A DNA stretch of 64,000 bases from an uncultured Lachnospiraceae bacterium (GTDB lineage Bacteria; Bacillota; Clostridia; Lachnospirales; Lachnospiraceae). The stretch spans positions 26,206-90,205 of the forward strand of contig CAMWHJ010000002.1 in NCBI GenBank assembly GCA_947174015.1, written 5' to 3'. The notes below the pieces were generated by a model. It was given only the letters and a program-made list of their open reading frames with translations. It searched no databases and was not told where the DNA came from. The translations under genes were made by a program, and so were the position numbers. Of the stretch, positions 1 to 64,000 are shown piece after piece (position 1 is the first letter of the stretch; the number at the start of each line of letters is the position of its first letter).

Positions 1-496
1 GCTGATTGTTTTCGTAAAGTGCCTGCCGCATTGTCTCAAATTGCTGGCACAACGTTCCAAGTTCATCTTTATTATCATATCCAACTTGAAAATCCAATTC
101 ATTGGCTGCAATCATGTCTGAGCCGTAGGTCAGCTCCATCAATGGGGTGCTGATTTTATTCTTATAAAAAAGGAAAACTGCCATAATCATGCCTATCACG
201 GAAAAACAAAGGATACTATATGTCTGAACAAAATCACATATTTCAGATAAATGAGAATCCCATTCATTCATTTCATAAGAATCAGGACGGGGAACATCTA
301 TCACATATCCTGTCATTTGCAGATTCTCCTGTAATTCTGTGTAGATTGTCTCATCTGTATATTTCCACCAGATTTTCTGCTGTTCCCGTTCCGCAGCAAA
401 CATAGCCCATGCCCCCAGCAGGAAACTTCCTACAATGGCTATCGCCATGTATAAAATAATGGTTTTTCGGATGGAAAGATTTTTTATTTTATCCAT
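1..496 (-). CDS. sensor histidine kinase, N-terminal part (TM segments, HAMP-like region), truncated by window start
   Basis: Minus-strand frame from ATG at 496 reads MDKIKNLSIRKTIILYMAIAIVGSFLLGAWAMFAAEREQQKIWWKYTDETIYTEL...NKISTPLMELTYGSDMIAANELDFQVGYDNKDELGTLCQQFETMRQAL; overlaps the response-regulator stop codon. Confidence 0.8.
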   Translation of the reverse strand, partial: MDKIKNLSIRKTIILYMAIAIVGSFLLGAWAMFAAEREQQKIWWKYTDETIYTELQENLQMTGYVIDVPRPDSYEMNEWDSHLSEICDFVQTYSILCFSVIGMIMAVFLFYKNKISTPLMELTYGSDMIAANELDFQVGYDNKDELGTLCQQFETMRQALYENNQ

Positions 497-1158
497 CGGT
501 AGCCCATCCCCCAAACAGTCTCAATGTATTCCGTCTCTGTGAAATCCGCAAGTTTCTTACGAATTCGCCGGATAATTTCTGTCACCACACGACTGTCCCC
601 CTCTCCTTCGTATCCACATACTTTTTCATAGATTCGCTCTTTCTCAAAAACCTGCCCCGGATTCATGGACAGAAATTCTAAAATACCATATTCCAGTTTG
701 GTCAGTTCCACATATTCCATTTCTATCTGTACCTTTTTTGAAACATAATCAATCATGAGACCATTTTTGAATCGGTACTCTGGTCTTATTTTATGACGTT
801 CTTCCCTTTTTAAATGTGCAACAATTCGGGCATCTAACTCTTTGAGGCTAAATGGTTTTAAAATATAATCGTCTCCTCCTGAGAGCAGACCAGTGATGCG
901 ATCCTGTTCTTCCACTCGGGCTGTGAGGAATAGGATGGGACATGATATCTTGTCCCTGATATGTCTGCATACTTCAATGCCATTGATATGAGGCATATTG
1001 ATATCCAGCAAAATCAAATCCGGATTTTGTTTGATTTTCTCCAATGCTTCCTGTCCGTTTTCAGCAGTCATCACTTGGTATCCTTTTAACTCAAAATATC
1101 CCTGCACCATTTTTAGCAAGGCTTTGTCATCATCTACAAATAGCAGCTCATATCCCAT
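484..1158 (-). CDS. OmpR/PhoB-family response regulator
   Basis: Receiver motif LLFVDDDKALLKMVQGYF...LILLDINMPHINGIEVCRHIR...LTAR and C-terminal winged helix (TVWGMGYRWIK). Start placed at internal ATG (MGYELLFVDDD) rather than the track ATG at 1299. Confidence 0.93.
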   Translation of the reverse strand: MGYELLFVDDDKALLKMVQGYFELKGYQVMTAENGQEALEKIKQNPDLILLDINMPHINGIEVCRHIRDKISCPILFLTARVEEQDRITGLLSGGDDYILKPFSLKELDARIVAHLKREERHKIRPEYRFKNGLMIDYVSKKVQIEMEYVELTKLEYGILEFLSMNPGQVFEKERIYEKVCGYEGEGDSRVVTEIIRRIRKKLADFTETEYIETVWGMGYRWIK

Positions 1159-1457
1159 TGCTTCATCACCTAACCATTCCTCCTGTCCAGTAATACTATT
1201 ATTATATTCGTCCGGCAAATCCTCTGCAAGATAGTGTTCGCTCATGCAATGCAAATACGACACCAAAGCAAATTTGTTGCATCTTCTCATCGGAATCATT
1301 CTATCATAATATTTGCCCTTTTTCCACTTCTGTAAATGCCCAAAATTATAAATATTATTATTGACACAGGAGGCGGAAACCTATATACTAAACAACAGAG
1401 CAAAGGGCACGAACTTTGTATGATAACTATCAACCCAAGCAAGATAAGGAGGACAAC

Positions 1458-1547
1458 ATGCAGTGCAGCAATAAAACAAACTTAAATTTAATAACAGATA
1501 AACACGGTGCGATTATCCATGGAAATATAGTGAAAATATCCTTGTAA
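1458..1547 (+). CDS. small ORF (29 codons) with strong Shine-Dalgarno, upstream of rtcB
   Basis: ataaggaggacaacATG; translation MQCSNKTNLNLITDKHGAIIHGNIVKISL; stop lies inside a GTAAC-type palindrome. Confidence 0.4.
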   Translation: MQCSNKTNLNLITDKHGAIIHGNIVKISL

Positions 1548-1585
1548 CTGTTTCGCATAGGGCTGTGTATTCACAGAACAGTTAC
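1544..1585. repeat. 42-bp copy (A) of the GTAAC palindrome family
   Basis: GTAACTGTT...CTGTG tatt CACAG...AACAGTTAC. Confidence 0.65.
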
Positions 1586-1659
1586 ATATCTTTTTATGCA
1601 TACAAATTGTATGTAGTTATTATTTTTTCTTATAAGCAGCTTTGTATTTTCTGGTAATC

Positions 1660-1698
1660 AACACCTATATAGGGTGTTTTTTTAGTGTCTAAAACACC
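1660..1698 (+). promoter_or_regulatory. candidate attenuator: terminator hairpin and mutually exclusive downstream hairpin before rtcB
   Basis: AACACCT-atata-GGGTGTT followed by T-run (1660-1684); alternative stem GGTGTTTT (1673-1680)/AAAACACC (1691-1698) shares the same GGTGTT arm. Confidence 0.5.
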
Positions 1699-1718
1699 TT
1701 TCAGAAAGGAATAATGAT

Positions 1719-2855
1719 ATGATTACTATTTATGGAAACTATACAAATGCTATCGTCTATACCACCAACAATGATGAATATGCGATTGATGAATATGCAC
1801 GAAAACAACTGCAAATGATTTGCAATCACCCAAGTTCTGCCAAAAGTAAAATACGTGTCATGCCAGACGTACATCCGGGCAAAGTGGGAACCATAGGACT
1901 TACCATGACCATAGGCGATTCGCTCCTTCCCTCACTGGTGGGTGTGGATATTGGCTGCGGAATGACCATTGCAAAAATCAAAGCAAAAAATATGGAATAC
2001 CAGAAATTAGATACTGTTATTCGTGAAAATGTTCCCTCCGGTGGAAAAATCAGAAAACATTCACACAAACTGAGCCATGCCATTGATTTGAGCAAACTAT
2101 ACTGCTATAAATCAATTAACAAAGAAAAAGCAGCTTTAAGTATTGGCACGTTGGGCGGCGGAAATCATTTCATAGAAGTAGATAAAGACGCAGATGATAA
2201 TCTTTATATTGTACTCCATTCCGGAAGCCGTCATTTAGGTATGGAAGTGACAGAATACTATCTCAAGGAAGGACAGCGAGAATCACAGAGAAAAAAACAG
2301 GGGCATGCTCCCTATGAGATGACCTGCCTTGAGGGTGACTTATTAGATTCCTATATTCATGATTTGGCTATTACACAAGAATATGCAAGATTAAACAGAG
2401 ATGCCATGATTGACGAGATCGTCCGCGGCATGAAATGGCGAATTCTGGACAGTTACACTTGTATTCACAACTATGTGGATTTATCAGGGGAGATCCCTAT
2501 TCTGAGAAAGGGTGCCATACGTGCGAATACAGAAGAGAACGTTATCATTCCCATCAATATGCGGGATGGAATTATACTTGGCAAAGGCAAGGGAAATCCT
2601 GATTGGAATTGTTCTGCCCCCCATGGAGCAGGAAGAATTTATAAACGTTCTGAGGTAAAGGAACATCATACCGTCTCTGAATTTAAAAAGGCTATGGAGG
2701 GAATTTATTCTGTCTGCGTAAATAAAGACACCTTGGATGAAGCACCTTTTGCATATAGGAGGATAGAGGATATCATTGATGTGATTGGAGAGACCGTAAA
2801 TATTGATAAGATTATAAAGCCGGTATATAATTTTAAAGCAGGCGGAAAAAATTAG
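1719..2855 (+). CDS. rtcB: RtcB-family RNA ligase
   Basis: 378 aa; RtcB signature residues PDVHPGKVGTIGLTMT, GVDIGCGM, LGGGNHFIEV, LHSGSRHLG, APHGAGR. Confidence 0.92.
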   Translation: MITIYGNYTNAIVYTTNNDEYAIDEYARKQLQMICNHPSSAKSKIRVMPDVHPGKVGTIGLTMTIGDSLLPSLVGVDIGCGMTIAKIKAKNMEYQKLDTVIRENVPSGGKIRKHSHKLSHAIDLSKLYCYKSINKEKAALSIGTLGGGNHFIEVDKDADDNLYIVLHSGSRHLGMEVTEYYLKEGQRESQRKKQGHAPYEMTCLEGDLLDSYIHDLAITQEYARLNRDAMIDEIVRGMKWRILDSYTCIHNYVDLSGEIPILRKGAIRANTEENVIIPINMRDGIILGKGKGNPDWNCSAPHGAGRIYKRSEVKEHHTVSEFKKAMEGIYSVCVNKDTLDEAPFAYRRIEDIIDVIGETVNIDKIIKPVYNFKAGGKN

Positions 2856-3173
2856 TGGTGAATATTCTTTGAAGTATGGGAATTCCTGTATAAACTTCAC
2901 TTACATATTCCCCCTTTCATAGAAATCCTATTTGGATTATTTTGGGAAAAATATCATATATTTCTGATAAAGTTTGCGATAATTTAGCAGATTTGAGGAA
3001 ATATTACAAAATAAAGTCACATTATATATGTTAGCAGTGTTCTAATGTATTCTAACAACTTGGACTTTTTAGTGATACAATAAAGAGGATAGATTTCTTC
3101 CATAACATACTGTAATGGATAAGTCTAAATAATTAGAAGAAGAGTGAATTTTTTTTCATTTGGAGGTGGCAAC

Positions 3174-3497
3174 GTGAGTGATTTTAACGTGCTGGGACAC
3201 ATCAATCGATTATGCGAGAATTATGGGTGGACGTATTATCGATTAGCACAGGAAGCTGATATCCCATATTCTACCATCACCAATATGGCAAAGCGAAACA
3301 CCATTCCTTCCATTCCTACATTGGAGCGAATCTGCTTTGCCTTTGGAATTACCTTGGCTGATTTTTTTACCGCAACAAAATCCACAGAGGATATTGATTA
3401 TTCTTATCAGCGTTTTTCTTTGTACTGGTCAAAACTTGCAGAGGAAGATCGTGAAATGATGATTGCTTTAGCAAAAAGATTAGGCGAGAATGCGTAA
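3174..3497 (+). CDS. XRE-family helix-turn-helix regulator
   Basis: GTG start behind GGAGGTGG (VSDFNVLGHINRLCENYGWTYYRLAQEADIPYSTITNMAKRNTIPSIPTLERICFAFGITLADFF); HTH_3-like. Confidence 0.85.
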   Translation: MSDFNVLGHINRLCENYGWTYYRLAQEADIPYSTITNMAKRNTIPSIPTLERICFAFGITLADFFTATKSTEDIDYSYQRFSLYWSKLAEEDREMMIALAKRLGENA

Positions 3498-3524
3498 AAG
3501 GTGCCGCAAGGCACCTTTTTTCTT
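3496..3524 (+). terminator. intrinsic terminator after XRE gene
   Basis: aaaaggtgcc-gcaa-ggcaccttttttctttt. Confidence 0.85.
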
Positions 3525-3560
3525 TTACTAAATTTGTTCCCACTGACATTGTCCTAAATG

Positions 3561-6089
3561 CTAATCTAATAGATATCTATTCCCCTGCAGTAAATCCCAC
3601 TGAATTCTTTGATATGTTTTCAGGCTTTCGCTGTCTACGCTCTTTGTAATATTCTTATGAGTAATGGGATACTCCTGCCGAAGTTTATAAATATAATCAT
3701 AGTATGCCCGATATTGTATGCCTGATTTATGCAAAATCTCCGGTGCAACCTGACTAAGAGACAAATAAGTCTCTGCAATGGAAGTATCACAATAATTGGA
3801 ATAGGCATACAGTGGCGTGGTATACTTCAAATAATCATCACTTAAATATCCATCCTCGGAATTCACCAGCAATGGCGGCAAATGATCCCCATAAATATAG
3901 ATAAGCACCGGTTTTTTCTCAGTTTCAAAGTAATCAATCAGCCGCCCCATTTGTATATCAAAGTTATAAACGGTCTGTCCATAATTTCCCAATTCTTTCA
4001 CTGCCTCACTGCTGTAACAGTGAGATTCTGCCTGAATGTGAGTGGAGCTGTATTTCTCGCCATAAGGAGAATGTCCCTCCAGAGAAGCCCCAAAAAGAAA
4101 CACCGGTTCTTGGCTGTTTTCCACCACCTTTAAAATCATGTCCACAAAAACACTGTCATTTGCAAGATTATCTCTCAGAAAATCCTCACTGGTCAGATGA
4201 AAATCCTCCTTGCTGATAAAATCATCAAAACCCATATTTTCATAGGAAATATCACGGTTGTAATAGTCCGCATTGTTGGCATGGACGGCATAAGTCATGT
4301 ATCCATTGTCATGAAATTCTCTGGCAATACTTCCTGTGGGGTTTCCTGTTTTCTTAAAATAAGTGGTGTATGGTATGGCATCTCCTGATATAAACAGGTT
4401 GCTTAAGCCCGTAAGAGACTCAAATTCTGCCGCTGCGGTTCTCCCGCCATAACTGGGAGATATGATATTGCAAACCTTATATGGTGCCAAATTGGATGTC
4501 AGAGAGGTATTGAAAGAAATGCCCTCAATCTCTTCCACTTGAAATAACGATTCTGCAAGAATCAAAATCACCGTAGGTCTTTCCTGATTTTCTCCGGAAT
4601 GATTCTTGTACTGCTCCATTTCTGTCCGAATACCTTCGTTGTAGCCCTCCGGTTCCCCGGTATTCTGGTTGCCGCTGAATTCCAGCAAAGTATACAGACC
4701 AAACCCCATGGCATTAAGCTGTTCCTTATTGGTGAGGTATTCTTTCTTGGTATTTATGCCTATATTTTCAAAAACATTACACAAAATAAGGATAGTCAAT
4801 ACAAAAAAACACAAAACTGTGGGTATGGCACTCCAATGAAAATGCGGTTTCAAATATTCTCGGAGTTTTTTTCGAAATTTTACACAAAGCACCACAATTC
4901 CAACAAAGAGCATCAAAACAGTCAACAATATCCAAAAGTTTACATACTGTCCGGCAATTCCCACAATCTCTCCTGCCAGTGCAAAGTCTGCACTGGAAAA
5001 TAATGCATTTTGATACTTCATCTTAATCAGATTTCCCAGAAGATACAAACCAAAGACAACCGCAAAGATCAAATTGCCCAACGGCATACCTAAAAGTCTC
5101 TGCAGCGTAAGCACCAGCAGACAAAACACCAATACATTCACTGCCAGCATGGAATTAAAATACATATGGCTCAAATACCAGCCAAAGCTCTCATCATTGA
5201 AACTATACTGAAAATATCCATGCAGTGCGATATACGTCACAGCAAACAACAGCGTGGACAAATGTCCTTTCACTGCCAAATACCCCAAAAAGCACACGGT
5301 GAGCCAAATCATAAGATTTCCTAAATCATATTCCCAGAACAGCTTATTTGTATTTGTATTTGTATGCCAGCTAAAGAACAAGGCAATTACAAATCCAATG
5401 ATATAGCTGCCCCCATAAGAAATACTGCGAAAAATCCCATGCCTGTCTGGGGTATCTGCCATATCCTTTGGCAAAATCTTTCTCTTTACAGTCAGAACCG
5501 GCAACAGCAAAAGCAATGAAAACCATAGAAAACATATGGTAATAGAAAACGCTTTTCTACTATAATACTTTGTGAGATAACTATTGTTATTGATAATAAT
5601 ACTATCTATCTGTAATGTCTGCTTTTGTCGTGAGGCTAAATCAATCCGCAGCCCATTGTCGTTTTCTGCTGCTTTCTTAAGTGCAACCCGGTTGCAGCCC
5701 TCTCCCATCACAAAATTGACTGACTGATAGGAATCTGCATAATATACATAGACATCCTCTCCCAAATTCGTGGCAGAAATCACATTCAGTTCCAAGGTAT
5801 GCAAATTTGTAAGACCATTATTTATTAGATTCACAAAAATCCATGGATCTGCCGAATCGGAAGTGATACTGCCATCTTCATTCTGCGTAAATTCTTTTAA
5901 ATATGCTTTGGGCGGTGTAAATTCCTGTGAGGTAATCACAGCTTCAGGATAAATTTTTCCTGTGATATGAGAAGTAATCCCAAAGATGTTCACCGAAAAC
6001 AAAATTCCTGCTAAAAACAAAAGCAGCCACACAATTCCTGCAGCAATGAAACCTGCTTTCCTTTTATTCATGCTCTGCCTCTTTCCCAT
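3561..6089 (-). CDS. LTA synthase / phosphoglycerol transferase family sulfatase-fold membrane protein
   Basis: 842 aa, multiple TM helices then sulfatase domain (PTVILILAESLFQVEE, SPSYGGRTAAAEFESLTGL, LIYIYGDHLPPL). Confidence 0.85.
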   Translation of the reverse strand: MGKRQSMNKRKAGFIAAGIVWLLLFLAGILFSVNIFGITSHITGKIYPEAVITSQEFTPPKAYLKEFTQNEDGSITSDSADPWIFVNLINNGLTNLHTLELNVISATNLGEDVYVYYADSYQSVNFVMGEGCNRVALKKAAENDNGLRIDLASRQKQTLQIDSIIINNNSYLTKYYSRKAFSITICFLWFSLLLLLPVLTVKRKILPKDMADTPDRHGIFRSISYGGSYIIGFVIALFFSWHTNTNTNKLFWEYDLGNLMIWLTVCFLGYLAVKGHLSTLLFAVTYIALHGYFQYSFNDESFGWYLSHMYFNSMLAVNVLVFCLLVLTLQRLLGMPLGNLIFAVVFGLYLLGNLIKMKYQNALFSSADFALAGEIVGIAGQYVNFWILLTVLMLFVGIVVLCVKFRKKLREYLKPHFHWSAIPTVLCFFVLTILILCNVFENIGINTKKEYLTNKEQLNAMGFGLYTLLEFSGNQNTGEPEGYNEGIRTEMEQYKNHSGENQERPTVILILAESLFQVEEIEGISFNTSLTSNLAPYKVCNIISPSYGGRTAAAEFESLTGLSNLFISGDAIPYTTYFKKTGNPTGSIAREFHDNGYMTYAVHANNADYYNRDISYENMGFDDFISKEDFHLTSEDFLRDNLANDSVFVDMILKVVENSQEPVFLFGASLEGHSPYGEKYSSTHIQAESHCYSSEAVKELGNYGQTVYNFDIQMGRLIDYFETEKKPVLIYIYGDHLPPLLVNSEDGYLSDDYLKYTTPLYAYSNYCDTSIAETYLSLSQVAPEILHKSGIQYRAYYDYIYKLRQEYPITHKNITKSVDSESLKTYQRIQWDLLQGNRYLLD

Positions 6090-7605
6090 CCGGCAGCTCT
6101 CCCATATAATAGAACCCTTTACACTCCTTTAATTTCACCGTTTGCAGAGTGCCTAACAGGGAGACATCTCCCGGAAAATGTACCAGCATATTGTTGGACA
6201 TTCTGCCGGTTACCAAAGATTTATCCTGCTGATTTATTTCTTCCACCAAGACCTGCTGCACACTTCCTTCATAGACCTGTGCCCTCTTTCTTGCAATGGC
6301 TTGTACTTCTTTTAATAGGCGTTCAAATCTATCCTTTGTCACTTCCTCTGGAACTTGATTTTCCATAACTGCTGCTGGTGTTCCGGTGCGTTTGGAATAG
6401 ATAAAAGTAAAGGCATTATCAAATTCCACCTGCTTCACCACATCCATGGTATCTAAGAAATCCTCCTCTGTCTCCCCCGGAAAACCAATGATAATATCAG
6501 TGGTTAAGGAGATGTCCGGAATTTCCTCTCGGATTTTCTTGGCTAGATTCAGATACTTTTCCTTGTCATATCTGCGGTTCATCTCCTTTAATACTCTGGA
6601 ACTGCCGGACTGCAAAGGCAGATGCAGGTGACGGCATATTTTCTTTGAATGTTTCATCACTTCTATTAATTCCCCAGACAAATCTTTGGGGTGGGACGTC
6701 ATAAACCGGATACGTTCTAAGCCCTCAATTTTCTCTATCTCCCGCAAAAGTTGGGCAAAACTTATGGGTTCTTCCAGGGTTTTTCCATAGGAATTTACAT
6801 TTTGTCCCAACAGCATAATTTCTATCACACCGTCTGCCACCAACTGCTGAATCTCATGGATAATATCCTTGGGATTCCGACTGCGCTCTCTGCCTCGCAC
6901 ATAGGGTACAATACAATAGCTGCAAAAATTATTACAGCCAAACATAATATTGGTACCGGACTTAAACTTAAATTTTCGTTCCATGGGCAAATCTTCCACA
7001 ATTTTATCCGTATCCTGCCAAATATCAATGACAGTACGCCCTGATTCAAACATGGTGGTCATCAGTTCTGCCAATTTAAATACATTGTGGGTTCCAAAGA
7101 TCAGATCCACATGACGGTAGCTCTTCTTAATCTTTTCCACCACCTGAGGCTCCTGCATCATACAACCACATAGGGCAATTCTCATATGGGGATTTTTCCG
7201 TTTCACACCGTTTAAGTAGCCCAATCTGCCATAAACCTTTAAATTCGCATTTTCCCTTACAGTACAAGTATTGTAAATAACAAAATCGGCTGTTTCATCT
7301 TCTGCGGGTATATAGCCAATTTTCTCCAATACACCGGCAAGCTTTTCTGCATCCCTTGCATTCATCTGACATCCAAAATTTTGGACAAAATAGGTAAGCG
7401 GCCTGCCGGCTTCTTTCCTTTCCCTCTCCACATACTTTGCTGCCTTTGCCATAAAGTAATACTGTCTTTGGGTTTCCTCTCTGGGTGGCTCCTTGGTAAG
7501 GTCTACCAAAGCCATAAGTTCTTTATTTTCCAACATAGCAATCATAATCAGGCATCTGCCTGTACTTTCCTTTCTTAATTCTTTTGTCAACACAGTCATA
7601 AGCAT
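6064..7605 (-). CDS. miaB: tRNA-2-methylthio-N6-dimethylallyladenosine synthase MiaB (true start probably an internal ATG)
   Basis: UPF0004 (YFVQNFGCQMNARDAEKL), radical SAM CNNFCSYCIVPYVRGRERSR, TRAM-like C-terminus. Confidence 0.95.
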   Translation of the reverse strand: MLMTVLTKELRKESTGRCLIMIAMLENKELMALVDLTKEPPREETQRQYYFMAKAAKYVERERKEAGRPLTYFVQNFGCQMNARDAEKLAGVLEKIGYIPAEDETADFVIYNTCTVRENANLKVYGRLGYLNGVKRKNPHMRIALCGCMMQEPQVVEKIKKSYRHVDLIFGTHNVFKLAELMTTMFESGRTVIDIWQDTDKIVEDLPMERKFKFKSGTNIMFGCNNFCSYCIVPYVRGRERSRNPKDIIHEIQQLVADGVIEIMLLGQNVNSYGKTLEEPISFAQLLREIEKIEGLERIRFMTSHPKDLSGELIEVMKHSKKICRHLHLPLQSGSSRVLKEMNRRYDKEKYLNLAKKIREEIPDISLTTDIIIGFPGETEEDFLDTMDVVKQVEFDNAFTFIYSKRTGTPAAVMENQVPEEVTKDRFERLLKEVQAIARKRAQVYEGSVQQVLVEEINQQDKSLVTGRMSNNMLVHFPGDVSLLGTLQTVKLKECKGFYYMGELPDGKEAEHE

Positions 7606-7631
7606 AGCATACTTTCAAATCTCCCGCAATG

Positions 7632-8414
7632 CTACTTTTCGAAAAATCCAATGGTTTTATACAACAGCATCGCCATCATGCAAAGAAGAAGAATGCTGGT
7701 CATCACCCAGTCCAGCTTATAAACCTGACTTCCATAGATGATAAGATAGCCCAGACCGGCTCTGGCAGCCAAAAATTCTCCTATGATAACACCCACCAGT
7801 GAAAGTCCCACGTTTACCTTCATATTGCTGATAATTGCAGGAATTCCCGAAGGCAGCACCACTTTATATAAAACCTGCCACTTACTGCCGCCCAAAGTAT
7901 AGATTAACTTTTCTTTTTCGCCATCCGTCCGTTGAAAAGTAGTATACAGTTGAATCATACTTCCAAAAATCGCCACCGAAATTCCAGCTACAATAATGGT
8001 GGTCTTTCCTGTTCCCAGCCAGACAATCAATAAAGGTGCTAAGGCTGACTTTGGCAGCGAATTCAGCACCACCAGATAGGGTTCTAAAACCTTGGCAGCC
8101 CCTTTGCTCATCCACAGTATCATTGCCACCAGAATGCTGATTATGGTGGTTAATGTAAAACTTACTACGGTTTCCAAAAAAGTAATGGAAGTATGTTTTA
8201 GCAAATCCCCGGACTTGGTCAGGGAAAAAATGGTCTTTCCGATGCGGACAGGGCTGCTGAAAATAAAATCATCAATCAGCTTTAAGCTGGCCGATATCTG
8301 CCAGAGGACTAAAAACGCCAAAATAATCCCCACCTGTGCCAACCGTATATGTCTTTTTGTTCTGCGGATATCATCTAAAAATACAATTTGTTCTGCGGAT
8401 ACTTTATACTCCAC
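7632..8414 (-). CDS. ABC transporter permease (SsuC/TauC/ThiX-type)
   Basis: BPD_transp_1-like sequence (LPSGIPAIISNMKVNVGLSLVGVIIGEFLAARAGLGYLI); likely GTG start (VEYKVSAEQ) overlapping the ATPase stop. Confidence 0.88.
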   Translation of the reverse strand: MEYKVSAEQIVFLDDIRRTKRHIRLAQVGIILAFLVLWQISASLKLIDDFIFSSPVRIGKTIFSLTKSGDLLKHTSITFLETVVSFTLTTIISILVAMILWMSKGAAKVLEPYLVVLNSLPKSALAPLLIVWLGTGKTTIIVAGISVAIFGSMIQLYTTFQRTDGEKEKLIYTLGGSKWQVLYKVVLPSGIPAIISNMKVNVGLSLVGVIIGEFLAARAGLGYLIIYGSQVYKLDWVMTSILLLCMMAMLLYKTIGFFEK

Positions 8415-9168
8415 CTGCCCCAAGCTCCTTCCATAATAAGTTAAAGTAATCCTTAAATTCCGGTGCATTGCGGGAAGTAAAAGGGGTACGGTTTTCAATG
8501 CTTAACTCAATGGGTATGATGGTTTTCACGACAGCAGGACGTTTGGTCAGCACAATCACCCGATCCGCCAGAGAAATGGCTTCTGACAAATCATGAGTCA
8601 CCAGAATAGCAGTTTTTCGCTCCCGTTTTATAATCATGCCGATATCATCTGCCACAGAAATTCTTGTCTGATAGTCCAATGCTGAGAAGGGTTCATCCAG
8701 TAAGAGTAAATCCGGCTCCATAGCAAGTGTTCGTATCAGAGCCGCTCTCTGACGCATTCCGCCGGACAGCTCTGAGGGCTTTTTGTACTTAAATTCCGCC
8801 AAGCCATAGGTGTCCAGCATCTGCTCAATATGTGCCTCCTTTTCTTTGGTCAGGTTTTTGTTAATTTCCGGTCCAAGAATCACATTTCGGTAAATGGTAC
8901 GCCACTCAAACAGATGATCCTTTTGCAGCATATAACCAATGTTCGTCTGGGTATTTTGACTGCTGTAAAGAGTAATATTGCCCTTTTCCGGAGTATTCAG
9001 CCCGGAGATCAGGGAAAGCAGAGTGGACTTGCCACAACCGGAGGGACCGATAATTGCCACAAATTCGCCCTTTTCTACCTGAAAAGAAATATCCCAGAGA
9101 GCCGGCTGCTCTCCTTCTTCACTATGGTAGGTAAAGCTTACATTTTGCAGTGACAGCATAACACTCAT
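8404..9168 (-). CDS. ABC transporter ATP-binding protein (nitrate/sulfonate/thiamine-precursor type)
   Basis: Walker A GPSGCGKST, signature LSGGMRQRAALIR, Walker B LLLLDEPFSALD; start MSVMLSLQNVSFTY. Confidence 0.92.
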   Translation of the reverse strand: MSVMLSLQNVSFTYHSEEGEQPALWDISFQVEKGEFVAIIGPSGCGKSTLLSLISGLNTPEKGNITLYSSQNTQTNIGYMLQKDHLFEWRTIYRNVILGPEINKNLTKEKEAHIEQMLDTYGLAEFKYKKPSELSGGMRQRAALIRTLAMEPDLLLLDEPFSALDYQTRISVADDIGMIIKRERKTAILVTHDLSEAISLADRVIVLTKRPAVVKTIIPIELSIENRTPFTSRNAPEFKDYFNLLWKELGAGGV

Positions 9169-9175
9169 CAAAAAA

Positions 9176-9232
9176 CCTCTCATAAGATAAACTTCTTTCT
9201 TTATCTTATGAGAGGTCTTGCTGTTTTGACAA
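9176..9232 (-). promoter_or_regulatory. 16-bp perfect palindrome combining terminator hairpin (+T6), RBS and a candidate sigma-A promoter upstream of the ABC operon
   Basis: cctctcataagataaa(9176-9191)-8 nt-tttatcttatgagagg(9200-9215); minus-strand TTGTCA (9232-9227)-18 nt-TAAGAT (9208-9203); minus-strand TTTTTT directly after the stem. Confidence 0.6.
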
Positions 9233-9294
9233 TATGTAAGATTGATTTTCTAATCCATTCTGCTCATAGATTGACACATTTCTATACACTACCA

Positions 9295-10197
9295 TTACCC
9301 TTGTTCAATATGAACCGAAAGCTGGTTGTACGGAATGGAAATTCCTGCTTCATCAAAAGATAACTTGATATTCTCCGTTAAATGCCATTTCACTGCCCAA
9401 TATTCCTTTGTGGGAACCCACACATGAATTCCCAGCATCACGGCACTGTCGGCCAAATTATCTACAAAAATGTCAATGGGCTTATCCTTTAAGACAGACT
9501 CTTCTCTCACAATAAGCTGTTCTAAGCACTTTTTAGCCTCTAAAATATTGGCATCATAAGAGATTCCCACACTGATATCTACTCTGCGCTCTTCCTGTCC
9601 GGTTACATTCACAATATTGGAATTCATCAGGGTACCGTTGGGAATCATTATTACCTTGTTATCGTTGGTTAAAAGCTTAGTATAGAAAATCTGAATCTGC
9701 ATTACCGTTCCCTCAAAGCTGCCATCCACGATAAAATCGCCTATCTTAAAGGGCTGTAAAATTAGAATAAGCACACCGCCTGCAAAGTTTGACAAGCTGC
9801 CCTGCAGTGCAAGACCAATGGCCACACCTGCCGAACCCACCAAAGTCACAATGGAGGTGGTCTGAATCCCCAATTTCCCGGCAATTATCATAACCAGCAC
9901 CAGATACAAAAGCACTCTCAGCAGAGAATCAATAAACTGTTCCACTCCCTTGTCTGCACTGGAACGTTGTAAGGAACGTCTTATAATCTTTCGAATCAAG
10001 GAGATAATCTTCTTTCCAATAAAGAAAATTATTATGCAAATCAAAATATTGATTCCGAAATCAATAATCCCCGGTATATAACCCTGCAGAGTCTCCATCA
10101 GCACACTGGGCTTTACATCTTCTATGGTAAGGTTAGAAAGTTCATCCACCTGCTGGGCAATCTGGGTTTCGAGACTTTCTTCCGCTAATAAATACAT
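9295..10197 (-). CDS. small-conductance mechanosensitive channel, MscS family
   Basis: VTLVGSAGVAIGLALQGSLSNFAGGVLILILQPFKIGDFI typical MscS pore/beta domain. Confidence 0.93.
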   Translation of the reverse strand: MYLLAEESLETQIAQQVDELSNLTIEDVKPSVLMETLQGYIPGIIDFGINILICIIIFFIGKKIISLIRKIIRRSLQRSSADKGVEQFIDSLLRVLLYLVLVMIIAGKLGIQTTSIVTLVGSAGVAIGLALQGSLSNFAGGVLILILQPFKIGDFIVDGSFEGTVMQIQIFYTKLLTNDNKVIMIPNGTLMNSNIVNVTGQEERRVDISVGISYDANILEAKKCLEQLIVREESVLKDKPIDIFVDNLADSAVMLGIHVWVPTKEYWAVKWHLTENIKLSFDEAGISIPYNQLSVHIEQG

Positions 10198-10219
10198 ACT
10201 TGCTCCTTTCTTTTTTCTG

Positions 10220-12418
10220 TTAGGAAAGAACTCTTTCAAAGATAGATACACTTAACGGTGCCAGCTTTACCCTCAGGCAATAGGCTCTCTCATCACATTC
10301 TTCTTCTCTTGCGGTCTTTATGTTGGCATTGACTCCATGAGTTCCACAAAATGCCTTGTCATCACTGTTAAAAATTTCACGATATTGTCCCGGATAAGGT
10401 ACACCGATTTTGTAATTTTCCCGATGTACCGGAGTAAAGTTACAAATCACCAGCAAATCCTCTTCCGGTTTGCTGCCTTTTCGCAAAAATACGCTAAGGG
10501 TTTCATTAATAGCCGTGTTGTTAATCCACTCTAAGCCCTGATTTTCCTCCTCCAACTCATATAATGCAGGATATGTTTGATACAGCTCATTTAGTACAGA
10601 AATCATTTTCATCACACCGGCATTTTTTTTCTTTTTCAAAAGCTTCCACTCCGGTGTAAGACTTTCACACCACTCATACTCTCCGGCTGTTTCGTTGCCC
10701 ATAAAGGTAAGTTTTTTCCCTGGATGTACCATTTGATAGGCATACATCAGACGAAGGTGTGAAAATCTTGCATCCCCCTCCCCTGTCATTTTATTCAGCA
10801 TAGAATGTTTGCCATGTACCACCTCATCATGGGAAAACGGCAACATATAATGTTCGTTGCAGGCATACACCATAGTATTCAGAAATTCATTGTAATAGCC
10901 CTTTCGGAATAATGGATCACAGCCAAAAAAGCGAAAAGCTTCGTTCATAAACTCAAAATTCCACCGGTAATCAAAGCCCAAACCTTCTTCTCCCAGCGGT
11001 GCAGTAATGTTTCCAAAGAGCGTAGACTCCTCCGCAATCATCAATACATTGGGGTTCCGTTTCTTTATAATAGAATTTAAGTGCTTGATAAATTCTATTC
11101 CCTCCAAATTTTCACTGCCGCCATAAATGTTTGGTGTCCAATCGCCATCTAAACGGTCATAGTCATGATAGAGCATGGAGGACACTGCATCCACCCGAAG
11201 CCCATCTACATGAAACTCCTCCACCCAATACAGGGCATTGGCAATGAGGAAATTGCTGACTTCCTTTTTTCCATAATCAAAAGCATAAGTTCCCCAGCGC
11301 TTATGCTCCCGGCGGTTTTCCAATGAGGGTTCATAGAGCGGATATCCATTAAAACACATAAGCCCGTCCCCATTTTTTGGAAAATGTGCCGGAACCCAGT
11401 CTAAGATTACCCCAATCCCTGCCTTGTGAAGCTCATCAATAAAATATTTGAAATCATTAAATGAACCAAAACGGCTGGTGGGAGCATAGTACCCGGTGGT
11501 TTGATAGCCCCATGATTCGTCTAAAATATGTTCCATCACCGGCATAATTTCCACATGGGTCATATGTAATTCACTCACATGTGAAATAACCATAGGTGCC
11601 AACTCCCGATAATTGTAAAAGGTCTTCTTACCCTTTTTCTGAAAGGAACCAAGATGCAGCTCATAGACAGAAATGGGCTGCCTGTGATAGTCTGTTGTCT
11701 CTCTCTTTTTCAGCCATGCACTGTCACTCCATTTATATTTCTCTGTCTCCCCTACCACAGAACAGGAGTTCGGGCGAAGTTCAAAAGTATTGGCATAAGG
11801 ATCCGATTTTAAAAGAACTAGCCCGCCCCGCATTTTAATTTCATATTTGTAAATATCTCCCTCCTTTGCCTCTGGCACAAAGAGTTCAAAAATATCACTA
11901 TCGGATACCCGCTGCATCTGGTGGCGTCTGCCGTCCCAGTGATTAAATTTTCCTACTACGCTGACCCGCACAGCCTTTGGCACCCAAACTGCAAATTGTA
12001 CTCCAAAAACTCCGTCCCGCACCATGGGATGTGCTCCCAGCACCTGATATATCTCATAATGAATACCAGCAGAAAATTTTACACAATCTTCACCTGTAAT
12101 CAACGGTTCAAAACGATAACTGTCTTCTATCTGGATTTCTTCTTTTCCTTCTGTAACCAGAAAACGGTAATTCATCTTCTTCTTGCCCGGAATAAATACC
12201 GCATAAAACCCCTCTTCATCCACCTGTTCCATAGGATATATCTTGCCAGTGTCCTTAAATTTTACTTTCACATCACTTGCCTGTGGCTGAAAGGTTTGTA
12301 TCAGCATTCCTTTTTTTACTGGAAATGCACCTAAAATTCTCTGAGGCTTGTCCTCTTCTGAGTACACCACAGATTCAATTTTAGGCCAATTCATCAAATC
12401 ATATAGTTTATCTGTCAT
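10220..12418 (-). CDS. glgB: 1,4-alpha-glucan branching enzyme
   Basis: GH13 motifs DWVPAHFP, GLRVDAVSSML, EESTLF, PFSHDEVVHGKHSM. Confidence 0.96.
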   Translation of the reverse strand: MTDKLYDLMNWPKIESVVYSEEDKPQRILGAFPVKKGMLIQTFQPQASDVKVKFKDTGKIYPMEQVDEEGFYAVFIPGKKKMNYRFLVTEGKEEIQIEDSYRFEPLITGEDCVKFSAGIHYEIYQVLGAHPMVRDGVFGVQFAVWVPKAVRVSVVGKFNHWDGRRHQMQRVSDSDIFELFVPEAKEGDIYKYEIKMRGGLVLLKSDPYANTFELRPNSCSVVGETEKYKWSDSAWLKKRETTDYHRQPISVYELHLGSFQKKGKKTFYNYRELAPMVISHVSELHMTHVEIMPVMEHILDESWGYQTTGYYAPTSRFGSFNDFKYFIDELHKAGIGVILDWVPAHFPKNGDGLMCFNGYPLYEPSLENRREHKRWGTYAFDYGKKEVSNFLIANALYWVEEFHVDGLRVDAVSSMLYHDYDRLDGDWTPNIYGGSENLEGIEFIKHLNSIIKKRNPNVLMIAEESTLFGNITAPLGEEGLGFDYRWNFEFMNEAFRFFGCDPLFRKGYYNEFLNTMVYACNEHYMLPFSHDEVVHGKHSMLNKMTGEGDARFSHLRLMYAYQMVHPGKKLTFMGNETAGEYEWCESLTPEWKLLKKKKNAGVMKMISVLNELYQTYPALYELEEENQGLEWINNTAINETLSVFLRKGSKPEEDLLVICNFTPVHRENYKIGVPYPGQYREIFNSDDKAFCGTHGVNANIKTAREEECDERAYCLRVKLAPLSVSIFERVLS

Positions 12419-12496
12419 AGCTTTTCCCTCCATACATTATTGTATGCAAAATTCGAGCATATTTTACAATTATGATACTATATTCTGCACTTTTTT

Positions 12497-13096
12497 TCAA
12501 CTTGAATAATTCTCTAAAAAGTCAAAAACCTCTTTTAAACCATCCAACTGCACTCCCGCATCTACCTGTACTTGAATTTCCGGTGGCAGGGAACTGTAAG
12601 AAATATCTGTCTCTGTGTAAATTTCACCGCTGTCCGTATAGTAAACAATAATATTGCCCTCCCCATCAAGCTTCACTTGATACCCCATGGCAACTTGGGA
12701 ATCTTTATAGGTCTTTCGCAGCACCAGCTTATTGGAAGAAAAGCACACCATTGTAAAGTCGCATAAGCCTTTCTGTAAATCACTTTGGGAGGGCGACTGA
12801 GCATACGCCTTGATTTTCTCCAACATTTCTTCTCTGGTGCAGCCTACGTATTCTGCGGGCATAGGAAGTTTTTCCTCTGTCAGCTGGTTCTGCTGCAAAT
12901 CATAACTCTCCAAGATATAAACAGTCTGATCCGAGGTATACTTGTCTGTTTCAACTGCAGTTCTTTGGGTATCTTCTATATGCTCTGATTCCTGCTGATT
13001 TTCCTCATCTCTGGACATATAATATCCGGTCATATAAGAAGCACCGGCAGCCAGTGCCAGAAATAGTAAAAAGCTGATAATATAGGTCTTTTTCAT
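12497..13096 (-). CDS. membrane-anchored secreted protein, possibly BofC C-terminal-domain-like
   Basis: N-terminal TM anchor, then YILESYDLQQNQL...; resemblance to BofC is weak. Confidence 0.5.
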   Translation of the reverse strand: MKKTYIISFLLFLALAAGASYMTGYYMSRDEENQQESEHIEDTQRTAVETDKYTSDQTVYILESYDLQQNQLTEEKLPMPAEYVGCTREEMLEKIKAYAQSPSQSDLQKGLCDFTMVCFSSNKLVLRKTYKDSQVAMGYQVKLDGEGNIIVYYTDSGEIYTETDISYSSLPPEIQVQVDAGVQLDGLKEVFDFLENYSS

Positions 13097-13161
13097 ATCA
13101 TTTCTCCTTTTCTTTCCCTATATTATCAGCCAAATTATTATATTTTATACAATTTTTTCCA

Positions 13162-14808
13162 TTAGATTAAATGAAGCTTCTGTGCTATTCCCACAATCAA
13201 ATATCCCTTAGGCAGTGAAAACAGCTCTTCTTCGGTAAATTCCTTTAATACCAGCAACAGTATACCATAAACTGCCACAGCCACCACCAACGCAATCACG
13301 ATGCTGACAGTATTACTGTCAATCAACTGTTCCAGTCCCAGATATACCAGATAAGACAATAAACCCATGGCAGCAGAGGCAATGATGGGAATCACAAAAG
13401 TCTTATGAATTTCCTGCCGATAGCCGGTGGCTCGCCGGATGGCAATGGAATTTAGTATACACATCAACAGAGCAAAAAACACATTTCCAATGACCATAGA
13501 ATAAATACTTAAATCAGTAAATGCCACCAAAACATACACCAAGGCTACATGTAACACCAAGGAAATAAAGGCATTGGTCACCGGCACATTCATTCGATTT
13601 AACCCCTGTAAAATTCCATTGGATAAGGTGGACAGGGAATAGAATACTACCGCACTGGAGCCCGCCATCAAAAGCTGTGCTGGAAGTTCTCTGCTGTCAT
13701 TAAATAGTAACTGCAGAATCGGTGAGCCCAACACTGCCAGCCCAACACTGCTGGGAATGGCAATGACCATCACAAACCGGATGGAAACATTTATTTTTTG
13801 CTGAATCAACCTTCGATCTCTGGCAGCAACTGCCGCTGTCAGACTGGGAATGGTGGAGGCAGCCATGGCACTTGCTATGGACACCGGCACATTGACCAGC
13901 AGGCGGTATTTTCCGGTAAATACCCCAAACAACTCTGTATAATTCTTCACTCCCTTGGCACTCATTACATTACTAAAGATAATCTGATCAATAAACGTAC
14001 TGGAATTATATACGGCAGTGCTTAAAACTATCGGCACAATGGTGGAAAAAAGCAACAGATAAATTTCTTTGTAACTTTCCGTCTGTACTGTGATGTCCCG
14101 TGCCATTTTCCTGCGAAGTACCCGCTTGTAGGCAGCCATCATAAACAGCAAAAAACCCAGACCCACCAAAGCTCCGGCAAAGGTACCCAGCGTACTTCCT
14201 GCCGCACCATAAGCTCCGGCATAATTTTCATTCTGCAAAATTTTAGCCACTTTACTGCCATAAGCAAAGAGATAGTAAGCAGCCACTATACTGACTATTG
14301 CATTGACAATCTGCTCCACAATTTGGGAAACCGCTGTGGGCATCATAGTTCCTAATCCCTGACAATAACCTCGCAGAACGCCCATAATTGCCACAATCAA
14401 TATGGTGGGTGCCAACACACGCAAAGAAAAGGCTATCATGGAATCTTTCATAATGGTTCCGGCAATAAAATCTGCCAACAGAAATGTCACCGAAGCGATA
14501 AAGGTACCCACCACCAGTGCAAAAAACATACCTGCCTTAAAAATCTTATATGCGTTCTTATGTTCCTTATTATGTGTTCTCGCTGCCACCAGCTTAGAAA
14601 TAGCCGTAGGCAGGGAATAAGAAGATATCAGCAGCATCATGGAATACACCTCAAAGGCAAAACCATAAAGTCCATTTCCATAATCTCCAATCACTCTGGT
14701 AACCGGAACGCGGTAAAGCAGTCCAATAACACGAGCCAATATGGAGGCAGTTGCAAGAATACTTCCCTGCACCACAAATCCTGTGCTGTTTGTCTTTTTC
14801 TGTCCCAT
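13162..14808 (-). CDS. polysaccharide biosynthesis/SpoVB-type flippase (MATE/MVF superfamily)
   Basis: 548 aa, about 14 TM; GSILATASILARVIGLLYRVPVTRVIGDYGNGLYGFAFEVYSMML. Confidence 0.9.
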   Translation of the reverse strand: MGQKKTNSTGFVVQGSILATASILARVIGLLYRVPVTRVIGDYGNGLYGFAFEVYSMMLLISSYSLPTAISKLVAARTHNKEHKNAYKIFKAGMFFALVVGTFIASVTFLLADFIAGTIMKDSMIAFSLRVLAPTILIVAIMGVLRGYCQGLGTMMPTAVSQIVEQIVNAIVSIVAAYYLFAYGSKVAKILQNENYAGAYGAAGSTLGTFAGALVGLGFLLFMMAAYKRVLRRKMARDITVQTESYKEIYLLLFSTIVPIVLSTAVYNSSTFIDQIIFSNVMSAKGVKNYTELFGVFTGKYRLLVNVPVSIASAMAASTIPSLTAAVAARDRRLIQQKINVSIRFVMVIAIPSSVGLAVLGSPILQLLFNDSRELPAQLLMAGSSAVVFYSLSTLSNGILQGLNRMNVPVTNAFISLVLHVALVYVLVAFTDLSIYSMVIGNVFFALLMCILNSIAIRRATGYRQEIHKTFVIPIIASAAMGLLSYLVYLGLEQLIDSNTVSIVIALVVAVAVYGILLLVLKEFTEEELFSLPKGYLIVGIAQKLHLI

Positions 14809-14822
14809 AGTAGTTCTCCTTT

Positions 14823-15320
14823 TTATCGTGTAATCCCCAGTTGCCTTAAAATCTCTTCCTGCTTTGCAAACATGACCTTCTCTTCCTCCGGTTCCATATG
14901 ATCATAGCCCATCAAATGAAGCATACTGTGGGCAATCAGAAAGGCAAACTCCCGCTGATAGCTGTGACCGTAGCCCAATGCCTGATCTTTCATCTTATCC
15001 AGCGAGATAATAATATCTCCCAGCATCAGTTCTCCGCTCTCCGGATGAAAACATTCCGGCTGCTGTTCTTCTATGGCATCAAAACATCCTGCCTTTGAGT
15101 ACTCTACCATAGGAAAGGACAACACATCTGTGGCGGCATCTATGCTTCTGCATTCCTTATTGATTTCATGAATCTTGTCGTTATCAGTCAAAATCACATT
15201 GACTTCACACTCATAGGGGCATGCTTCATAATCCAAGGCTGCATTTACCACCAGTTCTGCCAGTTCCCCATAGGAAATCCCTAAATCCAACGTATATTCT
15301 TCTTCCAGACTAATTGTCAT
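14823..15320 (-). CDS. ybeY: endoribonuclease YbeY
   Basis: Zn motif HSMLHLMGYDHMEPEEEKVMFAKQEEIL; LTDNDKIHEINKECR...TDVLSFPM. Confidence 0.96.
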   Translation of the reverse strand: MTISLEEEYTLDLGISYGELAELVVNAALDYEACPYECEVNVILTDNDKIHEINKECRSIDAATDVLSFPMVEYSKAGCFDAIEEQQPECFHPESGELMLGDIIISLDKMKDQALGYGHSYQREFAFLIAHSMLHLMGYDHMEPEEEKVMFAKQEEILRQLGITR

Positions 15321-15342
15321 CACTTTCTTCCTTTCTGTGCAC

Positions 15343-15367
15343 GTAACTGTTTTGTACCTTCCCGGTT
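15343..15367. repeat. mini copy (G) of the GTAAC family
   Basis: gtaactgttttgtaccttcccggttac, homologous to the first hairpin of copies D/F (gtaactattcagtaccttcatagttac). Confidence 0.45.
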
Positions 15368-16541
15368 ACTCCTTCTCTTTGACCTTATCACATAAGCGTA
15401 CAATTAGAAAATCTCTTAATAGTGCATAATCTCTCATGGAAAGCTCTGATTTATCCAAAAGCCCCCGATTGACCTTCTGCCGGATAATGGCATTTAAATA
15501 GACATCCTCAGCCGTTTCCCCCGCATATCCGGATTCCTTTGCAAGCACCAGTGTCTCTGTCACCAGAACAATACTTGCCTCTCTGGTCAAAGGTTTCTCA
15601 CTTTCTGCTGCCAAAGACAGCACCACATCCACCATTCGTTTCGGCAGTTTTTTCCAGTATGCAGTTTCAATAAAAGGATCCACATAATTTTTCCCCAAAG
15701 TTCTTGCATAATTGTAATAATATATACTGCATTTTGTCAAAAGACTGTCTGCTCCCAGCATAGTTGCTGCTGTTGCTGCCAATGAAGCAGAGTCAGCGGC
15801 ATGGTTATACACCCTGCGTTTTGTCTTAATCATGGCAGAAATAATTGCATATTCTGGCTTAATAATTTTATTCAATGTATAGTTTTCCTTGTTGCGGCTG
15901 CGATACAAGTAAGGAAATACCACAATTACCGCCAAAATATTTATCCCAGCTCCTATTAAAATATCAAATAGTATGTTGATCTTAAAGCGCTCTGTCCTAA
16001 AAAACACATAGACACACATGGTAAGTACATAGATGGAAAACATGGTAATCAAACCTGACATTACCTGCCTTTTCTTGGTAAGGCAGCTGCTGAAATAGGC
16101 CGCAACAATACCGGCGATTAAGTAAAAGAGCAGGATTTCTATATGCATCCCTCCCCACAAAAACACCGTGCTAAGTATCACTGCATGTGCCGCAATGGCA
16201 GGTACAATGCCGCAGACCACACCCATCATTACCGGAAGAACCAGTACCGTATCACAGTAATCTGGTTCGTACACCATAAATATGCCCAAAACCAAGCCAA
16301 TACCATACACGATACTGATTTCCACCGGAGATATGGGATGGTATTCCTTTACGTTTATCACATCCGCAGCATAAGCAACAATAAAGGCTGTGCACAGCAC
16401 TAAGGAAAGTGCCATAATGGAAATGGTTTTCTGAATGCTCATATGAAGCAGGAAGAAAGGCACTCCTCCAGAAACTATTAACGTTTCTAAATACACAGCC
16501 ACCGCCATTTGTATATTCCTTTTTTCGGATATTTTTTTCAT
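15366..16541 (-). CDS. degenerate 7TM-HD (PgpH-like) membrane protein lacking HD metal ligands
   Basis: 391 aa; 7TM region, then RRVYNHAADSASLAATAATMLGADSLLTKCSIYYYNYARTLGK which aligns by eye with the PgpH PGTYHHSxxVxNLxExAAxxIGANxLLxRVGxYYHDIGK region. Confidence 0.7.
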   Translation of the reverse strand: MKKISEKRNIQMAVAVYLETLIVSGGVPFFLLHMSIQKTISIMALSLVLCTAFIVAYAADVINVKEYHPISPVEISIVYGIGLVLGIFMVYEPDYCDTVLVLPVMMGVVCGIVPAIAAHAVILSTVFLWGGMHIEILLFYLIAGIVAAYFSSCLTKKRQVMSGLITMFSIYVLTMCVYVFFRTERFKINILFDILIGAGINILAVIVVFPYLYRSRNKENYTLNKIIKPEYAIISAMIKTKRRVYNHAADSASLAATAATMLGADSLLTKCSIYYYNYARTLGKNYVDPFIETAYWKKLPKRMVDVVLSLAAESEKPLTREASIVLVTETLVLAKESGYAGETAEDVYLNAIIRQKVNRGLLDKSELSMRDYALLRDFLIVRLCDKVKEKE

Positions 16542-17527
16542 CTTGCCGTTCCCCCACGCTTTGGCTTCGACTGCTTACTCTCATAATCCTCATATGCTTT
16601 TACAATTTTCTGTACCAAGGGATGGCGCACCACATCCTTGCTTGTCAAGCTGCAGAAAGCTATCTCGTCCACCTTCTTAAGCACCCGCTCTGCCATCTCA
16701 AGACCAGACTTCTGATCCTTTGGCAAATCCTTTTGGGTAGCATCTCCGGTGATCACCACCTTAGATCCAAAGCCGATTCGGGTTAAAAACATCTTCATCT
16801 GTGCTGGTGTAGTATTTTGAGCCTCATCCAAAATAATGAAAGCATTATCTAGAGTACGTCCACGCATATAGGCAAGAGGTGCCACCTCAATAAGCCCTTT
16901 TTCCATATTTTTCAAAAAACTGTCCGCCCCCATAATCTGATATAAGGCATCATAAAGAGGACGCAAATAGGGGTCTACTTTGCTCTGTAAATCTCCCGGC
17001 AGAAATCCCAGCTTTTCTCCCGCTTCAATGGCAGGTCTGGTGAGAATGATTCTGCTGACTTCATCATTTTTGAAGGCGGAAATTGCCATGGCCATGGCAA
17101 GGTAGGTCTTACCGGTACCGGCAGGACCAATACCGAAAACTATCATCTTGTCACGAATGGCATCTACATATTCCTTCTGTCCCAAGGTCTTTGGCTTAAC
17201 AGGTTTCCCCTGAATGGTGTGACAGATACAGTCCTTGTCAATCTCCAGTATCTGCCCCTCCTTTTCCTCAAAGGTCAGGGACAGAATATAGTCCACATTC
17301 TGCTCGGTAATTTGGTTGCCACGCTTTGAGAGAGCGGTAAGATTTTCAAAAATCGTCTGTGCCTTTTCCACCTCATGAGGTGTCCCTATCACATGAATCC
17401 CCTCTCCTCTTGTAACAATGGTTACATTTAAGGTATGTTCAATTTTCTTTATATAATGATCAAACTGCCCAAATACATTTTTCATGTGTTCCATGGGTAT
17501 GTTAATTATCACTTCCTGATTCTCCAT
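16538..17527 (-). CDS. phoH: PhoH-family ATPase
   Basis: FGIGPAGTGKTYLAMAMA; ILTRPAIEAGEKLGFLPGD; IILDEAQNTTPAQMKMFLTRIGFGSKVVITGD. Confidence 0.96.
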   Translation of the reverse strand: MENQEVIINIPMEHMKNVFGQFDHYIKKIEHTLNVTIVTRGEGIHVIGTPHEVEKAQTIFENLTALSKRGNQITEQNVDYILSLTFEEKEGQILEIDKDCICHTIQGKPVKPKTLGQKEYVDAIRDKMIVFGIGPAGTGKTYLAMAMAISAFKNDEVSRIILTRPAIEAGEKLGFLPGDLQSKVDPYLRPLYDALYQIMGADSFLKNMEKGLIEVAPLAYMRGRTLDNAFIILDEAQNTTPAQMKMFLTRIGFGSKVVITGDATQKDLPKDQKSGLEMAERVLKKVDEIAFCSLTSKDVVRHPLVQKIVKAYEDYESKQSKPKRGGTAR

Positions 17528-18755
17528 CAATTTGCTGTTCCTTTCCATCTATATTCAAGTCTATCGCTGTGGCTTCCTTGCGAATCCCCAGCTTTTCAAT
17601 GGCTGTCAGCCTTCCACTGGCATGACAGGTATTTTTGTCTATTTCTATTGTAACATTATTTTGCTGAATTTGAACCCCTTTTTCTTCTAAACTTTCCATA
17701 AATTTTAAAAGACGCTCTTTTGCTTTTTGTTCTGCTTGTGCTTTTGTATATTTTTTTGTTTCGATGATGTCTTCGCAGACAGTCACACTCCCCACAGATA
17801 TCGGCAAATAGAAATTCTCTCCAATGGTAAGCTGATGAATATCTGATATGGTATGATAAGTATTGTATTTTATCCTATGACATCCTAAAATCACGGACTT
17901 TTGGTTCCATTTCAGATATAAGCCATACCTGTTGTTTCCTGTGACCGTTCGAAGCTTGTAATCTAAGGAAAAACTGTCTTCATAATTATAATTTACTTTT
18001 CCGTAAATATCTGCATCCGCTGCCACATACTGATAATTGATAATTTCTTCTGCATCATCTGTAATGGGCAGTGCTGAACCCACCAGCAAATCCCCAGTCT
18101 TTACCACATCTCCCATTTGCACATAAGGTGTCCCTGCCCTGGTGATGATGCTGGTGATAATTGCCTCCTTGTTGGCATACAGATCACTGGGCTGATTCTC
18201 TTGAATATGCTCCACTGAAGTGTCCGTATTCTCTTGAATATCTACAATAAGCCGAGTACCCACCAACTTTGCCGAAGTCCAAATAATATCATTGAACTCC
18301 GCTCTCAGCAAAGTCTCTATCTCTTCACAGTTTACTTTAGATTTCCACATGCCATGCACTACCTGATGTTCTTCTAAAAACTGCAACAGCACATCATCGG
18401 TTCTGCCCCGGTTGCCATTAAATTCTATCTGCCACACAAATAAAGATAAAATGTAAACAAATACTGCACAGGCTGCGATTCCTGCAAAAAACATCTTTCG
18501 TTTTCGATATTTATACAAGAAAAAGGGAAAACCGTGACGTTCCAAAATCCTTACGGTTACATTGGTTTTGCGAATAATGGTTTTCAGTTTGCGGAAAGCA
18601 GGAACACTTAGATACATCTCATAGCTGTGATCCTTGGGCATAATATTCCAAATAAGAATGCTGTTCTTACTACAAAGATTTAGAAACCGCTCCGGTGAAC
18701 CGCCGGTAAGCCGGATACGCACATACCCTCTCAGAAATTTAAACAAAGCAAACAA
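17502..18755 (-). CDS. yqfD: sporulation protein YqfD
   Basis: LFALFKFLRGYVRIRLTGGSPERFLNLCSKNSILIWNI; probable TTG start at 18755 behind GGAGGG, because the track ATG at 18797 lies within the presumed promoter. Confidence 0.9.
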   Translation of the reverse strand: MFALFKFLRGYVRIRLTGGSPERFLNLCSKNSILIWNIMPKDHSYEMYLSVPAFRKLKTIIRKTNVTVRILERHGFPFFLYKYRKRKMFFAGIAACAVFVYILSLFVWQIEFNGNRGRTDDVLLQFLEEHQVVHGMWKSKVNCEEIETLLRAEFNDIIWTSAKLVGTRLIVDIQENTDTSVEHIQENQPSDLYANKEAIITSIITRAGTPYVQMGDVVKTGDLLVGSALPITDDAEEIINYQYVAADADIYGKVNYNYEDSFSLDYKLRTVTGNNRYGLYLKWNQKSVILGCHRIKYNTYHTISDIHQLTIGENFYLPISVGSVTVCEDIIETKKYTKAQAEQKAKERLLKFMESLEEKGVQIQQNNVTIEIDKNTCHASGRLTAIEKLGIRKEATAIDLNIDGKEQQIDGESGSDN

Positions 18756-18787
18756 AAGAGTCCCTCCAAAATCCGGCTTTCTACATA

Positions 18788-18828
18788 CTATATGCATGGG
18801 ACTATTTTTTCATTCCTATGCATATAAT
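18788..18828. promoter_or_regulatory. mirror-image divergent sporulation-type promoters between yqfD and yqfC
   Basis: atatgcatggga (18790-18801)/tcctatgcatat (18814-18825) inverted repeat; outward GCATATAGT and GCATATAAT resemble SigE -10 CATACANT. Confidence 0.45.
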
Positions 18829-18858
18829 GAATTAAATCAATTTCCAACCGGAGGAGTT

Positions 18859-19125
18859 ATGAAAGGCAAATTGAAAGAAGAATTAACCGAATCCCTGAGG
18901 CTGCCCAAGGACTTAATGTTCGGAGCCGTGATTGTCACTGCCACCGGAGACAGAGAAATCTATATCGAAAACTATAAGGGGCTTTTAGAATACTCAGATG
19001 ACAAAATCAAATTGCAAACCAAAACCTGTACTCTGACCATCTGCGGTAAAAATCTCGTCATCAGCTATTACACCAATGACGAGATGAAAATTATCGGCTG
19101 CATTGGATGTATCCGCTATTCCTGA
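18859..19125 (+). CDS. yqfC: sporulation protein YqfC (YabP/YqfC family)
   Basis: ggaggagttATG; MKGKLKEELTESLRLPKDLMFGAVIVTATGDREIYIENYKGLLEYSDDKIKLQTK. Confidence 0.9.
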   Translation: MKGKLKEELTESLRLPKDLMFGAVIVTATGDREIYIENYKGLLEYSDDKIKLQTKTCTLTICGKNLVISYYTNDEMKIIGCIGCIRYS

Positions 19126-20423
19126 ATCACTGCCTTGATAAACGGCTTGGGTTCTTGTCTTTCCCTAGAGAAGCGATACGCCGCCTGAAAGCGCTCACAG
19201 GCTTCTGCCACTTTGGAGTTATCATTGGCATAACAGACAGCAATGGGTTCCTGTTCCTCTACATAGTCTCCCGTTTTTTTCAACAGGCGAAATCCTGCCT
19301 GATAATCTAAAACACTGTCTAAGTTTTCTCGCCCGGCTCCCAACATCAGTGCGGCAATCCCCACTTCATCTGCCAAGATTTCACGCACATAGCCTTTTTG
19401 ATCCGATAAGATTTGCAGCCGGTATTTTGCGGAAAGAAGCTGTTTGGTATTGCTAAGGCTGCTTGTGTCCGCCCCCTGTGCCTTCATCCACTCCATGAAC
19501 TTTTTATATGCCAGCCCATCTTCCAAAACCCGCTTCATTTTCCTTTTTCCATTGGTCACCCTCTTTACCAAGCCTGTTCCATAAAGCATATAAGCTCCCA
19601 GTGTGATACAAAGTTCCGTGAGTTTCTCATCCCCTCTGCCCTGCAGCACCTCCAATGCCTCCCAGACCTCAAGGGAATTGCCCACCATATAGCCCAAGGG
19701 TTCATTCATATCAGAAATCACTGCTATGGTATGTCTGCCTGCTCCATTTCCTATTCTTACCATGGTTTTTGCCAAAGCAACGGCAGCCGCTTCTTCCCGC
19801 ATAAAGGCACCGTTGCCGCATTTTACGTCCAATACGATGGTATCTGCCCCTGCTGCCAGTTTTTTACTCATAATACTGCTGGCAATCAGCGGAAGACTGT
19901 CTACGGTGGCTGTAACATCCCGCAAAGCGTATATCTTCTTGTCTGCTGGTGCTAAATGGGCAGTCTGCCCCACCAGGGCAATTCCGATATCATTGACCTG
20001 ACGGATAAAATCCTCTTGTTCCATAACCGTGCGAAAGCCTGCAATAGATTCTAACTTGTCAATGGTACCTCCCGTATGTCCTAAGCCTCTGCCGGACATT
20101 TTTGCTACCGGAATACCAGCAGCGGCGGCCATGGGACCCAGAATCAGAGACACCTTGTCTCCCACCCCCCCAGTGCTGTGTTTGTCACATTTTACCCCTT
20201 GAATTCCGGACAAATCTAAAGTATCACCGCTGTCTGCCATTGCCATGGTAAGGTTTAAGGTCTCTGCCTCATTCATACCCCGAAAATAAATTGCCATCAG
20301 CATGGCAGACATCTGATAATCCGGAATCTCCCCCTTGGTAAAGCCCCCCACCATATAACGGATTTCCTCCTGTGTCAGTATATCATTGTTTCTTTTTTTC
20401 ATAATTAAATCATACATTCTCAT
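19116..20423 (-). CDS. pyrimidine-nucleoside/thymidine phosphorylase
   Basis: [47 protein letters not shown]; 435 aa. Confidence 0.95.
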   Translation of the reverse strand: MRMYDLIMKKRNNDILTQEEIRYMVGGFTKGEIPDYQMSAMLMAIYFRGMNEAETLNLTMAMADSGDTLDLSGIQGVKCDKHSTGGVGDKVSLILGPMAAAAGIPVAKMSGRGLGHTGGTIDKLESIAGFRTVMEQEDFIRQVNDIGIALVGQTAHLAPADKKIYALRDVTATVDSLPLIASSIMSKKLAAGADTIVLDVKCGNGAFMREEAAAVALAKTMVRIGNGAGRHTIAVISDMNEPLGYMVGNSLEVWEALEVLQGRGDEKLTELCITLGAYMLYGTGLVKRVTNGKRKMKRVLEDGLAYKKFMEWMKAQGADTSSLSNTKQLLSAKYRLQILSDQKGYVREILADEVGIAALMLGAGRENLDSVLDYQAGFRLLKKTGDYVEEQEPIAVCYANDNSKVAEACERFQAAYRFSRERQEPKPFIKAVIQE

Positions 20424-20483
20424 TGCACTTTCCCCTTATTTCATTCTCTTAAATCAGGCTGATTTCCTAAACAGCTATGTTAT

Positions 20484-21149
20484 TTACAAGCGTTTTGTCT
20501 CTGCTTTCCGATATATTTTGCTGGGTCTATGACTTTCCCCTTCCGTCATAGCTCCGGTTTCCTCCACCTGATGAATGATCTTTTTCCTGAAATTTGCCTT
20601 GTATAAAGGCTTTCCTAAGATGATTTCATACACTTTCTGTAACTGTGGCAGTGTAAATTCTTCTCCCACCATTTCAAAGGCTATGGGAGTATACTCCACC
20701 TTATTACGGATACGTTCCACTGCATATGCAATCATTTCTCCATGGTCAAAGGCAATTTCTTCTTTCTTGGACAATAATTCTTCCACCGGAAACAAACCAA
20801 CCTCCGATACACGTTTTCCCACCTGCGGACATACCTTATCCTTAGGCACCAATGCCATATAAGATACTGATATAATTCGGGAACGGGGATCCCTGTTTAT
20901 GGCACCCCAAGTATACAACTGTTCCATATATATATTTTCCAATTTTGTCTCCTCAGATAATCCTCTTTTTGCTGCCTCTTCCAAGGTCTCACTGATTCCC
21001 ACAAATACTCCCGGCAGTGCCAGTTGGTTTTTAAATGGCTCTTGGGAACGTTTTACCATCAACACTTTAAGCTTTTCATCTTCGATAGTTAAAACAATTA
21101 AATCCACTGTTACAGATGGTTTTTCGTATATCGTAGTTTCCTTCTCCAT
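20484..21149 (-). CDS. NrtR-like regulator: degenerate Nudix domain plus winged helix
   Basis: Nudix region GVFVGISETLEEAAKRGLSEETKL (RE to RG), then wHTH FTLPQLQKVYEIILGKPLYKANFRKKI. Confidence 0.85.
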   Translation of the reverse strand: MEKETTIYEKPSVTVDLIVLTIEDEKLKVLMVKRSQEPFKNQLALPGVFVGISETLEEAAKRGLSEETKLENIYMEQLYTWGAINRDPRSRIISVSYMALVPKDKVCPQVGKRVSEVGLFPVEELLSKKEEIAFDHGEMIAYAVERIRNKVEYTPIAFEMVGEEFTLPQLQKVYEIILGKPLYKANFRKKIIHQVEETGAMTEGESHRPSKIYRKAETKRL

Positions 21150-21335
21150 ACCTATTCTCCATTCTCTTTTATTACAATATATATGCAAAATCTAATATTC
21201 GATATGTTCAGAACTAATGAATCACCGTCTCTATATATTAGTAGTTCCAATATACTAAGCATAGTAGTATATAATAACTTCTTTGTCAAGAAATTTCTTG
21301 ATTATAGAAATATTTTATCACATTTCCGGAATAAA

Positions 21336-21378
21336 AAATAGACAGCTCCTTTTCTATAAAGAACTGTCTATTCTTCTG
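21336..21378 (-). terminator. intrinsic terminator (minus strand)
   Basis: minus strand AATAGACAGTTC...GAGCTGTCTATTTTTTA. Confidence 0.7.
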
Positions 21379-21436
21379 CACTACTGCACAAATAAATGTT
21401 GTTTTGTATCATTTTGTACCATCCATTTTCTTAACC

Positions 21437-21775
21437 CTAACCGAAAAAATTTACTGTACTTGCTGTTTCATAAAGGGTTTCTGTTGCATTTCTGTTATAC
21501 ATATTACTTGGCTGCTGTACCGGATTTTGATATGGCACAGCTTTGTTGTTGTAATATTGCAGTAAAACTTTCCGAAATTCTAAGTTGTTCTTATTCTCTT
21601 GTTCTCGTGTATGCCGCTCTGAGCCTGCTTTTGCTTCCCGCTCAACTTTTTCGATTGGATTTACTTTATAAATTGCCTGTAATTTGTCAACTGCATCGTC
21701 CGCCTCCCTTGTGGGTATTTCAATAGCAACCGGTACTAAAATCCTTTAGTACTATGGCACTATATTTATCGGCAT
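21437..21775 (-). pseudogene. about 100-codon minus-strand reading frame, 5' part interrupted by TAG and TAA
   Basis: ATG at 21775 reads MPINIVP*Y*RILVPVAIEIPTREADDAVDKLQAIYKVNPIEKVEREAKAGSERHTREQENKNNLEFRKVLLQYYNNKAVPYQNPVQQPSNMYNRNATETLYETASTVNFFG*; followed by a terminator; absent from ORF track. Confidence 0.5.
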
Positions 21776-21890
21776 AATATTCAGAAAACTTTATAGCTTT
21801 TTATGAAATATTCTGTTTTTATCAGATTTTAAAATAAAAGTTTACTCATTATAAAGTATTGGGGACTTGCATTACGGCCATCCATTCTAT

Positions 21891-22697
21891 TTAGTTCATA
21901 TCTTCATAAAGATATTGATATAATTCTTCAATTAGACGATCTAGATACCCTTCATCCAAAGCACCATAAGATTGACGAATAATCTGCTTCATTGCCTCAC
22001 AGCGTTTAAAATATTTTACTTCTTCCTCTAAGTTTTCATCAATATCTGTATCAATCACAAAGGTATCGAAGCTTTTCTTAAACCACTGGGTAATTTCACT
22101 GGTAAGCTTATTCTCCTCCATGGCAAGCTTCGCTATGGATCTGGCATTTTTCATACAGCAAAGACCAATAATGACAAAAACGATACACAAAATCCCCAAG
22201 ACAATTTCCATCATATTTTTGTTAAAATCATTTAACGGCAGATGAATAATGTTTAAAACAGACATCAAAACTACCGCCAAACCAATTCCCCCGACAATCA
22301 GCAGAGAATAGGCCGAGGATAATAACTCCTGATGACGTTCTGAGTGATGGATGTATACATGTTCATGCTGCTCCAACAGTTCTTCTCCTGCCGTTTTTGG
22401 TTCTTCTGCTCTCAAACTTATCTTTTGTATCATGGCAAGCTTTTTTGCCATTTCTACCTGACTTTCTGGCACAGATACATGGTAACGTTCGGAATCCTCA
22501 TTATATATTAACTGTGCACGTTCCACATCAAATTTTTTCAACAACTCGTAGTAATTCTCTGCCTCTTCCTTTGAGGCTATCATAATTACCTTATTGTCAT
22601 CGCTCTCAGGCAACTCTTCCACCAATACAACCCCACAACTACTGCACCTGTGAATTCCCGAACGATATTCATTTTTACATTTTGGGCACCAAGGCAT
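21891..22697 (-). CDS. zinc-ribbon membrane protein of unknown function
   Basis: MPWCPKCKNEYRSGIHRCSSCGVVLVEELPE, later two TM helices. Confidence 0.75.
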   Translation of the reverse strand: MPWCPKCKNEYRSGIHRCSSCGVVLVEELPESDDNKVIMIASKEEAENYYELLKKFDVERAQLIYNEDSERYHVSVPESQVEMAKKLAMIQKISLRAEEPKTAGEELLEQHEHVYIHHSERHQELLSSAYSLLIVGGIGLAVVLMSVLNIIHLPLNDFNKNMMEIVLGILCIVFVIIGLCCMKNARSIAKLAMEENKLTSEITQWFKKSFDTFVIDTDIDENLEEEVKYFKRCEAMKQIIRQSYGALDEGYLDRLIEELYQYLYEDMN

Positions 22698-22830
22698 ACC
22701 TTTTTTCCTCCTATGATCAGTTCATTCTCTTTAGTATATCACAAGTTTTTCTATTGTACAAATCTTTCTTGAAATTTGCACAATTAATTTGCAACCACTG
22801 TACTGTACAGCCAGTGCAAAAACTACTCTG

Positions 22831-23004
22831 CTACTGCTCACAGATTCCCTGTATCCAGTAACGATTTTGCTTAAATGCCTCTTCGATGTATGGGGCAAAA
22901 TCCGGTATGCTAACAGTATTGATGCATAGCTTGACAGCAAATGTCAATCTTGTGTTTGAATAGTAACACTTCTCTGCCAATTCACCAGCAATTTTGATAG
23001 AGCA
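22831..23004 (-). pseudogene. C-terminal gene fragment without start codon
   Basis: Open frame reads SIKIAGELAEKCYYSNTRLTFAVKLCINTVSIPDFAPYIEEAFKQNRYWIQGICEQ*. Confidence 0.3.
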
Positions 23005-23107
23005 TCATTGCCTTTTATGAAGGAAGATGTTATGATGAGAGAAAGTTCTTCCGAACTATTTAGAAAAAACGTAACATAGCTATTCCGTACAAGACAAAGG
23101 AGCAAGT

Positions 23108-23587
23108 ATGAAAATCACAGTAATTACTGTAGGTAAAATAAAAGAAAAATTCTATCGTGATGCCTTAGCAGAATATCAGAAACGTCTCAGCCGCTACTGC
23201 AAGCTTTCCATCATTGAAGTACCAGATGAAAAGACACCGGACAATGCCAGTGCTTTGCAGGAAACGCAGATTAAGCAAAAAGAGGGGGAACGAATTTTAT
23301 TAAAACTTTCTGACTCCGCTTATACCATTGTCCTTGCCATTGAGGGCAAAAATCTGGATAGTGTATCCTTTGCCCATAAAATGGAACAACTGGCTGTTGG
23401 GGGAGAAAGCCAGTTACAGTTTATCATTGGCGGATCTCTCGGATTGTCAGAACAGGTGCTGCAAAGGGCAGATTTTAAGCTGAGCTTTGGTGCCATGACC
23501 TATCCTCATCAGTTAATGCGTGTGATGTTGTTAGAACAGATTTACCGCTGTTACCGGATTACTCACAAAGAGCCTTATCATAAGTAA
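23108..23587 (+). CDS. rlmH: 23S rRNA (pseudouridine-1915-N3)-methyltransferase RlmH
   Basis: MKITVITVGKIKEKFYRDALAEYQKRLSRYCKL...FIIGGSLGLSEQVLQRADFKLSFGAMTYPHQLMRVMLLEQIYRCYRI. Confidence 0.97.
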   Translation: MKITVITVGKIKEKFYRDALAEYQKRLSRYCKLSIIEVPDEKTPDNASALQETQIKQKEGERILLKLSDSAYTIVLAIEGKNLDSVSFAHKMEQLAVGGESQLQFIIGGSLGLSEQVLQRADFKLSFGAMTYPHQLMRVMLLEQIYRCYRITHKEPYHK

Positions 23588-23616
23588 GAAAAGAAGGGCT
23601 CGGAAAGGAAACCTCT

Positions 23617-24210
23617 ATGAAACGGAGCATTGATGACACATATTCCGCTTATACTGCCATTACATCAGAAATTTATGTGAAATGTCCAAAATGCAATGGA
23701 CTGGGTATCGTAACATCCGATCATGATACTGCCTATTTCAAATGTACAAGTTGCGGCAAAACAATTACAAAAGAACGTGCCATCTATCACTATGATATAC
23801 ATAATCAATGCAAAAACTGCGGGCAATATTATAAGGTGGATATTACGGAAAAAAATAGACAGCACTTTTGTGCACTTCATGTTTCCTGTCCGTTTTGCAA
23901 ATATGTTATGCAGGGCAGGGTTCAGATAACTGCTGAAAAGTTTACTGTCCTTCCCGAAATTGAAAATGCCTGTGATCCGTTTTTTGGTTATAAACTTTGG
24001 TTTTTAACCTATTTTAAAAGCAAACCTGTTTGGGCTATTAATCGTGAACACCTGACTTATTTGATAGATTACTTAAGTTCTGACTTGCGAGAAAAACCTG
24101 TTGGGGTTATGACTATGAAAACACAAGCCGACCATCTTCCTAAATTTATGAAAACAGCCAAAAATAGAGAACGGATTGTGAAACTTTTTAAAAACATGCA
24201 AAGAAAATGA
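23617..24210 (+). CDS. zinc-ribbon protein of unknown function
   Basis: CPKCNGLGIVTSDHDTAYFKCTSCGKTI...CKNCGQYYK; multiple CxxC. Confidence 0.7.
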   Translation: MKRSIDDTYSAYTAITSEIYVKCPKCNGLGIVTSDHDTAYFKCTSCGKTITKERAIYHYDIHNQCKNCGQYYKVDITEKNRQHFCALHVSCPFCKYVMQGRVQITAEKFTVLPEIENACDPFFGYKLWFLTYFKSKPVWAINREHLTYLIDYLSSDLREKPVGVMTMKTQADHLPKFMKTAKNRERIVKLFKNMQRK

Positions 24211-24293
24211 AAGCAGAGTAACCATTCTGTATCTGACTATGTATTTACTGCACAGTCTGTGAAAAACCAAAGAAAGTAAAGAGGTAATGAAAC

Positions 24294-24836
24294 ATGGAAA
24301 TTTGGGATTTATATACTGTAAATAGAGAAAAAACGGGACTTACTGTGGAAAGAGGTAAAAAGCAACCGGAAGGTTATTATCGAGTAGTGGTTCATGCCTG
24401 TATTTTTAATCGTAACGCTGAAATGCTAATTCAACAGCGCCAACCATTCAAAGACAGTTGGTCTAATATGTGGGATATTACTGTGGGAGGGAGTGCCATT
24501 TCTGGAGAAAGCAGCCCGGCTGCCATTGAAAGAGAGCTGAAAGAGGAACTGGGAATAGATATCTCCTTCGAAAAAGTACGCCCTGCATTGACAATCAATT
24601 TTGCCAATGGTTTTGATGATATATATCTAATGGAAATGGATATTGATATGAATGAACTGAAATTGCAGCAGGAAGAGGTAGCGGCAGTGAAATGGACCAG
24701 TTGTGATGAGATACTTCAGATGATCCAGCAGGGTGTGTTTATTCCATATCATAAATCTTTAATTGAACTACTATTTTCTATGAGAAAACACATCGGAACT
24801 CATACGAGAGAAGATAATACCATTCCTTCCGAATAA
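24294..24836 (+). CDS. Nudix hydrolase (IDI/YfcD-like)
   Basis: GGSAISGESSPAAIERELKEELGI Nudix box. Confidence 0.88.
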   Translation: MEIWDLYTVNREKTGLTVERGKKQPEGYYRVVVHACIFNRNAEMLIQQRQPFKDSWSNMWDITVGGSAISGESSPAAIERELKEELGIDISFEKVRPALTINFANGFDDIYLMEMDIDMNELKLQQEEVAAVKWTSCDEILQMIQQGVFIPYHKSLIELLFSMRKHIGTHTREDNTIPSE

Positions 24837-24928
24837 TACAGATACATAGATGATTTGTTTTGCCAGAGAAGGTACATTTAAACTTTGTAAAATTACTGAA
24901 CTGTCATGTTGATTTTTTCAAATACCCA

Positions 24929-25040
24929 AAAGCCCGTATAGGCGGAACCCCCTTGACTTGTTTTTTGGTATTTGCGTCAGGCAGTCAAGCAGTTCCATGG
25001 GAATTTTCAGACAATTTACTTACACATCTTTTTTGACAAG
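24929..25040 (-). pseudogene. possible remnant of ISAs1-like transposase N-terminus
   Basis: VNCLKIPMELLDCLTQIPKNKSRGFRLYGLLGI* resembles LLExLxxIPDxRxxxGxRxxLxxLLxI; weak. Confidence 0.25.
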
Positions 25041-25079
25041 CCCTTGCCACAAAGATTTTGTTTGAAATTGCAGCCATAT

Positions 25080-25514
25080 TCATCTCTTTCTATCCATAAT
25101 GATTTTTTCTGCGATTTCAGGAAGCCCAGCATTAGAGTTAAGCCCCACTTTATCCGGGTAAAAAATGTAATCTGAAATATCTTTTATGCCGGTATTCACT
25201 GCAAGATAATCAAGCCAATACTCCATCTCACTTTCGCTGTGTTCAAGAATGTGCAGTACAATTTCACCAATTTCTTTGTCAGAAACATCCTCTTTTGGGG
25301 GCGTAGGGTTTAGAGCCATCCTTGCAATTTCCTCTAAAGAAGTCCAACCCCAATACTCTCTGAAATCTGTAATTTGAAGTGTCTCCTTTCCAGTGATTTG
25401 GCGGAGCATCTTTTCAAACTGCACTACCTCATCCGTAATTCCTCTTTCTTCCATAATGGCTGCGGCATTTTCAATAATCTCCATAACATCTTGTAGTTTG
25501 CTTTTATCAATCAT
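25080..25514 (-). CDS. hypothetical acidic protein, immunity-protein-like
   Basis: 144 aa ORF in a cluster of small immunity-like genes. Confidence 0.5.
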   Translation of the reverse strand: MIDKSKLQDVMEIIENAAAIMEERGITDEVVQFEKMLRQITGKETLQITDFREYWGWTSLEEIARMALNPTPPKEDVSDKEIGEIVLHILEHSESEMEYWLDYLAVNTGIKDISDYIFYPDKVGLNSNAGLPEIAEKIIMDRKR

Positions 25515-25556
25515 TAAAACTTCCTCCCATTGTGTGATGATTTCTATCTTGTTTTG

Positions 25557-25862
25557 CTAAATCTTTCTATCTTCAAAATCAATAATAGGAAAAAAATTAT
25601 TAGCTTTTACAAATTCTATTGCAATGTTATTTTTGATATAAAACGGACTTTGTTCATCCAAAGAATAAACTACAATAAATGCAAAATATCCTCCGCCATA
25701 ATGCATTAAAAAATCTTTGTAACTATTAGGAAAAGCTATTTCATAAAACTTTTCATATTTTTGAATCTTTTCCCTTGTTGGTATACTATCTGAATCCAAA
25801 CCAAATATCTTAGGATTTTTACTTCTAACTTTTAAAGTTAAATCATCAAATTCTCTTTTATT
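25557..25862 (-). CDS. SMI1/KNR4 (SUKH)-family protein, apparently C-terminally short
   Basis: MNKREFDDLTLKVRSKNPKIFGLDSDSIPTREKIQKYEKFYEIAFPNSYKDFLMHYGGGYFAFIVVYSLDEQSPFYIKNNIAIEFVKANNFFPIIDFEDRKI*. Confidence 0.65.
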   Translation of the reverse strand, partial: NKREFDDLTLKVRSKNPKIFGLDSDSIPTREKIQKYEKFYEIAFPNSYKDFLMHYGGGYFAFIVVYSLDEQSPFYIKNNIAIEFVKANNFFPIIDFEDRKI

Positions 25863-26014
25863 CATACTATTTTCGTCCCATCTATGCTGAAAATCTGCTT
25901 GCAAACATTTCTTCGGAATATCTCTCTCGTATTCCTGCTGTCCCTGCACTTTTTCCAGATGCTGTCCAGCCCGTTTCAAAAATTTTTCTTTGCCCAGTGG
26001 TACTTTTACTTTTA

Positions 26015-26058
26015 CAAAAGAGGCTGTCTCACTAATTTATTAGTATGACAGTCCCCTT
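26015..26058 (-). terminator. terminator hairpin downstream of 26095 gene
   Basis: minus strand GACTGTCATACTAATaaATTAGTGAGACAGCCTCTTTTG. Confidence 0.55.
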
Positions 26059-26094
26059 TCCTTATTTGTATCTTACTTTTTGAATGCACTTTCT

Positions 26095-26448
26095 CTAATC
26101 ATGATTCATATTTTCTATCATTTGATTCATATTTTCCATTGAGAATATATCTTCATTCATTCCTGCTAGATAATACAATTTTATCCAATATCCATCATAC
26201 TTGCAATATGTTTGCAAAGCCTTTTTTATAATTTCATCTGTTAGCACACTTACAATAACATCGGGACAACCGGCTGGAACAAACTCTAAATTTTCTTTTT
26301 TCATATAAGAAACATAAAATTGTGGTGTACACACTGTCAATGTATATTTTGTCCCATCTTCCATCTCAACAAAAACATCAATATTATCATTATAAATATT
26401 AAGAATTGTTTCTAATGGTGTGGGATACGTAATCTTTTTTATTTTCAT
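26095..26448 (-). CDS. hypothetical protein, immunity-like
   Basis: 117 aa: MKIKKITYPTPLETILNIYNDNIDVFVEMEDGTKYTLTVCTPQFYVSYMKKENLEFVPAGCPDVIVSVLTDEIIKKAL. Confidence 0.55.
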   Translation of the reverse strand: MKIKKITYPTPLETILNIYNDNIDVFVEMEDGTKYTLTVCTPQFYVSYMKKENLEFVPAGCPDVIVSVLTDEIIKKALQTYCKYDGYWIKLYYLAGMNEDIFSMENMNQMIENMNHD

Positions 26449-26607
26449 AACATCACCTGCTATTTTTTATAAGGTACATGAATATTATAGTGCTGGGGTT
26501 AAAATTTCCAAGAGTGTTCCTTGAAAATTTAATATTGTACAGTATTTACATGCTTTTCACAAAGAATATGAGTATAAGAATTATAAAATCGGAAAGGTGG
26601 TGCCTTT

Positions 26608-26799
26608 TGATATCGTTTAAAACAAATACCTATCAGCAATTATCTTTAGAGGATAGTTTTATTTCACTTACTCTACATGAAAAAAGCTTTGGAATATACA
26701 TGGGCACAGATTTTCGCAGCTGAAATCTTTCCTGCAATAGGCAAAGAACTTTCTTCTGTCCTATATGGTGATAAGACAACTTTGCCAGCCTTTCTGTAA
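26608..26799 (+). pseudogene. frameshifted N-terminal remnant of IS1182-like transposase
   Basis: LISFKTNTYQQLSLEDSFISLT(frameshift)EKKALEYTWAQIFAAEIFPAIGKELSSVLYGDKTTLPAFL*; matches the remembered IS1182-type N-terminus. Confidence 0.6.
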
Positions 26800-26809
26800 A
26801 ATCCTCAAT

Positions 26810-27280
26810 CTATAATAAAGTTCTATCTTTTTCTAACCAAAAATTGTCACATACATAAACAGGATTTTTATAAAATTTTTCTTTGTATTTTTGTTCATCA
26901 AAAGTCAGAACAGCTTTTATAAATTCTTCCGGCGGAAGATAATTATGATGTGTAATATAATGATAAATCATACTTGGTGCAGCATAGGTGACATTATTTT
27001 CACCAAAAACCCGTATTTCATAAAAACCAACCTCTCTTTTTATATTGCTGTATTCAATGGTCGGCACACTAAAGTTTTTATCATAATTTGAACATAAATT
27101 ACATCTGTAAAATCCTCTGCAAACAAATACGGGATATTGGTAATATTTTACAAGTGTTTACAAAAATTCCTCTGGAACATCACCTTTTGCAAATTCCTTA
27201 GAACTATCTAACCACCCTATATTGATTGCATTTACATCACGCTCAAAATATGTATACTTCGCTAAATCATCAAAATACAT
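26810..27280 (-). pseudogene. immunity-like/DUF protein interrupted by a single in-frame TAA
   Basis: ATG at 27280: MYFDDLAKYTYFERDVNAINIGWLDSSKEFAKGDVPEEFL*TLVKYYQYPVFVCRGFYRCNLCSNYDKNFSVPTIEYSNIKREVGFYEIRVFGENNVTYAAPSMIYHYITHHNYLPPEEFIKAV...; the track ORF 26810..27067 is only the 3' half. Confidence 0.65.
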
Positions 27281-27535
27281 TTTTGCCTCCATAATAATTT
27301 GATTTATTCATTTTTCTTAAATTCACTCATTTCCATATTCACAAATGGGAATTCTGATAAGACACTTTTATATTATTGATTAACTGTTATATCTTATCTT
27401 CAAAATGTCCGCAAACTCTTGAAAATGCTAAATTTATAACAAGTGAGCTTTCCCTTGTATTATATCTTCCCATGAGGCATTACGAACCCTGATAAGAGCA
27501 AAAATGAGGAAAGCAAAATCACAGGAAAGGTTAAT

Positions 27536-28090
27536 TTACATAGAGGAATGCATATATTTTCCTATTACGTCATCACTCCAAATATGAGCCTCAATATATC
27601 TTTCTGGACCATACTCTCCATTATTGTTCCAGTCCTGTGGATATCCATATTTTTCTATTATTTCTAATATTTCACCATACGTATAAAGTTTTTTTCGATA
27701 TTCCTTTCCATCATTAACTCTTGAACTAAAAGTTGGATGCGAATCTCCATATGTAAAAGAAATAGTGCTTTTATCAAATTCTTCTATATCTATTTTAATA
27801 AAAGCACTGTTTTCAAACCAAGAATACAACCATGGGCTTTGCTCAACTACCATGTAGTGCGGTACTTCTCTTTGGATATTGCCACCCTTCTTCACAAATT
27901 CAGTTTTTAAGATACTTTCATAATAATGTCTTAATTCCATGTATTGATCTGTTCTTTTAGCACATTGAGTATTTGGTTTTTTTAAAGCAATATTCATTAA
28001 AATCTTTTTTGCTTCATCAATTGGAATATCTGATAAATTTTGAAACGGCTTCATAGAAGCATCGTAATAATGATATAAAAACATTCTCAT
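27536..28090 (-). CDS. conserved hypothetical protein
   Basis: MRMFLYHYYDASMKPFQNLSDIPIDEAKKILMNIA...; good RBS-proximal start inside the Doc fragment. Confidence 0.55.
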   Translation of the reverse strand: MRMFLYHYYDASMKPFQNLSDIPIDEAKKILMNIALKKPNTQCAKRTDQYMELRHYYESILKTEFVKKGGNIQREVPHYMVVEQSPWLYSWFENSAFIKIDIEEFDKSTISFTYGDSHPTFSSRVNDGKEYRKKLYTYGEILEIIEKYGYPQDWNNNGEYGPERYIEAHIWSDDVIGKYMHSSM

Positions 28091-28281
28091 TATCCTCCAA
28101 AACAAAGCCTTGCTGCTTTCGCATAAATGCTGGGGTATAATTCTTTTCCATTAAATGATTGGAACGGATTATTTAGTGCAGAATCTAACATATTCTCATC
28201 CCGAATACCATTACTGCCACCAGTAACTTCTATCAACTGCGTGTGCAGTTTAATTACTTGTTCTTTGCTTAGTCTAATCAA
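28090..28281 (-). pseudogene. truncated Doc (Fic/DOC-family) toxin, N-terminal 63 aa
   Basis: MIRLSKEQVIKLHTQLIEVTGGSNGIRDENMLDSALNNPFQSFNGKELYPSIYAKAARLCFGG*; lacks the HPFxDGNKR catalytic motif. Confidence 0.7.
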
Positions 28282-28301
28282 AGACTTGCTATTGTAAGGT
28301 A

Positions 28302-29195
28302 TTAAAGAGTAATCCCCTTCAATAAGGATGCCAGCGAAGTAGAGGCCTCTTCTCCGGAAGAGTATTCAAAGGGAGCTTCCTCCACATCCTCCAAAACCTC
28401 ATCCTGTTCCTGTACTGCCTTAATACTCAGGCTGATTTTTCCATCCTTTACCTCAAGAATCTTTACTTTAACTTCATCTCCAAGCTTTAGCACTTCTTTA
28501 GGGGACTTAATATGTCTGCCGCAAATCTGGCTGATATGGACTAATCCTGTTAAATCCTCTCCAATATTTACGAAAGCACCATAGGGAGCTAAGGTTTCCA
28601 CCTTCCCAGTAACAATTAAGCCTGTCTGGAGTTTTGCAATCCGGCTGTTCTTGTCAGCAATGGCTTTTTCCCGCAATACTTCTTTTGCAGAAAGAACAAG
28701 CTTTTTATCTGCTTCTTTCACATCAATGACAACTACCTCTAACTCTCTTCCCACATATGCTTCGGTATCTTCCACATAGGTAAGTGCCAAATGGGAGGCT
28801 GGAATAAAGGCACGAATCCCCTCAAGATAAGTTACCACACCTGCATTGACTGTCTCTGCCACCTTTACCTTAACCACCTCTTTGTTGTCCATTAGCTGCT
28901 TTAGTTTATCCCATGATATCACGTCTGCCGCCTGTTTACAGGAGAGATAGATGATTCCCTCATCATTTTCGCCTGTGACTGTGGCCGTAATCTCATCTCC
29001 CACCTGCACATCGGCTTTGATGGAAAAGCGAGGATCATTGCTCAGCTCTGCCAATGGCACAATAGCTTCTGCATAGGAGCCTAAATCTACCGTAACCTCT
29101 GTATCAGACACACCGATAACAGTTCCGGTAACCACGTCCCCCTCTTCATATTTCTTAAAAGATGCATTGATCTGCTGTTCAAATTCTTCCATTCC
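28302..29195 (-). CDS. S1 RNA-binding-domain protein (ribosomal protein S1-like)
   Basis: Three S1 domains: GDVVTGTVIGVSDTEVTVDLGSYAEAIVP..., GLIVTGKVETLAPYGAFVNIGEDLTGLVHISQI. Confidence 0.92.
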   Translation of the reverse strand, partial: GMEEFEQQINASFKKYEEGDVVTGTVIGVSDTEVTVDLGSYAEAIVPLAELSNDPRFSIKADVQVGDEITATVTGENDEGIIYLSCKQAADVISWDKLKQLMDNKEVVKVKVAETVNAGVVTYLEGIRAFIPASHLALTYVEDTEAYVGRELEVVVIDVKEADKKLVLSAKEVLREKAIADKNSRIAKLQTGLIVTGKVETLAPYGAFVNIGEDLTGLVHISQICGRHIKSPKEVLKLGDEVKVKILEVKDGKISLSIKAVQEQDEVLEDVEEAPFEYSSGEEASTSLASLLKGITL

Positions 29196-29254
29196 CATGG
29201 TTTTCTTCTTCCTTTCTATTTTGTAATTGGTGTCAAAAAGCAGCCATCCTGCTT

Positions 29255-29554
29255 TTAGATAGCATAGTCAAAGCAAACTCTGTTTACTGTAACCTCTTTC
29301 ACATAAGATGCTGCCTTAACATGCTCCGGGTGCACCTGATATGATTTTAGTGCCTCCTCATCGGGGAAATCCACCAAAAGCATAAAGTCTCTATTACTGG
29401 ATTCCATGGTATTAATCTCTACCTGTAAATCCAACACATTCGGTACCAGCTCTTTCAATGGCAAAAATCCCTCTGCCATTTTCTCACATACTTTCTTTTT
29501 TTCTTCTTGGGTAAACTCTTCTTTTATATTCCACATTACGATATGACGAATCAT
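29255..29554 (-). CDS. Dabb (stress-responsive A/B barrel) family protein
   Basis: MIRHIVMWNIKEEFTQEEKKKVCEKMAEGFLPLKELVPNVLDLQVEIN. Confidence 0.85.
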   Translation of the reverse strand: MIRHIVMWNIKEEFTQEEKKKVCEKMAEGFLPLKELVPNVLDLQVEINTMESSNRDFMLLVDFPDEEALKSYQVHPEHVKAASYVKEVTVNRVCFDYAI

Positions 29555-29620
29555 ATATTAGCTCCTTCCTATAATGTCAAGCCCTAAAGTATCCATTTTT
29601 ATAACTTATTTGGATGAATA

Positions 29621-29649
29621 GTAACAGTTCAGGTATCTGAACTGCTATG
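29621..29649. repeat. short copy (B) of the GTAAC palindrome family
   Basis: gtaacagttcag-gtat-ctgaactgctatg. Confidence 0.6.
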
Positions 29650-29688
29650 ATAAATGCTTTCGGGCTTGCTAATTGACATTGCCTGATT

Positions 29689-32600
29689 TTATTGTAAAAG
29701 CGTTGCAATTCCATTTTGATTCACATAGTTGGTCTGTGCCAGCATAGACTGTGAAGCCTGCACAAGAATTTGACTTCTGGCGAAATTCATGACCTCCTCT
29801 GCCATATTGGTGTCCCGAATCTTGCTCTCCGCACTCTGGAGATTCTCTACATTATTGTCTGTGAGAAGAATGGCACTCTCAAAACGATTAAATTTTGCAC
29901 CACAGATACTTCGCCTGGAATTAATGTAATTTAAGGCATGGTCTAAATGTTTTAAACTAAACTCTGCATAGGTGTGTTTTGTTACCAAAATATTATCCAG
30001 CCGCAGCAAAGCTGTGCTGAGAGAAATCCTGTGCATTTCCACCTCCTGCCCACTGTTTGCCCCTACCTGAATACGCATGGGATCGGTATATCCCTGAGAT
30101 GTCATATGAAATAGAACAGTATCTATGGCATTTCCCCGAACCCTGCTGATATCATGTATTCCAAAGGAAGGATATTCTAACTTGAGCCTGTCATCTTCCA
30201 ACAAAACCTCCAGTTTTGGAATTCCTCCTTCCTCATCTCCGGCTTCAAATAAACTCTTAAGTAAATCCACAAATTCCTCCTTAGTATAGCTTCCCTCCGG
30301 AATGGTAAAATCATAAGAAATACCATCCAAGTCAAATCCAAATTGATTTTTTTCCGGGATAATGGTAACACCATTAGATATATCAATAGTTCCGGTGATA
30401 CTGGCCGGGGTTGGGATTCCACTTGTTTTATAGAATACGGTATAAGCAGCGTTTCCACTCACTCCGTCTAAAATATATTCTCCCTCATTGGGGGTCACAT
30501 TTGCATTGGCAGTTTTTAGCGTAAAATTCAAGGCATTGGCATCATTGGCACCTACCACTCCGGTATTGATACCGCCGATTTTTGCCTGAATTACAAAATC
30601 CGTGATGCCATTGTCACTGAGCTGTTTGTTAAAATCATCCTGCAATAGCTCTGCAATTTCATCTCCGGTATAAGTTCCTGCCGGAAGTGTACTGCTTAAT
30701 GTCAGCATCTGAGGATTCCCATCTTTATCCGGATAAGTAAAATCTAGGGTAAGCACATCATTGACACCTGTTTTGATCTTAGCATCACTATTTCGCAGGT
30801 CAGCACGTCCAACCACATAGGCTTCCTGGAATTTTGATGTACCCTTAATGTTGCTGGGAGTATAAGATGTTGTAGTTCTATCAATTCTACACATCACGTT
30901 CCTGTAAAATCCTCCGCTGCAACTGTTGAAAGAATGTCCGCTTCCTTTGCCATTGCTGGCAATAGTGATTCCTCCATTCTCAACAGATACTGTAACTAAA
31001 CCGGAAGCTATGTTGTCTATTTTTGCCTGAAGTGCTGAAACCAATTCAGCGGAAGAATAGCTTCTGTTATCCAGTTTAATATCAAAGGTCTGAGTGGCAG
31101 CACTCCCCGCATCGTTAATATAATTCAAGGTGAATTTAAAATCATTATTCGTATTATCTATGGTAATGCCACTGCTTACATTTGTTTTTCCGTTTACCTT
31201 TGCCGGCTGTAAGACAGATGATGATGGGTATGCTGGATAGGTATACGGTGTCATCAATGCCATGGATGCAGAAGAACTGCTTGAATTAAAGGAAAGATAG
31301 GCATCTGACCCTTGCTTTGTGGTAGTGAAAGTCACACGATTTGAACTATCCATGGAAACGGTTACCCCTGCATTTTTATCAGCAAGCAACTCATTAATTT
31401 TACTTATCAACGAACCAGAGGAATAATTTCCATCGGGAATGGTAACACTAACACTACTATTGTTTACATACAGTTGCAATTTATTATTCGTGGAATTTAT
31501 TGTAACGCTGGAAGCACTCAGCGGATAGTCCAGCGTAAGAACAGCAGGCGATTTCGTATACTGTGTACTTCCCTGCAGCTTATCATAGGAACCATAGGCT
31601 GACTTGTTACAGTAATAATAGCTGATACCCTCTCCCAGCAGAAGATCATTATAGGCAGTTCCACCACAAGAAACAGAAGTAATACTGCCATCTGGACTGG
31701 TAAACTGCAGTTTATTGCCGGAAAAAGAAGCATTTACTTTTCCTTTTAAGTTACTGTTATTTTCTATTTTGTCATTAATATCCTTCAATAATGCTGCCGG
31801 ATTGTCATAACTGGAAGATAAATCAATGGTCTGCGGCATCCCTCCATTAAGCGTAATGGTCAGATTAGGATTACTGCTTTTCAATTCTATTTTCCCTGAT
31901 AAGTTTTTTGCTCCCGTATATGTCACATTTGAACCAGATTGAAAGGTAGCGTTTTCTGTTTTTGATACACTGGTATCACAAAATAAAGCTTTGTAGGCTG
32001 CCTGTGAAACTGTGGAACTATTGTCAAATACAATTATGCTGTCACCACCCGGCTCCTGGGATTCCAACTGTAAATATTCGTAGTATGTATAAGGGAAAGT
32101 AGAATTACCCATATATGTATTGTTAGTAGTAAAGCGAAACCGAGAACCATTTCCGCCTAAAGAAGTATTTAGTGCATTTTTTAATTCTGTCATTGTATAT
32201 TCTTTCGCAGGAATAGATAATTCGATATAGTCCGCATCATCCTCTAATTTAAAGCGAAGCTTATCGTTGACACCTGATGTAATGGTTATTTTGTCACAAT
32301 AACTGCTATGATAGTAAGCCTGTCCCTTCACAACTCCCGGGGTACTGGTAATCTTTCCGTAGTGGGCATTATCATAGAAGATAGAATCATAGGCAATACC
32401 TGTATCAATCTGAAACATATTTCCCTTTAAACCGGTAATAATGTCAGTGCCAGCAGAAAGTACAATGCTGTTTCCCTCATATACCTTTGCCTCCAGTCCG
32501 CTGTCCTCTCCCAGCAGTTCATTGATTTTTTCAATGGTGTCCTGCAGACTGTACTCCCCTTCTGGGATCTTAAGAGAATAATTTTTGACTGCCCCCGTTT

Positions 32601-33453
32601 CCATGGACTGGACTTGGAAAGAAAGCTCATCATTTTTTCCTGCTACAATTTGCAGTGGATAATCTGCATAAAACTTTGTGGTACCGATCAATTCTCCGTT
32701 TGACTGTCCCCCATGGTAATCATAAAAGAGATTTGCCAGGGCACCTCCTACCGACAGCAGCCCGTCACAGCCTTCCAGCTGAAGTGTACAGGCCCCGGGA
32801 CCATGATATCCTATGGTGAAATAAGAGTTTTCCGGTGCAGTTCCCTCCATGAGCTCCTCCAGCGTCTCGATAAGCTCATAGGTGGTGTAATTCCCTTCTG
32901 GTACCGTAATTTCCACTTCATTTGGATCTAATGACTTATCCAAATAAATCTTCAGTGTGTTCTCCGGAGTCACCAGATAGTGGTTTGTATCATTATCCCA
33001 TATTTTCGTACCCTCAAAGGTAGAATAAACCGGCTCATGATCCGTATAAATATCCATGCCATTATATTCCGTGTGCTGGGATATTCTGCCAATCTCCGTC
33101 TGAAGTTGATCAATTTCCAACTGGATAAGTTCTTTGTCCTCCTCTGTATTGGTATCATTTAATGCCTGAACCGTAAGTTCACGCATACGTTGTACCAGTG
33201 CTGTAACTTCACCTAAAGAACCATCCGCTGTTTTTAAATACCCGCAGGCTTCCCCCATATTCATGGAAGCACGGTTTAACCCCCGGATTTGTCCCCGCAT
33301 TTTTTCGGAAATAGCTAAATTAGCCGCATCATCTCCTGCCCTGTTAATCTTATAACCGCTGGACAATTTTTCTGTTGATTTTATACTTTTGCCTGTGGCA
33401 TTTTTATATACATTCTGCCCATAGGCAGTAAGAATATTATGTTGAATAATCAT
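29689..33453 (-). CDS. giant flagellin (1254 aa) with about 8 divergent central repeats
   Basis: Flagellin N-term MIIQHNILTAYGQNVYKNATGKSIKSTEKLSSGYKINRAGDDAANLAISEKMRGQIRGLNRAS and C-term SKIRDTNMAEEVMNFARSQILVQASQSMLAQTNYVNQNGIATLLQ; repeated [ND]xL.F.....xxxIPxGxYxxxELxxxIN units. Confidence 0.93.
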   Translation of the reverse strand: MIIQHNILTAYGQNVYKNATGKSIKSTEKLSSGYKINRAGDDAANLAISEKMRGQIRGLNRASMNMGEACGYLKTADGSLGEVTALVQRMRELTVQALNDTNTEEDKELIQLEIDQLQTEIGRISQHTEYNGMDIYTDHEPVYSTFEGTKIWDNDTNHYLVTPENTLKIYLDKSLDPNEVEITVPEGNYTTYELIETLEELMEGTAPENSYFTIGYHGPGACTLQLEGCDGLLSVGGALANLFYDYHGGQSNGELIGTTKFYADYPLQIVAGKNDELSFQVQSMETGAVKNYSLKIPEGEYSLQDTIEKINELLGEDSGLEAKVYEGNSIVLSAGTDIITGLKGNMFQIDTGIAYDSIFYDNAHYGKITSTPGVVKGQAYYHSSYCDKITITSGVNDKLRFKLEDDADYIELSIPAKEYTMTELKNALNTSLGGNGSRFRFTTNNTYMGNSTFPYTYYEYLQLESQEPGGDSIIVFDNSSTVSQAAYKALFCDTSVSKTENATFQSGSNVTYTGAKNLSGKIELKSSNPNLTITLNGGMPQTIDLSSSYDNPAALLKDINDKIENNSNLKGKVNASFSGNKLQFTSPDGSITSVSCGGTAYNDLLLGEGISYYYCNKSAYGSYDKLQGSTQYTKSPAVLTLDYPLSASSVTINSTNNKLQLYVNNSSVSVTIPDGNYSSGSLISKINELLADKNAGVTVSMDSSNRVTFTTTKQGSDAYLSFNSSSSSASMALMTPYTYPAYPSSSVLQPAKVNGKTNVSSGITIDNTNNDFKFTLNYINDAGSAATQTFDIKLDNRSYSSAELVSALQAKIDNIASGLVTVSVENGGITIASNGKGSGHSFNSCSGGFYRNVMCRIDRTTTSYTPSNIKGTSKFQEAYVVGRADLRNSDAKIKTGVNDVLTLDFTYPDKDGNPQMLTLSSTLPAGTYTGDEIAELLQDDFNKQLSDNGITDFVIQAKIGGINTGVVGANDANALNFTLKTANANVTPNEGEYILDGVSGNAAYTVFYKTSGIPTPASITGTIDISNGVTIIPEKNQFGFDLDGISYDFTIPEGSYTKEEFVDLLKSLFEAGDEEGGIPKLEVLLEDDRLKLEYPSFGIHDISRVRGNAIDTVLFHMTSQGYTDPMRIQVGANSGQEVEMHRISLSTALLRLDNILVTKHTYAEFSLKHLDHALNYINSRRSICGAKFNRFESAILLTDNNVENLQSAESKIRDTNMAEEVMNFARSQILVQASQSMLAQTNYVNQNGIATLLQ

Positions 33454-33482
33454 AATCTATTCTCCTTTCATTATCAAGCCAG

Positions 33483-35153
33483 CTATTGCAGGAGACTGAG
33501 TACTCCTTGGTTTATATTATTAGCCTGAACCAGCATGGATTGTGCTGATTGACATAAAATATTGTTTTTTGCATAATTTGTCATCAAATCTGCCATATCG
33601 GTATCACGAATTTTAGATTCGCTTTCTGTCAAATTCTCACTATAATTATCCAGTCGTGCAATGGTATGCTCCAGTCTGTTCTGCACTGCCCCTAAATAAG
33701 AGCGATAGTTGGAAACTGTCCGGATGGCATTGTCAAAACGTGAGATTTCCACACTGGCTGCATCATGGGTAGACACATCAATATCATCCAATCCAATCAG
33801 AACTTTTCTTCTCATATCTCCAATACAGAAATCCATTTCCTGACCAGAGTTTGCCCCCACCTGCAGTTTGATCCGTTCACCACTGGAATTTGGTTCATCC
33901 CAATGAACTGTCCAAACCTTGCCGCCTAACAGCAGCTTTTCCACTGAGTGCTCGATAGGCAGCCCTCCACCGAGGTTGGGGATCACATTTTTCTCCGGCA
34001 TATCCCAGTCACCCAGACAATCCTCCAAACCATCTTGCAGAGTAATATGACATGCTGCTACAAATGTTCCCGGCTCATTTGCAACCATATCAGTTATCAT
34101 AGTGGCAAACTCGTCTCCGTTTTCCACACCATAATATTTTTTCAAAAGCTCATCAAAGGTTAAACCCGATCCCATATCCTGCATAAAATCTTTAAAGGTA
34201 CCTGCTATTGTATTATATGCCATATAGCTGACTGCATAATAACCCATGGAATACGCATTGGTGCCACTTACTGAATTGGAAAAGCCCGACATAGCTGCTG
34301 CCACTTTGTCCACCGTTTCCGTCCAACGATTATTTCCATGTACTGCCTCTGCAAGACCCTCCGTAAACCACATGGGTATATCTTCAATGGCAGGAGAACA
34401 ATTATGCATCATAATGGCATGGGTTATCTCATGTGTCATAACTCGATCCACCAGCATTCCTCCTGCATAGGGTCCGCTGCTGCTATCAAAGTCTGACATA
34501 TCATACTGTTCGATAAAATCCGTATTCACATACAATGAAAAGCGGTTGGAGCCGAAACCGCTTCCCATAGCTGCCACTGTACCAGCACCCATGGAACTAA
34601 ACTTCACACTCATTATAATATTTTCGTTTGGACCAATGCCCAGACAGTCATTAATTCTGGTAAGCGCATCCTGCAGCCAGGTACTCTTTAAACGTTCCTG
34701 AAATTTTGTCTTTAAATCATTGGCATGAAGAGTATAGCTGCCGTCCAACAGCTTCATGGTGTTATATTCTGTCCCATTTGCAATGCGATCCAGCTCCTCT
34801 GCCAACTGATCCAACTCCTGCTTAATACACTCTCTATCCTCTCTGGTATTGGTATCATTTGCTGCCTGTACGGACAATTCACGCATTCTATGGAGAATAT
34901 TTTGGGATTCCTGCATTGCCCCCTCAGCAGTCTGCACCAGTGAGATCCCCTCCTGGGCATTTTCCGAAGCACGGTTAAGTCCCCGAATCTGTGCACGCAT
35001 TTTTTCGGAGATCGCCAATCCTGATGCATCATCTGAAGCACGGTTAATGCGGTAACCACTGGATAATTTCTCTGTATCCTTTGCCCTTTTCTTATTATTT
35101 ATCTTACATTGCAGATTAGCATTCTGTGCCGCAATCACATGTTGTATAATCAT
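33483..35153 (-). CDS. flagellin with embedded HExxH metallopeptidase domain (flagellinolysin type)
   Basis: Flagellin D0/D1 ends flank VMTHEITHAIMMHNCSPAIEDIPMWFTEGLAEAVHG (HEITH plus downstream E). Confidence 0.93.
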   Translation of the reverse strand: MIIQHVIAAQNANLQCKINNKKRAKDTEKLSSGYRINRASDDASGLAISEKMRAQIRGLNRASENAQEGISLVQTAEGAMQESQNILHRMRELSVQAANDTNTREDRECIKQELDQLAEELDRIANGTEYNTMKLLDGSYTLHANDLKTKFQERLKSTWLQDALTRINDCLGIGPNENIIMSVKFSSMGAGTVAAMGSGFGSNRFSLYVNTDFIEQYDMSDFDSSSGPYAGGMLVDRVMTHEITHAIMMHNCSPAIEDIPMWFTEGLAEAVHGNNRWTETVDKVAAAMSGFSNSVSGTNAYSMGYYAVSYMAYNTIAGTFKDFMQDMGSGLTFDELLKKYYGVENGDEFATMITDMVANEPGTFVAACHITLQDGLEDCLGDWDMPEKNVIPNLGGGLPIEHSVEKLLLGGKVWTVHWDEPNSSGERIKLQVGANSGQEMDFCIGDMRRKVLIGLDDIDVSTHDAASVEISRFDNAIRTVSNYRSYLGAVQNRLEHTIARLDNYSENLTESESKIRDTDMADLMTNYAKNNILCQSAQSMLVQANNINQGVLSLLQ

Positions 35154-35214
35154 AAATTTTTCCCTTCGCTTTCCAAAAAACAATCCCATCTTTCTGTTCA
35201 ATTTATATTCTTTC

Positions 35215-35425
35215 GTAACTATTCAGTACCTTCATAGTTACGAGCAAAGAACCATGCAAAATTGCTTTTCGGGTATTGCACCCATAAAAATTGCTACGCA
35301 ATGGGTGCAAGCAGGCAATCAAACTGATTCACAGTTTGATTACTTTAGGCAATGGTTCTTTGCCTGTTATATCCACTTTTTCTTACGGTCTGTGCAGTAA
35401 ATGCACAGACCTGCTGAACAGTTAC
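35215..35425. repeat. multi-hairpin intergenic element (copy D, 211 bp) in the predicted flagellinolysin leader
   Basis: Outer ends GTAACTATTCAG...CTGAACAGTTAC; nested stems 35244-35255/35352-35363, 35276-35285/35301-35310, 35317-35326/35332-35341, 35387-35396/35402-35411. Confidence 0.8.
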
Positions 35426-35473
35426 ATTCTTTCATTTTTTTGCTGAACAGTCACCGTTATTTTATAATACTAT

Positions 35474-35500
35474 ATATCGGCTGATTCTTTCATTTTCTTA
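35474..35500 (-). promoter_or_regulatory. candidate sigma-28 (SigD/FliA) promoter
   Basis: minus strand TAAGAAAA (35500-35493)-11 nt-GCCGATAT (35481-35474); cf. TAAAGTTT-N11-GCCGATAA. Confidence 0.7.
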
Positions 35501-35611
35501 AGGCAGAAAACAGATCATTTATTTTTGGAGGCTATTTGTCCCAATCCGTACTTTGTTTTGGAAGGCTCCATGCTGTCTCTTTAAAATATCTCTCTTTAAA
35601 ATGCAAAATGT

Positions 35612-35652
35612 TCAAGTCTATGGAAACATTTCCACCGTAGACTTGAACACTC
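35612..35652 (-). terminator. hairpin downstream of nfnB-like gene
   Basis: gttcaagtctatgg...ccgtagacttgaac, 14-bp stem with one G-T. Confidence 0.7.
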
Positions 35653-35695
35653 TTAATATGTTTCTTTGCCTGTTATATCCACTACATGATTTCTG

Positions 35696-37081
35696 CTATT
35701 TGTTCATCAAATATTCATGAATTCCTGCCGCTGCTGCCTTACCGGCACCCATGGCAAGAATAACTGTGGCTGCTCCGGTAACTGCATCTCCACCAGCAAA
35801 CACACCCGGCTTAGTGGTAGCTCCGTTTTCTTCTTCTGCCACAATACACTGCCATTTATTGATATCTAATCCCTTGGTGGTGGAAGAAATCAATGGATTT
35901 GGCGCCGTACCCAGTGCCATGATAACGGTGTCTAACTCCAATTCAAAGTCAGATCCTTCCACTACCTGCGGTCTTCTTCTTCCTGATTCATCCGGTTCTC
36001 CCAATTCCATTTTCACACAGCGCATGCCTTTCACCCAGCCATTTTCATCCACCAGAATTTCTGTGGGGTTGGTTAATAAGTCAAAGATAACACCCTCTTC
36101 TTTGGCATGATGTACCTCTTCCACTCTGGCCGGCAATTCTTCTTCACTTCTGCGGTATACAATATGAGTCTCTGCACCCAGACGAAGTGCTGTTCTGGCA
36201 GCATCCATAGCCACATTACCACCGCCCACAACGGCAACCTTTTTGCCTTTGGAAACCGGAGTATCATATTCATCCATAAATGCTTTCATCAGATTATTTC
36301 TAGTTAAGAACTCATTGGCAGAGAATACACCGTTGGCATTTTCACCCGGAATTCCCATAAACTTCGGAAGACCGGCACCGGAACCGATAAATACTGCCTC
36401 AAAGCCCTCTTCCTCCATCAATTCATCAATGGTGATGGACTTACCGATAATAACGTTAGTTTCAATCTTAACTCCCAATGCCTTAACATTGTCAATTTCC
36501 GCTTTCACCACCTCTTCCTTTGGCAGACGAAATTCCGGAATACCATATACTAAAACACCGCCGGCTTCATGCAATGCCTCAAAAATAGTTACATCATAAC
36601 CAAGCTTCGCCAAGTCCCCGGCACAGGTAAGACCAGCAGGACCAGAACCAATTACTGCCACTTTTTTATTGTTCTTCTCCTTTGGCATTTCAGGCTTTAC
36701 TCCTGCCTCTCTTGCATAATCAGCTACAAAACGCTCTAATTTACCAATAGATACCGGCTCTCCCTTGATGCCACGAATACATTTTCCCTCACACTGGCTC
36801 TCCTGTGGGCATACACGTCCACACACTGCTGGAAGTGCAGAGGATTCTCCAATAATTTTAAAGGCTTCTTCCATATTTCCCTCTTTTACCTGCTCTACAA
36901 AGCCCGGAATATTAATGGAAACAGGACATCCCTTAATACACTGTGCATTCTTACAGTTGATACAGCGAGCTGCCTCCTCCATAGCTTCTTCTTTGGTATA
37001 TCCTAAGCAAACCTCTTCAAAATTTTTATTCCGAATATCAGCCGGTTGTTCGCTGATGGGTACTCTTTTCATTACATCCAT
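35696..37081 (-). CDS. NADPH-dependent glutamate synthase small-subunit-like / NfnB
   Basis: 461 aa; CINCKNAQCIKGCPVSINIPGFV, GSGPAGLTCAGDLAKLGYDVTIFEA, VVGGGNVAMDAARTALRLGA; paired with NfnA-like gene. Confidence 0.92.
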   Translation of the reverse strand: MDVMKRVPISEQPADIRNKNFEEVCLGYTKEEAMEEAARCINCKNAQCIKGCPVSINIPGFVEQVKEGNMEEAFKIIGESSALPAVCGRVCPQESQCEGKCIRGIKGEPVSIGKLERFVADYAREAGVKPEMPKEKNNKKVAVIGSGPAGLTCAGDLAKLGYDVTIFEALHEAGGVLVYGIPEFRLPKEEVVKAEIDNVKALGVKIETNVIIGKSITIDELMEEEGFEAVFIGSGAGLPKFMGIPGENANGVFSANEFLTRNNLMKAFMDEYDTPVSKGKKVAVVGGGNVAMDAARTALRLGAETHIVYRRSEEELPARVEEVHHAKEEGVIFDLLTNPTEILVDENGWVKGMRCVKMELGEPDESGRRRPQVVEGSDFELELDTVIMALGTAPNPLISSTTKGLDINKWQCIVAEEENGATTKPGVFAGGDAVTGAATVILAMGAGKAAAAGIHEYLMNK

Positions 37082-37974
37082 TATTCGTCACCTCCACAAT
37101 GTCCGCAGCCACCATGATGGGTTTCACCCTCTTGTAATTTTAAGATGGCTCTGCCCTCTTGAGTTTTATACATCTGCTGACGCTTCATCGCCTCGTCAAA
37201 ATTTACCAAATGCCCATCAAATTCCGGACCATCCACACAGGCAAACTTCACTTCATTTCCCACTGTTACGCGGCAGGCACCGCACATACCGGTACCATCC
37301 ACCATAATGGGATTTAAGCTGACCACTGTTGGAATATTCAATTCCTTTGTTAAAATTGTAACAAACTTCATCATAATCATTGGTCCAATGGCAATACATA
37401 CATCATATGTCTTACCCTCATTTTCCACTAAATTCTTAACCACCTCAGTGACTAAGCCTTTAAAACCAAAGCTTCCGTCATCAGTTGCCACATACAGATT
37501 GCCTGCAACCTCTTCCATTTCCTTTTGCAAGATCAGCATATCCTTTGTCTTGGCACCCACAATTACATCTGCTGCTACCCCCTGCTCATGAAGCCATTTT
37601 ACCTGTGGATAAACTGGTGCAGTACCCACACCCCCGGCAACAAACAGGATTTTCTTATTCTTTAAGCTGTCAACAGATTCCTCAACCAATTCCGATGCAC
37701 GTCCCAATGGACCTACAAAATCCATGAAAAAATCTCCAACCTCTAATTCTGCCATTCTCTCAGTGGATGCACCCACAATCTGGAATACAATGGTAACTTC
37801 TCCAGTCTCTCTGTTATAATCACAGATAGTCAGTGGAATTCTTTCTCCCTTTTCATCCATCTTTACAATTACAAACTGTCCCGGCTGGCAAGAGCGTGCC
37901 ACTCTGGGAGCCTCAACAACCATAAGGAAAATCTTATCCGCAAGCTTTTCCTTTACATTAATCTTATACATCAT
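37081..37974 (-). CDS. sulfide/dihydroorotate dehydrogenase-like FAD/NAD-binding protein (NfnA)
   Basis: RSCQPGQFVIVKMDEKGERIPLTICDY; VDGTGMCGACRVTVGNEVKFACVDGPEFDGHLVNF. Confidence 0.92.
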   Translation of the reverse strand: MMYKINVKEKLADKIFLMVVEAPRVARSCQPGQFVIVKMDEKGERIPLTICDYNRETGEVTIVFQIVGASTERMAELEVGDFFMDFVGPLGRASELVEESVDSLKNKKILFVAGGVGTAPVYPQVKWLHEQGVAADVIVGAKTKDMLILQKEMEEVAGNLYVATDDGSFGFKGLVTEVVKNLVENEGKTYDVCIAIGPMIMMKFVTILTKELNIPTVVSLNPIMVDGTGMCGACRVTVGNEVKFACVDGPEFDGHLVNFDEAMKRQQMYKTQEGRAILKLQEGETHHGGCGHCGGDE

Positions 37975-38082
37975 TATCCTCCTACTTTGTGATCCATTTC
38001 CTAATAACCACTATCATAAGCTATTAGCAGACATTTTTCAACAGAAAAATTTATTTTGCATAAAAGTCCCAGTTTAATACGG

Positions 38083-38110
38083 GTAACAGCTCAGATACCT
38101 GAACTATTAC
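38083..38110. repeat. short copy (C) of the GTAAC palindrome family overlapping a stop codon
   Basis: gtaacagctcag-atac-ctgaactattac. Confidence 0.6.
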
Positions 38111-39525
38111 TAGTAAGGTGCTTCTAAGCGGTAGATGCCTTCGGAATTTGCATAGACCTTGGTAATTTCACCGATATTTTCCGCATTCACCCCATATTTA
38201 AAATCAAAATCCTGTACTGTGCCATCAGAAAGCGTCAACCGCTTGGTTACCAGCAGATATGTGACACCATTAATCATCGTTGCCGCATTGCAGTTTAAAC
38301 TATAAGTTCCGTCTATCCCAATGGCATGCCCCTCCAAATCATAAGTCTCCCCAATATTTAACATCAGATTTCTCACTGCGGTAATTGCCTCCGGTGCCTC
38401 ATAGGTGGTATTCAGGTTTAAGGTATATTCCTTCTTTGTTACCTCACTGATTTTGCCATTTGACCCATAAACAATACAGGTAATCACAGAATTGCCCAGC
38501 CGCATGGGAATCGGCTTTTTGTATTTTAGAGATTTTTTTGTGGGGATGGAACCATCCAAAGTATAATAGGCAGTATTGTCCACCGCCACCTCAATCATAA
38601 TATCCGTAGGTTCTGTATACTCTCCGCTGTCAGGAAATATAGAGGCTGCGGCTGGAATCTCCAACTGTATGTCATACTTTTTCTTCAGTTCACTGCTGAC
38701 CATTCCCTTGGTATTTACACCGATGGCACGAAGGGTGTATTCTCCTTCCTCCAAAGTAATCGGCTTCCGATACACGTTGCTGTTTAAAGTAGGTTCGCTG
38801 CCATCCAGTGTATAATAAATGGTTTCTTTTGTTTCTGTCTTTAGTACCAAGGTTAAACTGTCCTCATATTTTCCTTCCTCTACATTTACTTTCGGTTCTG
38901 AGAGATTGTAGGCAGCAAATGCCATTTCAATATCTTTATTGTCGCAATTTTGTAGCAATTTTGTAATCTTGCTGTAATTTTCCGTCTCTTCATAAATATC
39001 AATCAATTTGCGATATGCATCAATATTTGCCGGTGACCGCTGGATGGCAGTAAGCATACATTCTTCTGCCAACTGATATTTTTTCTGCTGCTTAAAAATA
39101 TCTGTCAGAGCAATACAGATATCAAAGCTGCTTTTATCCAACTCCAATACCTTTTCATAAAACTCCATAGCCTCTTCTGTGTTATCCTTTTTTTGGGCAT
39201 ACTCTACTGCCTTTGTAAATTGGTATTCATAAGAATTCATATGTTTTATGTGAGTGCCCAGCAAAATCCCCAAAGCCAGAAGGCAGATCCCGGCAATACC
39301 AACGATTCCCACCGCTTTTTTCTTTTCAATATGAATTTTGGTCTTCTCCTCCTGCTCGCTGGCACGATAATTGCCAAATTCCTCATGAACAAGCTTTTCT
39401 AATGTCTTGGCAATTCGCTCCTCCAACTCAGGGTTGTAGTCAGGTACTATCTGAATTCCATGACCGCATTTTTCGCAATAAAGCTTTCCCTCTTCTATCT
39501 CAGTGCCGCATTTTTCACACTGCAT
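38110..39525 (-). CDS. zinc-ribbon, single-TM, TPR protein with two chitobiase/hexosaminidase C-terminal (CHB_HEX_C) repeats
   Basis: CEKCGTEIEEGKLYCEKCGHG; TPR-like; two YYTLDGSxPT...YRKPI units. Confidence 0.8.
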   Translation of the reverse strand: MQCEKCGTEIEEGKLYCEKCGHGIQIVPDYNPELEERIAKTLEKLVHEEFGNYRASEQEEKTKIHIEKKKAVGIVGIAGICLLALGILLGTHIKHMNSYEYQFTKAVEYAQKKDNTEEAMEFYEKVLELDKSSFDICIALTDIFKQQKKYQLAEECMLTAIQRSPANIDAYRKLIDIYEETENYSKITKLLQNCDNKDIEMAFAAYNLSEPKVNVEEGKYEDSLTLVLKTETKETIYYTLDGSEPTLNSNVYRKPITLEEGEYTLRAIGVNTKGMVSSELKKKYDIQLEIPAAASIFPDSGEYTEPTDIMIEVAVDNTAYYTLDGSIPTKKSLKYKKPIPMRLGNSVITCIVYGSNGKISEVTKKEYTLNLNTTYEAPEAITAVRNLMLNIGETYDLEGHAIGIDGTYSLNCNAATMINGVTYLLVTKRLTLSDGTVQDFDFKYGVNAENIGEITKVYANSEGIYRLEAPY

Positions 39526-39587
39526 GGCTCTTCCCCTTTTCCTTATATGTAACCAATCTGCCGCTGATTGATTGCCTGCCTAAGTGA

Positions 39588-40424
39588 CTACTCCATAGAA
39601 GATACACAATTTTTCATCAGCATGGCAATAGTCATCGGACCTACACCACCAGGTACTGGTGTAATTGCCTGCACATGAGGTTCCACATCAGCATAATCCA
39701 CATCACCGCAGAGTTTATTATTCTGATCTCTGTGAATTCCCACATCAATCACAACAGCCCCCTCCTTTACATAAGAGCTGTCAACCATTTTCGGTTTCCC
39801 CACAGCTACCACCAAAATATCAGCCCGCTTTGTAATTTCTTTTATATTTGCTGTTTTAGAGTGTGTAATGGTCACTGTGCCATTTTCCCGCAGCAACAGC
39901 ATTGCCATGGGTTTTCCTACAATATTGCTTCTGCCCATTACCACACACTCTTTTCCCTCAATTTCAATGCCGGAACGCTCTAATAACTCAATGACTCCTG
40001 CTGGTGTGCAGGACACAAAGCCCTTTTGTCCAATACTTAAAGCCCCCACACTCTGCGGATGGAAACCATCCACATCCTTTTCAGGCATAATGGTCTTAAT
40101 CACTTTGTCTTCGTCTATGTGCTTTGGCAAAGGAAGCTGTACTAAAATACCATTTACCTTTTCGTCCCGATTCAGTTCTTCAATTTTTCCCAGCAGCTCT
40201 GCCTCCGTGACATTTGGGGGAAACTGCACAGACAGAGAATCAATTCCAATGTACTCACAAGCCTTCTTTTTGTTGTTCACATACACGCTGGATGCCGGAT
40301 CCTCTCCTACTTGAATTACTGCCAGACAAGCCGCCTTTCCCTGTGCCTTAAAAACTGCTACCTTTTCCTTTAATTCATCTTTAATTTCCTTGGAAATTTT
40401 CTTTCCATCTATAATATATGCCAT
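39588..40424 (-). CDS. folD: methylenetetrahydrofolate dehydrogenase/cyclohydrolase
   Basis: YVNNKKKACEYIGID, GILVQLPLPKHID, GRSNIVGKPMAMLLL, TPVPGGVGPMTIAMLM. Confidence 0.97.
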   Translation of the reverse strand: MAYIIDGKKISKEIKDELKEKVAVFKAQGKAACLAVIQVGEDPASSVYVNNKKKACEYIGIDSLSVQFPPNVTEAELLGKIEELNRDEKVNGILVQLPLPKHIDEDKVIKTIMPEKDVDGFHPQSVGALSIGQKGFVSCTPAGVIELLERSGIEIEGKECVVMGRSNIVGKPMAMLLLRENGTVTITHSKTANIKEITKRADILVVAVGKPKMVDSSYVKEGAVVIDVGIHRDQNNKLCGDVDYADVEPHVQAITPVPGGVGPMTIAMLMKNCVSSME

Positions 40425-40478
40425 ATGTTTTCCTTTCTTTAGCTAAAGCTGACAGCATAAACTGCCAGCTTCCATCTA

Positions 40479-42149
40479 TTAAAATAGACCTGTGATCACT
40501 CCATTATCATCCACATCAATATTGTTGGCAGCCGGTACCTTCGGAAGTCCCGGCATAGTCATAATAGACCCTGTGATCACTACCACAAAACCTGCTCCGG
40601 CATTTACATATACTTCACGCACATTCAAAGTAAAGCCTTCCGGTCTGCCAAGCTTTGTCTGATCGTCCGACAGGGAATACTGTGTCTTTGCCATACATAC
40701 TGGAAGCGTGCCAAATCCTAAATCTTCAATGGTCTTTAACATCTTAGCTGCTGCCGGTGCAAAGCTTACATCCCTGGCACCATAAATCTCTGTGGCGATG
40801 GTCTCCACCTTTTCCTTTAAGGACATGGAATCCTCATATAAAGGCTGAAAACTGCCGGACTTATTTTCCAAAGTGTCTATCACCTTTTGGGCAAGCTCTA
40901 TTCCTCCGTCGCCGCCATGCTCCCAAACCTGAGCCAAAGCAAATTCACAGCCCCGCTCCTCACAGAACTGCTTAATGTAATCGGTTTCTGCCGGTGTATC
41001 TGTAATAAAAGAATTTAAAGTTACCACAACTGGTACACCATATTTCTGCAGATTTTCAATGTGCTTTTCTAAGTTTACAATACCTGCCTTTAGTGCATCC
41101 AAATTTTCACTATTTAACTCTGCCTTTGGAACACCACCGTTATACTTTAAGGCACGAACCGTTGCCACTAAAACAACTGCGTCCGGTTTTAAGCCTGCCT
41201 TACGGCATTTAATATCAAAAAACTTCTCTGCCCCTAAATCAGCACCAAAACCAGCCTCTGTCACCACAATATCTGCTAACTTTAAAGCTGTTTTGGTGGC
41301 TCTTACACTGTTGCAGCCATGGGCAATATTCGCAAATGGACCACCATGAACCAATGCAGGTGTATGCTCTAAGGTCTGAATTACATTGGGCTTTAAAGCA
41401 TCCTTCAGCAGGGCCGCCATGGCACCCACTGCATTTAAATCCCTGGCTGTTACCGGCTTGCCTTCTCTGGTATAAGCCACAATAATACTGCCAAGACGTT
41501 TCTTTAAGTCCTTCATATCGTCAGCAAGGCAGAGAATAGCCATGATTTCCGAGGCAACGGTAATCACAAAATGATCATCTCTTACCACACCGTCCATCTT
41601 ACCGCCAAGACCCACTACAATATTTCGCAGCACTCTGTCATTCATGTCAAGACATCTCTTCCACACAATCTGTCTGGTATCAATTCCCAGTTCATTGCCC
41701 TGCTGAATATGATTGTCAAGCATGGCAGCCAACAGATTATTGGCAGAAGTAATGGCATGAAAATCCCCAGTGAAATGCAGGTTTAAGTCCTCCATAGGCA
41801 CCACCTGTGCATAGCCGCCGCCGGCGGCACCGCCCTTGATGCCAAAGCAGGGACCTAAGGATGGCTCCCGAAGAGCAATCACCGTAGGCTTATTTAATTT
41901 ATTCAGTGCCTGACCCAAACCTACGGTAATGGTGGTCTTACCTTCTCCTGCCGGTGTTGGATTAATAGCAGTGACCAGCACAAGCTTTCCATCTTTCTTG
42001 TCTTTTACTCTATTCCATAACTCATCGGATAATTTCCCCTTATACTTTCCATATAATTCCAAATCATCCGCCTCAATGCCAAAAGGCTTAACAACTTCTG
42101 TGATTGGCAGCATTTCCGCTTCCTGTGCAATCTGAATATCTGTTTTCAT
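40479..42149 (-). CDS. fhs: formate-tetrahydrofolate ligase
   Basis: [55 protein letters not shown]. Confidence 0.98.
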
Positions 42150-42173
42150 ACTTTTCCTCCATATTACTTATAC

Positions 42174-44927
42174 TTATAAGTATTCTTCTATGTATTGTTC
42201 AAATTCTTCCATGGACATCAGCACTTTTCTAGGCTTAGTGCCTTCTTCCTCGCCTACCACACCTGCCTCTGCCAACTGATCCATAATTCTGGCTGCCCGG
42301 TTAAAACCAATCTTAAACACACGCTGCAGCATTCCAATAGAAGCTTTGTCTTTCTCAATAATAAACTTGGCAGCTTCCTCAAATTTGGCGTCTCGCTCCG
42401 GTCCCTCACTTTCACTGCCCGCACTGCTGCTGCCAGACTGTGTCACACTTTGGATTTTCTCTTCAATATCGGAACTGTAAATATTGCCCTCATTGCGGCT
42501 TGCTAAAAATTCCACCACATTGCTGACTTCCTTATCCGACACAAAGGCACACTGGACACGCACCGGCTTTTGGTAGCCCTGTGGGAAAAACAGCATATCA
42601 CCCTTTCCCAGTAACTTTTCCGCACCTCCCATATCAAGGATGGTTCTCGAATCCACACTGGAGGATACGGCAAAGGCAATACGGGATGGCATATTTGCCT
42701 TAATCAGACCAGTGATAACGTTGACACTGGGTCTCTGAGTTGCAATAATCAAGTGGATACCGGCTGCTCTCGCCAACTGGGACAAACGCACAATGGCTGC
42801 CTCCACGTCACCGGAAGCCACCATCATAAGATCTGCCAACTCATCTACGATAATGACAATCTGAGGCAGTTTTTCCGGTTTCTCACCCTCTAAACCTTCC
42901 AAAGCATCCACCTTTTCATTATAACCTTCAATTCCTCGTACCCCCACTGCTGCAAACTTCTGGTAACGGGCATCCATCTCTGCCACTGCCCAGTTTAAAG
43001 CCCCTGCCGCCTTTTTGGGGTCGGTGACCACCGGAATCAGCAGATGAGGAATTCCATTGTATACACTTAATTCCACCACTTTAGGGTCCACCATAATAAG
43101 TTTTACCTGATCCGGTCTTGCCTTGTACAAAATACTCATAATAATGGTGTTGATACAAACGGACTTACCGGAACCAGTGGAACCTGCAATCAGCAGATGA
43201 GGCATTTTTGCAATGTCCGTAACCACATTTTGCCCTCCGATGTCCTTACCTACTGCAAAGGCAAGCCTTGATTTATGATCTTGGAAATTCTTATCCTCCA
43301 GCAAATCCCTTAACATCACCGCACTGCTTTCCTTGTTGGGCAATTCGATTCCCACCGCTGCCTTTCCCGGAATCGGTGCCTCAATACGAATGTCTGCCGC
43401 CGCCAGATTCAGCTTAATATCATCACTTAAGCCCACAATTTTGCTGACTTTCACACCCTGTTCCGGCTGAATCTCATAACGGGTTACTGCCGGACCACAG
43501 CTCACATTGGTTACTCTTGCCTTTACTCCAAAGCTTTGCAGTGTCTGCTGCAATTTTAAAGCAGTGGCTTTCAAATATTCCTCTGAATCTCCGATTGCTT
43601 TTCCGTTGCCTGCTTTCAGTAGATCCAGTGAGGGAAATTCATATTCTTTCGGAGGTGGGGTTGTTGGAATCTCACTGCTTTCTTCCACCTCAATGGTGGA
43701 TTTATAAGGAGAAACCACCGTTTCATCCTTAGGCAGTTCCATTTGTGCAATTTCCTCTTTGGAAGGCTCCTGTACTTTTTTGGAAACTGTATTTTCCGCT
43801 TTTGGTTCCTGTTTTGTCTGGTTGGATTCCTGCTGTTCTAAACTAACCGAACTGATAGGAGCTACATTTTCCAATTCTTCCATGGTTTGTTCCACAATGG
43901 GAATATCCCAATCCTCTTTGGAAGATTCCTCCGGCTGTACCAAAGGTGTATTTTCTTTGACTATTTCAATTACTGGTTTCGGTGCAGGCTTTGATGTGCT
44001 GACAGTCTCTGGCTTATGTACCGGTTCTGCTTTTGGAATACTTATCTTTGTCGCTGACTTGGCTTGAGCAGTATCCCCAAAAACATCCACATAACTGCCA
44101 TCTAACTTTTGCTCTGCAATAGGAGCACCGCTGATGGTGATTTCCTCCATCTCATCTGCCGGCTTTGCCTTTTTTCCGTTACTCAAATCCAAATCAAAGG
44201 AAACTCCTGACACCTTATTGTCCATGCGCCGTCTGTTTTCCTCTGCTTCCTGACGTTCCCGCCGTGCCCTGCTTCGCTCTCTGTGACGATCCGCCTCATC
44301 TCTGGCAGTCTGATATACCTTTTGACCGCCATGCTGCAAACCCCGGAAAAAAGACTTTTCCGTGATTAATACGATACAGATAATAAAAAGTATAATATCC
44401 ACCACATAGGCACCAATCACACCGAATACCGTCATGAACATTTTTGCAAATAAGCCGCCCAGCAATCCGCCTCCGGTCTTTTCTGTTTGAGAATACCCAA
44501 AGCATTCAAAAACTTTCATTCCGGCAATATCATGTACCAGAAGCAGTTCTAAAAAGGTGCATACTGTCACAAACATCAAAATACATGCCACTAATTTGAT
44601 GGCAGCAATGGTATTCCCCTTATTAGAGATAAAAAACGCTGTTCCGAAAAATAAAAATACCGGCATCACATAGGACATTATGCCAAACAATCCAAACATA
44701 AGGAAATTGACACCCTCTCCAAAGATACCACCCACCTTAAAACACCCCAGTATCAGCAGTATAGATACCGCTAAAACTATCAGCAATATCACCTCATCCC
44801 TGAGAAAGCTTTCCTGCTCCTGCTGTTTGGCTGTCTGTTTTCCCTTTGCTGTTTTCTTGGTGGAAGCCTTACTTTTCGACTGGGAAGCTACACTTTTCCT
44901 CTGCCCATTTCCTTTTGTGGCTGCCAT
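42174..44927 (-). CDS. FtsK/SpoIIIE DNA translocase
   Basis: [77 protein letters not shown]; gamma domain at C-terminus. Confidence 0.96.
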
Positions 44928-45089
44928 TTCAATCCCTACCTTCATTTATGATTCACTGATACATGAAAACAGATGAATTACCGCCATCATTTCACTTCCA
45001 TGCGTCAGCCAATGCTCTTGCTTGTACTCCTACATGCGTAACATGTACCAGTAAACCATTTTAAACAAATACTCTTGAATTGTCAAATA

Positions 45090-45803
45090 CTAAATTTCAT
45101 GATGTCCATTCCTGTATTCTTCTGTCATGATCTTCAATTTAGAAAGTGCCTGCCGGATACCTCCTACCTCATTGACAATTCCTGCCTTCACTGCCTCCTC
45201 TCCCACCAGAATCGTTCCTAAATCCTTGGTGAGCATGCCGGTATTTAACATCATAGCTTCCACACGTTCTTTACTGGTCTTAGAATGGTTGGCAATAAAT
45301 CCCACAATCCTGTCCTGAATCAATTTAAAATAGTCATAGGTCTGCGGAGCTCCAATCACCGTACCACTCATACGCACCGGATGAATGATCATGGTACCAC
45401 TTGGCACAATAAAGGAATAATTGCTTGCCACCGCCAAAGGCACACCGATGGAATGGCTGTCTCCAATCACCAGTGATACCGTGGGTTTACTTAAGGATGC
45501 AATCATTTCTGCCAAAGCAAGTCCTGCGGACACATCACCACCCACCGTATTAATCAGCAACAGCACACCCTCAATGTTTTTATCGCCCTCAATATCTGCC
45601 AGTTTTGGGAGAATATGCTCATATTTGGTACTTTTTGTATTGGAAGGAAGATTCTCATGTCCCTCAATTTCGCCGATAATGGTCAGGATATGAATTTTAT
45701 CACTCTTTTCCACACCATCAATAACTACCTGACCAAATTTTTCAATACGTTCATCCTTTTCCTCTGTGTGCTCCTGTTTCTCTATTTTTTCTTGGTTCTC
45801 CAT
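45090..45803 (-). CDS. ClpP-fold protease, TepA-like
   Basis: LLLINTVGGDVSAGLALAEMIASLSKPTVSLVIGDSHSIGVPLAVASNYSFIVPSGTMIIHPVRMSG. Confidence 0.85.
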   Translation of the reverse strand: MENQEKIEKQEHTEEKDERIEKFGQVVIDGVEKSDKIHILTIIGEIEGHENLPSNTKSTKYEHILPKLADIEGDKNIEGVLLLINTVGGDVSAGLALAEMIASLSKPTVSLVIGDSHSIGVPLAVASNYSFIVPSGTMIIHPVRMSGTVIGAPQTYDYFKLIQDRIVGFIANHSKTSKERVEAMMLNTGMLTKDLGTILVGEEAVKAGIVNEVGGIRQALSKLKIMTEEYRNGHHEI

Positions 45804-45866
45804 ACGTCACTTGCACCTTTCCTTATTGATTTTGCTTCCTACATGTGTTTTTTACAAAAAAGAAAA

Positions 45867-45903
45867 AACACTAAGGAGAGCAATTACCGCTTCCCTTAGT
45901 GTT
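45867..45903 (-). terminator. intrinsic terminator downstream of metY
   Basis: minus strand AACACTAAGG...CCTTAGTGTTTTTTC. Confidence 0.85.
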
Positions 45904-45939
45904 TCCCGGTTCTAAATATTCTATGTATATAATAAAGCT

Positions 45940-47229
45940 TTAGCACTCTGCCATTGCCTGCTCTAAATCTGCAATAATATCCTCTGCATTCTCAATACCT
46001 ACCGACAGACGAATCAAATCCGGCTGTACCCCTGCCTCTATTAACTGTTCTTCTGTCATTTGACGGTGAGTATGACTTGCAGGATGCAGAACAGATGTTC
46101 TTGCATCCGCCACATGAGTTACAATGGCAGCTAATTTTAATCTGTCCATAAATTTTTCTGCAGTAGCTCTGTCCCCCTTTAATCCAAAAGAAATCACGCC
46201 GCAGGTTCCATTTGGCATATATTTCTGTGCCAATGCATAATATTTATTATTCTCCAAGCCAGCATAATTTACCCAAGCCACCTTTGGATTCTTCGCTAAA
46301 TATTTTGCCACAGTCAAGGCATTTTCGCAATGTCTGGGCATTCTTAAGTGAAGTGTTTCCAAACCCAAATTTAACAAAAAGGCATTCTGGGGCGACTGAA
46401 TAGAACCCAAATCACGCATCAACTGTGAAGTTGCCTTGGTAATATAGGCAAGCTTGCCAAACTTCTGAGTATAGACTATTCCATGGTAGGATTCATCTGG
46501 TTCTGTTAAGCCTTTAAACTTATCGTGATTTGCCTCCCAATCAAAATTGCCGCTGTCTACGATGCAACCGCCCACACACGCTGCATGACCATCCATATAC
46601 TTGGTGGTGGAATGGGTCACAATATCTGCTCCCCATTCAAAAGGACGGCAGTTAATTGGTGTGGCAAAGGTATTGTCCACAATCAAGGGCACACCATTAC
46701 TGTGTGCCAGTTCCGCAAATTTTTCAATATCCAATACGGTCAAAGCCGGATTTGCTATGGTCTCTGCAAAAACACAACGAGTATTTTTCTGAACTGCTTT
46801 CTGCAATTCTTCCAATGGTGCATCCGGATCCACAAAGGTAGCTTCAATGCCTAACTTCTTCATGGTGGTGCCAAATAAGTTGAATGTTCCGCCGTATAAT
46901 GCGGAAGAACATACCATGTGACTGCCTGCCTCACAGATATTAAATACTGCATAGAAATTGGCTGCCTGACCGGAGGAAGTCAGCATACCTGCCACACCGC
47001 CCTCTAAACTGGCAATCTTGGCTGCCACTGCATCATTGGTGGGATTCTGTAATCTGGTATAGAAATAACCGGAATCCTCCAAATCAAAGAGACGTCCCAT
47101 CTGCTCGCTGGTATCATACTTGTATGTGGTACTTTGATAAATAGGAAGAATTCTCGGCTCACCCTTTTGAGGTTTCCACCCTTCCTGAATGCATTTTGTC
47201 TCAATTTTGTAATCGTTCTGTTTATTCAT
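45940..47229 (-). CDS. O-acetylhomoserine aminocarboxypropyltransferase / Cys-Met PLP enzyme
   Basis: YTRLQNPTNDAVAAKIASLEGGVAGMLTSSGQAA; VDNTFATPINCRPFEWGADIVTHSTTKYMDGH. Confidence 0.95.
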   Translation of the reverse strand: MNKQNDYKIETKCIQEGWKPQKGEPRILPIYQSTTYKYDTSEQMGRLFDLEDSGYFYTRLQNPTNDAVAAKIASLEGGVAGMLTSSGQAANFYAVFNICEAGSHMVCSSALYGGTFNLFGTTMKKLGIEATFVDPDAPLEELQKAVQKNTRCVFAETIANPALTVLDIEKFAELAHSNGVPLIVDNTFATPINCRPFEWGADIVTHSTTKYMDGHAACVGGCIVDSGNFDWEANHDKFKGLTEPDESYHGIVYTQKFGKLAYITKATSQLMRDLGSIQSPQNAFLLNLGLETLHLRMPRHCENALTVAKYLAKNPKVAWVNYAGLENNKYYALAQKYMPNGTCGVISFGLKGDRATAEKFMDRLKLAAIVTHVADARTSVLHPASHTHRQMTEEQLIEAGVQPDLIRLSVGIENAEDIIADLEQAMAEC

Positions 47230-47244
47230 GTCATCCTGCCTTTC

Positions 47245-48177
47245 CTATTGCTGCAGCAAATATTTCCGCTCCAATCCCAACACCATGTCTGTGTATATTT
47301 CCTTACATTCCTCTTTCCTGCCCTTTTCCAGCAAACGAATGCAGGGAGACAGATACTGTGTATAGATTTCTCTGTATATATCGCCACGATCCTTACACTT
47401 ATTGATTCTCTTCACAATGGAGGGTGCAATGTCATAATAAGCATTCACAATCCTTGCTCCGTCCTCTGTTGACCGGAGATAAGTGTCACGATAATCTCTT
47501 AAAATATTTAACTCGTAGCAGTCATCCTCCTTACCAAGACTCTCGCAGACTGCTGTTGTAATATAGCAAAGCTTGCTCTTGAAATTACTGTTAATTTTTG
47601 CAAAATTAGTACAGCTAATCTGATATTTTGGAAAAGCCTCCTGCCATCCCTCTGCTACACATTCCGTCAATTCCCGCATGGCCTGCCCCTGATAGTGCAG
47701 CATCGCTGGAATCATATAGACGGTAAGCTTCAAGTTGTCATTGATCAGGCGGTTCTCCCGCTGCCCCTTTTCCTGTCTTTCCAGCAAATGCTTTTCTGTC
47801 TCCACCAACTGGTTTACCATACGTCTTAAAAAGCCTTCTTTGTCACCGCTGGCAGCATATAACCGATCAATAGCCATGTACTTTTGATAATTCTGATTAA
47901 AATAAGTATCAAAGGCATCCTTGTATGTATCTTTCTTAAACATAGGGATTCCTTCATTATAATTCAGCATTTGGGGAAAGTCCTCCAATGCCTCATTTAA
48001 TTCTTGGGTATATTCGTCTTTGTCCATCATTTTCACAACTGTTTCCTTCTCAACGGTTTTGATAATTTCCTTACTGTTTACCTCTTCACCACAATATCTG
48101 CACTGCATTATCTCATCTGCCGAGGATAACTGAATGATTCTCAGACATTTTGGACATTTTCCCTCTGTAAATATCAT
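47245..48177 (-). CDS. zinc-ribbon protein with CFI-box-CTERM-like domain
   Basis: CPKCLRIIQLSSADEIMQCRYCGEE; CYITTAVCESLGKEDDCYELNILRDYRDTYLRSTEDGARIVNAYYDIAPSIVKRI. Confidence 0.7.
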   Translation of the reverse strand: MIFTEGKCPKCLRIIQLSSADEIMQCRYCGEEVNSKEIIKTVEKETVVKMMDKDEYTQELNEALEDFPQMLNYNEGIPMFKKDTYKDAFDTYFNQNYQKYMAIDRLYAASGDKEGFLRRMVNQLVETEKHLLERQEKGQRENRLINDNLKLTVYMIPAMLHYQGQAMRELTECVAEGWQEAFPKYQISCTNFAKINSNFKSKLCYITTAVCESLGKEDDCYELNILRDYRDTYLRSTEDGARIVNAYYDIAPSIVKRINKCKDRGDIYREIYTQYLSPCIRLLEKGRKEECKEIYTDMVLGLERKYLLQQ

Positions 48178-48397
48178 AATGACTCCTTTTACCTATATGA
48201 ATCTGAATTTAAAACTTTATGTATTATAGCACACTGCCTCTGAAAAGCAAAGTAATTTTTTCTTAATAATTATCATTTTATGAACATTTTGTTAATTTTG
48301 TTGTAATATTTTAGACATAGGAAAAGCTTTTCTATACAATTTACAGAAAAGCTTTCCTAATTTTTACCATTTTTTATAGAAAAAACAAAAACATCTT

Positions 48398-49126
48398 TTA
48401 CTCATCCCAATTATGGTAAACCATCTGAACATCATCATCCTCATCTAACAAATCAAGGGTACGCTGAATATTCTTAATATCCTGCTCCTCTGTTAATTCC
48501 ACATAGGTCTGAGGTATCATGGTTACCTCTGCCTCTGCCATAGGAACACCTGCATCTTCCAATGCCTGACGCACCATACTAAAATCCTCTGGTGCTGTAA
48601 GAATTTCGTAGCAGTCCTCCTCTTCATTAAAATCCTCTGCACCTGCATCCAAAGCAGTCATCATCAACTCATCTGCATCTGTATCATAAGCTTCTTTGTC
48701 AATGATAATCTGTCCTTTCTTGTCAAACATGTATGATACACATCCCTGTGTACCAACATTGCCGTGTCCTTTTGTAAAAGCATTCCGTACATTGGCGGCA
48801 GTACGATTCTTGTTATCCGTCAAGGCATCTACGATAATGGCAGTACCATTCGGTCCATAACCTTCATATGTAACTACCTCATAATTTACACTGTTGGCAT
48901 CACCGGCAGCCTTCTTGATCCCTCTGTCAATGGTATCGTTGGGCATATTGTTGGCTTTTGCCTTGGCAATTACATCTCGAAGTTTGCTGTTATTGGCAGG
49001 GTCTGCACCGCCCTCTTTTACGGCAACAGCAATTTCTCTTCCTATGATAGTAAAGATTTTTCCCTTTGCAGCATCATTTTTTTCCTTTTTATGTTTAATA
49101 TTAGCAAATTTTGAATGTCCTGACAT
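48398..49126 (-). CDS. YebC/PmpR-family regulator
   Basis: [75 protein letters not shown]. Confidence 0.97.
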
Positions 49127-49209
49127 ACATTTCTTCCTTTCGTTAAATTCTTATCTCCACAATAATATCACGCATTTCCAATATTGGCAAGCCTTGTTCT
49201 TCATAACTG

Positions 49210-50145
49210 TTACGCATTTTCACAAAAGAGTTCTTTCTTTTTCTGAACCATCACCATCCCAATTTTTTTGTTATCTATGGAAAGAATGGTGAACTCATAA
49301 CCTTGGTATTCTATGACAGCCTTTTCATTTTCTTTGGGAATATGCTCTAATTTTGATATTAAAAGCCCATTCAGGGTATCAAATTCCTCTGTAATCTCAA
49401 TCCCCAAAACCTCCTCTATTTCTGCCAGCTGCGTCAAGCCATCCATCATAAAGCTTTCTTCTGCCAGCTTGTGAATAGGTTCTTCCTCCTGATCATATTC
49501 ATCCATAATATTTCCCACAATCTCTTCTAAAATATCCTCCAAAGAAATGATACCGCTCATCTGACCATATTCATCTATGACAATCGCCAACTGCTGCTTT
49601 TCCTTCTGCATAATATGAAACATCTGGTGAATATTTTTTGTTTCCGGCACCAGCATAGGATCACGAATCAAACCATCAATATCCTTTACTTTTACATCTG
49701 AAAAATCTCCACTGTTATGTATGGTAAAGGCATCCCGAAGGTGCACAATACCCAAAATGTCGTCTAAATCCTTATGATAGACCGGATAGCGGGACTTGTT
49801 TTCTCCCAACATAAAATCCAAAGCCTCTGACAAGGTAGCATTGCCGTCCACCGCCAGCACATTTACACGATGCTGCATCACGTCCTTTGCCTCCTTGTCA
49901 CCCATCTCAAAGATGTTACTAATCATCTTTGCCTCATTTGCTTCTAATACCCCCTGCTCATGCCCCTCATTTACCATGGACAGAATTTCCTCTTCTGTCA
50001 CATCCTCCTGGGAAAACTTCAGCGTTATGCCAAAAGTCTGATTCAGCCATTGAGACACACTCACAAAGAATTTTTCTGATGGCAGGCAAAATCCCGCCAC
50101 AAATGCTACAAATACAAAAATTAACCAGGGATAAGTATCCTCCAT
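49210..50145 (-). CDS. CorC/HlyC family CBS-domain protein
   Basis: EEEILSMVNEGHEQGVLEANEAKMISNIFEMGDKEAKDVMQHRVNV; CBS pair; CorC_HlyC domain. Confidence 0.92.
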   Translation of the reverse strand: MEDTYPWLIFVFVAFVAGFCLPSEKFFVSVSQWLNQTFGITLKFSQEDVTEEEILSMVNEGHEQGVLEANEAKMISNIFEMGDKEAKDVMQHRVNVLAVDGNATLSEALDFMLGENKSRYPVYHKDLDDILGIVHLRDAFTIHNSGDFSDVKVKDIDGLIRDPMLVPETKNIHQMFHIMQKEKQQLAIVIDEYGQMSGIISLEDILEEIVGNIMDEYDQEEEPIHKLAEESFMMDGLTQLAEIEEVLGIEITEEFDTLNGLLISKLEHIPKENEKAVIEYQGYEFTILSIDNKKIGMVMVQKKKELFCENA

Positions 50146-50157
50146 ATAATCTCCTTC

Positions 50158-50514
50158 CTATGTACATAACTCCAAACTAATATTCAATGCCATATTCACC
50201 TGCACCAGAATATCATCATCCAAATGACACACCTTATCCTTCAGCCGTTTTTTATCAATGGTTCTCAACTGTTCTAATAGAATCACCGAGTCTTTCACCA
50301 TATCATATTTTCTGGAATCCAGCTCCACATGTGTCGGCAGCTTCGCCTTATTCATCTTAGATGTAATGGCAGCACAGATAACTGTCGGACTGTGCTTGTT
50401 GCCCACATCATTTTGAATTATCAGCACTGGTCGGATGCCGCCTTGCTCGGAACCCACCACCGGCCGCAGGTCTGCATAAAAAATATCTCCTCTTCTAATA
50501 ACCACTTTCTTCAC
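50158..50514 (-). CDS. mazF: MazF/EndoA-type endoribonuclease toxin
   Basis: [58 protein letters not shown]. Confidence 0.95.
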
Positions 50515-50550
50515 TCTCCGAATTACACAAAATATAAAACAAATCTGTTT

Positions 50551-50613
50551 CTATTTATGAGTTTTACCTGATTCTTTCCGTGTATTCAAAAAGATTTCTT
50601 GCTTTTTCGACAT
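50551..50613 (-). CDS. 20-codon ORF translationally coupled to alr (TAATG overlap), in the position normally held by mazE
   Basis: MSKKQEIFLNTRKESGKTHK*; no other ORF between alr and mazF. Confidence 0.3.
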   Translation of the reverse strand: MSKKQEIFLNTRKESGKTHK

Positions 50614-51800
50614 TATAGCCAAGTGATATCTGTGTCTGTATAGTAATCTTTGCAGGCAATGGCTCTGCCCTGCTCTAAGTACAGTCTTGGAATCCGCTTC
50701 CCCATATCGCACATTAGTTCATAATTAAATCTGCCGGATAATCTGCCCAGTTCCTCACCAGTGATGGTCATAGCACCATCTCTTCCCAAAAGCGTCACCC
50801 TGTCTCCCACAGCCACCTTAGGGATATCCGTCACATCCACCATAAATTGATCCATACATACCCTGCCGCAGATTTTTGCAGGTTTTCCATGAATCAGCAC
50901 ATATCCCTGATTGGACAGACTTCTCGGATAACCATCTCCATAACCCACCGGAATGGTGGCAAGTACACACTCCTTTTGGGTAATATAGGTATGACCATAA
51001 CTGATACCAGTCATTGGCGGCACCTTCTTCACATGAACCACATGACTTCGCAGTGTCATCAAAGGTTTCACCGGCACTGCTGACTTTTGAATTTCATCCG
51101 AAGGCATTAAACCGTACAAGATAATACCTGCTCGCACCAGATCCATATTTGCCTCAGGTATATCAGTAATGCCCGCACTGTTGGAACAATGATGAAGAGA
51201 AAATACAATCCCCTCTTTTTCCAGTTCTTTCACAAAATTTCTATACTGTGACAGTTGAAATCGGGCGGAAGTCTTATCCCGCTCATCTGCCTTTGCAAAA
51301 TGGGTAAAAATGCCTTCCAGCTCGATATTGGGAAGTGCTGCAATTTTTTTAATTTCATTTATGGTATCGCCATTTATCTGAAATCCAATACGACCCATAC
51401 CTGTGTCCAATTTGAGATGTATTTTTGCCATCTGATTCCGCTCTCCTGCCGCCTTAGATATCTCCTTCGCCATCTCATAGGAAAACACTGTAAAGCGCAC
51501 TTGATGTTTCAGCAGCATGGGATAAGCATAAGAAAACACTGCTCCCAAAATCAGTATTGGTTTTTTCATCCCTGCCAATTTCAAAATATCTGCTTCCTCT
51601 GCCGTTGCCACTGCATAGCCCCAGACACGTTCCTCTTTTTCCAAAACCTTTGCAAGGGGAATCGCCCCATGACCATAGCCATCGGTCTTAATGACAGCCA
51701 CAATTTTTGCAGTTTCTGCCACTGCGTTTTTGATGGATTCCATGTTAAACCTTAAGGCATCTAAGTCAATTTCTGCACATACTCTCTGATACTTCTCCAT
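50613..51800 (-). CDS. alr: alanine racemase
   Basis: AVIKTDGYGHGAIPLAKVLE; HLKLDTGMGRIGF; VGYGDGYPRSLSN; CGRVCMDQFMVDVT. Confidence 0.97.
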   Translation of the reverse strand: MEKYQRVCAEIDLDALRFNMESIKNAVAETAKIVAVIKTDGYGHGAIPLAKVLEKEERVWGYAVATAEEADILKLAGMKKPILILGAVFSYAYPMLLKHQVRFTVFSYEMAKEISKAAGERNQMAKIHLKLDTGMGRIGFQINGDTINEIKKIAALPNIELEGIFTHFAKADERDKTSARFQLSQYRNFVKELEKEGIVFSLHHCSNSAGITDIPEANMDLVRAGIILYGLMPSDEIQKSAVPVKPLMTLRSHVVHVKKVPPMTGISYGHTYITQKECVLATIPVGYGDGYPRSLSNQGYVLIHGKPAKICGRVCMDQFMVDVTDIPKVAVGDRVTLLGRDGAMTITGEELGRLSGRFNYELMCDMGKRIPRLYLEQGRAIACKDYYTDTDITWL

Positions 51801-51812
51801 ATAGCCACTTCC

Positions 51813-53324
51813 TTAGTTGATTATTTTATGAATATTGTTTATGATATCACCGGCTTTCATACTGTAATTACCGTACTGTTCTGCGGCCGCCTCCCCTGCA
51901 AGACCATGGGTGTACACTCCCATACAGGCGGCTTCCAGGCAGTCCATACCCTGTGCCAGCAGACCGCCAATCATGCCTGCCAGTACATCGCCGCTTCCAG
52001 CACCTGCCATACCGTTACATCCGGAAAGATTCAGATACCTTGTATTTCCTTTTTCATCCGCCACAATGGTTCGGTCATTTTTTGCCACAATAATACAGCC
52101 GCAGTCCTTTGCCTCCTTCACTGCCACTTGAGCATATTCTTCCTTTACCACATCCACTTCCACACCGTTTAACCTTGACAACTCTTTAATGTGTGGGGTA
52201 AGAATGCAGGAAGTCTTAGTGTTTCTAAGCCATTCTTTGTGACATGCCAAAATATTGATGGCATCTGCATCAATGACACAGGGCACTTTAGCTTCCTTAA
52301 GCACATAGGAGAGAATTTCCTCTGCCTTGGCATCTGTGCCAAGCCCCGGTCCAATAACAATTGCACTGGCAGTGCTGACCGCTCTCTGCCATTTTGCCTT
52401 TTTCTCTAAACTTTCTTCTGAGGAATAACAGGTAAAAACAGCTTCCGGCAATTTTTCCATCAACACTGTACGGTTTCGCTCATGGGTAATAATCTCCACC
52501 AGTCCGCAGCCGCTGCGATAGGCGGCATCTGCCGCAAAATAGGCGGCTCCTGCCATTTCATAAGACCCTGCAAACACTGCCACCCTGCCAAAACTGCCTT
52601 TATTTCCTCTGTCACTGCGCTTTGGAATTCGGCACAAATCCTTCTTTTGATAAGTGATATAAGACGGTGTAACCTGTGCCCATGCAGGATTTTTGATTAT
52701 GCCAATATCTTTTATCAAAACCTGCCCGGAACACTGCCGCCCCTCCAGCAGATACAAGCCCGGTTTAGCATATTGAAACGTGACCGTATAATCTGCCTTC
52801 ACTGCCATGCCTAATCTTTTTCCAGTGTCTGCGTGAATCCCGGAGGGAACATCCACTGCATAGACCTGACCGCCCTTTCCCAAGGAATTCATATCCGTAA
52901 TGGCTTTGGCAAATTCCCCTGTGACCTCTCTGGATAAACCGATTCCAAACAAAGCATCCACTACTACATTATATTCCTTTTGGAATAAATTGCCATTGGT
53001 AACCAACTCTATTCCAAGTTCTTTTGCAATGGCAAGCTGCTGTATGGTTTCGTCGGAACATTTGTTCGCTTCTCCCACAAGCCGAATTTTCACTCTGACA
53101 CCCCATTGGGATAAAATTCTTCCCACCGCAATGCCGTCACCGCCATTATTTCCGGTTCCTGCAAAAATCACTGCGGAGATTTCCTTTGCCTCATTATTTC
53201 TGACAATTTCCTCTGCCACAGCCAAAGCTGCCCGTTCCATCAACACCAGGGAGGGAATCCCTACTCGTTCTATGGTATATTTATCACACTTTTTCATTCC
53301 TGTACTGTCTAAACAATACTCCAT
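51813..53324 (-). CDS. nnr: bifunctional NAD(P)HX epimerase/dehydratase
   Basis: YjeF_N (VIFAGTGNNGGDGIAVGRILSQWG) plus carbohydrate-kinase domain (LSGCNGMAGAGSGDVLAGMIGGLLAQG). Confidence 0.95.
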   Translation of the reverse strand: MEYCLDSTGMKKCDKYTIERVGIPSLVLMERAALAVAEEIVRNNEAKEISAVIFAGTGNNGGDGIAVGRILSQWGVRVKIRLVGEANKCSDETIQQLAIAKELGIELVTNGNLFQKEYNVVVDALFGIGLSREVTGEFAKAITDMNSLGKGGQVYAVDVPSGIHADTGKRLGMAVKADYTVTFQYAKPGLYLLEGRQCSGQVLIKDIGIIKNPAWAQVTPSYITYQKKDLCRIPKRSDRGNKGSFGRVAVFAGSYEMAGAAYFAADAAYRSGCGLVEIITHERNRTVLMEKLPEAVFTCYSSEESLEKKAKWQRAVSTASAIVIGPGLGTDAKAEEILSYVLKEAKVPCVIDADAINILACHKEWLRNTKTSCILTPHIKELSRLNGVEVDVVKEEYAQVAVKEAKDCGCIIVAKNDRTIVADEKGNTRYLNLSGCNGMAGAGSGDVLAGMIGGLLAQGMDCLEAACMGVYTHGLAGEAAAEQYGNYSMKAGDIINNIHKIIN

Positions 53325-53365
53325 ATTATCACCCTTCTGTCCCACATATAAATGTCAAAAAACGT

Positions 53366-53431
53366 GTGCATCACACACGTTTTCTACTTTATTCATGACA
53401 ATAGAAAGTTCACAGAGTGTGCTTTCTATTG
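53366..53431 (-). terminator. tandem hairpins downstream of 53433 gene
   Basis: aacgtgtg-catca-cacacgtt (T-run on minus strand) and caatagaaag...ctttctattg. Confidence 0.7.
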
Positions 53432-53432
53432 T

Positions 53433-54041
53433 TTATTCCTCTTTGCCCTCATCATTATCCAAGTCAAAGATATCAATAACTTCCAATCCGAAAATGTCAT
53501 GCATATAAGTATACATCATTTTGTTGCGTATCTCCTTATCCTGCTTTCGAAGAATATTCTTCTTTAACTCCACACGGACATCAGCAATCCACCTGGCAAT
53601 CTCTTCTATGTCCTCACTGTTGGTGTGCATCTGCCTATAACAGTAATCCATAGTCTCAAGCATCAATGCCGTGTTGGCTGCCTTCAGCTCATTGGGCAAA
53701 TCCAACAGTTGATTTTCATAGTCTTCTAACTTTTCATTGATCTCATGAATCAACCGTTCGCTTTCTTCCATTTTTTTACTTTTGGTATCTTTTGCAGTAT
53801 CCTCCATATTCTGCACAATATTATCCATCAACTTCTTTTTCAGCTTTTTCAAGTCTTTTATGTCTGTCCGAAGTCCACTCTCTTGTTTCACACAATCATT
53901 GACTCGTTTTTCCAACTCTGCAATCTGCACAGGCTTTTTCCCTTTGGGAAACAATTTATGCCACTTATGTTCCAATGTGAGAACAGGAATTTTCTTATTC
54001 TTTAAATAGGCTGCATACCTTTCTCTGTCTTCTCCGGTCAT
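53433..54041 (-). CDS. conserved hypothetical coiled-coil protein
   Basis: 202 aa, acidic C-terminus, cotranscribed with rex. Confidence 0.6.
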   Translation of the reverse strand: MTGEDRERYAAYLKNKKIPVLTLEHKWHKLFPKGKKPVQIAELEKRVNDCVKQESGLRTDIKDLKKLKKKLMDNIVQNMEDTAKDTKSKKMEESERLIHEINEKLEDYENQLLDLPNELKAANTALMLETMDYCYRQMHTNSEDIEEIARWIADVRVELKKNILRKQDKEIRNKMMYTYMHDIFGLEVIDIFDLDNDEGKEE

Positions 54042-54044
54042 ATA

Positions 54045-54710
54045 TTATTCCTCTTCTTTCTTGATTCCATGCTCCAACTCGTAACGATTAATATTATAGG
54101 ACAACCTCATGAGACTTTCCGACAGATGTACATTCTCCACCACCACATCCTCTGGCACATTCAAATCTGTATGGGCAAAGTTCCAAATTGCCTTAACCCC
54201 ACAATTTACCACTCTCTGTGCCACCACCACTGCACTTTCCTTGGGAATGGCTAATGCCACGATCTGTATATCCTCTTTCTTCAAATATCTTTCCAACTGA
54301 CTCATGGAACGCACCTGGATTCCTCGAATCTTCTTCCCCTTAAGTTCTGGATTTTCATCAAATAATGCTTTTGTAATGAAACCTCTGTTTTCAAAATTGC
54401 CATAATTGGCAAGAGCCTGACCTAAATTACCGGCTCCTATAATTACCATGTTATGTTTCTTATCTAAACCCAATATTTTGCCGATTTCATCATAAAGATA
54501 CTCTACATTATATCCATAGCCCTGCTGACCAAAACCGCCAAAATGATTTAAGTCCTGTCGTATCTGGGACGCTGTTACATGCATTCGTTCACTTAACTCT
54601 CCGGAAGAAATACGTTCTACCTTACTGTCCATCAATTCGCCTAAGTATCTGTAATATCTGGGAAGTCTTTTTATTACCGTCTTAGAGATGTCCTTTTCAC
54701 TCACAATCAC
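54045..54710 (-). CDS. rex: redox-sensing transcriptional repressor Rex
   Basis: KTVIKRLPRYYRYLGELMDSKVERISSGELSERMHVTASQIRQDLNHFGGFGQQGYGYNVEYL; Rossmann GAGNLGQALANY. Confidence 0.97.
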   Translation of the reverse strand: MIVSEKDISKTVIKRLPRYYRYLGELMDSKVERISSGELSERMHVTASQIRQDLNHFGGFGQQGYGYNVEYLYDEIGKILGLDKKHNMVIIGAGNLGQALANYGNFENRGFITKALFDENPELKGKKIRGIQVRSMSQLERYLKKEDIQIVALAIPKESAVVVAQRVVNCGVKAIWNFAHTDLNVPEDVVVENVHLSESLMRLSYNINRYELEHGIKKEEE

Positions 54711-54764
54711 TGCCTCCCTTGCGTATCTGATTTTAATTCAATTTTTTAAGATTATTATACTGAA

Positions 54765-54782
54765 ATGTTAAAATATTGTCAA
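54765..54782. promoter_or_regulatory. candidate Rex operator upstream of rex
   Basis: ATGTTAA-aata-TTGTCAA; 11/14 to TTGTTAA-N4-TTAACAA. Confidence 0.35.
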
Positions 54783-54903
54783 TCCTTACACCTCACGCAT
54801 TTCTTTTTTGGATTGTAATTTTCTTCTATTTACGTTATATTAATTGAGTAACATAATTACACAAACATCACCACTAAGTTTGTAAAAAACGGAGGATAAG
54901 ACT

Positions 54904-56802
54904 ATGATACTTTCTTGTCAGAACATTGATAAAGCATTTGGAGATAAGGTAATTCTCTCCAATGCATCTTTTCTAATAGAGGATAGGGAAAAGGCAGCCA
55001 TTGTGGGGATCAATGGTGCGGGTAAATCCACACTGTTGAAAATCATTACCGGTGAACTTTCTGCTGATGGAGGCAGTGTCATTCTTTCCAAGGGAAAAAC
55101 CATCGGTTATCTGGCACAGCAGCAGAATAACCACAGCCAGCACACCATCTACCAGGAACTCTTGACTGTCAAACAGGAAATTCTTGATTGGGAACAGCAG
55201 CTTCGCACTTTAGAAACAGAGATGCAGCATAAAGAGGGAGAGGAACTCAAAGTACTCTTGGAGCACTATACCCGGTTAAATCATCAATTTGAAGATGCCA
55301 ACGGCTATGCATACAAAAGTGAGCTCATTGGTGTACTCACCGGACTTGGCTTTCAGGAAGCAGACTATCACCGTAAGATTTCCACTCTCTCCGGCGGTCA
55401 GAAAACCCGCGTGGCATTGGGTAAGCTGCTGTTGACCAAGCCAGATATTCTCCTATTGGATGAGCCAACCAACCATCTGGATATGGACAGCATTGCATGG
55501 CTGGAAACCTTCCTGTTGAATTATGGGGGTGCGGTGATTGTAGTATCCCATGACCGTTATTTCCTAAATAAAATTGTTACCAAGGTAATTCAGGTGGATA
55601 ATGGCAAAGTTACCACATTTTCCGGTAATTACTCTGATTATGCCATGAAACGGGAAATGCTGCGAAACACTGCCTACAAGGCCTATGAGAATCAGCAGCG
55701 GGAAATCAAACATCAGGAAGATGTGATCGCAAAACTTCGCTCCTTTAATCGGGAAAAATCCATCAAACGGGCAGAAAGCAGAGAAAAGCTGTTAAATAAA
55801 ATGGATTTGATTGATAAACCTGTGGAGGTTAATTCCCAGATGAAACTTACCTTGGAACCGGATTGTATCAGCGGAAATGATGTACTTTCTGTCACAGGAC
55901 TGGCAAAATCCTTTGACTCCTTGTCACTTTTTTCTGATATTTCCTTTGATGTAAAGCGGGGAGAACGGATTGCACTGATTGGCAGCAATGGCTCCGGAAA
56001 AACCACCATCCTTAAAATTATTACCGGTCTCATGGAAGCCGATGACGGCATGATAAAAACCGGTGCCAATGTGCACATAGGCTACTACGATCAGGAACAT
56101 CATGTACTCCATGAGGAAAAAACTATTTTTGATGAAATTTCTGATGATTACCCGGATTTGAATCACACCAAAATCCGTAATGTGTTGGCTGCATTTTTGT
56201 TTACCGGGCTTCAAGTATTTCAGCCGGTGGGTGATTTAAGCGGCGGTGAACGGGGGCGGTTATCTCTTGCTAAATTGATGCTCAGTGAAGCTAATTTCCT
56301 GATTTTGGATGAGCCCACCAACCATTTGGACATTGATTCCAAGGAGATTTTGGAACAGGCATTAAATTCTTATACAGGTACGGTTTTGTATGTATCTCAT
56401 GATCGATACTTTATCAACAAAACCGCCACCAGGATTCTTGATTTGCGGGAAAAGAAATTAACCAATTATATCGGTAACTATGATTACTATTTGGAAAAAA
56501 AAGAGACACTCTCACCAGTGTCCATTACTTCTGAATCCACAAAAAGTTCGGATTCTCTTGGAAAAAATGATTGGCAGAAACAAAAAGAGGAGCAGGCAAA
56601 ACAACGCAAAAAAGAAAATGAACTGAAAAGGGTGGAGGAGGAAATCACTTCGCTGGAGGAACGGATAGAAGAAATTGATACAGAGATGGCCTCTGAGGAG
56701 GTCTGCACTGATGTGGAAAAATGTATGGAACTGCAAAAAGAAAAAGATGATGTTACAGAAAAGTTAGAGATTCTCTATGAAAAATGGGAAGAACTTGCAT
56801 AA
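54904..56802 (+). CDS. ABC-F family ATPase
   Basis: Two NBDs: GINGAGKSTLLKIITGE, LSGGQKTRVALGKLLLTKPDILLLDEPTNHLD; GSNGSGKTTILKIITG, LSGGERGRLSLAKLM; C-terminal coiled coil. Confidence 0.95.
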   Translation: MILSCQNIDKAFGDKVILSNASFLIEDREKAAIVGINGAGKSTLLKIITGELSADGGSVILSKGKTIGYLAQQQNNHSQHTIYQELLTVKQEILDWEQQLRTLETEMQHKEGEELKVLLEHYTRLNHQFEDANGYAYKSELIGVLTGLGFQEADYHRKISTLSGGQKTRVALGKLLLTKPDILLLDEPTNHLDMDSIAWLETFLLNYGGAVIVVSHDRYFLNKIVTKVIQVDNGKVTTFSGNYSDYAMKREMLRNTAYKAYENQQREIKHQEDVIAKLRSFNREKSIKRAESREKLLNKMDLIDKPVEVNSQMKLTLEPDCISGNDVLSVTGLAKSFDSLSLFSDISFDVKRGERIALIGSNGSGKTTILKIITGLMEADDGMIKTGANVHIGYYDQEHHVLHEEKTIFDEISDDYPDLNHTKIRNVLAAFLFTGLQVFQPVGDLSGGERGRLSLAKLMLSEANFLILDEPTNHLDIDSKEILEQALNSYTGTVLYVSHDRYFINKTATRILDLREKKLTNYIGNYDYYLEKKETLSPVSITSESTKSSDSLGKNDWQKQKEEQAKQRKKENELKRVEEEITSLEERIEEIDTEMASEEVCTDVEKCMELQKEKDDVTEKLEILYEKWEELA

Positions 56803-56814
56803 TACTATTTGTTC

Positions 56815-56980
56815 GTAACTGTTCAGCCTACACCATTCGCAAAACGCACCTATGGTGCTTCTTTGCTGCTACGCAGCTTTTTTAGCTCATAGACAGGCAT
56901 TCCGCTCATAGCCATGCTTTTATTGTGCAAATCATGCAGACATGATTCGCACACAAAGCAGGCTATGGCTGAACTGTTAC
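56815..56980. repeat. multi-hairpin intergenic element (copy E, 166 bp) between convergent genes
   Basis: Ends GTAACTGTTCAGCC...GGCTGAACTGTTAC; inner stems gcacc/ggtgc, gctgc-tac-gcagc, tgtgcaaatcatg/catgattcgcaca. Confidence 0.75.
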
Positions 56981-57016
56981 GTTCCATTTGTTTGACTCTG
57001 AACAACTGCCTAAAAT

Positions 57017-57454
57017 TTACTGGCACAAACCTGCCACTACCTGATTGATCACCTTGCCATCTGCTTTTCCCTTTAACTCTGCCATAACAGCTTTCATGAT
57101 CTGTCCCTTATTCTTAGTGGCAACCACATCTGCAAATTTTTCTGTGATAAATGCCTTTACCTCTTCCTCGGACATCATTTTAGGTGCGTATTCAGAAAAC
57201 ACATCATATCTAGCCTGATATTCTGCTTTCAATTCCGCTCTCTCTGCCGGACAGGTATCAATCTGTTCTTTCACCGTCTTTATTTCCTTCAAGATAACCC
57301 GATCCACTAATTCTTCCTTAATATCATCACGGCATCCTTCGTCAATAGCCACCTTTTTCACTGCAGATACCAAAGTAGAAATGGCATCCTTTCTCACCTT
57401 ATCCTTTGCCTTCATAGCAGCAATCATATCCTTTTGTAATGTTTCCATCTGCAT
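57017..57454 (-). CDS. GatB/YqeY domain protein
   Basis: METLQKDMIAAMKAKDKVRKDAISTLVSAVKKVAID...GQIMKAVMAELKGKADGKVINQVV. Confidence 0.95.
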   Translation of the reverse strand: MQMETLQKDMIAAMKAKDKVRKDAISTLVSAVKKVAIDEGCRDDIKEELVDRVILKEIKTVKEQIDTCPAERAELKAEYQARYDVFSEYAPKMMSEEEVKAFITEKFADVVATKNKGQIMKAVMAELKGKADGKVINQVVAGLCQ

Positions 57455-57521
57455 AATAACTTCCTCCTATTTACTTTCTAACAAGGATTTTACACCCTTT
57501 TTCCAATTCTGCAATCCTTGT

Positions 57522-59948
57522 CTATCTTCTTTTTCTCGTTGTCTTCCCTTTTGTCTTCACTGGTGCATCCTTTGCCAACACCATGGCTGAATAAGGTTCT
57601 ATTGTTACCTTATCTCTTGCACCTCCCAAACTGTCAATCCCTGCATACTGACTGTTCACATAAATTTTCCAGTCTCCTGCCGGAATATCCAGTTCCACAG
57701 CGGAGGCAGTGGGATTATAAATCACATAAAGTGCCTGAGCCTCTTCTCCTTTGTATGAACCATCAACGGTAAATGCCATAATGTTCTGGGGCAGCCCTTC
57801 TGCAAAAGTAATATATTTGTCAATATCCGCACTGCTGGTCATTCGTAAGCCTCCATGTTTCTTGCGAAAAGCAATCAGCCCCTGATAATACTCGTACACA
57901 TCCTTGTATACTCCATCTTTTAAATTGCCCCATTTGATTGCATTTACTTTATCACCGGATTTATAACTGTTGCTGTCAAAACTATCTTTCGCTGCTGTTC
58001 CTTGAATGTCTGCTCCATCTTTCGGCTTAGAACGAAGCAGTTCTTCGCCGCTCATCATAAAGGGCGTTCCCTGAGAAGTAAATAAAACTGCTGCCGCAAA
58101 CTTATTTTTTTGAATATTCTGTTCCAAATTCTCTGCACCGTTAGCTAAAGTCAGCTTATCAAACAAAGTGTTATTATCATGACAAGCATTATAATTAATG
58201 ACCCCTGTTGGTTCCTTTGACCAATAAGGTCTGCCAAGAATGTTGTTTAATAGTGTAATTCCATTGCCCACGTTTCCCGATACATAGCCGCCGTCTGATA
58301 TTTTTCCATTAACGCCTCTGACATAATCACGGAACGTATCGTTAAACATGGCAAAAACCGGCACCTGCGAAAGATTATCCTGGGTGGTGAGACTGTAACC
58401 GGATTTTGTCATTGTGGTATCCATGGTCCAGCCTTCCCCATAGAAAATTACATCCGGGTGTTTCTCATGGACAGCTGCAATAATCTCATTCATGGTAACA
58501 GTGTCAATTAAACCCGCTAAATCAAAACGGAATCCATCTACATGATATTCCTCGGCCCAGTAACTGACGGAATCTACAATATATTTTTTTACCATAGTAC
58601 GCTCTGTGGCAGTATCGTTGCCACAACCGCTGCCATTGGAATACTCCCCATAATCATTGGTTCTGGAAAAATATTTCGGCACCAGCACATTAAAAGAAAA
58701 AGTTTCCGGATCATAAACATGATTGTAAACCACATCCATTACTACGCTCATGCCATTCTCGTGCAGTGCCTTAACCATCTCTTTCACTTCCCGGACACGC
58801 ACACTGCCATCCATAGCATCTGTGGCATAGGAACCCTCCGGCACATTAAAATTCACCGGATCATACCCCCAGTTGTACTGGTCCTTATCTGAAAGCTCAT
58901 CCACCGATCCAAAGTCATACATGGGCATAATATGCACATGCGTCACTCCCAGCCGCTGTAAATAAGTAAGTCCGGTATATTCTCCTGCGGAATTTTCCGA
59001 ACCATATTCCGTCAGTCCTAAATACTTTCCCTTGTTTTTCACTCCAGAATCTTCGTCTATGGTAAAGTCCCTCACATGAAGTTCATAGATCACTGCATCC
59101 GTAATTCCACCGGCTTTGTTGGGATTTTCATCCTTATCCCAGCCCTCTGGATTGGTGCTTTCCATATTTAAAATCATGGCTCGTTTGCCGTTGGCACCTG
59201 TGCTCTTGGCATAAGGGTCTCCTGTCTCGATCAATTTACTGTCATGCAGCACGGTATAGGTATAATATACTCCATTCCAGTCCCCTGCCTTCTTCAGATA
59301 CCATACTCCCTGTTCTAAAAGAGACATTGCCTCGCTTTCCAGCAAATCCTCTGCTCCATCCTCACCAGTCTTATATAAATTTAGTGTTACCTCTTTGGCA
59401 GTGGGTGCCCAGACCTTGAATATCGTCTCTTCTGCTGACCATGTGGCACCTAAATCATCCCCCGCATAGGTATAGGCTGCCTCAAATGCAGCGGTGGAAT
59501 AAGGGTAAGGCATGGTAACTGTTGTGAGTTTCCCCATATAAGAAACCGCATACATTTGATTGGTATTAATTGGTTCTGCCAGCTGGAAAGTATAACGGGA
59601 AGCCGCTTGAACCCGACCACTCACTTCCACCTCCTCCCCATTGCCATCCAAAATTTTCAACTGGTATTCCTGCTCCTGAGGAATTTTCCCCTCTATAATA
59701 GCTGTGATAATGTTCCTATCTGCATTGTAAACTGCACTGGCAACCGTTGCATTGGCGGTATCAGTGACTGCTGGCACGGTTACCTTTTTCTCTGGTATTT
59801 CCGGTGTCGAGATTTCCGTTGGTGTTACCATGCTCTCCTCTTCCGGCTCTGTGGCAAGCGGTTCTTCTGTTTTCCCACACCCCCAAAACGATAGACACGA
59901 TACAGCGTATGCTGTCACTAGTATCTTCTTTATGTGCTTATTATTCAT
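57522..59948 (-). CDS. type I pullulanase, predicted lipoprotein
   Basis: Lipobox-like LSFWGC after ATG at 59948; GH13 MPMYDFGSVDELSDKDQYNWGYDPVNFNVPEGSYATD (pullulanase YNWGYDP), DVVYNHVYD, GFRFDLAGLID. Confidence 0.93.
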   Translation of the reverse strand: MNNKHIKKILVTAYAVSCLSFWGCGKTEEPLATEPEEESMVTPTEISTPEIPEKKVTVPAVTDTANATVASAVYNADRNIITAIIEGKIPQEQEYQLKILDGNGEEVEVSGRVQAASRYTFQLAEPINTNQMYAVSYMGKLTTVTMPYPYSTAAFEAAYTYAGDDLGATWSAEETIFKVWAPTAKEVTLNLYKTGEDGAEDLLESEAMSLLEQGVWYLKKAGDWNGVYYTYTVLHDSKLIETGDPYAKSTGANGKRAMILNMESTNPEGWDKDENPNKAGGITDAVIYELHVRDFTIDEDSGVKNKGKYLGLTEYGSENSAGEYTGLTYLQRLGVTHVHIMPMYDFGSVDELSDKDQYNWGYDPVNFNVPEGSYATDAMDGSVRVREVKEMVKALHENGMSVVMDVVYNHVYDPETFSFNVLVPKYFSRTNDYGEYSNGSGCGNDTATERTMVKKYIVDSVSYWAEEYHVDGFRFDLAGLIDTVTMNEIIAAVHEKHPDVIFYGEGWTMDTTMTKSGYSLTTQDNLSQVPVFAMFNDTFRDYVRGVNGKISDGGYVSGNVGNGITLLNNILGRPYWSKEPTGVINYNACHDNNTLFDKLTLANGAENLEQNIQKNKFAAAVLFTSQGTPFMMSGEELLRSKPKDGADIQGTAAKDSFDSNSYKSGDKVNAIKWGNLKDGVYKDVYEYYQGLIAFRKKHGGLRMTSSADIDKYITFAEGLPQNIMAFTVDGSYKGEEAQALYVIYNPTASAVELDIPAGDWKIYVNSQYAGIDSLGGARDKVTIEPYSAMVLAKDAPVKTKGKTTRKRR

Positions 59949-60047
59949 TTTGAAAACTCCTTTGCTTACGCTTGTCCTATTATGTTCTAATACTAATATA
60001 TTACAGTATTTTAACATAATGTCAAGTACCGGATTTTACCAGCATAA

Positions 60048-60076
60048 GATACCAGATGTGGAAAACATCTGGTATC
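60048..60076 (-). terminator. hairpin downstream of trpA
   Basis: gataccagatg-tggaaaa-catctggtatc 11-bp perfect stem; weak T-run. Confidence 0.55.
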
Positions 60077-60089
60077 TCTGTCACCGATT

Positions 60090-60866
60090 TTATACTTTTG
60101 TAACTGCTTCTTTCATACTTTTTACATAATCATATACCGGCTGTTCACTGTCTTTTCCATGCTCTGCAATAATTTTCACAATGGCACTTCCCACAATGGC
60201 TCCATCTGCCACCTGAACCATTTTCTGGGCCTGTTCTGGAGTTGCGATACCAAAGCCAACCGCACAGGGAATATCAGTTGTCTTCTTGACTAAATCAATC
60301 ATCTGGGAAATATCTGTCTTAATCTCGGTCCGCACCCCAGTAACTCCCAAAGATGATACACAATATACAAACCCTTGTGCTTCCCTGGCAACCATGGCAA
60401 TACGCTCATGGGAAGTGGGGGTAATGAGGGAAATGATATCTATGCCATATTCCTGACAAATACCAGCAATTTCTTTCTTTTCCTCATAGGGCAAATCTGG
60501 AATAATTAAACCATCAATACCGCATTCCTGGCAGCGTTTCATGAATTTTTCCTTGCCGTATGTATAGATAGGATTGATGTAGGTTAAGTACACCAATGGA
60601 ATCTCTGTATTTTTGCGTGCTCTTGCCACCATGTCAAACAATTTGTCTGTGGTACAGCCTGCTGCCAAGGCTCTTTCATTTGCCTCCTGAATCACCGGTC
60701 CCTCTGCAATGGGATCCGAAAAAGGGATCCCAATCTCAATCAAGTCTGCACCAGCCTTTTCCATGGCATAGATAAGCTTTTCGCTGGTTTCTAAATCCGG
60801 ATCTCCACCGGTCAAGAAGGAAATAAAGGCTTTCCCGTTTTTAAATGCGTTCTGTATTCTACTCAT
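60090..60866 (-). CDS. trpA: tryptophan synthase alpha subunit
   Basis: [55 protein letters not shown]. Confidence 0.97.
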
Positions 60867-62049
60867 AAATTTCCACTCCTCTATATCTTGCAATGGCAGC
60901 TACATCCTTATCGCCGCGTCCTGAAATATTGATTACAATAATCTTATCTTTGGAAAGCTCCTTTGCATACTTCATGGCATATGCCACTGCATGAGAGCTT
61001 TCAATGGCAGGGATAATTCCCTCGGTTCTTGACAGATATTCAAAGGCTTCCACCGCCTCATCATCGGTAACGGGAACGTAACGGGCTCTGCCGCAGTCAT
61101 GGAGCATTGCATGTTCCGGTCCGATGCCGGGATAATCCAAGCCGGCAGAAATTGAGTACACCGGTGCAATCTGTCCGTATTCATCCTGACAGAACAGCGA
61201 CTTCATTCCATGAAAGATTCCTACGGAACCGTTAGCAATGGTTGCTGCATTTTTGGGATTGTCTACCCCTAAACCTGCCGCTTCACAACCGATTAACTCC
61301 ACTTCCTTATTTTCAATAAAGTCATAGAATGCTCCCATAGCGTTGCTTCCACCGCCTACGCAGGCAATCACTGCATCAGGAAGTCTTCCCTCTGCTTCCA
61401 TCATCTGTTTTTTGATTTCTTCCCCGATGATTTTCTGAAAATCACGCACAATAGTTGGGAAAGGAAACGGTCCCATGACTGAACCTAATACATAATGGGT
61501 ATCTTCAATACGCTTTGTCCACTCACGCATAGTTTCATTTACGGCATCCTTCAAGGTCTGTGTTCCGCTGGTTACTGCATGAACTTTCGCCCCCAGCAGC
61601 TCCATGCGGAACACATTCAATGCCTGGCGATCCGTGTCCTCTTTGCCCATAAACACTTCACATTCCATCCCCAGCAATGCTGCTACGGTGGCAGTTGCCA
61701 CACCATGCTGTCCGGCACCGGTTTCAGCGATGACTCTGGTCTTTCCCATTTTCTTTGCCAGCAGACACTGTCCTAACACATTGTTGATTTTATGAGAACC
61801 AGTGTGATTTAAATCCTCTCTTTTCAGATAAATTTTGGCTCCGCCCAAATCCTTTGTCATTTTATCTGCGTAATATAACAGAGATGGTCTTCCGGCATAT
61901 TCCTTGTAAAGTGCTGCCAGTTCTTCCTTAAATTCCGGATCCTCCTTATATTTATTATATGCTTCTTCCAGCTCAATCACTGCATTCATTAATGTTTCTG
62001 GTATATACTGTCCGCCATACTTTCCGAATCTTCCTTTGCTCATTTTCAT
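60859..62049 (-). CDS. trpB: tryptophan synthase beta subunit
   Basis: [67 protein letters not shown]. Confidence 0.98.
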
Positions 62050-62117
62050 CCTCCTTAAATCTACATGAAATTTATATTTTCTCCTAACTTTCTTTGTTGC
62101 TTGGTTGCATTAAAAGG

Positions 62118-62900
62118 TCATCTGTCTTTGCCTTTTAACTCTGCCAACATTTTTGCCTTATCCTTGCTTTTCATCAGAGTTTCGCCAATCAACACGCCAT
62201 TTACATTGGCATTCTTCAGCACTTGAATATCACCATTCGTTTTAATTCCGCTCTCTGCTACAAAGGATATGTTGTTCGGAACAAGTTCTCGCAACCGTTC
62301 ACTGTTATGAATATCCACCGTAAAAGTTTTTAAATCCCGATTGTTGACGCCAATCATTCTCGCCCCTGCTGCAATGGCACTTTTTATTTCCGCTTCATCA
62401 TGAGCCTCCACCAGTGCAGACAAGCCCAACTCATCACAGATTTCTATATACCTTTTTAAAGTATTTGTATCCAACAAAGAGCAGATTAACAGCACACAGT
62501 CCGCATGAATTGTTTTTGCCTGATAAATCATGTATTCATCAATGATAAAATCTTTGCGGATTACCGGAATATTTACTGCTTCTTTGATTTCTCTTAAATA
62601 TTTTGTACTTCCCATAAAATAATCCGGCTCTGTCAGTACGGAGATACAGTCTGCTCCTGCCGCCTCATATTCTTTGGCAATCTCCACATAGGGGAAATCC
62701 TCTGCAATGATGCCCTTGGATGGGGATGCCTTCTTCACTTCACAGATAAAGTGAATACCTCCGCTGCCAATGACCTGTTCAAAGGAAAAATCCCCCTTTG
62801 GCATTGCCTGTGCTCGTTCCTTCATCTCTTCTAAGGATACCTGCTGCTTTTCCTTCGCCACTCTCGCCTTGGTAGCCTCTGCTATTTCCTGTAATATCAT
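62118..62900 (-). CDS. trpC: indole-3-glycerol phosphate synthase
   Basis: FICEVKKASPSKGIIAEDFPYVEIAKEYEAAGADCISVLTEPDYFMGS; VNNRDLKTFTVD; ESGI. Confidence 0.97.
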   Translation of the reverse strand: MILQEIAEATKARVAKEKQQVSLEEMKERAQAMPKGDFSFEQVIGSGGIHFICEVKKASPSKGIIAEDFPYVEIAKEYEAAGADCISVLTEPDYFMGSTKYLREIKEAVNIPVIRKDFIIDEYMIYQAKTIHADCVLLICSLLDTNTLKRYIEICDELGLSALVEAHDEAEIKSAIAAGARMIGVNNRDLKTFTVDIHNSERLRELVPNNISFVAESGIKTNGDIQVLKNANVNGVLIGETLMKSKDKAKMLAELKGKDR

Positions 62901-62911
62901 CTATTTGCTCC

Positions 62912-63922
62912 TTAAAACTGATTTGAAATTTCTACAAACTTATCTAACTGTGCTTTTGCCTTGCCGCTGTCAATCATATCCTCTGCCACCTGAATGGCAT
63001 CTGCAAAGGTTATATCATCCTTTGCCATGTAGATACAGGCAGCAGAATTTAACACCACCGCATCTCTCTTTGGTCCCTTTTCTCCATTTAGTATGGCTCT
63101 GGTAATCTCGGCATTTTCTGCCGGATCACCTCCCTCTAAATCTTCTTTCTTACAAAGCTCAAATCCATAATCCTTGGGATTTAACACAAAGCTTTTCAGT
63201 TTCCCATCACGAATTTCACAACAGGTGGTGGGGGCACTTAAAGAAATTTCGTCTAAGCCGTCCTGTCCAAATGCCACAATACCCCGTTTCACTCCAAGGT
63301 TCAGAAGAACCTTTGCCAAAGGCTCCACCAAAGCTTCCTCATAAACACCTAACAACTGCATATTGGCACCTGCCGGATTTGTCAGCGGTCCTAAAATATT
63401 AAATACTGTGCGGATGCCCAAGCCCTTTCGCACTGGTGCCACATACTTCATGGAAGAGTGATAGCTCTGGGCAAACATAAAGCAGATTCCGATTTTATTT
63501 AAAACTTCCGTGCTTTCCTCTGCAGAAATGGTAATCTTCACTCCCAACGCTTCCAACACATCCGCTGCACCGCATTTGCTGGATACACTGCGGTTGCCAT
63601 GCTTTGCCACCGGGATACCTGCCGCAGATACTACAAAGGACGAGGTTGTGGAGATATTAAACGTATTTGCTTCGTCTCCACCGGTTCCCACAATCTCTAA
63701 TACATCCATATCATGAAGCAGCTTTACGGCATGTTTTCTCATACCAGAGGCACAGGCAGTAATTTCTTCAATGGTTTCCCCCTTCATACGAAGTGCAGTC
63801 AAAAAGGATGCCATCTGAATTTCTGTTGCCTCACCGCTCATAATTTCATCCATAACGGTTTCTGCCATATCATAAGTCAAATCTTCTTTATTTACTACTT
63901 TATAAATTGCTTCCTTAATCAT
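62912..63922 (-). CDS. trpD: anthranilate phosphoribosyltransferase
   Basis: [58 protein letters not shown]. Confidence 0.98.
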
Positions 63923-63951
63923 TGTAATCCTCTCCAATTCTTTCTCAATTT

Positions 63952-64000
63952 GTAACTATTCAGTACCTTCATAGTTACGAGCAAAGAACCATGCAAAATT
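63952..64000. repeat. left end of multi-hairpin element (copy F), cut by window end
   Basis: 49 bp identical to 35215-35263. Confidence 0.85.

Follow-up and report, generated by a model that had tools for sequence, protein, structure and literature searches.

The window analysed here is a 64,000-nucleotide stretch from an uncultured Lachnospiraceae bacterium (assembly GCA_947174015.1, contig CAMWHJ010000002.1, positions 26,206 to 90,205). It carries two adjacent genes on its reverse strand, one for a giant flagellin and one for a predicted flagellinolysin (Table 1). As the initial annotation had stated, the first encodes a 1254-aa protein and lies 29 bp (33454-33482) downstream of the second; its reading frame opens with ATG, and its product is over the size criterion for giant flagellins (>1000 aa). 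Both flagellin cores exceed their Pfam cut-offs, with Flagellin_N covering residues 3-136 (111.5 bits, cut-off 26.6) and Flagellin_C residues 1168-1247 (61.5 bits, cut-off 23). Compared with sequence models, the core appears closer to filament flagellin (PRK12804, 185 bits) than to FlgL (TIGR02550, 80 bits), neither score reaching the model's own full-length cut-off. The giant flagellin has no protease domain.

Table 1. Features of the locus, in window coordinates
Feature	Position	Strand	Basis
Insert between gltA-like and Dabb genes	29555..35695		absent at the site in three congeners
Giant flagellin, 1254 aa	29689..33453	-	ORF; Flagellin_N/C; within clade of giants
C-terminal D1/D0 core of giant (residues 1140-1254)	29692..30036	-	PF00700, 1e-16
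Repeat R8 (1019-1130), orthologous to the final repeat in relatives	30064..30399	-	leave-one-out HMM; orthology
Repeat R7 (891-1018)	30400..30783	-	leave-one-out HMM; orthology
Repeat R6 (762-890)	30784..31170	-	leave-one-out HMM; orthology
Repeat R5 (640-761), nearest the family consensus	31171..31536	-	leave-one-out HMM; repeat profile; AlphaFold unit pLDDT 82
Repeat R4 (511-639); extra repeats of longer relatives lie from here towards R5	31537..31923	-	leave-one-out HMM; alignment to relatives; orthology
Repeat R3 (382-510)	31924..32310	-	leave-one-out HMM; orthology
Repeat R2 (264-381), one of the best conserved	32311..32664	-	leave-one-out HMM; orthology; identity
Repeat R1 (152-263), orthologous to repeat 1 of relatives	32665..33000	-	leave-one-out HMM; orthology
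N-terminal D0/D1 core of giant (residues 1-138)	33040..33453	-	PF00669, 4.3e-32
Predicted flagellinolysin (proteolytic flagellin), 556 aa from internal ATG	33483..35153	-	NF033876, 208.1 bits (cut-off 205)
Zinc-binding HEITH motif of flagellinolysin, then WFTEG	34419..34433	-	sequence
Putative sigma-28-like promoter TTAAG-N15-GCCGATA, ~320 nt upstream of flagellinolysin ATG	35475..35501	-	sequence pattern; same -10 class at 6/14 other giants

Eight tandem domains between the flagellin cores

The region between the two cores consists of eight divergent tandem units of 112-129 aa, each anchored on an IPxGxY-helix motif (anchors at residues 184, 296, 414, 543, 672, 794, 923 and 1051). About eight repeats of 110-130 aa had been claimed, and a statistical repeat signal is present in all of them. 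Leave-one-out profiles, in which seven units were used to find the eighth, recovered every unit at 14.7-34.3 bits, whereas shuffled controls (500 per unit, for each of the eight) peaked at 5.6-11.4 bits. Since all eight units stand above every shuffle, the repeats are confirmed and are far from chance; R4 was recovered although the letters of its IPxGxY motif are lost.

As to their kind, the consensus of the repeat family (PITITSSNNTLSFTVNGSSKTYTITLPEGTYTTDELIDELNEKL..., drawn from ~158 units of 15 proteins) passes the Pfam model of the Flagellin_IN/hook IN motif (PF07196), with 28.3 bits against a cut-off of 22.7, whereas the native giant protein stays below that gathering score at 11.4 bits. 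Structure prediction with AlphaFold, initially proposed as a check, gave a folded unit (alignment of 120 units, pLDDT 82) whose centre is strand-strand-helix-strand-strand, and Foldseek searches with this model matched outer domains of flagellin and FliD weakly (E 0.09 and up). By consensus score and these unit-model matches, the repeats are best classed as degenerate modules of the Flagellin_IN/D2 type. The giant also has a Pfam match to adenovirus penton base (E 2e-8), and a viral structure library returned putative minor capsid proteins. We claim no kinship with penton base: the shared part is the short strand-IPxGxY-helix motif, and sequence matches in the PDB were no better than E 0.016.

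A model of residues 40-1230 (1191 residues) has a mean pLDDT of 79.7 and a pTM of 0.43; at that pTM the single domains can be trusted, but their arrangement is not confidently predicted. Its best PDB match is the large flagellin of Geovibrio thiophilus (9au6, E 6e-16), a protein of 792 aa whose TM-score against the model is only 0.19-0.27, so that the overall arrangements are not comparable.

The initial annotation had drawn attention to cysteines in an extracellular filament protein. Ten are indeed present (residues 70, 222, 229, 386, 492, 596, 615, 845, 855 and 1184), but they carry little weight as a functional feature because nearly all are lineage-specific: only C222 is common among relatives (9/14). 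Pairing of these residues in disulphides was rejected for the same lack of conservation.

A family of giants with anchored ends and a variable middle

Among 397 genomes sampled from the family, a profile of the repeat matched 12, own genome included and one match weak; apart from the weak one, the ORFs found measure 1255-1824 aa. Five relatives came from a scan of genome contigs, in Eubacteriales and Lachnospiraceae MAGs of which some are named as rumen samples, and matches outside the family but within the same order are few. The 14 relatives from the loci read (L106, identical in sequence to L099, is not counted) have 1250-1808 aa and 8-12 detected units; nearly all are complete flagellins and most belong to Lachnospiraceae. 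One giant (L110, 6539-11805) is split into two frames of 171 and 1472 aa, either a pseudogene or an assembly error. A tree of D0/D1 cores unites the giants in a single clade (support 97/96), inside which falls one flagellin of 490 aa (L048). At 1.07, the core branch of the window giant is longer than that of any other giant, so this core may be less constrained. None of the four other genomes of its genus carries a giant. Judged on sequence, the window giant is a member of a real and conserved family of giant flagellins from rumen and gut bacteria. No published description of this multi-domain family was found in the open-licence papers searched, and the type is apparently undescribed.

No conserved gene neighbourhood surrounds the giants across the loci read. 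Glycosyltransferase genes lie near 5 of the 14 (L096, L104, L105, L108 and L109), which is not a rule; the distance is <200 bp in four of these loci and ~1.1 kb in L108, whose genes were assigned by similarity to that of L096. This proximity could mean that the arm is glycosylated.

Giant flagellins are reported to have arisen convergently in several phyla, including one example in Firmicutes, Eubacterium plexicaudatum (PMC6248924). Those of Oceanospirillales (Thomson et al. 2018, PMC6248924) resemble the window giant in exceeding 1000 aa, in having a core at both ends and in their tandem duplicated central domains. However, they contain two tandem DE regions, whereas the family described here has 8-12 IN-type domains, each conserved in position.

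Conservation in position is seen at both ends of the repeat array. R1-R4 of the window giant best match repeats 1-4 of its relatives and R6-R8 the last three, while R5 matches middle repeats of the longer relatives and repeat 5 of L102. The proteins with eight repeats (window giant, L101 and L102) are without three whole repeats and one partial repeat of the longer forms, and all of these map between residues 614 and 736. Mean identity is 0.46, 0.46, 0.34 and 0.30 for R1-R4 and 0.31, 0.35, 0.43 and 0.38 for R5-R8, climbing away from the sequence midpoint (rho 0.75, p 1.5e-4). The middle of the chain is, in known flagellins, the point that lies farthest out (PMC6248924), so a variable and least conserved middle is the pattern expected of an arm that runs out and back with a varying tip. 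We infer such a surface arm, with its tip at the R4/R5 junction; given the pTM of the long model, the argument for this topology is drawn from conservation and copy number.

The flagellinolysin neighbour and the origin of the pair

Flagellinolysin (FlaMP, NF033876; Eckhard et al. 2017, PMC5595980) is a flagellin with an inserted HExxH metallopeptidase; the neighbouring gene, not the giant, corresponds to it. Its HExxH...E motif is intact (HEITH...WFTEG, compared by eye with relatives), and by sequence the gene is a predicted flagellinolysin. The listed TTG start (35201) would put 16 extra residues ahead of the usual MIIQH; this flagellin-type start coincides with an internal ATG, from which the gene is therefore read. 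The TTG is probably unused, the ATG at 35153 being likelier.

The initial annotation placed the pair in one operon, took this to suggest a specialised filament and proposed a survey of flagellinolysin neighbours for giants. Flagellinolysin-like matches (E <1e-20) occur in 19 of the 397 sampled genomes, own genome included, yet at the loci read in the other 18 genomes no repeat-bearing neighbour stands beside the gene, which at some of them (L043 and L044) is broken or fragmentary. Nor does a flagellinolysin lie within the regions read around any other giant. Two further genomes (G358 and G370) carry both genes, on different contigs. Co-occurrence gave p 0.012 across all sampled genomes (0.07 without own genome) and p 0.063 among genomes with a flagellin-like match (0.20 without), and the association was discarded as not significant once own genome is left out. 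As far as sampled, the adjacency is thus particular to this genome, and neither the specialised operon nor a self-processing filament, to which nothing else was found to point, is supported as a conserved system. Three flagellinolysins are themselves outsized, at 952-1087 aa (L049, 7118-10381; L051, 6479-9337; L055, 5612-8578), with unexplained extra central sequence that does not match the giant's repeat.

The pair is held by a 6141-bp insert; in three congeners (G276, G399 and G397) the Dabb gene directly follows the gltA-like gene. Read most simply, this lineage gained the insert, although a loss common to the three congeners may account for the difference instead; the two genes were probably acquired as one unit. 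The insert has no foreign base composition (GC 0.409, against 0.410 for the window). In G397 the neighbouring gap between the Dabb and S1 genes (L135, 2250-4793) holds genes resembling a DNA adenine methylase and a restriction enzyme (named by eye), so the stretch may be an insertion hotspot. Elsewhere in the window, a cluster of small orphan genes (25080-28105) includes a SUKH/SMI1-KNR4 immunity-type protein (25557-25979); three others have no Pfam match.

Upstream of the flagellinolysin gene, the -10 element of the sigma-28-like pattern has counterparts in the family: 6 of the 14 other giants have CCGATA in the 150 nt ahead of the gene (expected 0.6, p 1e-5). Genome-wide, however, the full pattern is no commoner than its reversed control (5 occurrences against 4), so that the single site in the window is suggestive only. 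The two genes are probably co-transcribed from it. FlhA and FliA are present in the genome, and the export and sigma genes needed therefore exist there. The leader also contains (35340-35434, reverse strand) a dispersed intergenic repeat of ~85-100 bp with a 10-bp perfect hairpin (GGTCTGTGCA-TTTAC-TGCACAGACC), of which the genome has no fewer than 40 copies (identity 91-100%) and the congener G398 a diverged one; an Rfam search gave no match for this repeat and none of note for the leader.

A probable long-armed subunit of a mixed filament

We consider it likely that the giant is a long-armed subunit built into a mixed filament with shorter flagellins, and that it arrived, and is probably transcribed, with flagellinolysin. 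Its ordinary D0/D1 core would serve the giant for export and for placement in the filament, and the eight IN/D2-type domains would form a surface arm in which R1-R4 lead outward and R5-R8 inward. Probably gained as one insert of ~6 kb and transcribed together from the putative sigma-28 promoter, the two genes would yield late flagellar products that assemble with several shorter flagellins. The resulting filament would be locally thickened by the giant's arms and would carry a surface protease supplied by the neighbour; the arm itself might act as a spacer, or as a binding or drag surface. A thick or decorated filament, as first suggested, is plausible by analogy with the measured filaments of giant flagellins.

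That analogy could be taken further, with the giant alone building a thick filament of its own, as in Bermanella, unmixed with other flagellins. Giant flagellins of two marine species do give filaments at least 30 nm wide (PMC6248924). Those species, however, have no true flagellin besides the giant, whereas the genome studied here encodes, in addition to the pair, three near-identical flagellins of 441-442 aa on C45 and one or more other structural flagellins; moreover, giant and flagellinolysin have one probable promoter in common. We therefore regard a separate filament as unlikely. Somewhat more doubtful is a role outside the filament, as a cell-surface or junction protein (a ligand-binding adhesin) with a flagellin core. 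The Foldseek search with the giant model also returned the cell-surface flagellins 3k8v, 3k8w and 2zbi, and several relatives lie near glycosyltransferases; those structural matches, however, largely cover the common flagellin core, and the sequence models favour filament flagellin over FlgL.

Trimming of the giant by flagellinolysin, giving a filament self-processed after assembly, seems very improbable. The 29 bp between the genes speak for it, as do the cleavage of another species' flagellins by Hylemonella flagellinolysin (PMC7643111) and the minor autocatalysis reported in C. haemolyticum filaments (PMC5595980). Yet the adjacency recurs nowhere else in the sample, and flagellinolysins cleave so broadly that no dedicated site can be named.

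Beyond the likely mixed filament, a wider proposal is put forward tentatively, as one that in its full form is rather improbable: the giants may constitute an undescribed long-armed family in which paired IN domains are stacked out and back (4+4 here, ~6+6 in the longer relatives), arm length is changed at the tip, and the gene, coupled to one for a protease flagellin, is able to travel between genomes as a filament-remodelling cassette of two genes. How tandem duplicated outer domains fold, as a continuous tandem or as a discontinuous out-and-back structure, was posed as an open question in 2018 (PMC6248924). With position-fixed repeats and two classes of copy number, the family offers a natural series for addressing it by cryo-EM, and it predicts filament diameters that increase stepwise.

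Follow-up and report, generated by a model that had tools for sequence, protein, structure and literature searches.

The 211 bp between positions 35215 and 35425 of the window (the whole 64,000 nucleotide stretch of uncultured Lachnospiraceae DNA analysed here) are one copy of a new family within an established class, the MITEs, as judged against the literature and Rfam, and this non-coding transposon derivative very probably owes its movement to an IS66-type transposase (single-ORF, TnpC-like) acting in trans. The element is short and has no gene of its own, and it combines terminal inverted repeats (TIRs) and 8 bp target duplications with some 180 dispersed copies and one clear empty site in a relative, which bears out the MITE half of the original prediction, a non-autonomous mobile palindrome (MITE- or REP-like) or a branched structured RNA. 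Its unusual features are its ~180 copies, hairpins whose pairing is selected, a composite long form and a biased orientation.

The window copy lies on the + strand, antisense to both flanking genes, and its parts are as follows.

35207..35214, no strand: left copy of the target site duplication, 8 bp, ATTCTTTC, same letters as 35426-35433
35215..35425, + strand: MITE in its 211 bp long form; the left TIR hairpin comes first (canonical orientation)
35215..35226, + strand: left terminal inverted repeat, GTAACTATTCAG
35215..35241, + strand: left hairpin, 27 bp, the TIR followed by its own tip in inverted copy
35244..35363, + strand: central hairpin, with 12 bp stem arms 35244-35255 / 35352-35363
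35266..35347, + strand: 82 bp insert in place of CTAC of the 133 bp form, from comparison of long and short forms
35276-35285/35301-35310 and 35317-35326/35332-35341, + strand: the two insert hairpins, 10 bp each
35387..35411, + strand: right subterminal hairpin, loop GTAAA, with compensatory changes across genera
35414..35425, + strand: right terminal inverted repeat, CTGAACAGTTAC, with 159 exact genome matches (control 1)
35426..35433, no strand: right copy of the target site duplication, 8 bp, ATTCTTTC
35441..35454, + strand: relic of another right end, TGCTGAACAGTCAC
35662..35683, + strand: relic fragment that matches what follows the central stem, TTCTTTGCCTGTTATATCCACT

All four long stems of the original prediction (one of 12 bp and three of 10 bp, the last being 35387-35396/35402-35411) were recovered, as was its outer inverted pair, in which GTAACTATTCAG and CTGAACAGTTAC are complementary at 11 of 12 positions. 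The hairpin at the left end, given there as 7 bp, is present and extends to 8 bp inside the element (35215-35222/35234-35241). Unremarked at that stage were the 8 bp direct repeat ATTCTTTC, the high copy number, and the status of this copy as the long form of a 133 bp unit. Folding of 35215-35425, proposed as a check, gave energies far below those of shuffled sequences on both strands (-80.8 kcal/mol, z -8.1 on the + strand; -85.4 kcal/mol, z -9.2 on the - strand), and no shuffle was as low on either.

Positions 35215-35425 contain no ORF as long as 60 aa, neither an intrinsic terminator nor a sigma-70 promoter was found inside the element, and the ORFs of 30000-41000 include no transposase, as had been predicted. 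An existing Rfam family, which would already have explained the element, was not found: neither gathering nor permissive thresholds yielded a match in the window, the best on the element (E 2.7) falling well below threshold. A plasmid collection contained no match to the element, and a phage collection held partial matches in two unannotated contigs only. The neighbouring genes, both on the minus strand and named from reading their proteins, encode a flagellin-like protein (33483-35201) and a glutamate-synthase-type small subunit (35696-37081). In the former, flagellin-type N- and C-terminal parts flank a central domain with HEITH, by eye a possible zinc metalloprotease motif.

The left 29 bp of the element match 184 sites in the 3.2-Mb genome at up to 3 mismatches, compared with 0 for a reversed-pattern control, contradicting a single-copy sequence. 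The standard unit is 133 bp long and has three hairpins, in the order left hairpin (TIR plus inverted tip copy), central hairpin, spacer, right hairpin and right TIR. In the 211 bp long form the CTAC of the central loop is swapped for 82 bp with two extra hairpins, a net gain of 78 bp. At least 19 full-length long copies occur in the genome (95-100% identity, each 210-212 bp), and the hairpin core of the insert matches at 26 sites, corresponding to ~26 long copies. Because the insert junctions are identical in all long copies while each copy has its own duplication, we infer that the composite was amplified as a unit. Insert-like sequences without the MITE are found in congener G004 (L048, L047), in one case between rpoA and rplQ, and for this reason the insert may itself be a second small, independent two-hairpin repeat. 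The MITE is likely the main repeat of this genome. Many copies lie at contig ends in this assembly, and since so many contigs stop within a copy, the family probably fragments draft assemblies. The left part of a further copy occupies 63952-64000, where the contig stops within it.

Dispersal was by transposition with duplication of 8 bp of target. Among 33 copies of the 133 bp unit chosen by their ends alone, the duplication is perfect in 25 and 7/8 in 7, so that 32 of 33 unselected standard copies reach at least 7/8, versus ~3% in shuffled flanks. A wider catalogue of 80 copies contains 60 perfect duplications and 20 at 7/8, although this is a sample filtered at 7/8 or better, and its proportion is not independent evidence. 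With few exceptions, long copies likewise have 8 identical bases on both sides. Comparison of filled and empty sites, suggested with the original prediction, was informative in the ptb-buk intergenic region, which holds a 133 bp copy here; in the sister species G002 it is empty and the target occurs once, and the joined flanks gave junction-spanning matches in all four congeners. The corresponding gap in G001 apparently contains another element of ~29 bp with its own 8 bp duplication, AAATAAGA. A REP-like or IS200/IS605-type palindrome would also be small, palindromic, intergenic and multi-copy. REP and IS200/IS605-type palindromes are not known to duplicate their targets or to have long-range terminal inverted repeats, and the presence of both features here contradicts that origin and makes it vanishingly improbable; the REP-like part of the prediction thus finds no support, since the copies duplicate their targets.

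Attribution of movement to an IS66-type transposase follows from the ends. The MITE ends, GTAACWGTTCAG, match those of single-ORF IS66-type elements in related genera, which makes such a mover likely, the stretch shared by MITE and IS66-type elements being only 12-19 bp. One such element, in the same genus (L051, 1154-2968), is 1815 bp long, has GTAACAGTTCAGCC at both ends and encodes a 505 aa protein (Pfam IS66, E 2.4e-21); a second, in another genus (L064, 1463-3286), is 1824 bp long with ends GTAWCTGTTCAGAACCCCC and a 487 aa protein above the Pfam cut-off; a third (L060) has GTTACTGTTCAG at both ends. The left end of a MITE in genus G008 (L153) and the L064 end agree over ~25 bp. Typical IS66 elements of this bacterial family end in GTAAGCGTCAAATAA, unlike the MITE. 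Target duplications of 8 bp are typical of IS66 (PMC11946415) and were seen at two typical IS66 copies of the family (L193, L209); at L051 and L064 no 8 bp duplication was found. The assembled genome, a draft estimated as 97.8% complete, contains no IS66 transposase (PF03050) above the family cut-off, and the partner is therefore inferred from relatives.

Elements of the IS256 family also make duplications, of 8-9 bp, and a gene of IS256 type, divided between two frames, is present in this genome (L054), so a MITE moved by this or some other transposase family producing 8 bp duplications has to be weighed. L054 has no GTAACTGTTCAG-like end within 2 mismatches, whereas L051, L064 and L060 all have GTAACTGTTCAG-like ends on both sides; we reject IS256 as the mover for want of matching ends at L054, and regard any such alternative family as very unlikely. 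Under the preferred IS66-type mechanism, the element would have retained only the ends needed for movement, with transposase supplied in trans and each insertion into AT-rich intergenic DNA duplicating 8 bp. The 133 bp three-hairpin unit would have been amplified, a second two-hairpin sequence in its central loop would have given the 211 bp composite, and this would have been amplified in turn. Selection would maintain the subterminal hairpin pairing, which may aid spread (end recognition) or be tolerated inside operon transcripts.

The hairpins recur well beyond this genome. A scan of the kind that had been recommended, using a covariance model for the right side of the element, detected relatives of it in 14 of the 100 genomes sampled from the bacterial family, one genus each, several of these relatives having perfect 8 bp duplications. 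When 14 representatives were folded with short-range pairing, nearly all formed three hairpins of differing sequence, the central hairpin included; in the G087 representative the right side folds otherwise. The three-hairpin arrangement is conserved in ~10 genera. Across genera, 7 of the 10 pairs of the right hairpin have changed on both sides and 94.3% of cells are paired, compared with at most 42% when the partner is slid by 1-3 columns. Given these compensatory changes, the base-pairing of the right hairpin is, on the evidence of the aligned sequences, under selection. As for the predicted branched structured RNA, the conserved pairing stands, and the data do not tell RNA action from DNA action; in the stems, GU changes are roughly as frequent as AC changes, pointing to no RNA strand.

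Copies between co-directional genes are predominantly one-sided, with the canonical strand antisense to both genes in 46 and sense in 10 (p about 1e-6), and the window copy agrees with this majority. By form, the antisense:sense counts are 17:1 (long), 23:8 (standard) and 6:1 (mini). The bias likely results from selection against one orientation inside operons. A terminator or promoter was considered as its cause, and the element contains none. Congener G001 shows no bias (8:8), and we reject the bias as a general rule on that count. The one-sided orientation of MITE copies between co-directional genes raises a testable question.

Selected pairing and biased orientation bear on whether the element has been domesticated as an RNA that folds in tandem-gene transcripts and controls mRNA processing or stability, its mobile origin being secondary. 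The compensatory changes in the right hairpin would fit such a role, as would the 46:10 orientation between tandem genes, the low variation of the right stem in this genome (0.45% per base, vs 2.8% in the adjoining spacer) and the precedent of ERIC elements, which affect mRNA in an orientation-dependent manner (PMC2229807). Against this, fresh perfect duplications at scattered sites indicate that the element spread recently and is not in fixed use as a regulator, G001 has no orientation bias, terminators and promoters are not in excess, and the parity of GU and AC stem changes names no RNA strand; we consider domestication quite unlikely. Also unlikely is a reading in which the three-hairpin fold is itself what selection keeps, as a mobile structure of RNA (or single-strand DNA), maintained by compensatory change in about a dozen genera and acting, when antisense, inside operon transcripts. 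If true, one IS66-dependent MITE family would have supplied many operons with a ready-made mRNA element.

Seven solitary 27 bp copies of the left hairpin, with a GTAACTATTC end, have 8/8 or 7/8 duplications, and both their tips match the TIR. They could be self-mobile by means of the left hairpin's two TIRs, outer and inner, and be the smallest transposons of the system, a possibility that we hold to be doubtful rather than remote. Against it, deletion between two AGTTAC repeats (positions 22 and 128) of the 133 bp unit gives exactly the 27 bp product, and AGTTAC and TTGCCT, both 6 bp, are the unit's longest direct repeats. Deletion of 20 bp between TTGCCT repeats, similarly, predicts a 113 bp form, which exists as L085. 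Because both repeat-predicted products occur, we prefer in-place deletion to a 27 bp transposon. Their formation resembles the nearly precise excision of Tn10, and these remnants with intact target duplications constitute a natural record of near-precise excision.

Other small elements were observed in the window and in relatives. A second, different MITE-like element of 166 bp (56815-56980) has 14 bp inverted ends, GTAACTGTTCAGCC / GGCTGAACTGTTAC, and no clear 8 bp duplication; another genus (L050) has a 165 bp element whose ends are similar and whose duplication is 8/8. Two 28 bp palindromes (29621-29648 and 38083-38110) each consist of two inverted ends 4 bp apart with 6/8 flanking repeats, and are probably what is left of a different element that had the same ends; an intact relative (L071:2914-2941) has an 8/8 duplication. 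At 1544-1585 a 42 bp remnant still has its two inverted ends, flanked by a 7/8 repeat.

A literature search found no IS66 MITE described in these bacteria. The new family, probably IS66-dependent to judge by its sequence, provides a clear example, in this bacterial family, of MITEs that are linked to IS66 and whose secondary structure is selected. The Correia/NEMIS elements of Neisseria (PMC2229807) are similar in being MITEs with TIRs, target duplications, strong stem-loops and high copy number, and in occurring in two sizes that differ by an internal segment (107/155 bp, compared with 133/211 bp here). They differ in their ends, duplication length and likely transposase, and the 78 bp net insert here is a two-hairpin sequence. 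The ERIC/RU-1 elements of enterobacteria (PMC2229807) are likewise imperfect intergenic palindromes of ~130 bp whose orientation alters their effects on mRNA, as orientation is biased in the MITE; no sequence relation was seen, and the MITE has GTAACWGTTCAG ends and 8 bp duplications, suggesting IS66. MITEAba12 of Acinetobacter (PMC6382973) is comparable in size (~113 bp), in TIRs matched to a single-ORF IS, in a recent burst and in AT-rich targets, but it makes 9 bp duplications, has at most 22 copies per genome and has no reported orientation preference, whereas the MITE described here has 8 bp duplications, ~180 copies and an orientation bias. The IS66 family itself shares with the MITE ends beginning GTAA and 8 bp duplications (PMC11946415); the MITE differs in being without a transposase, and its ends match the single-ORF subgroup, GTAACWGTTCAG, rather than GTAAGCG.
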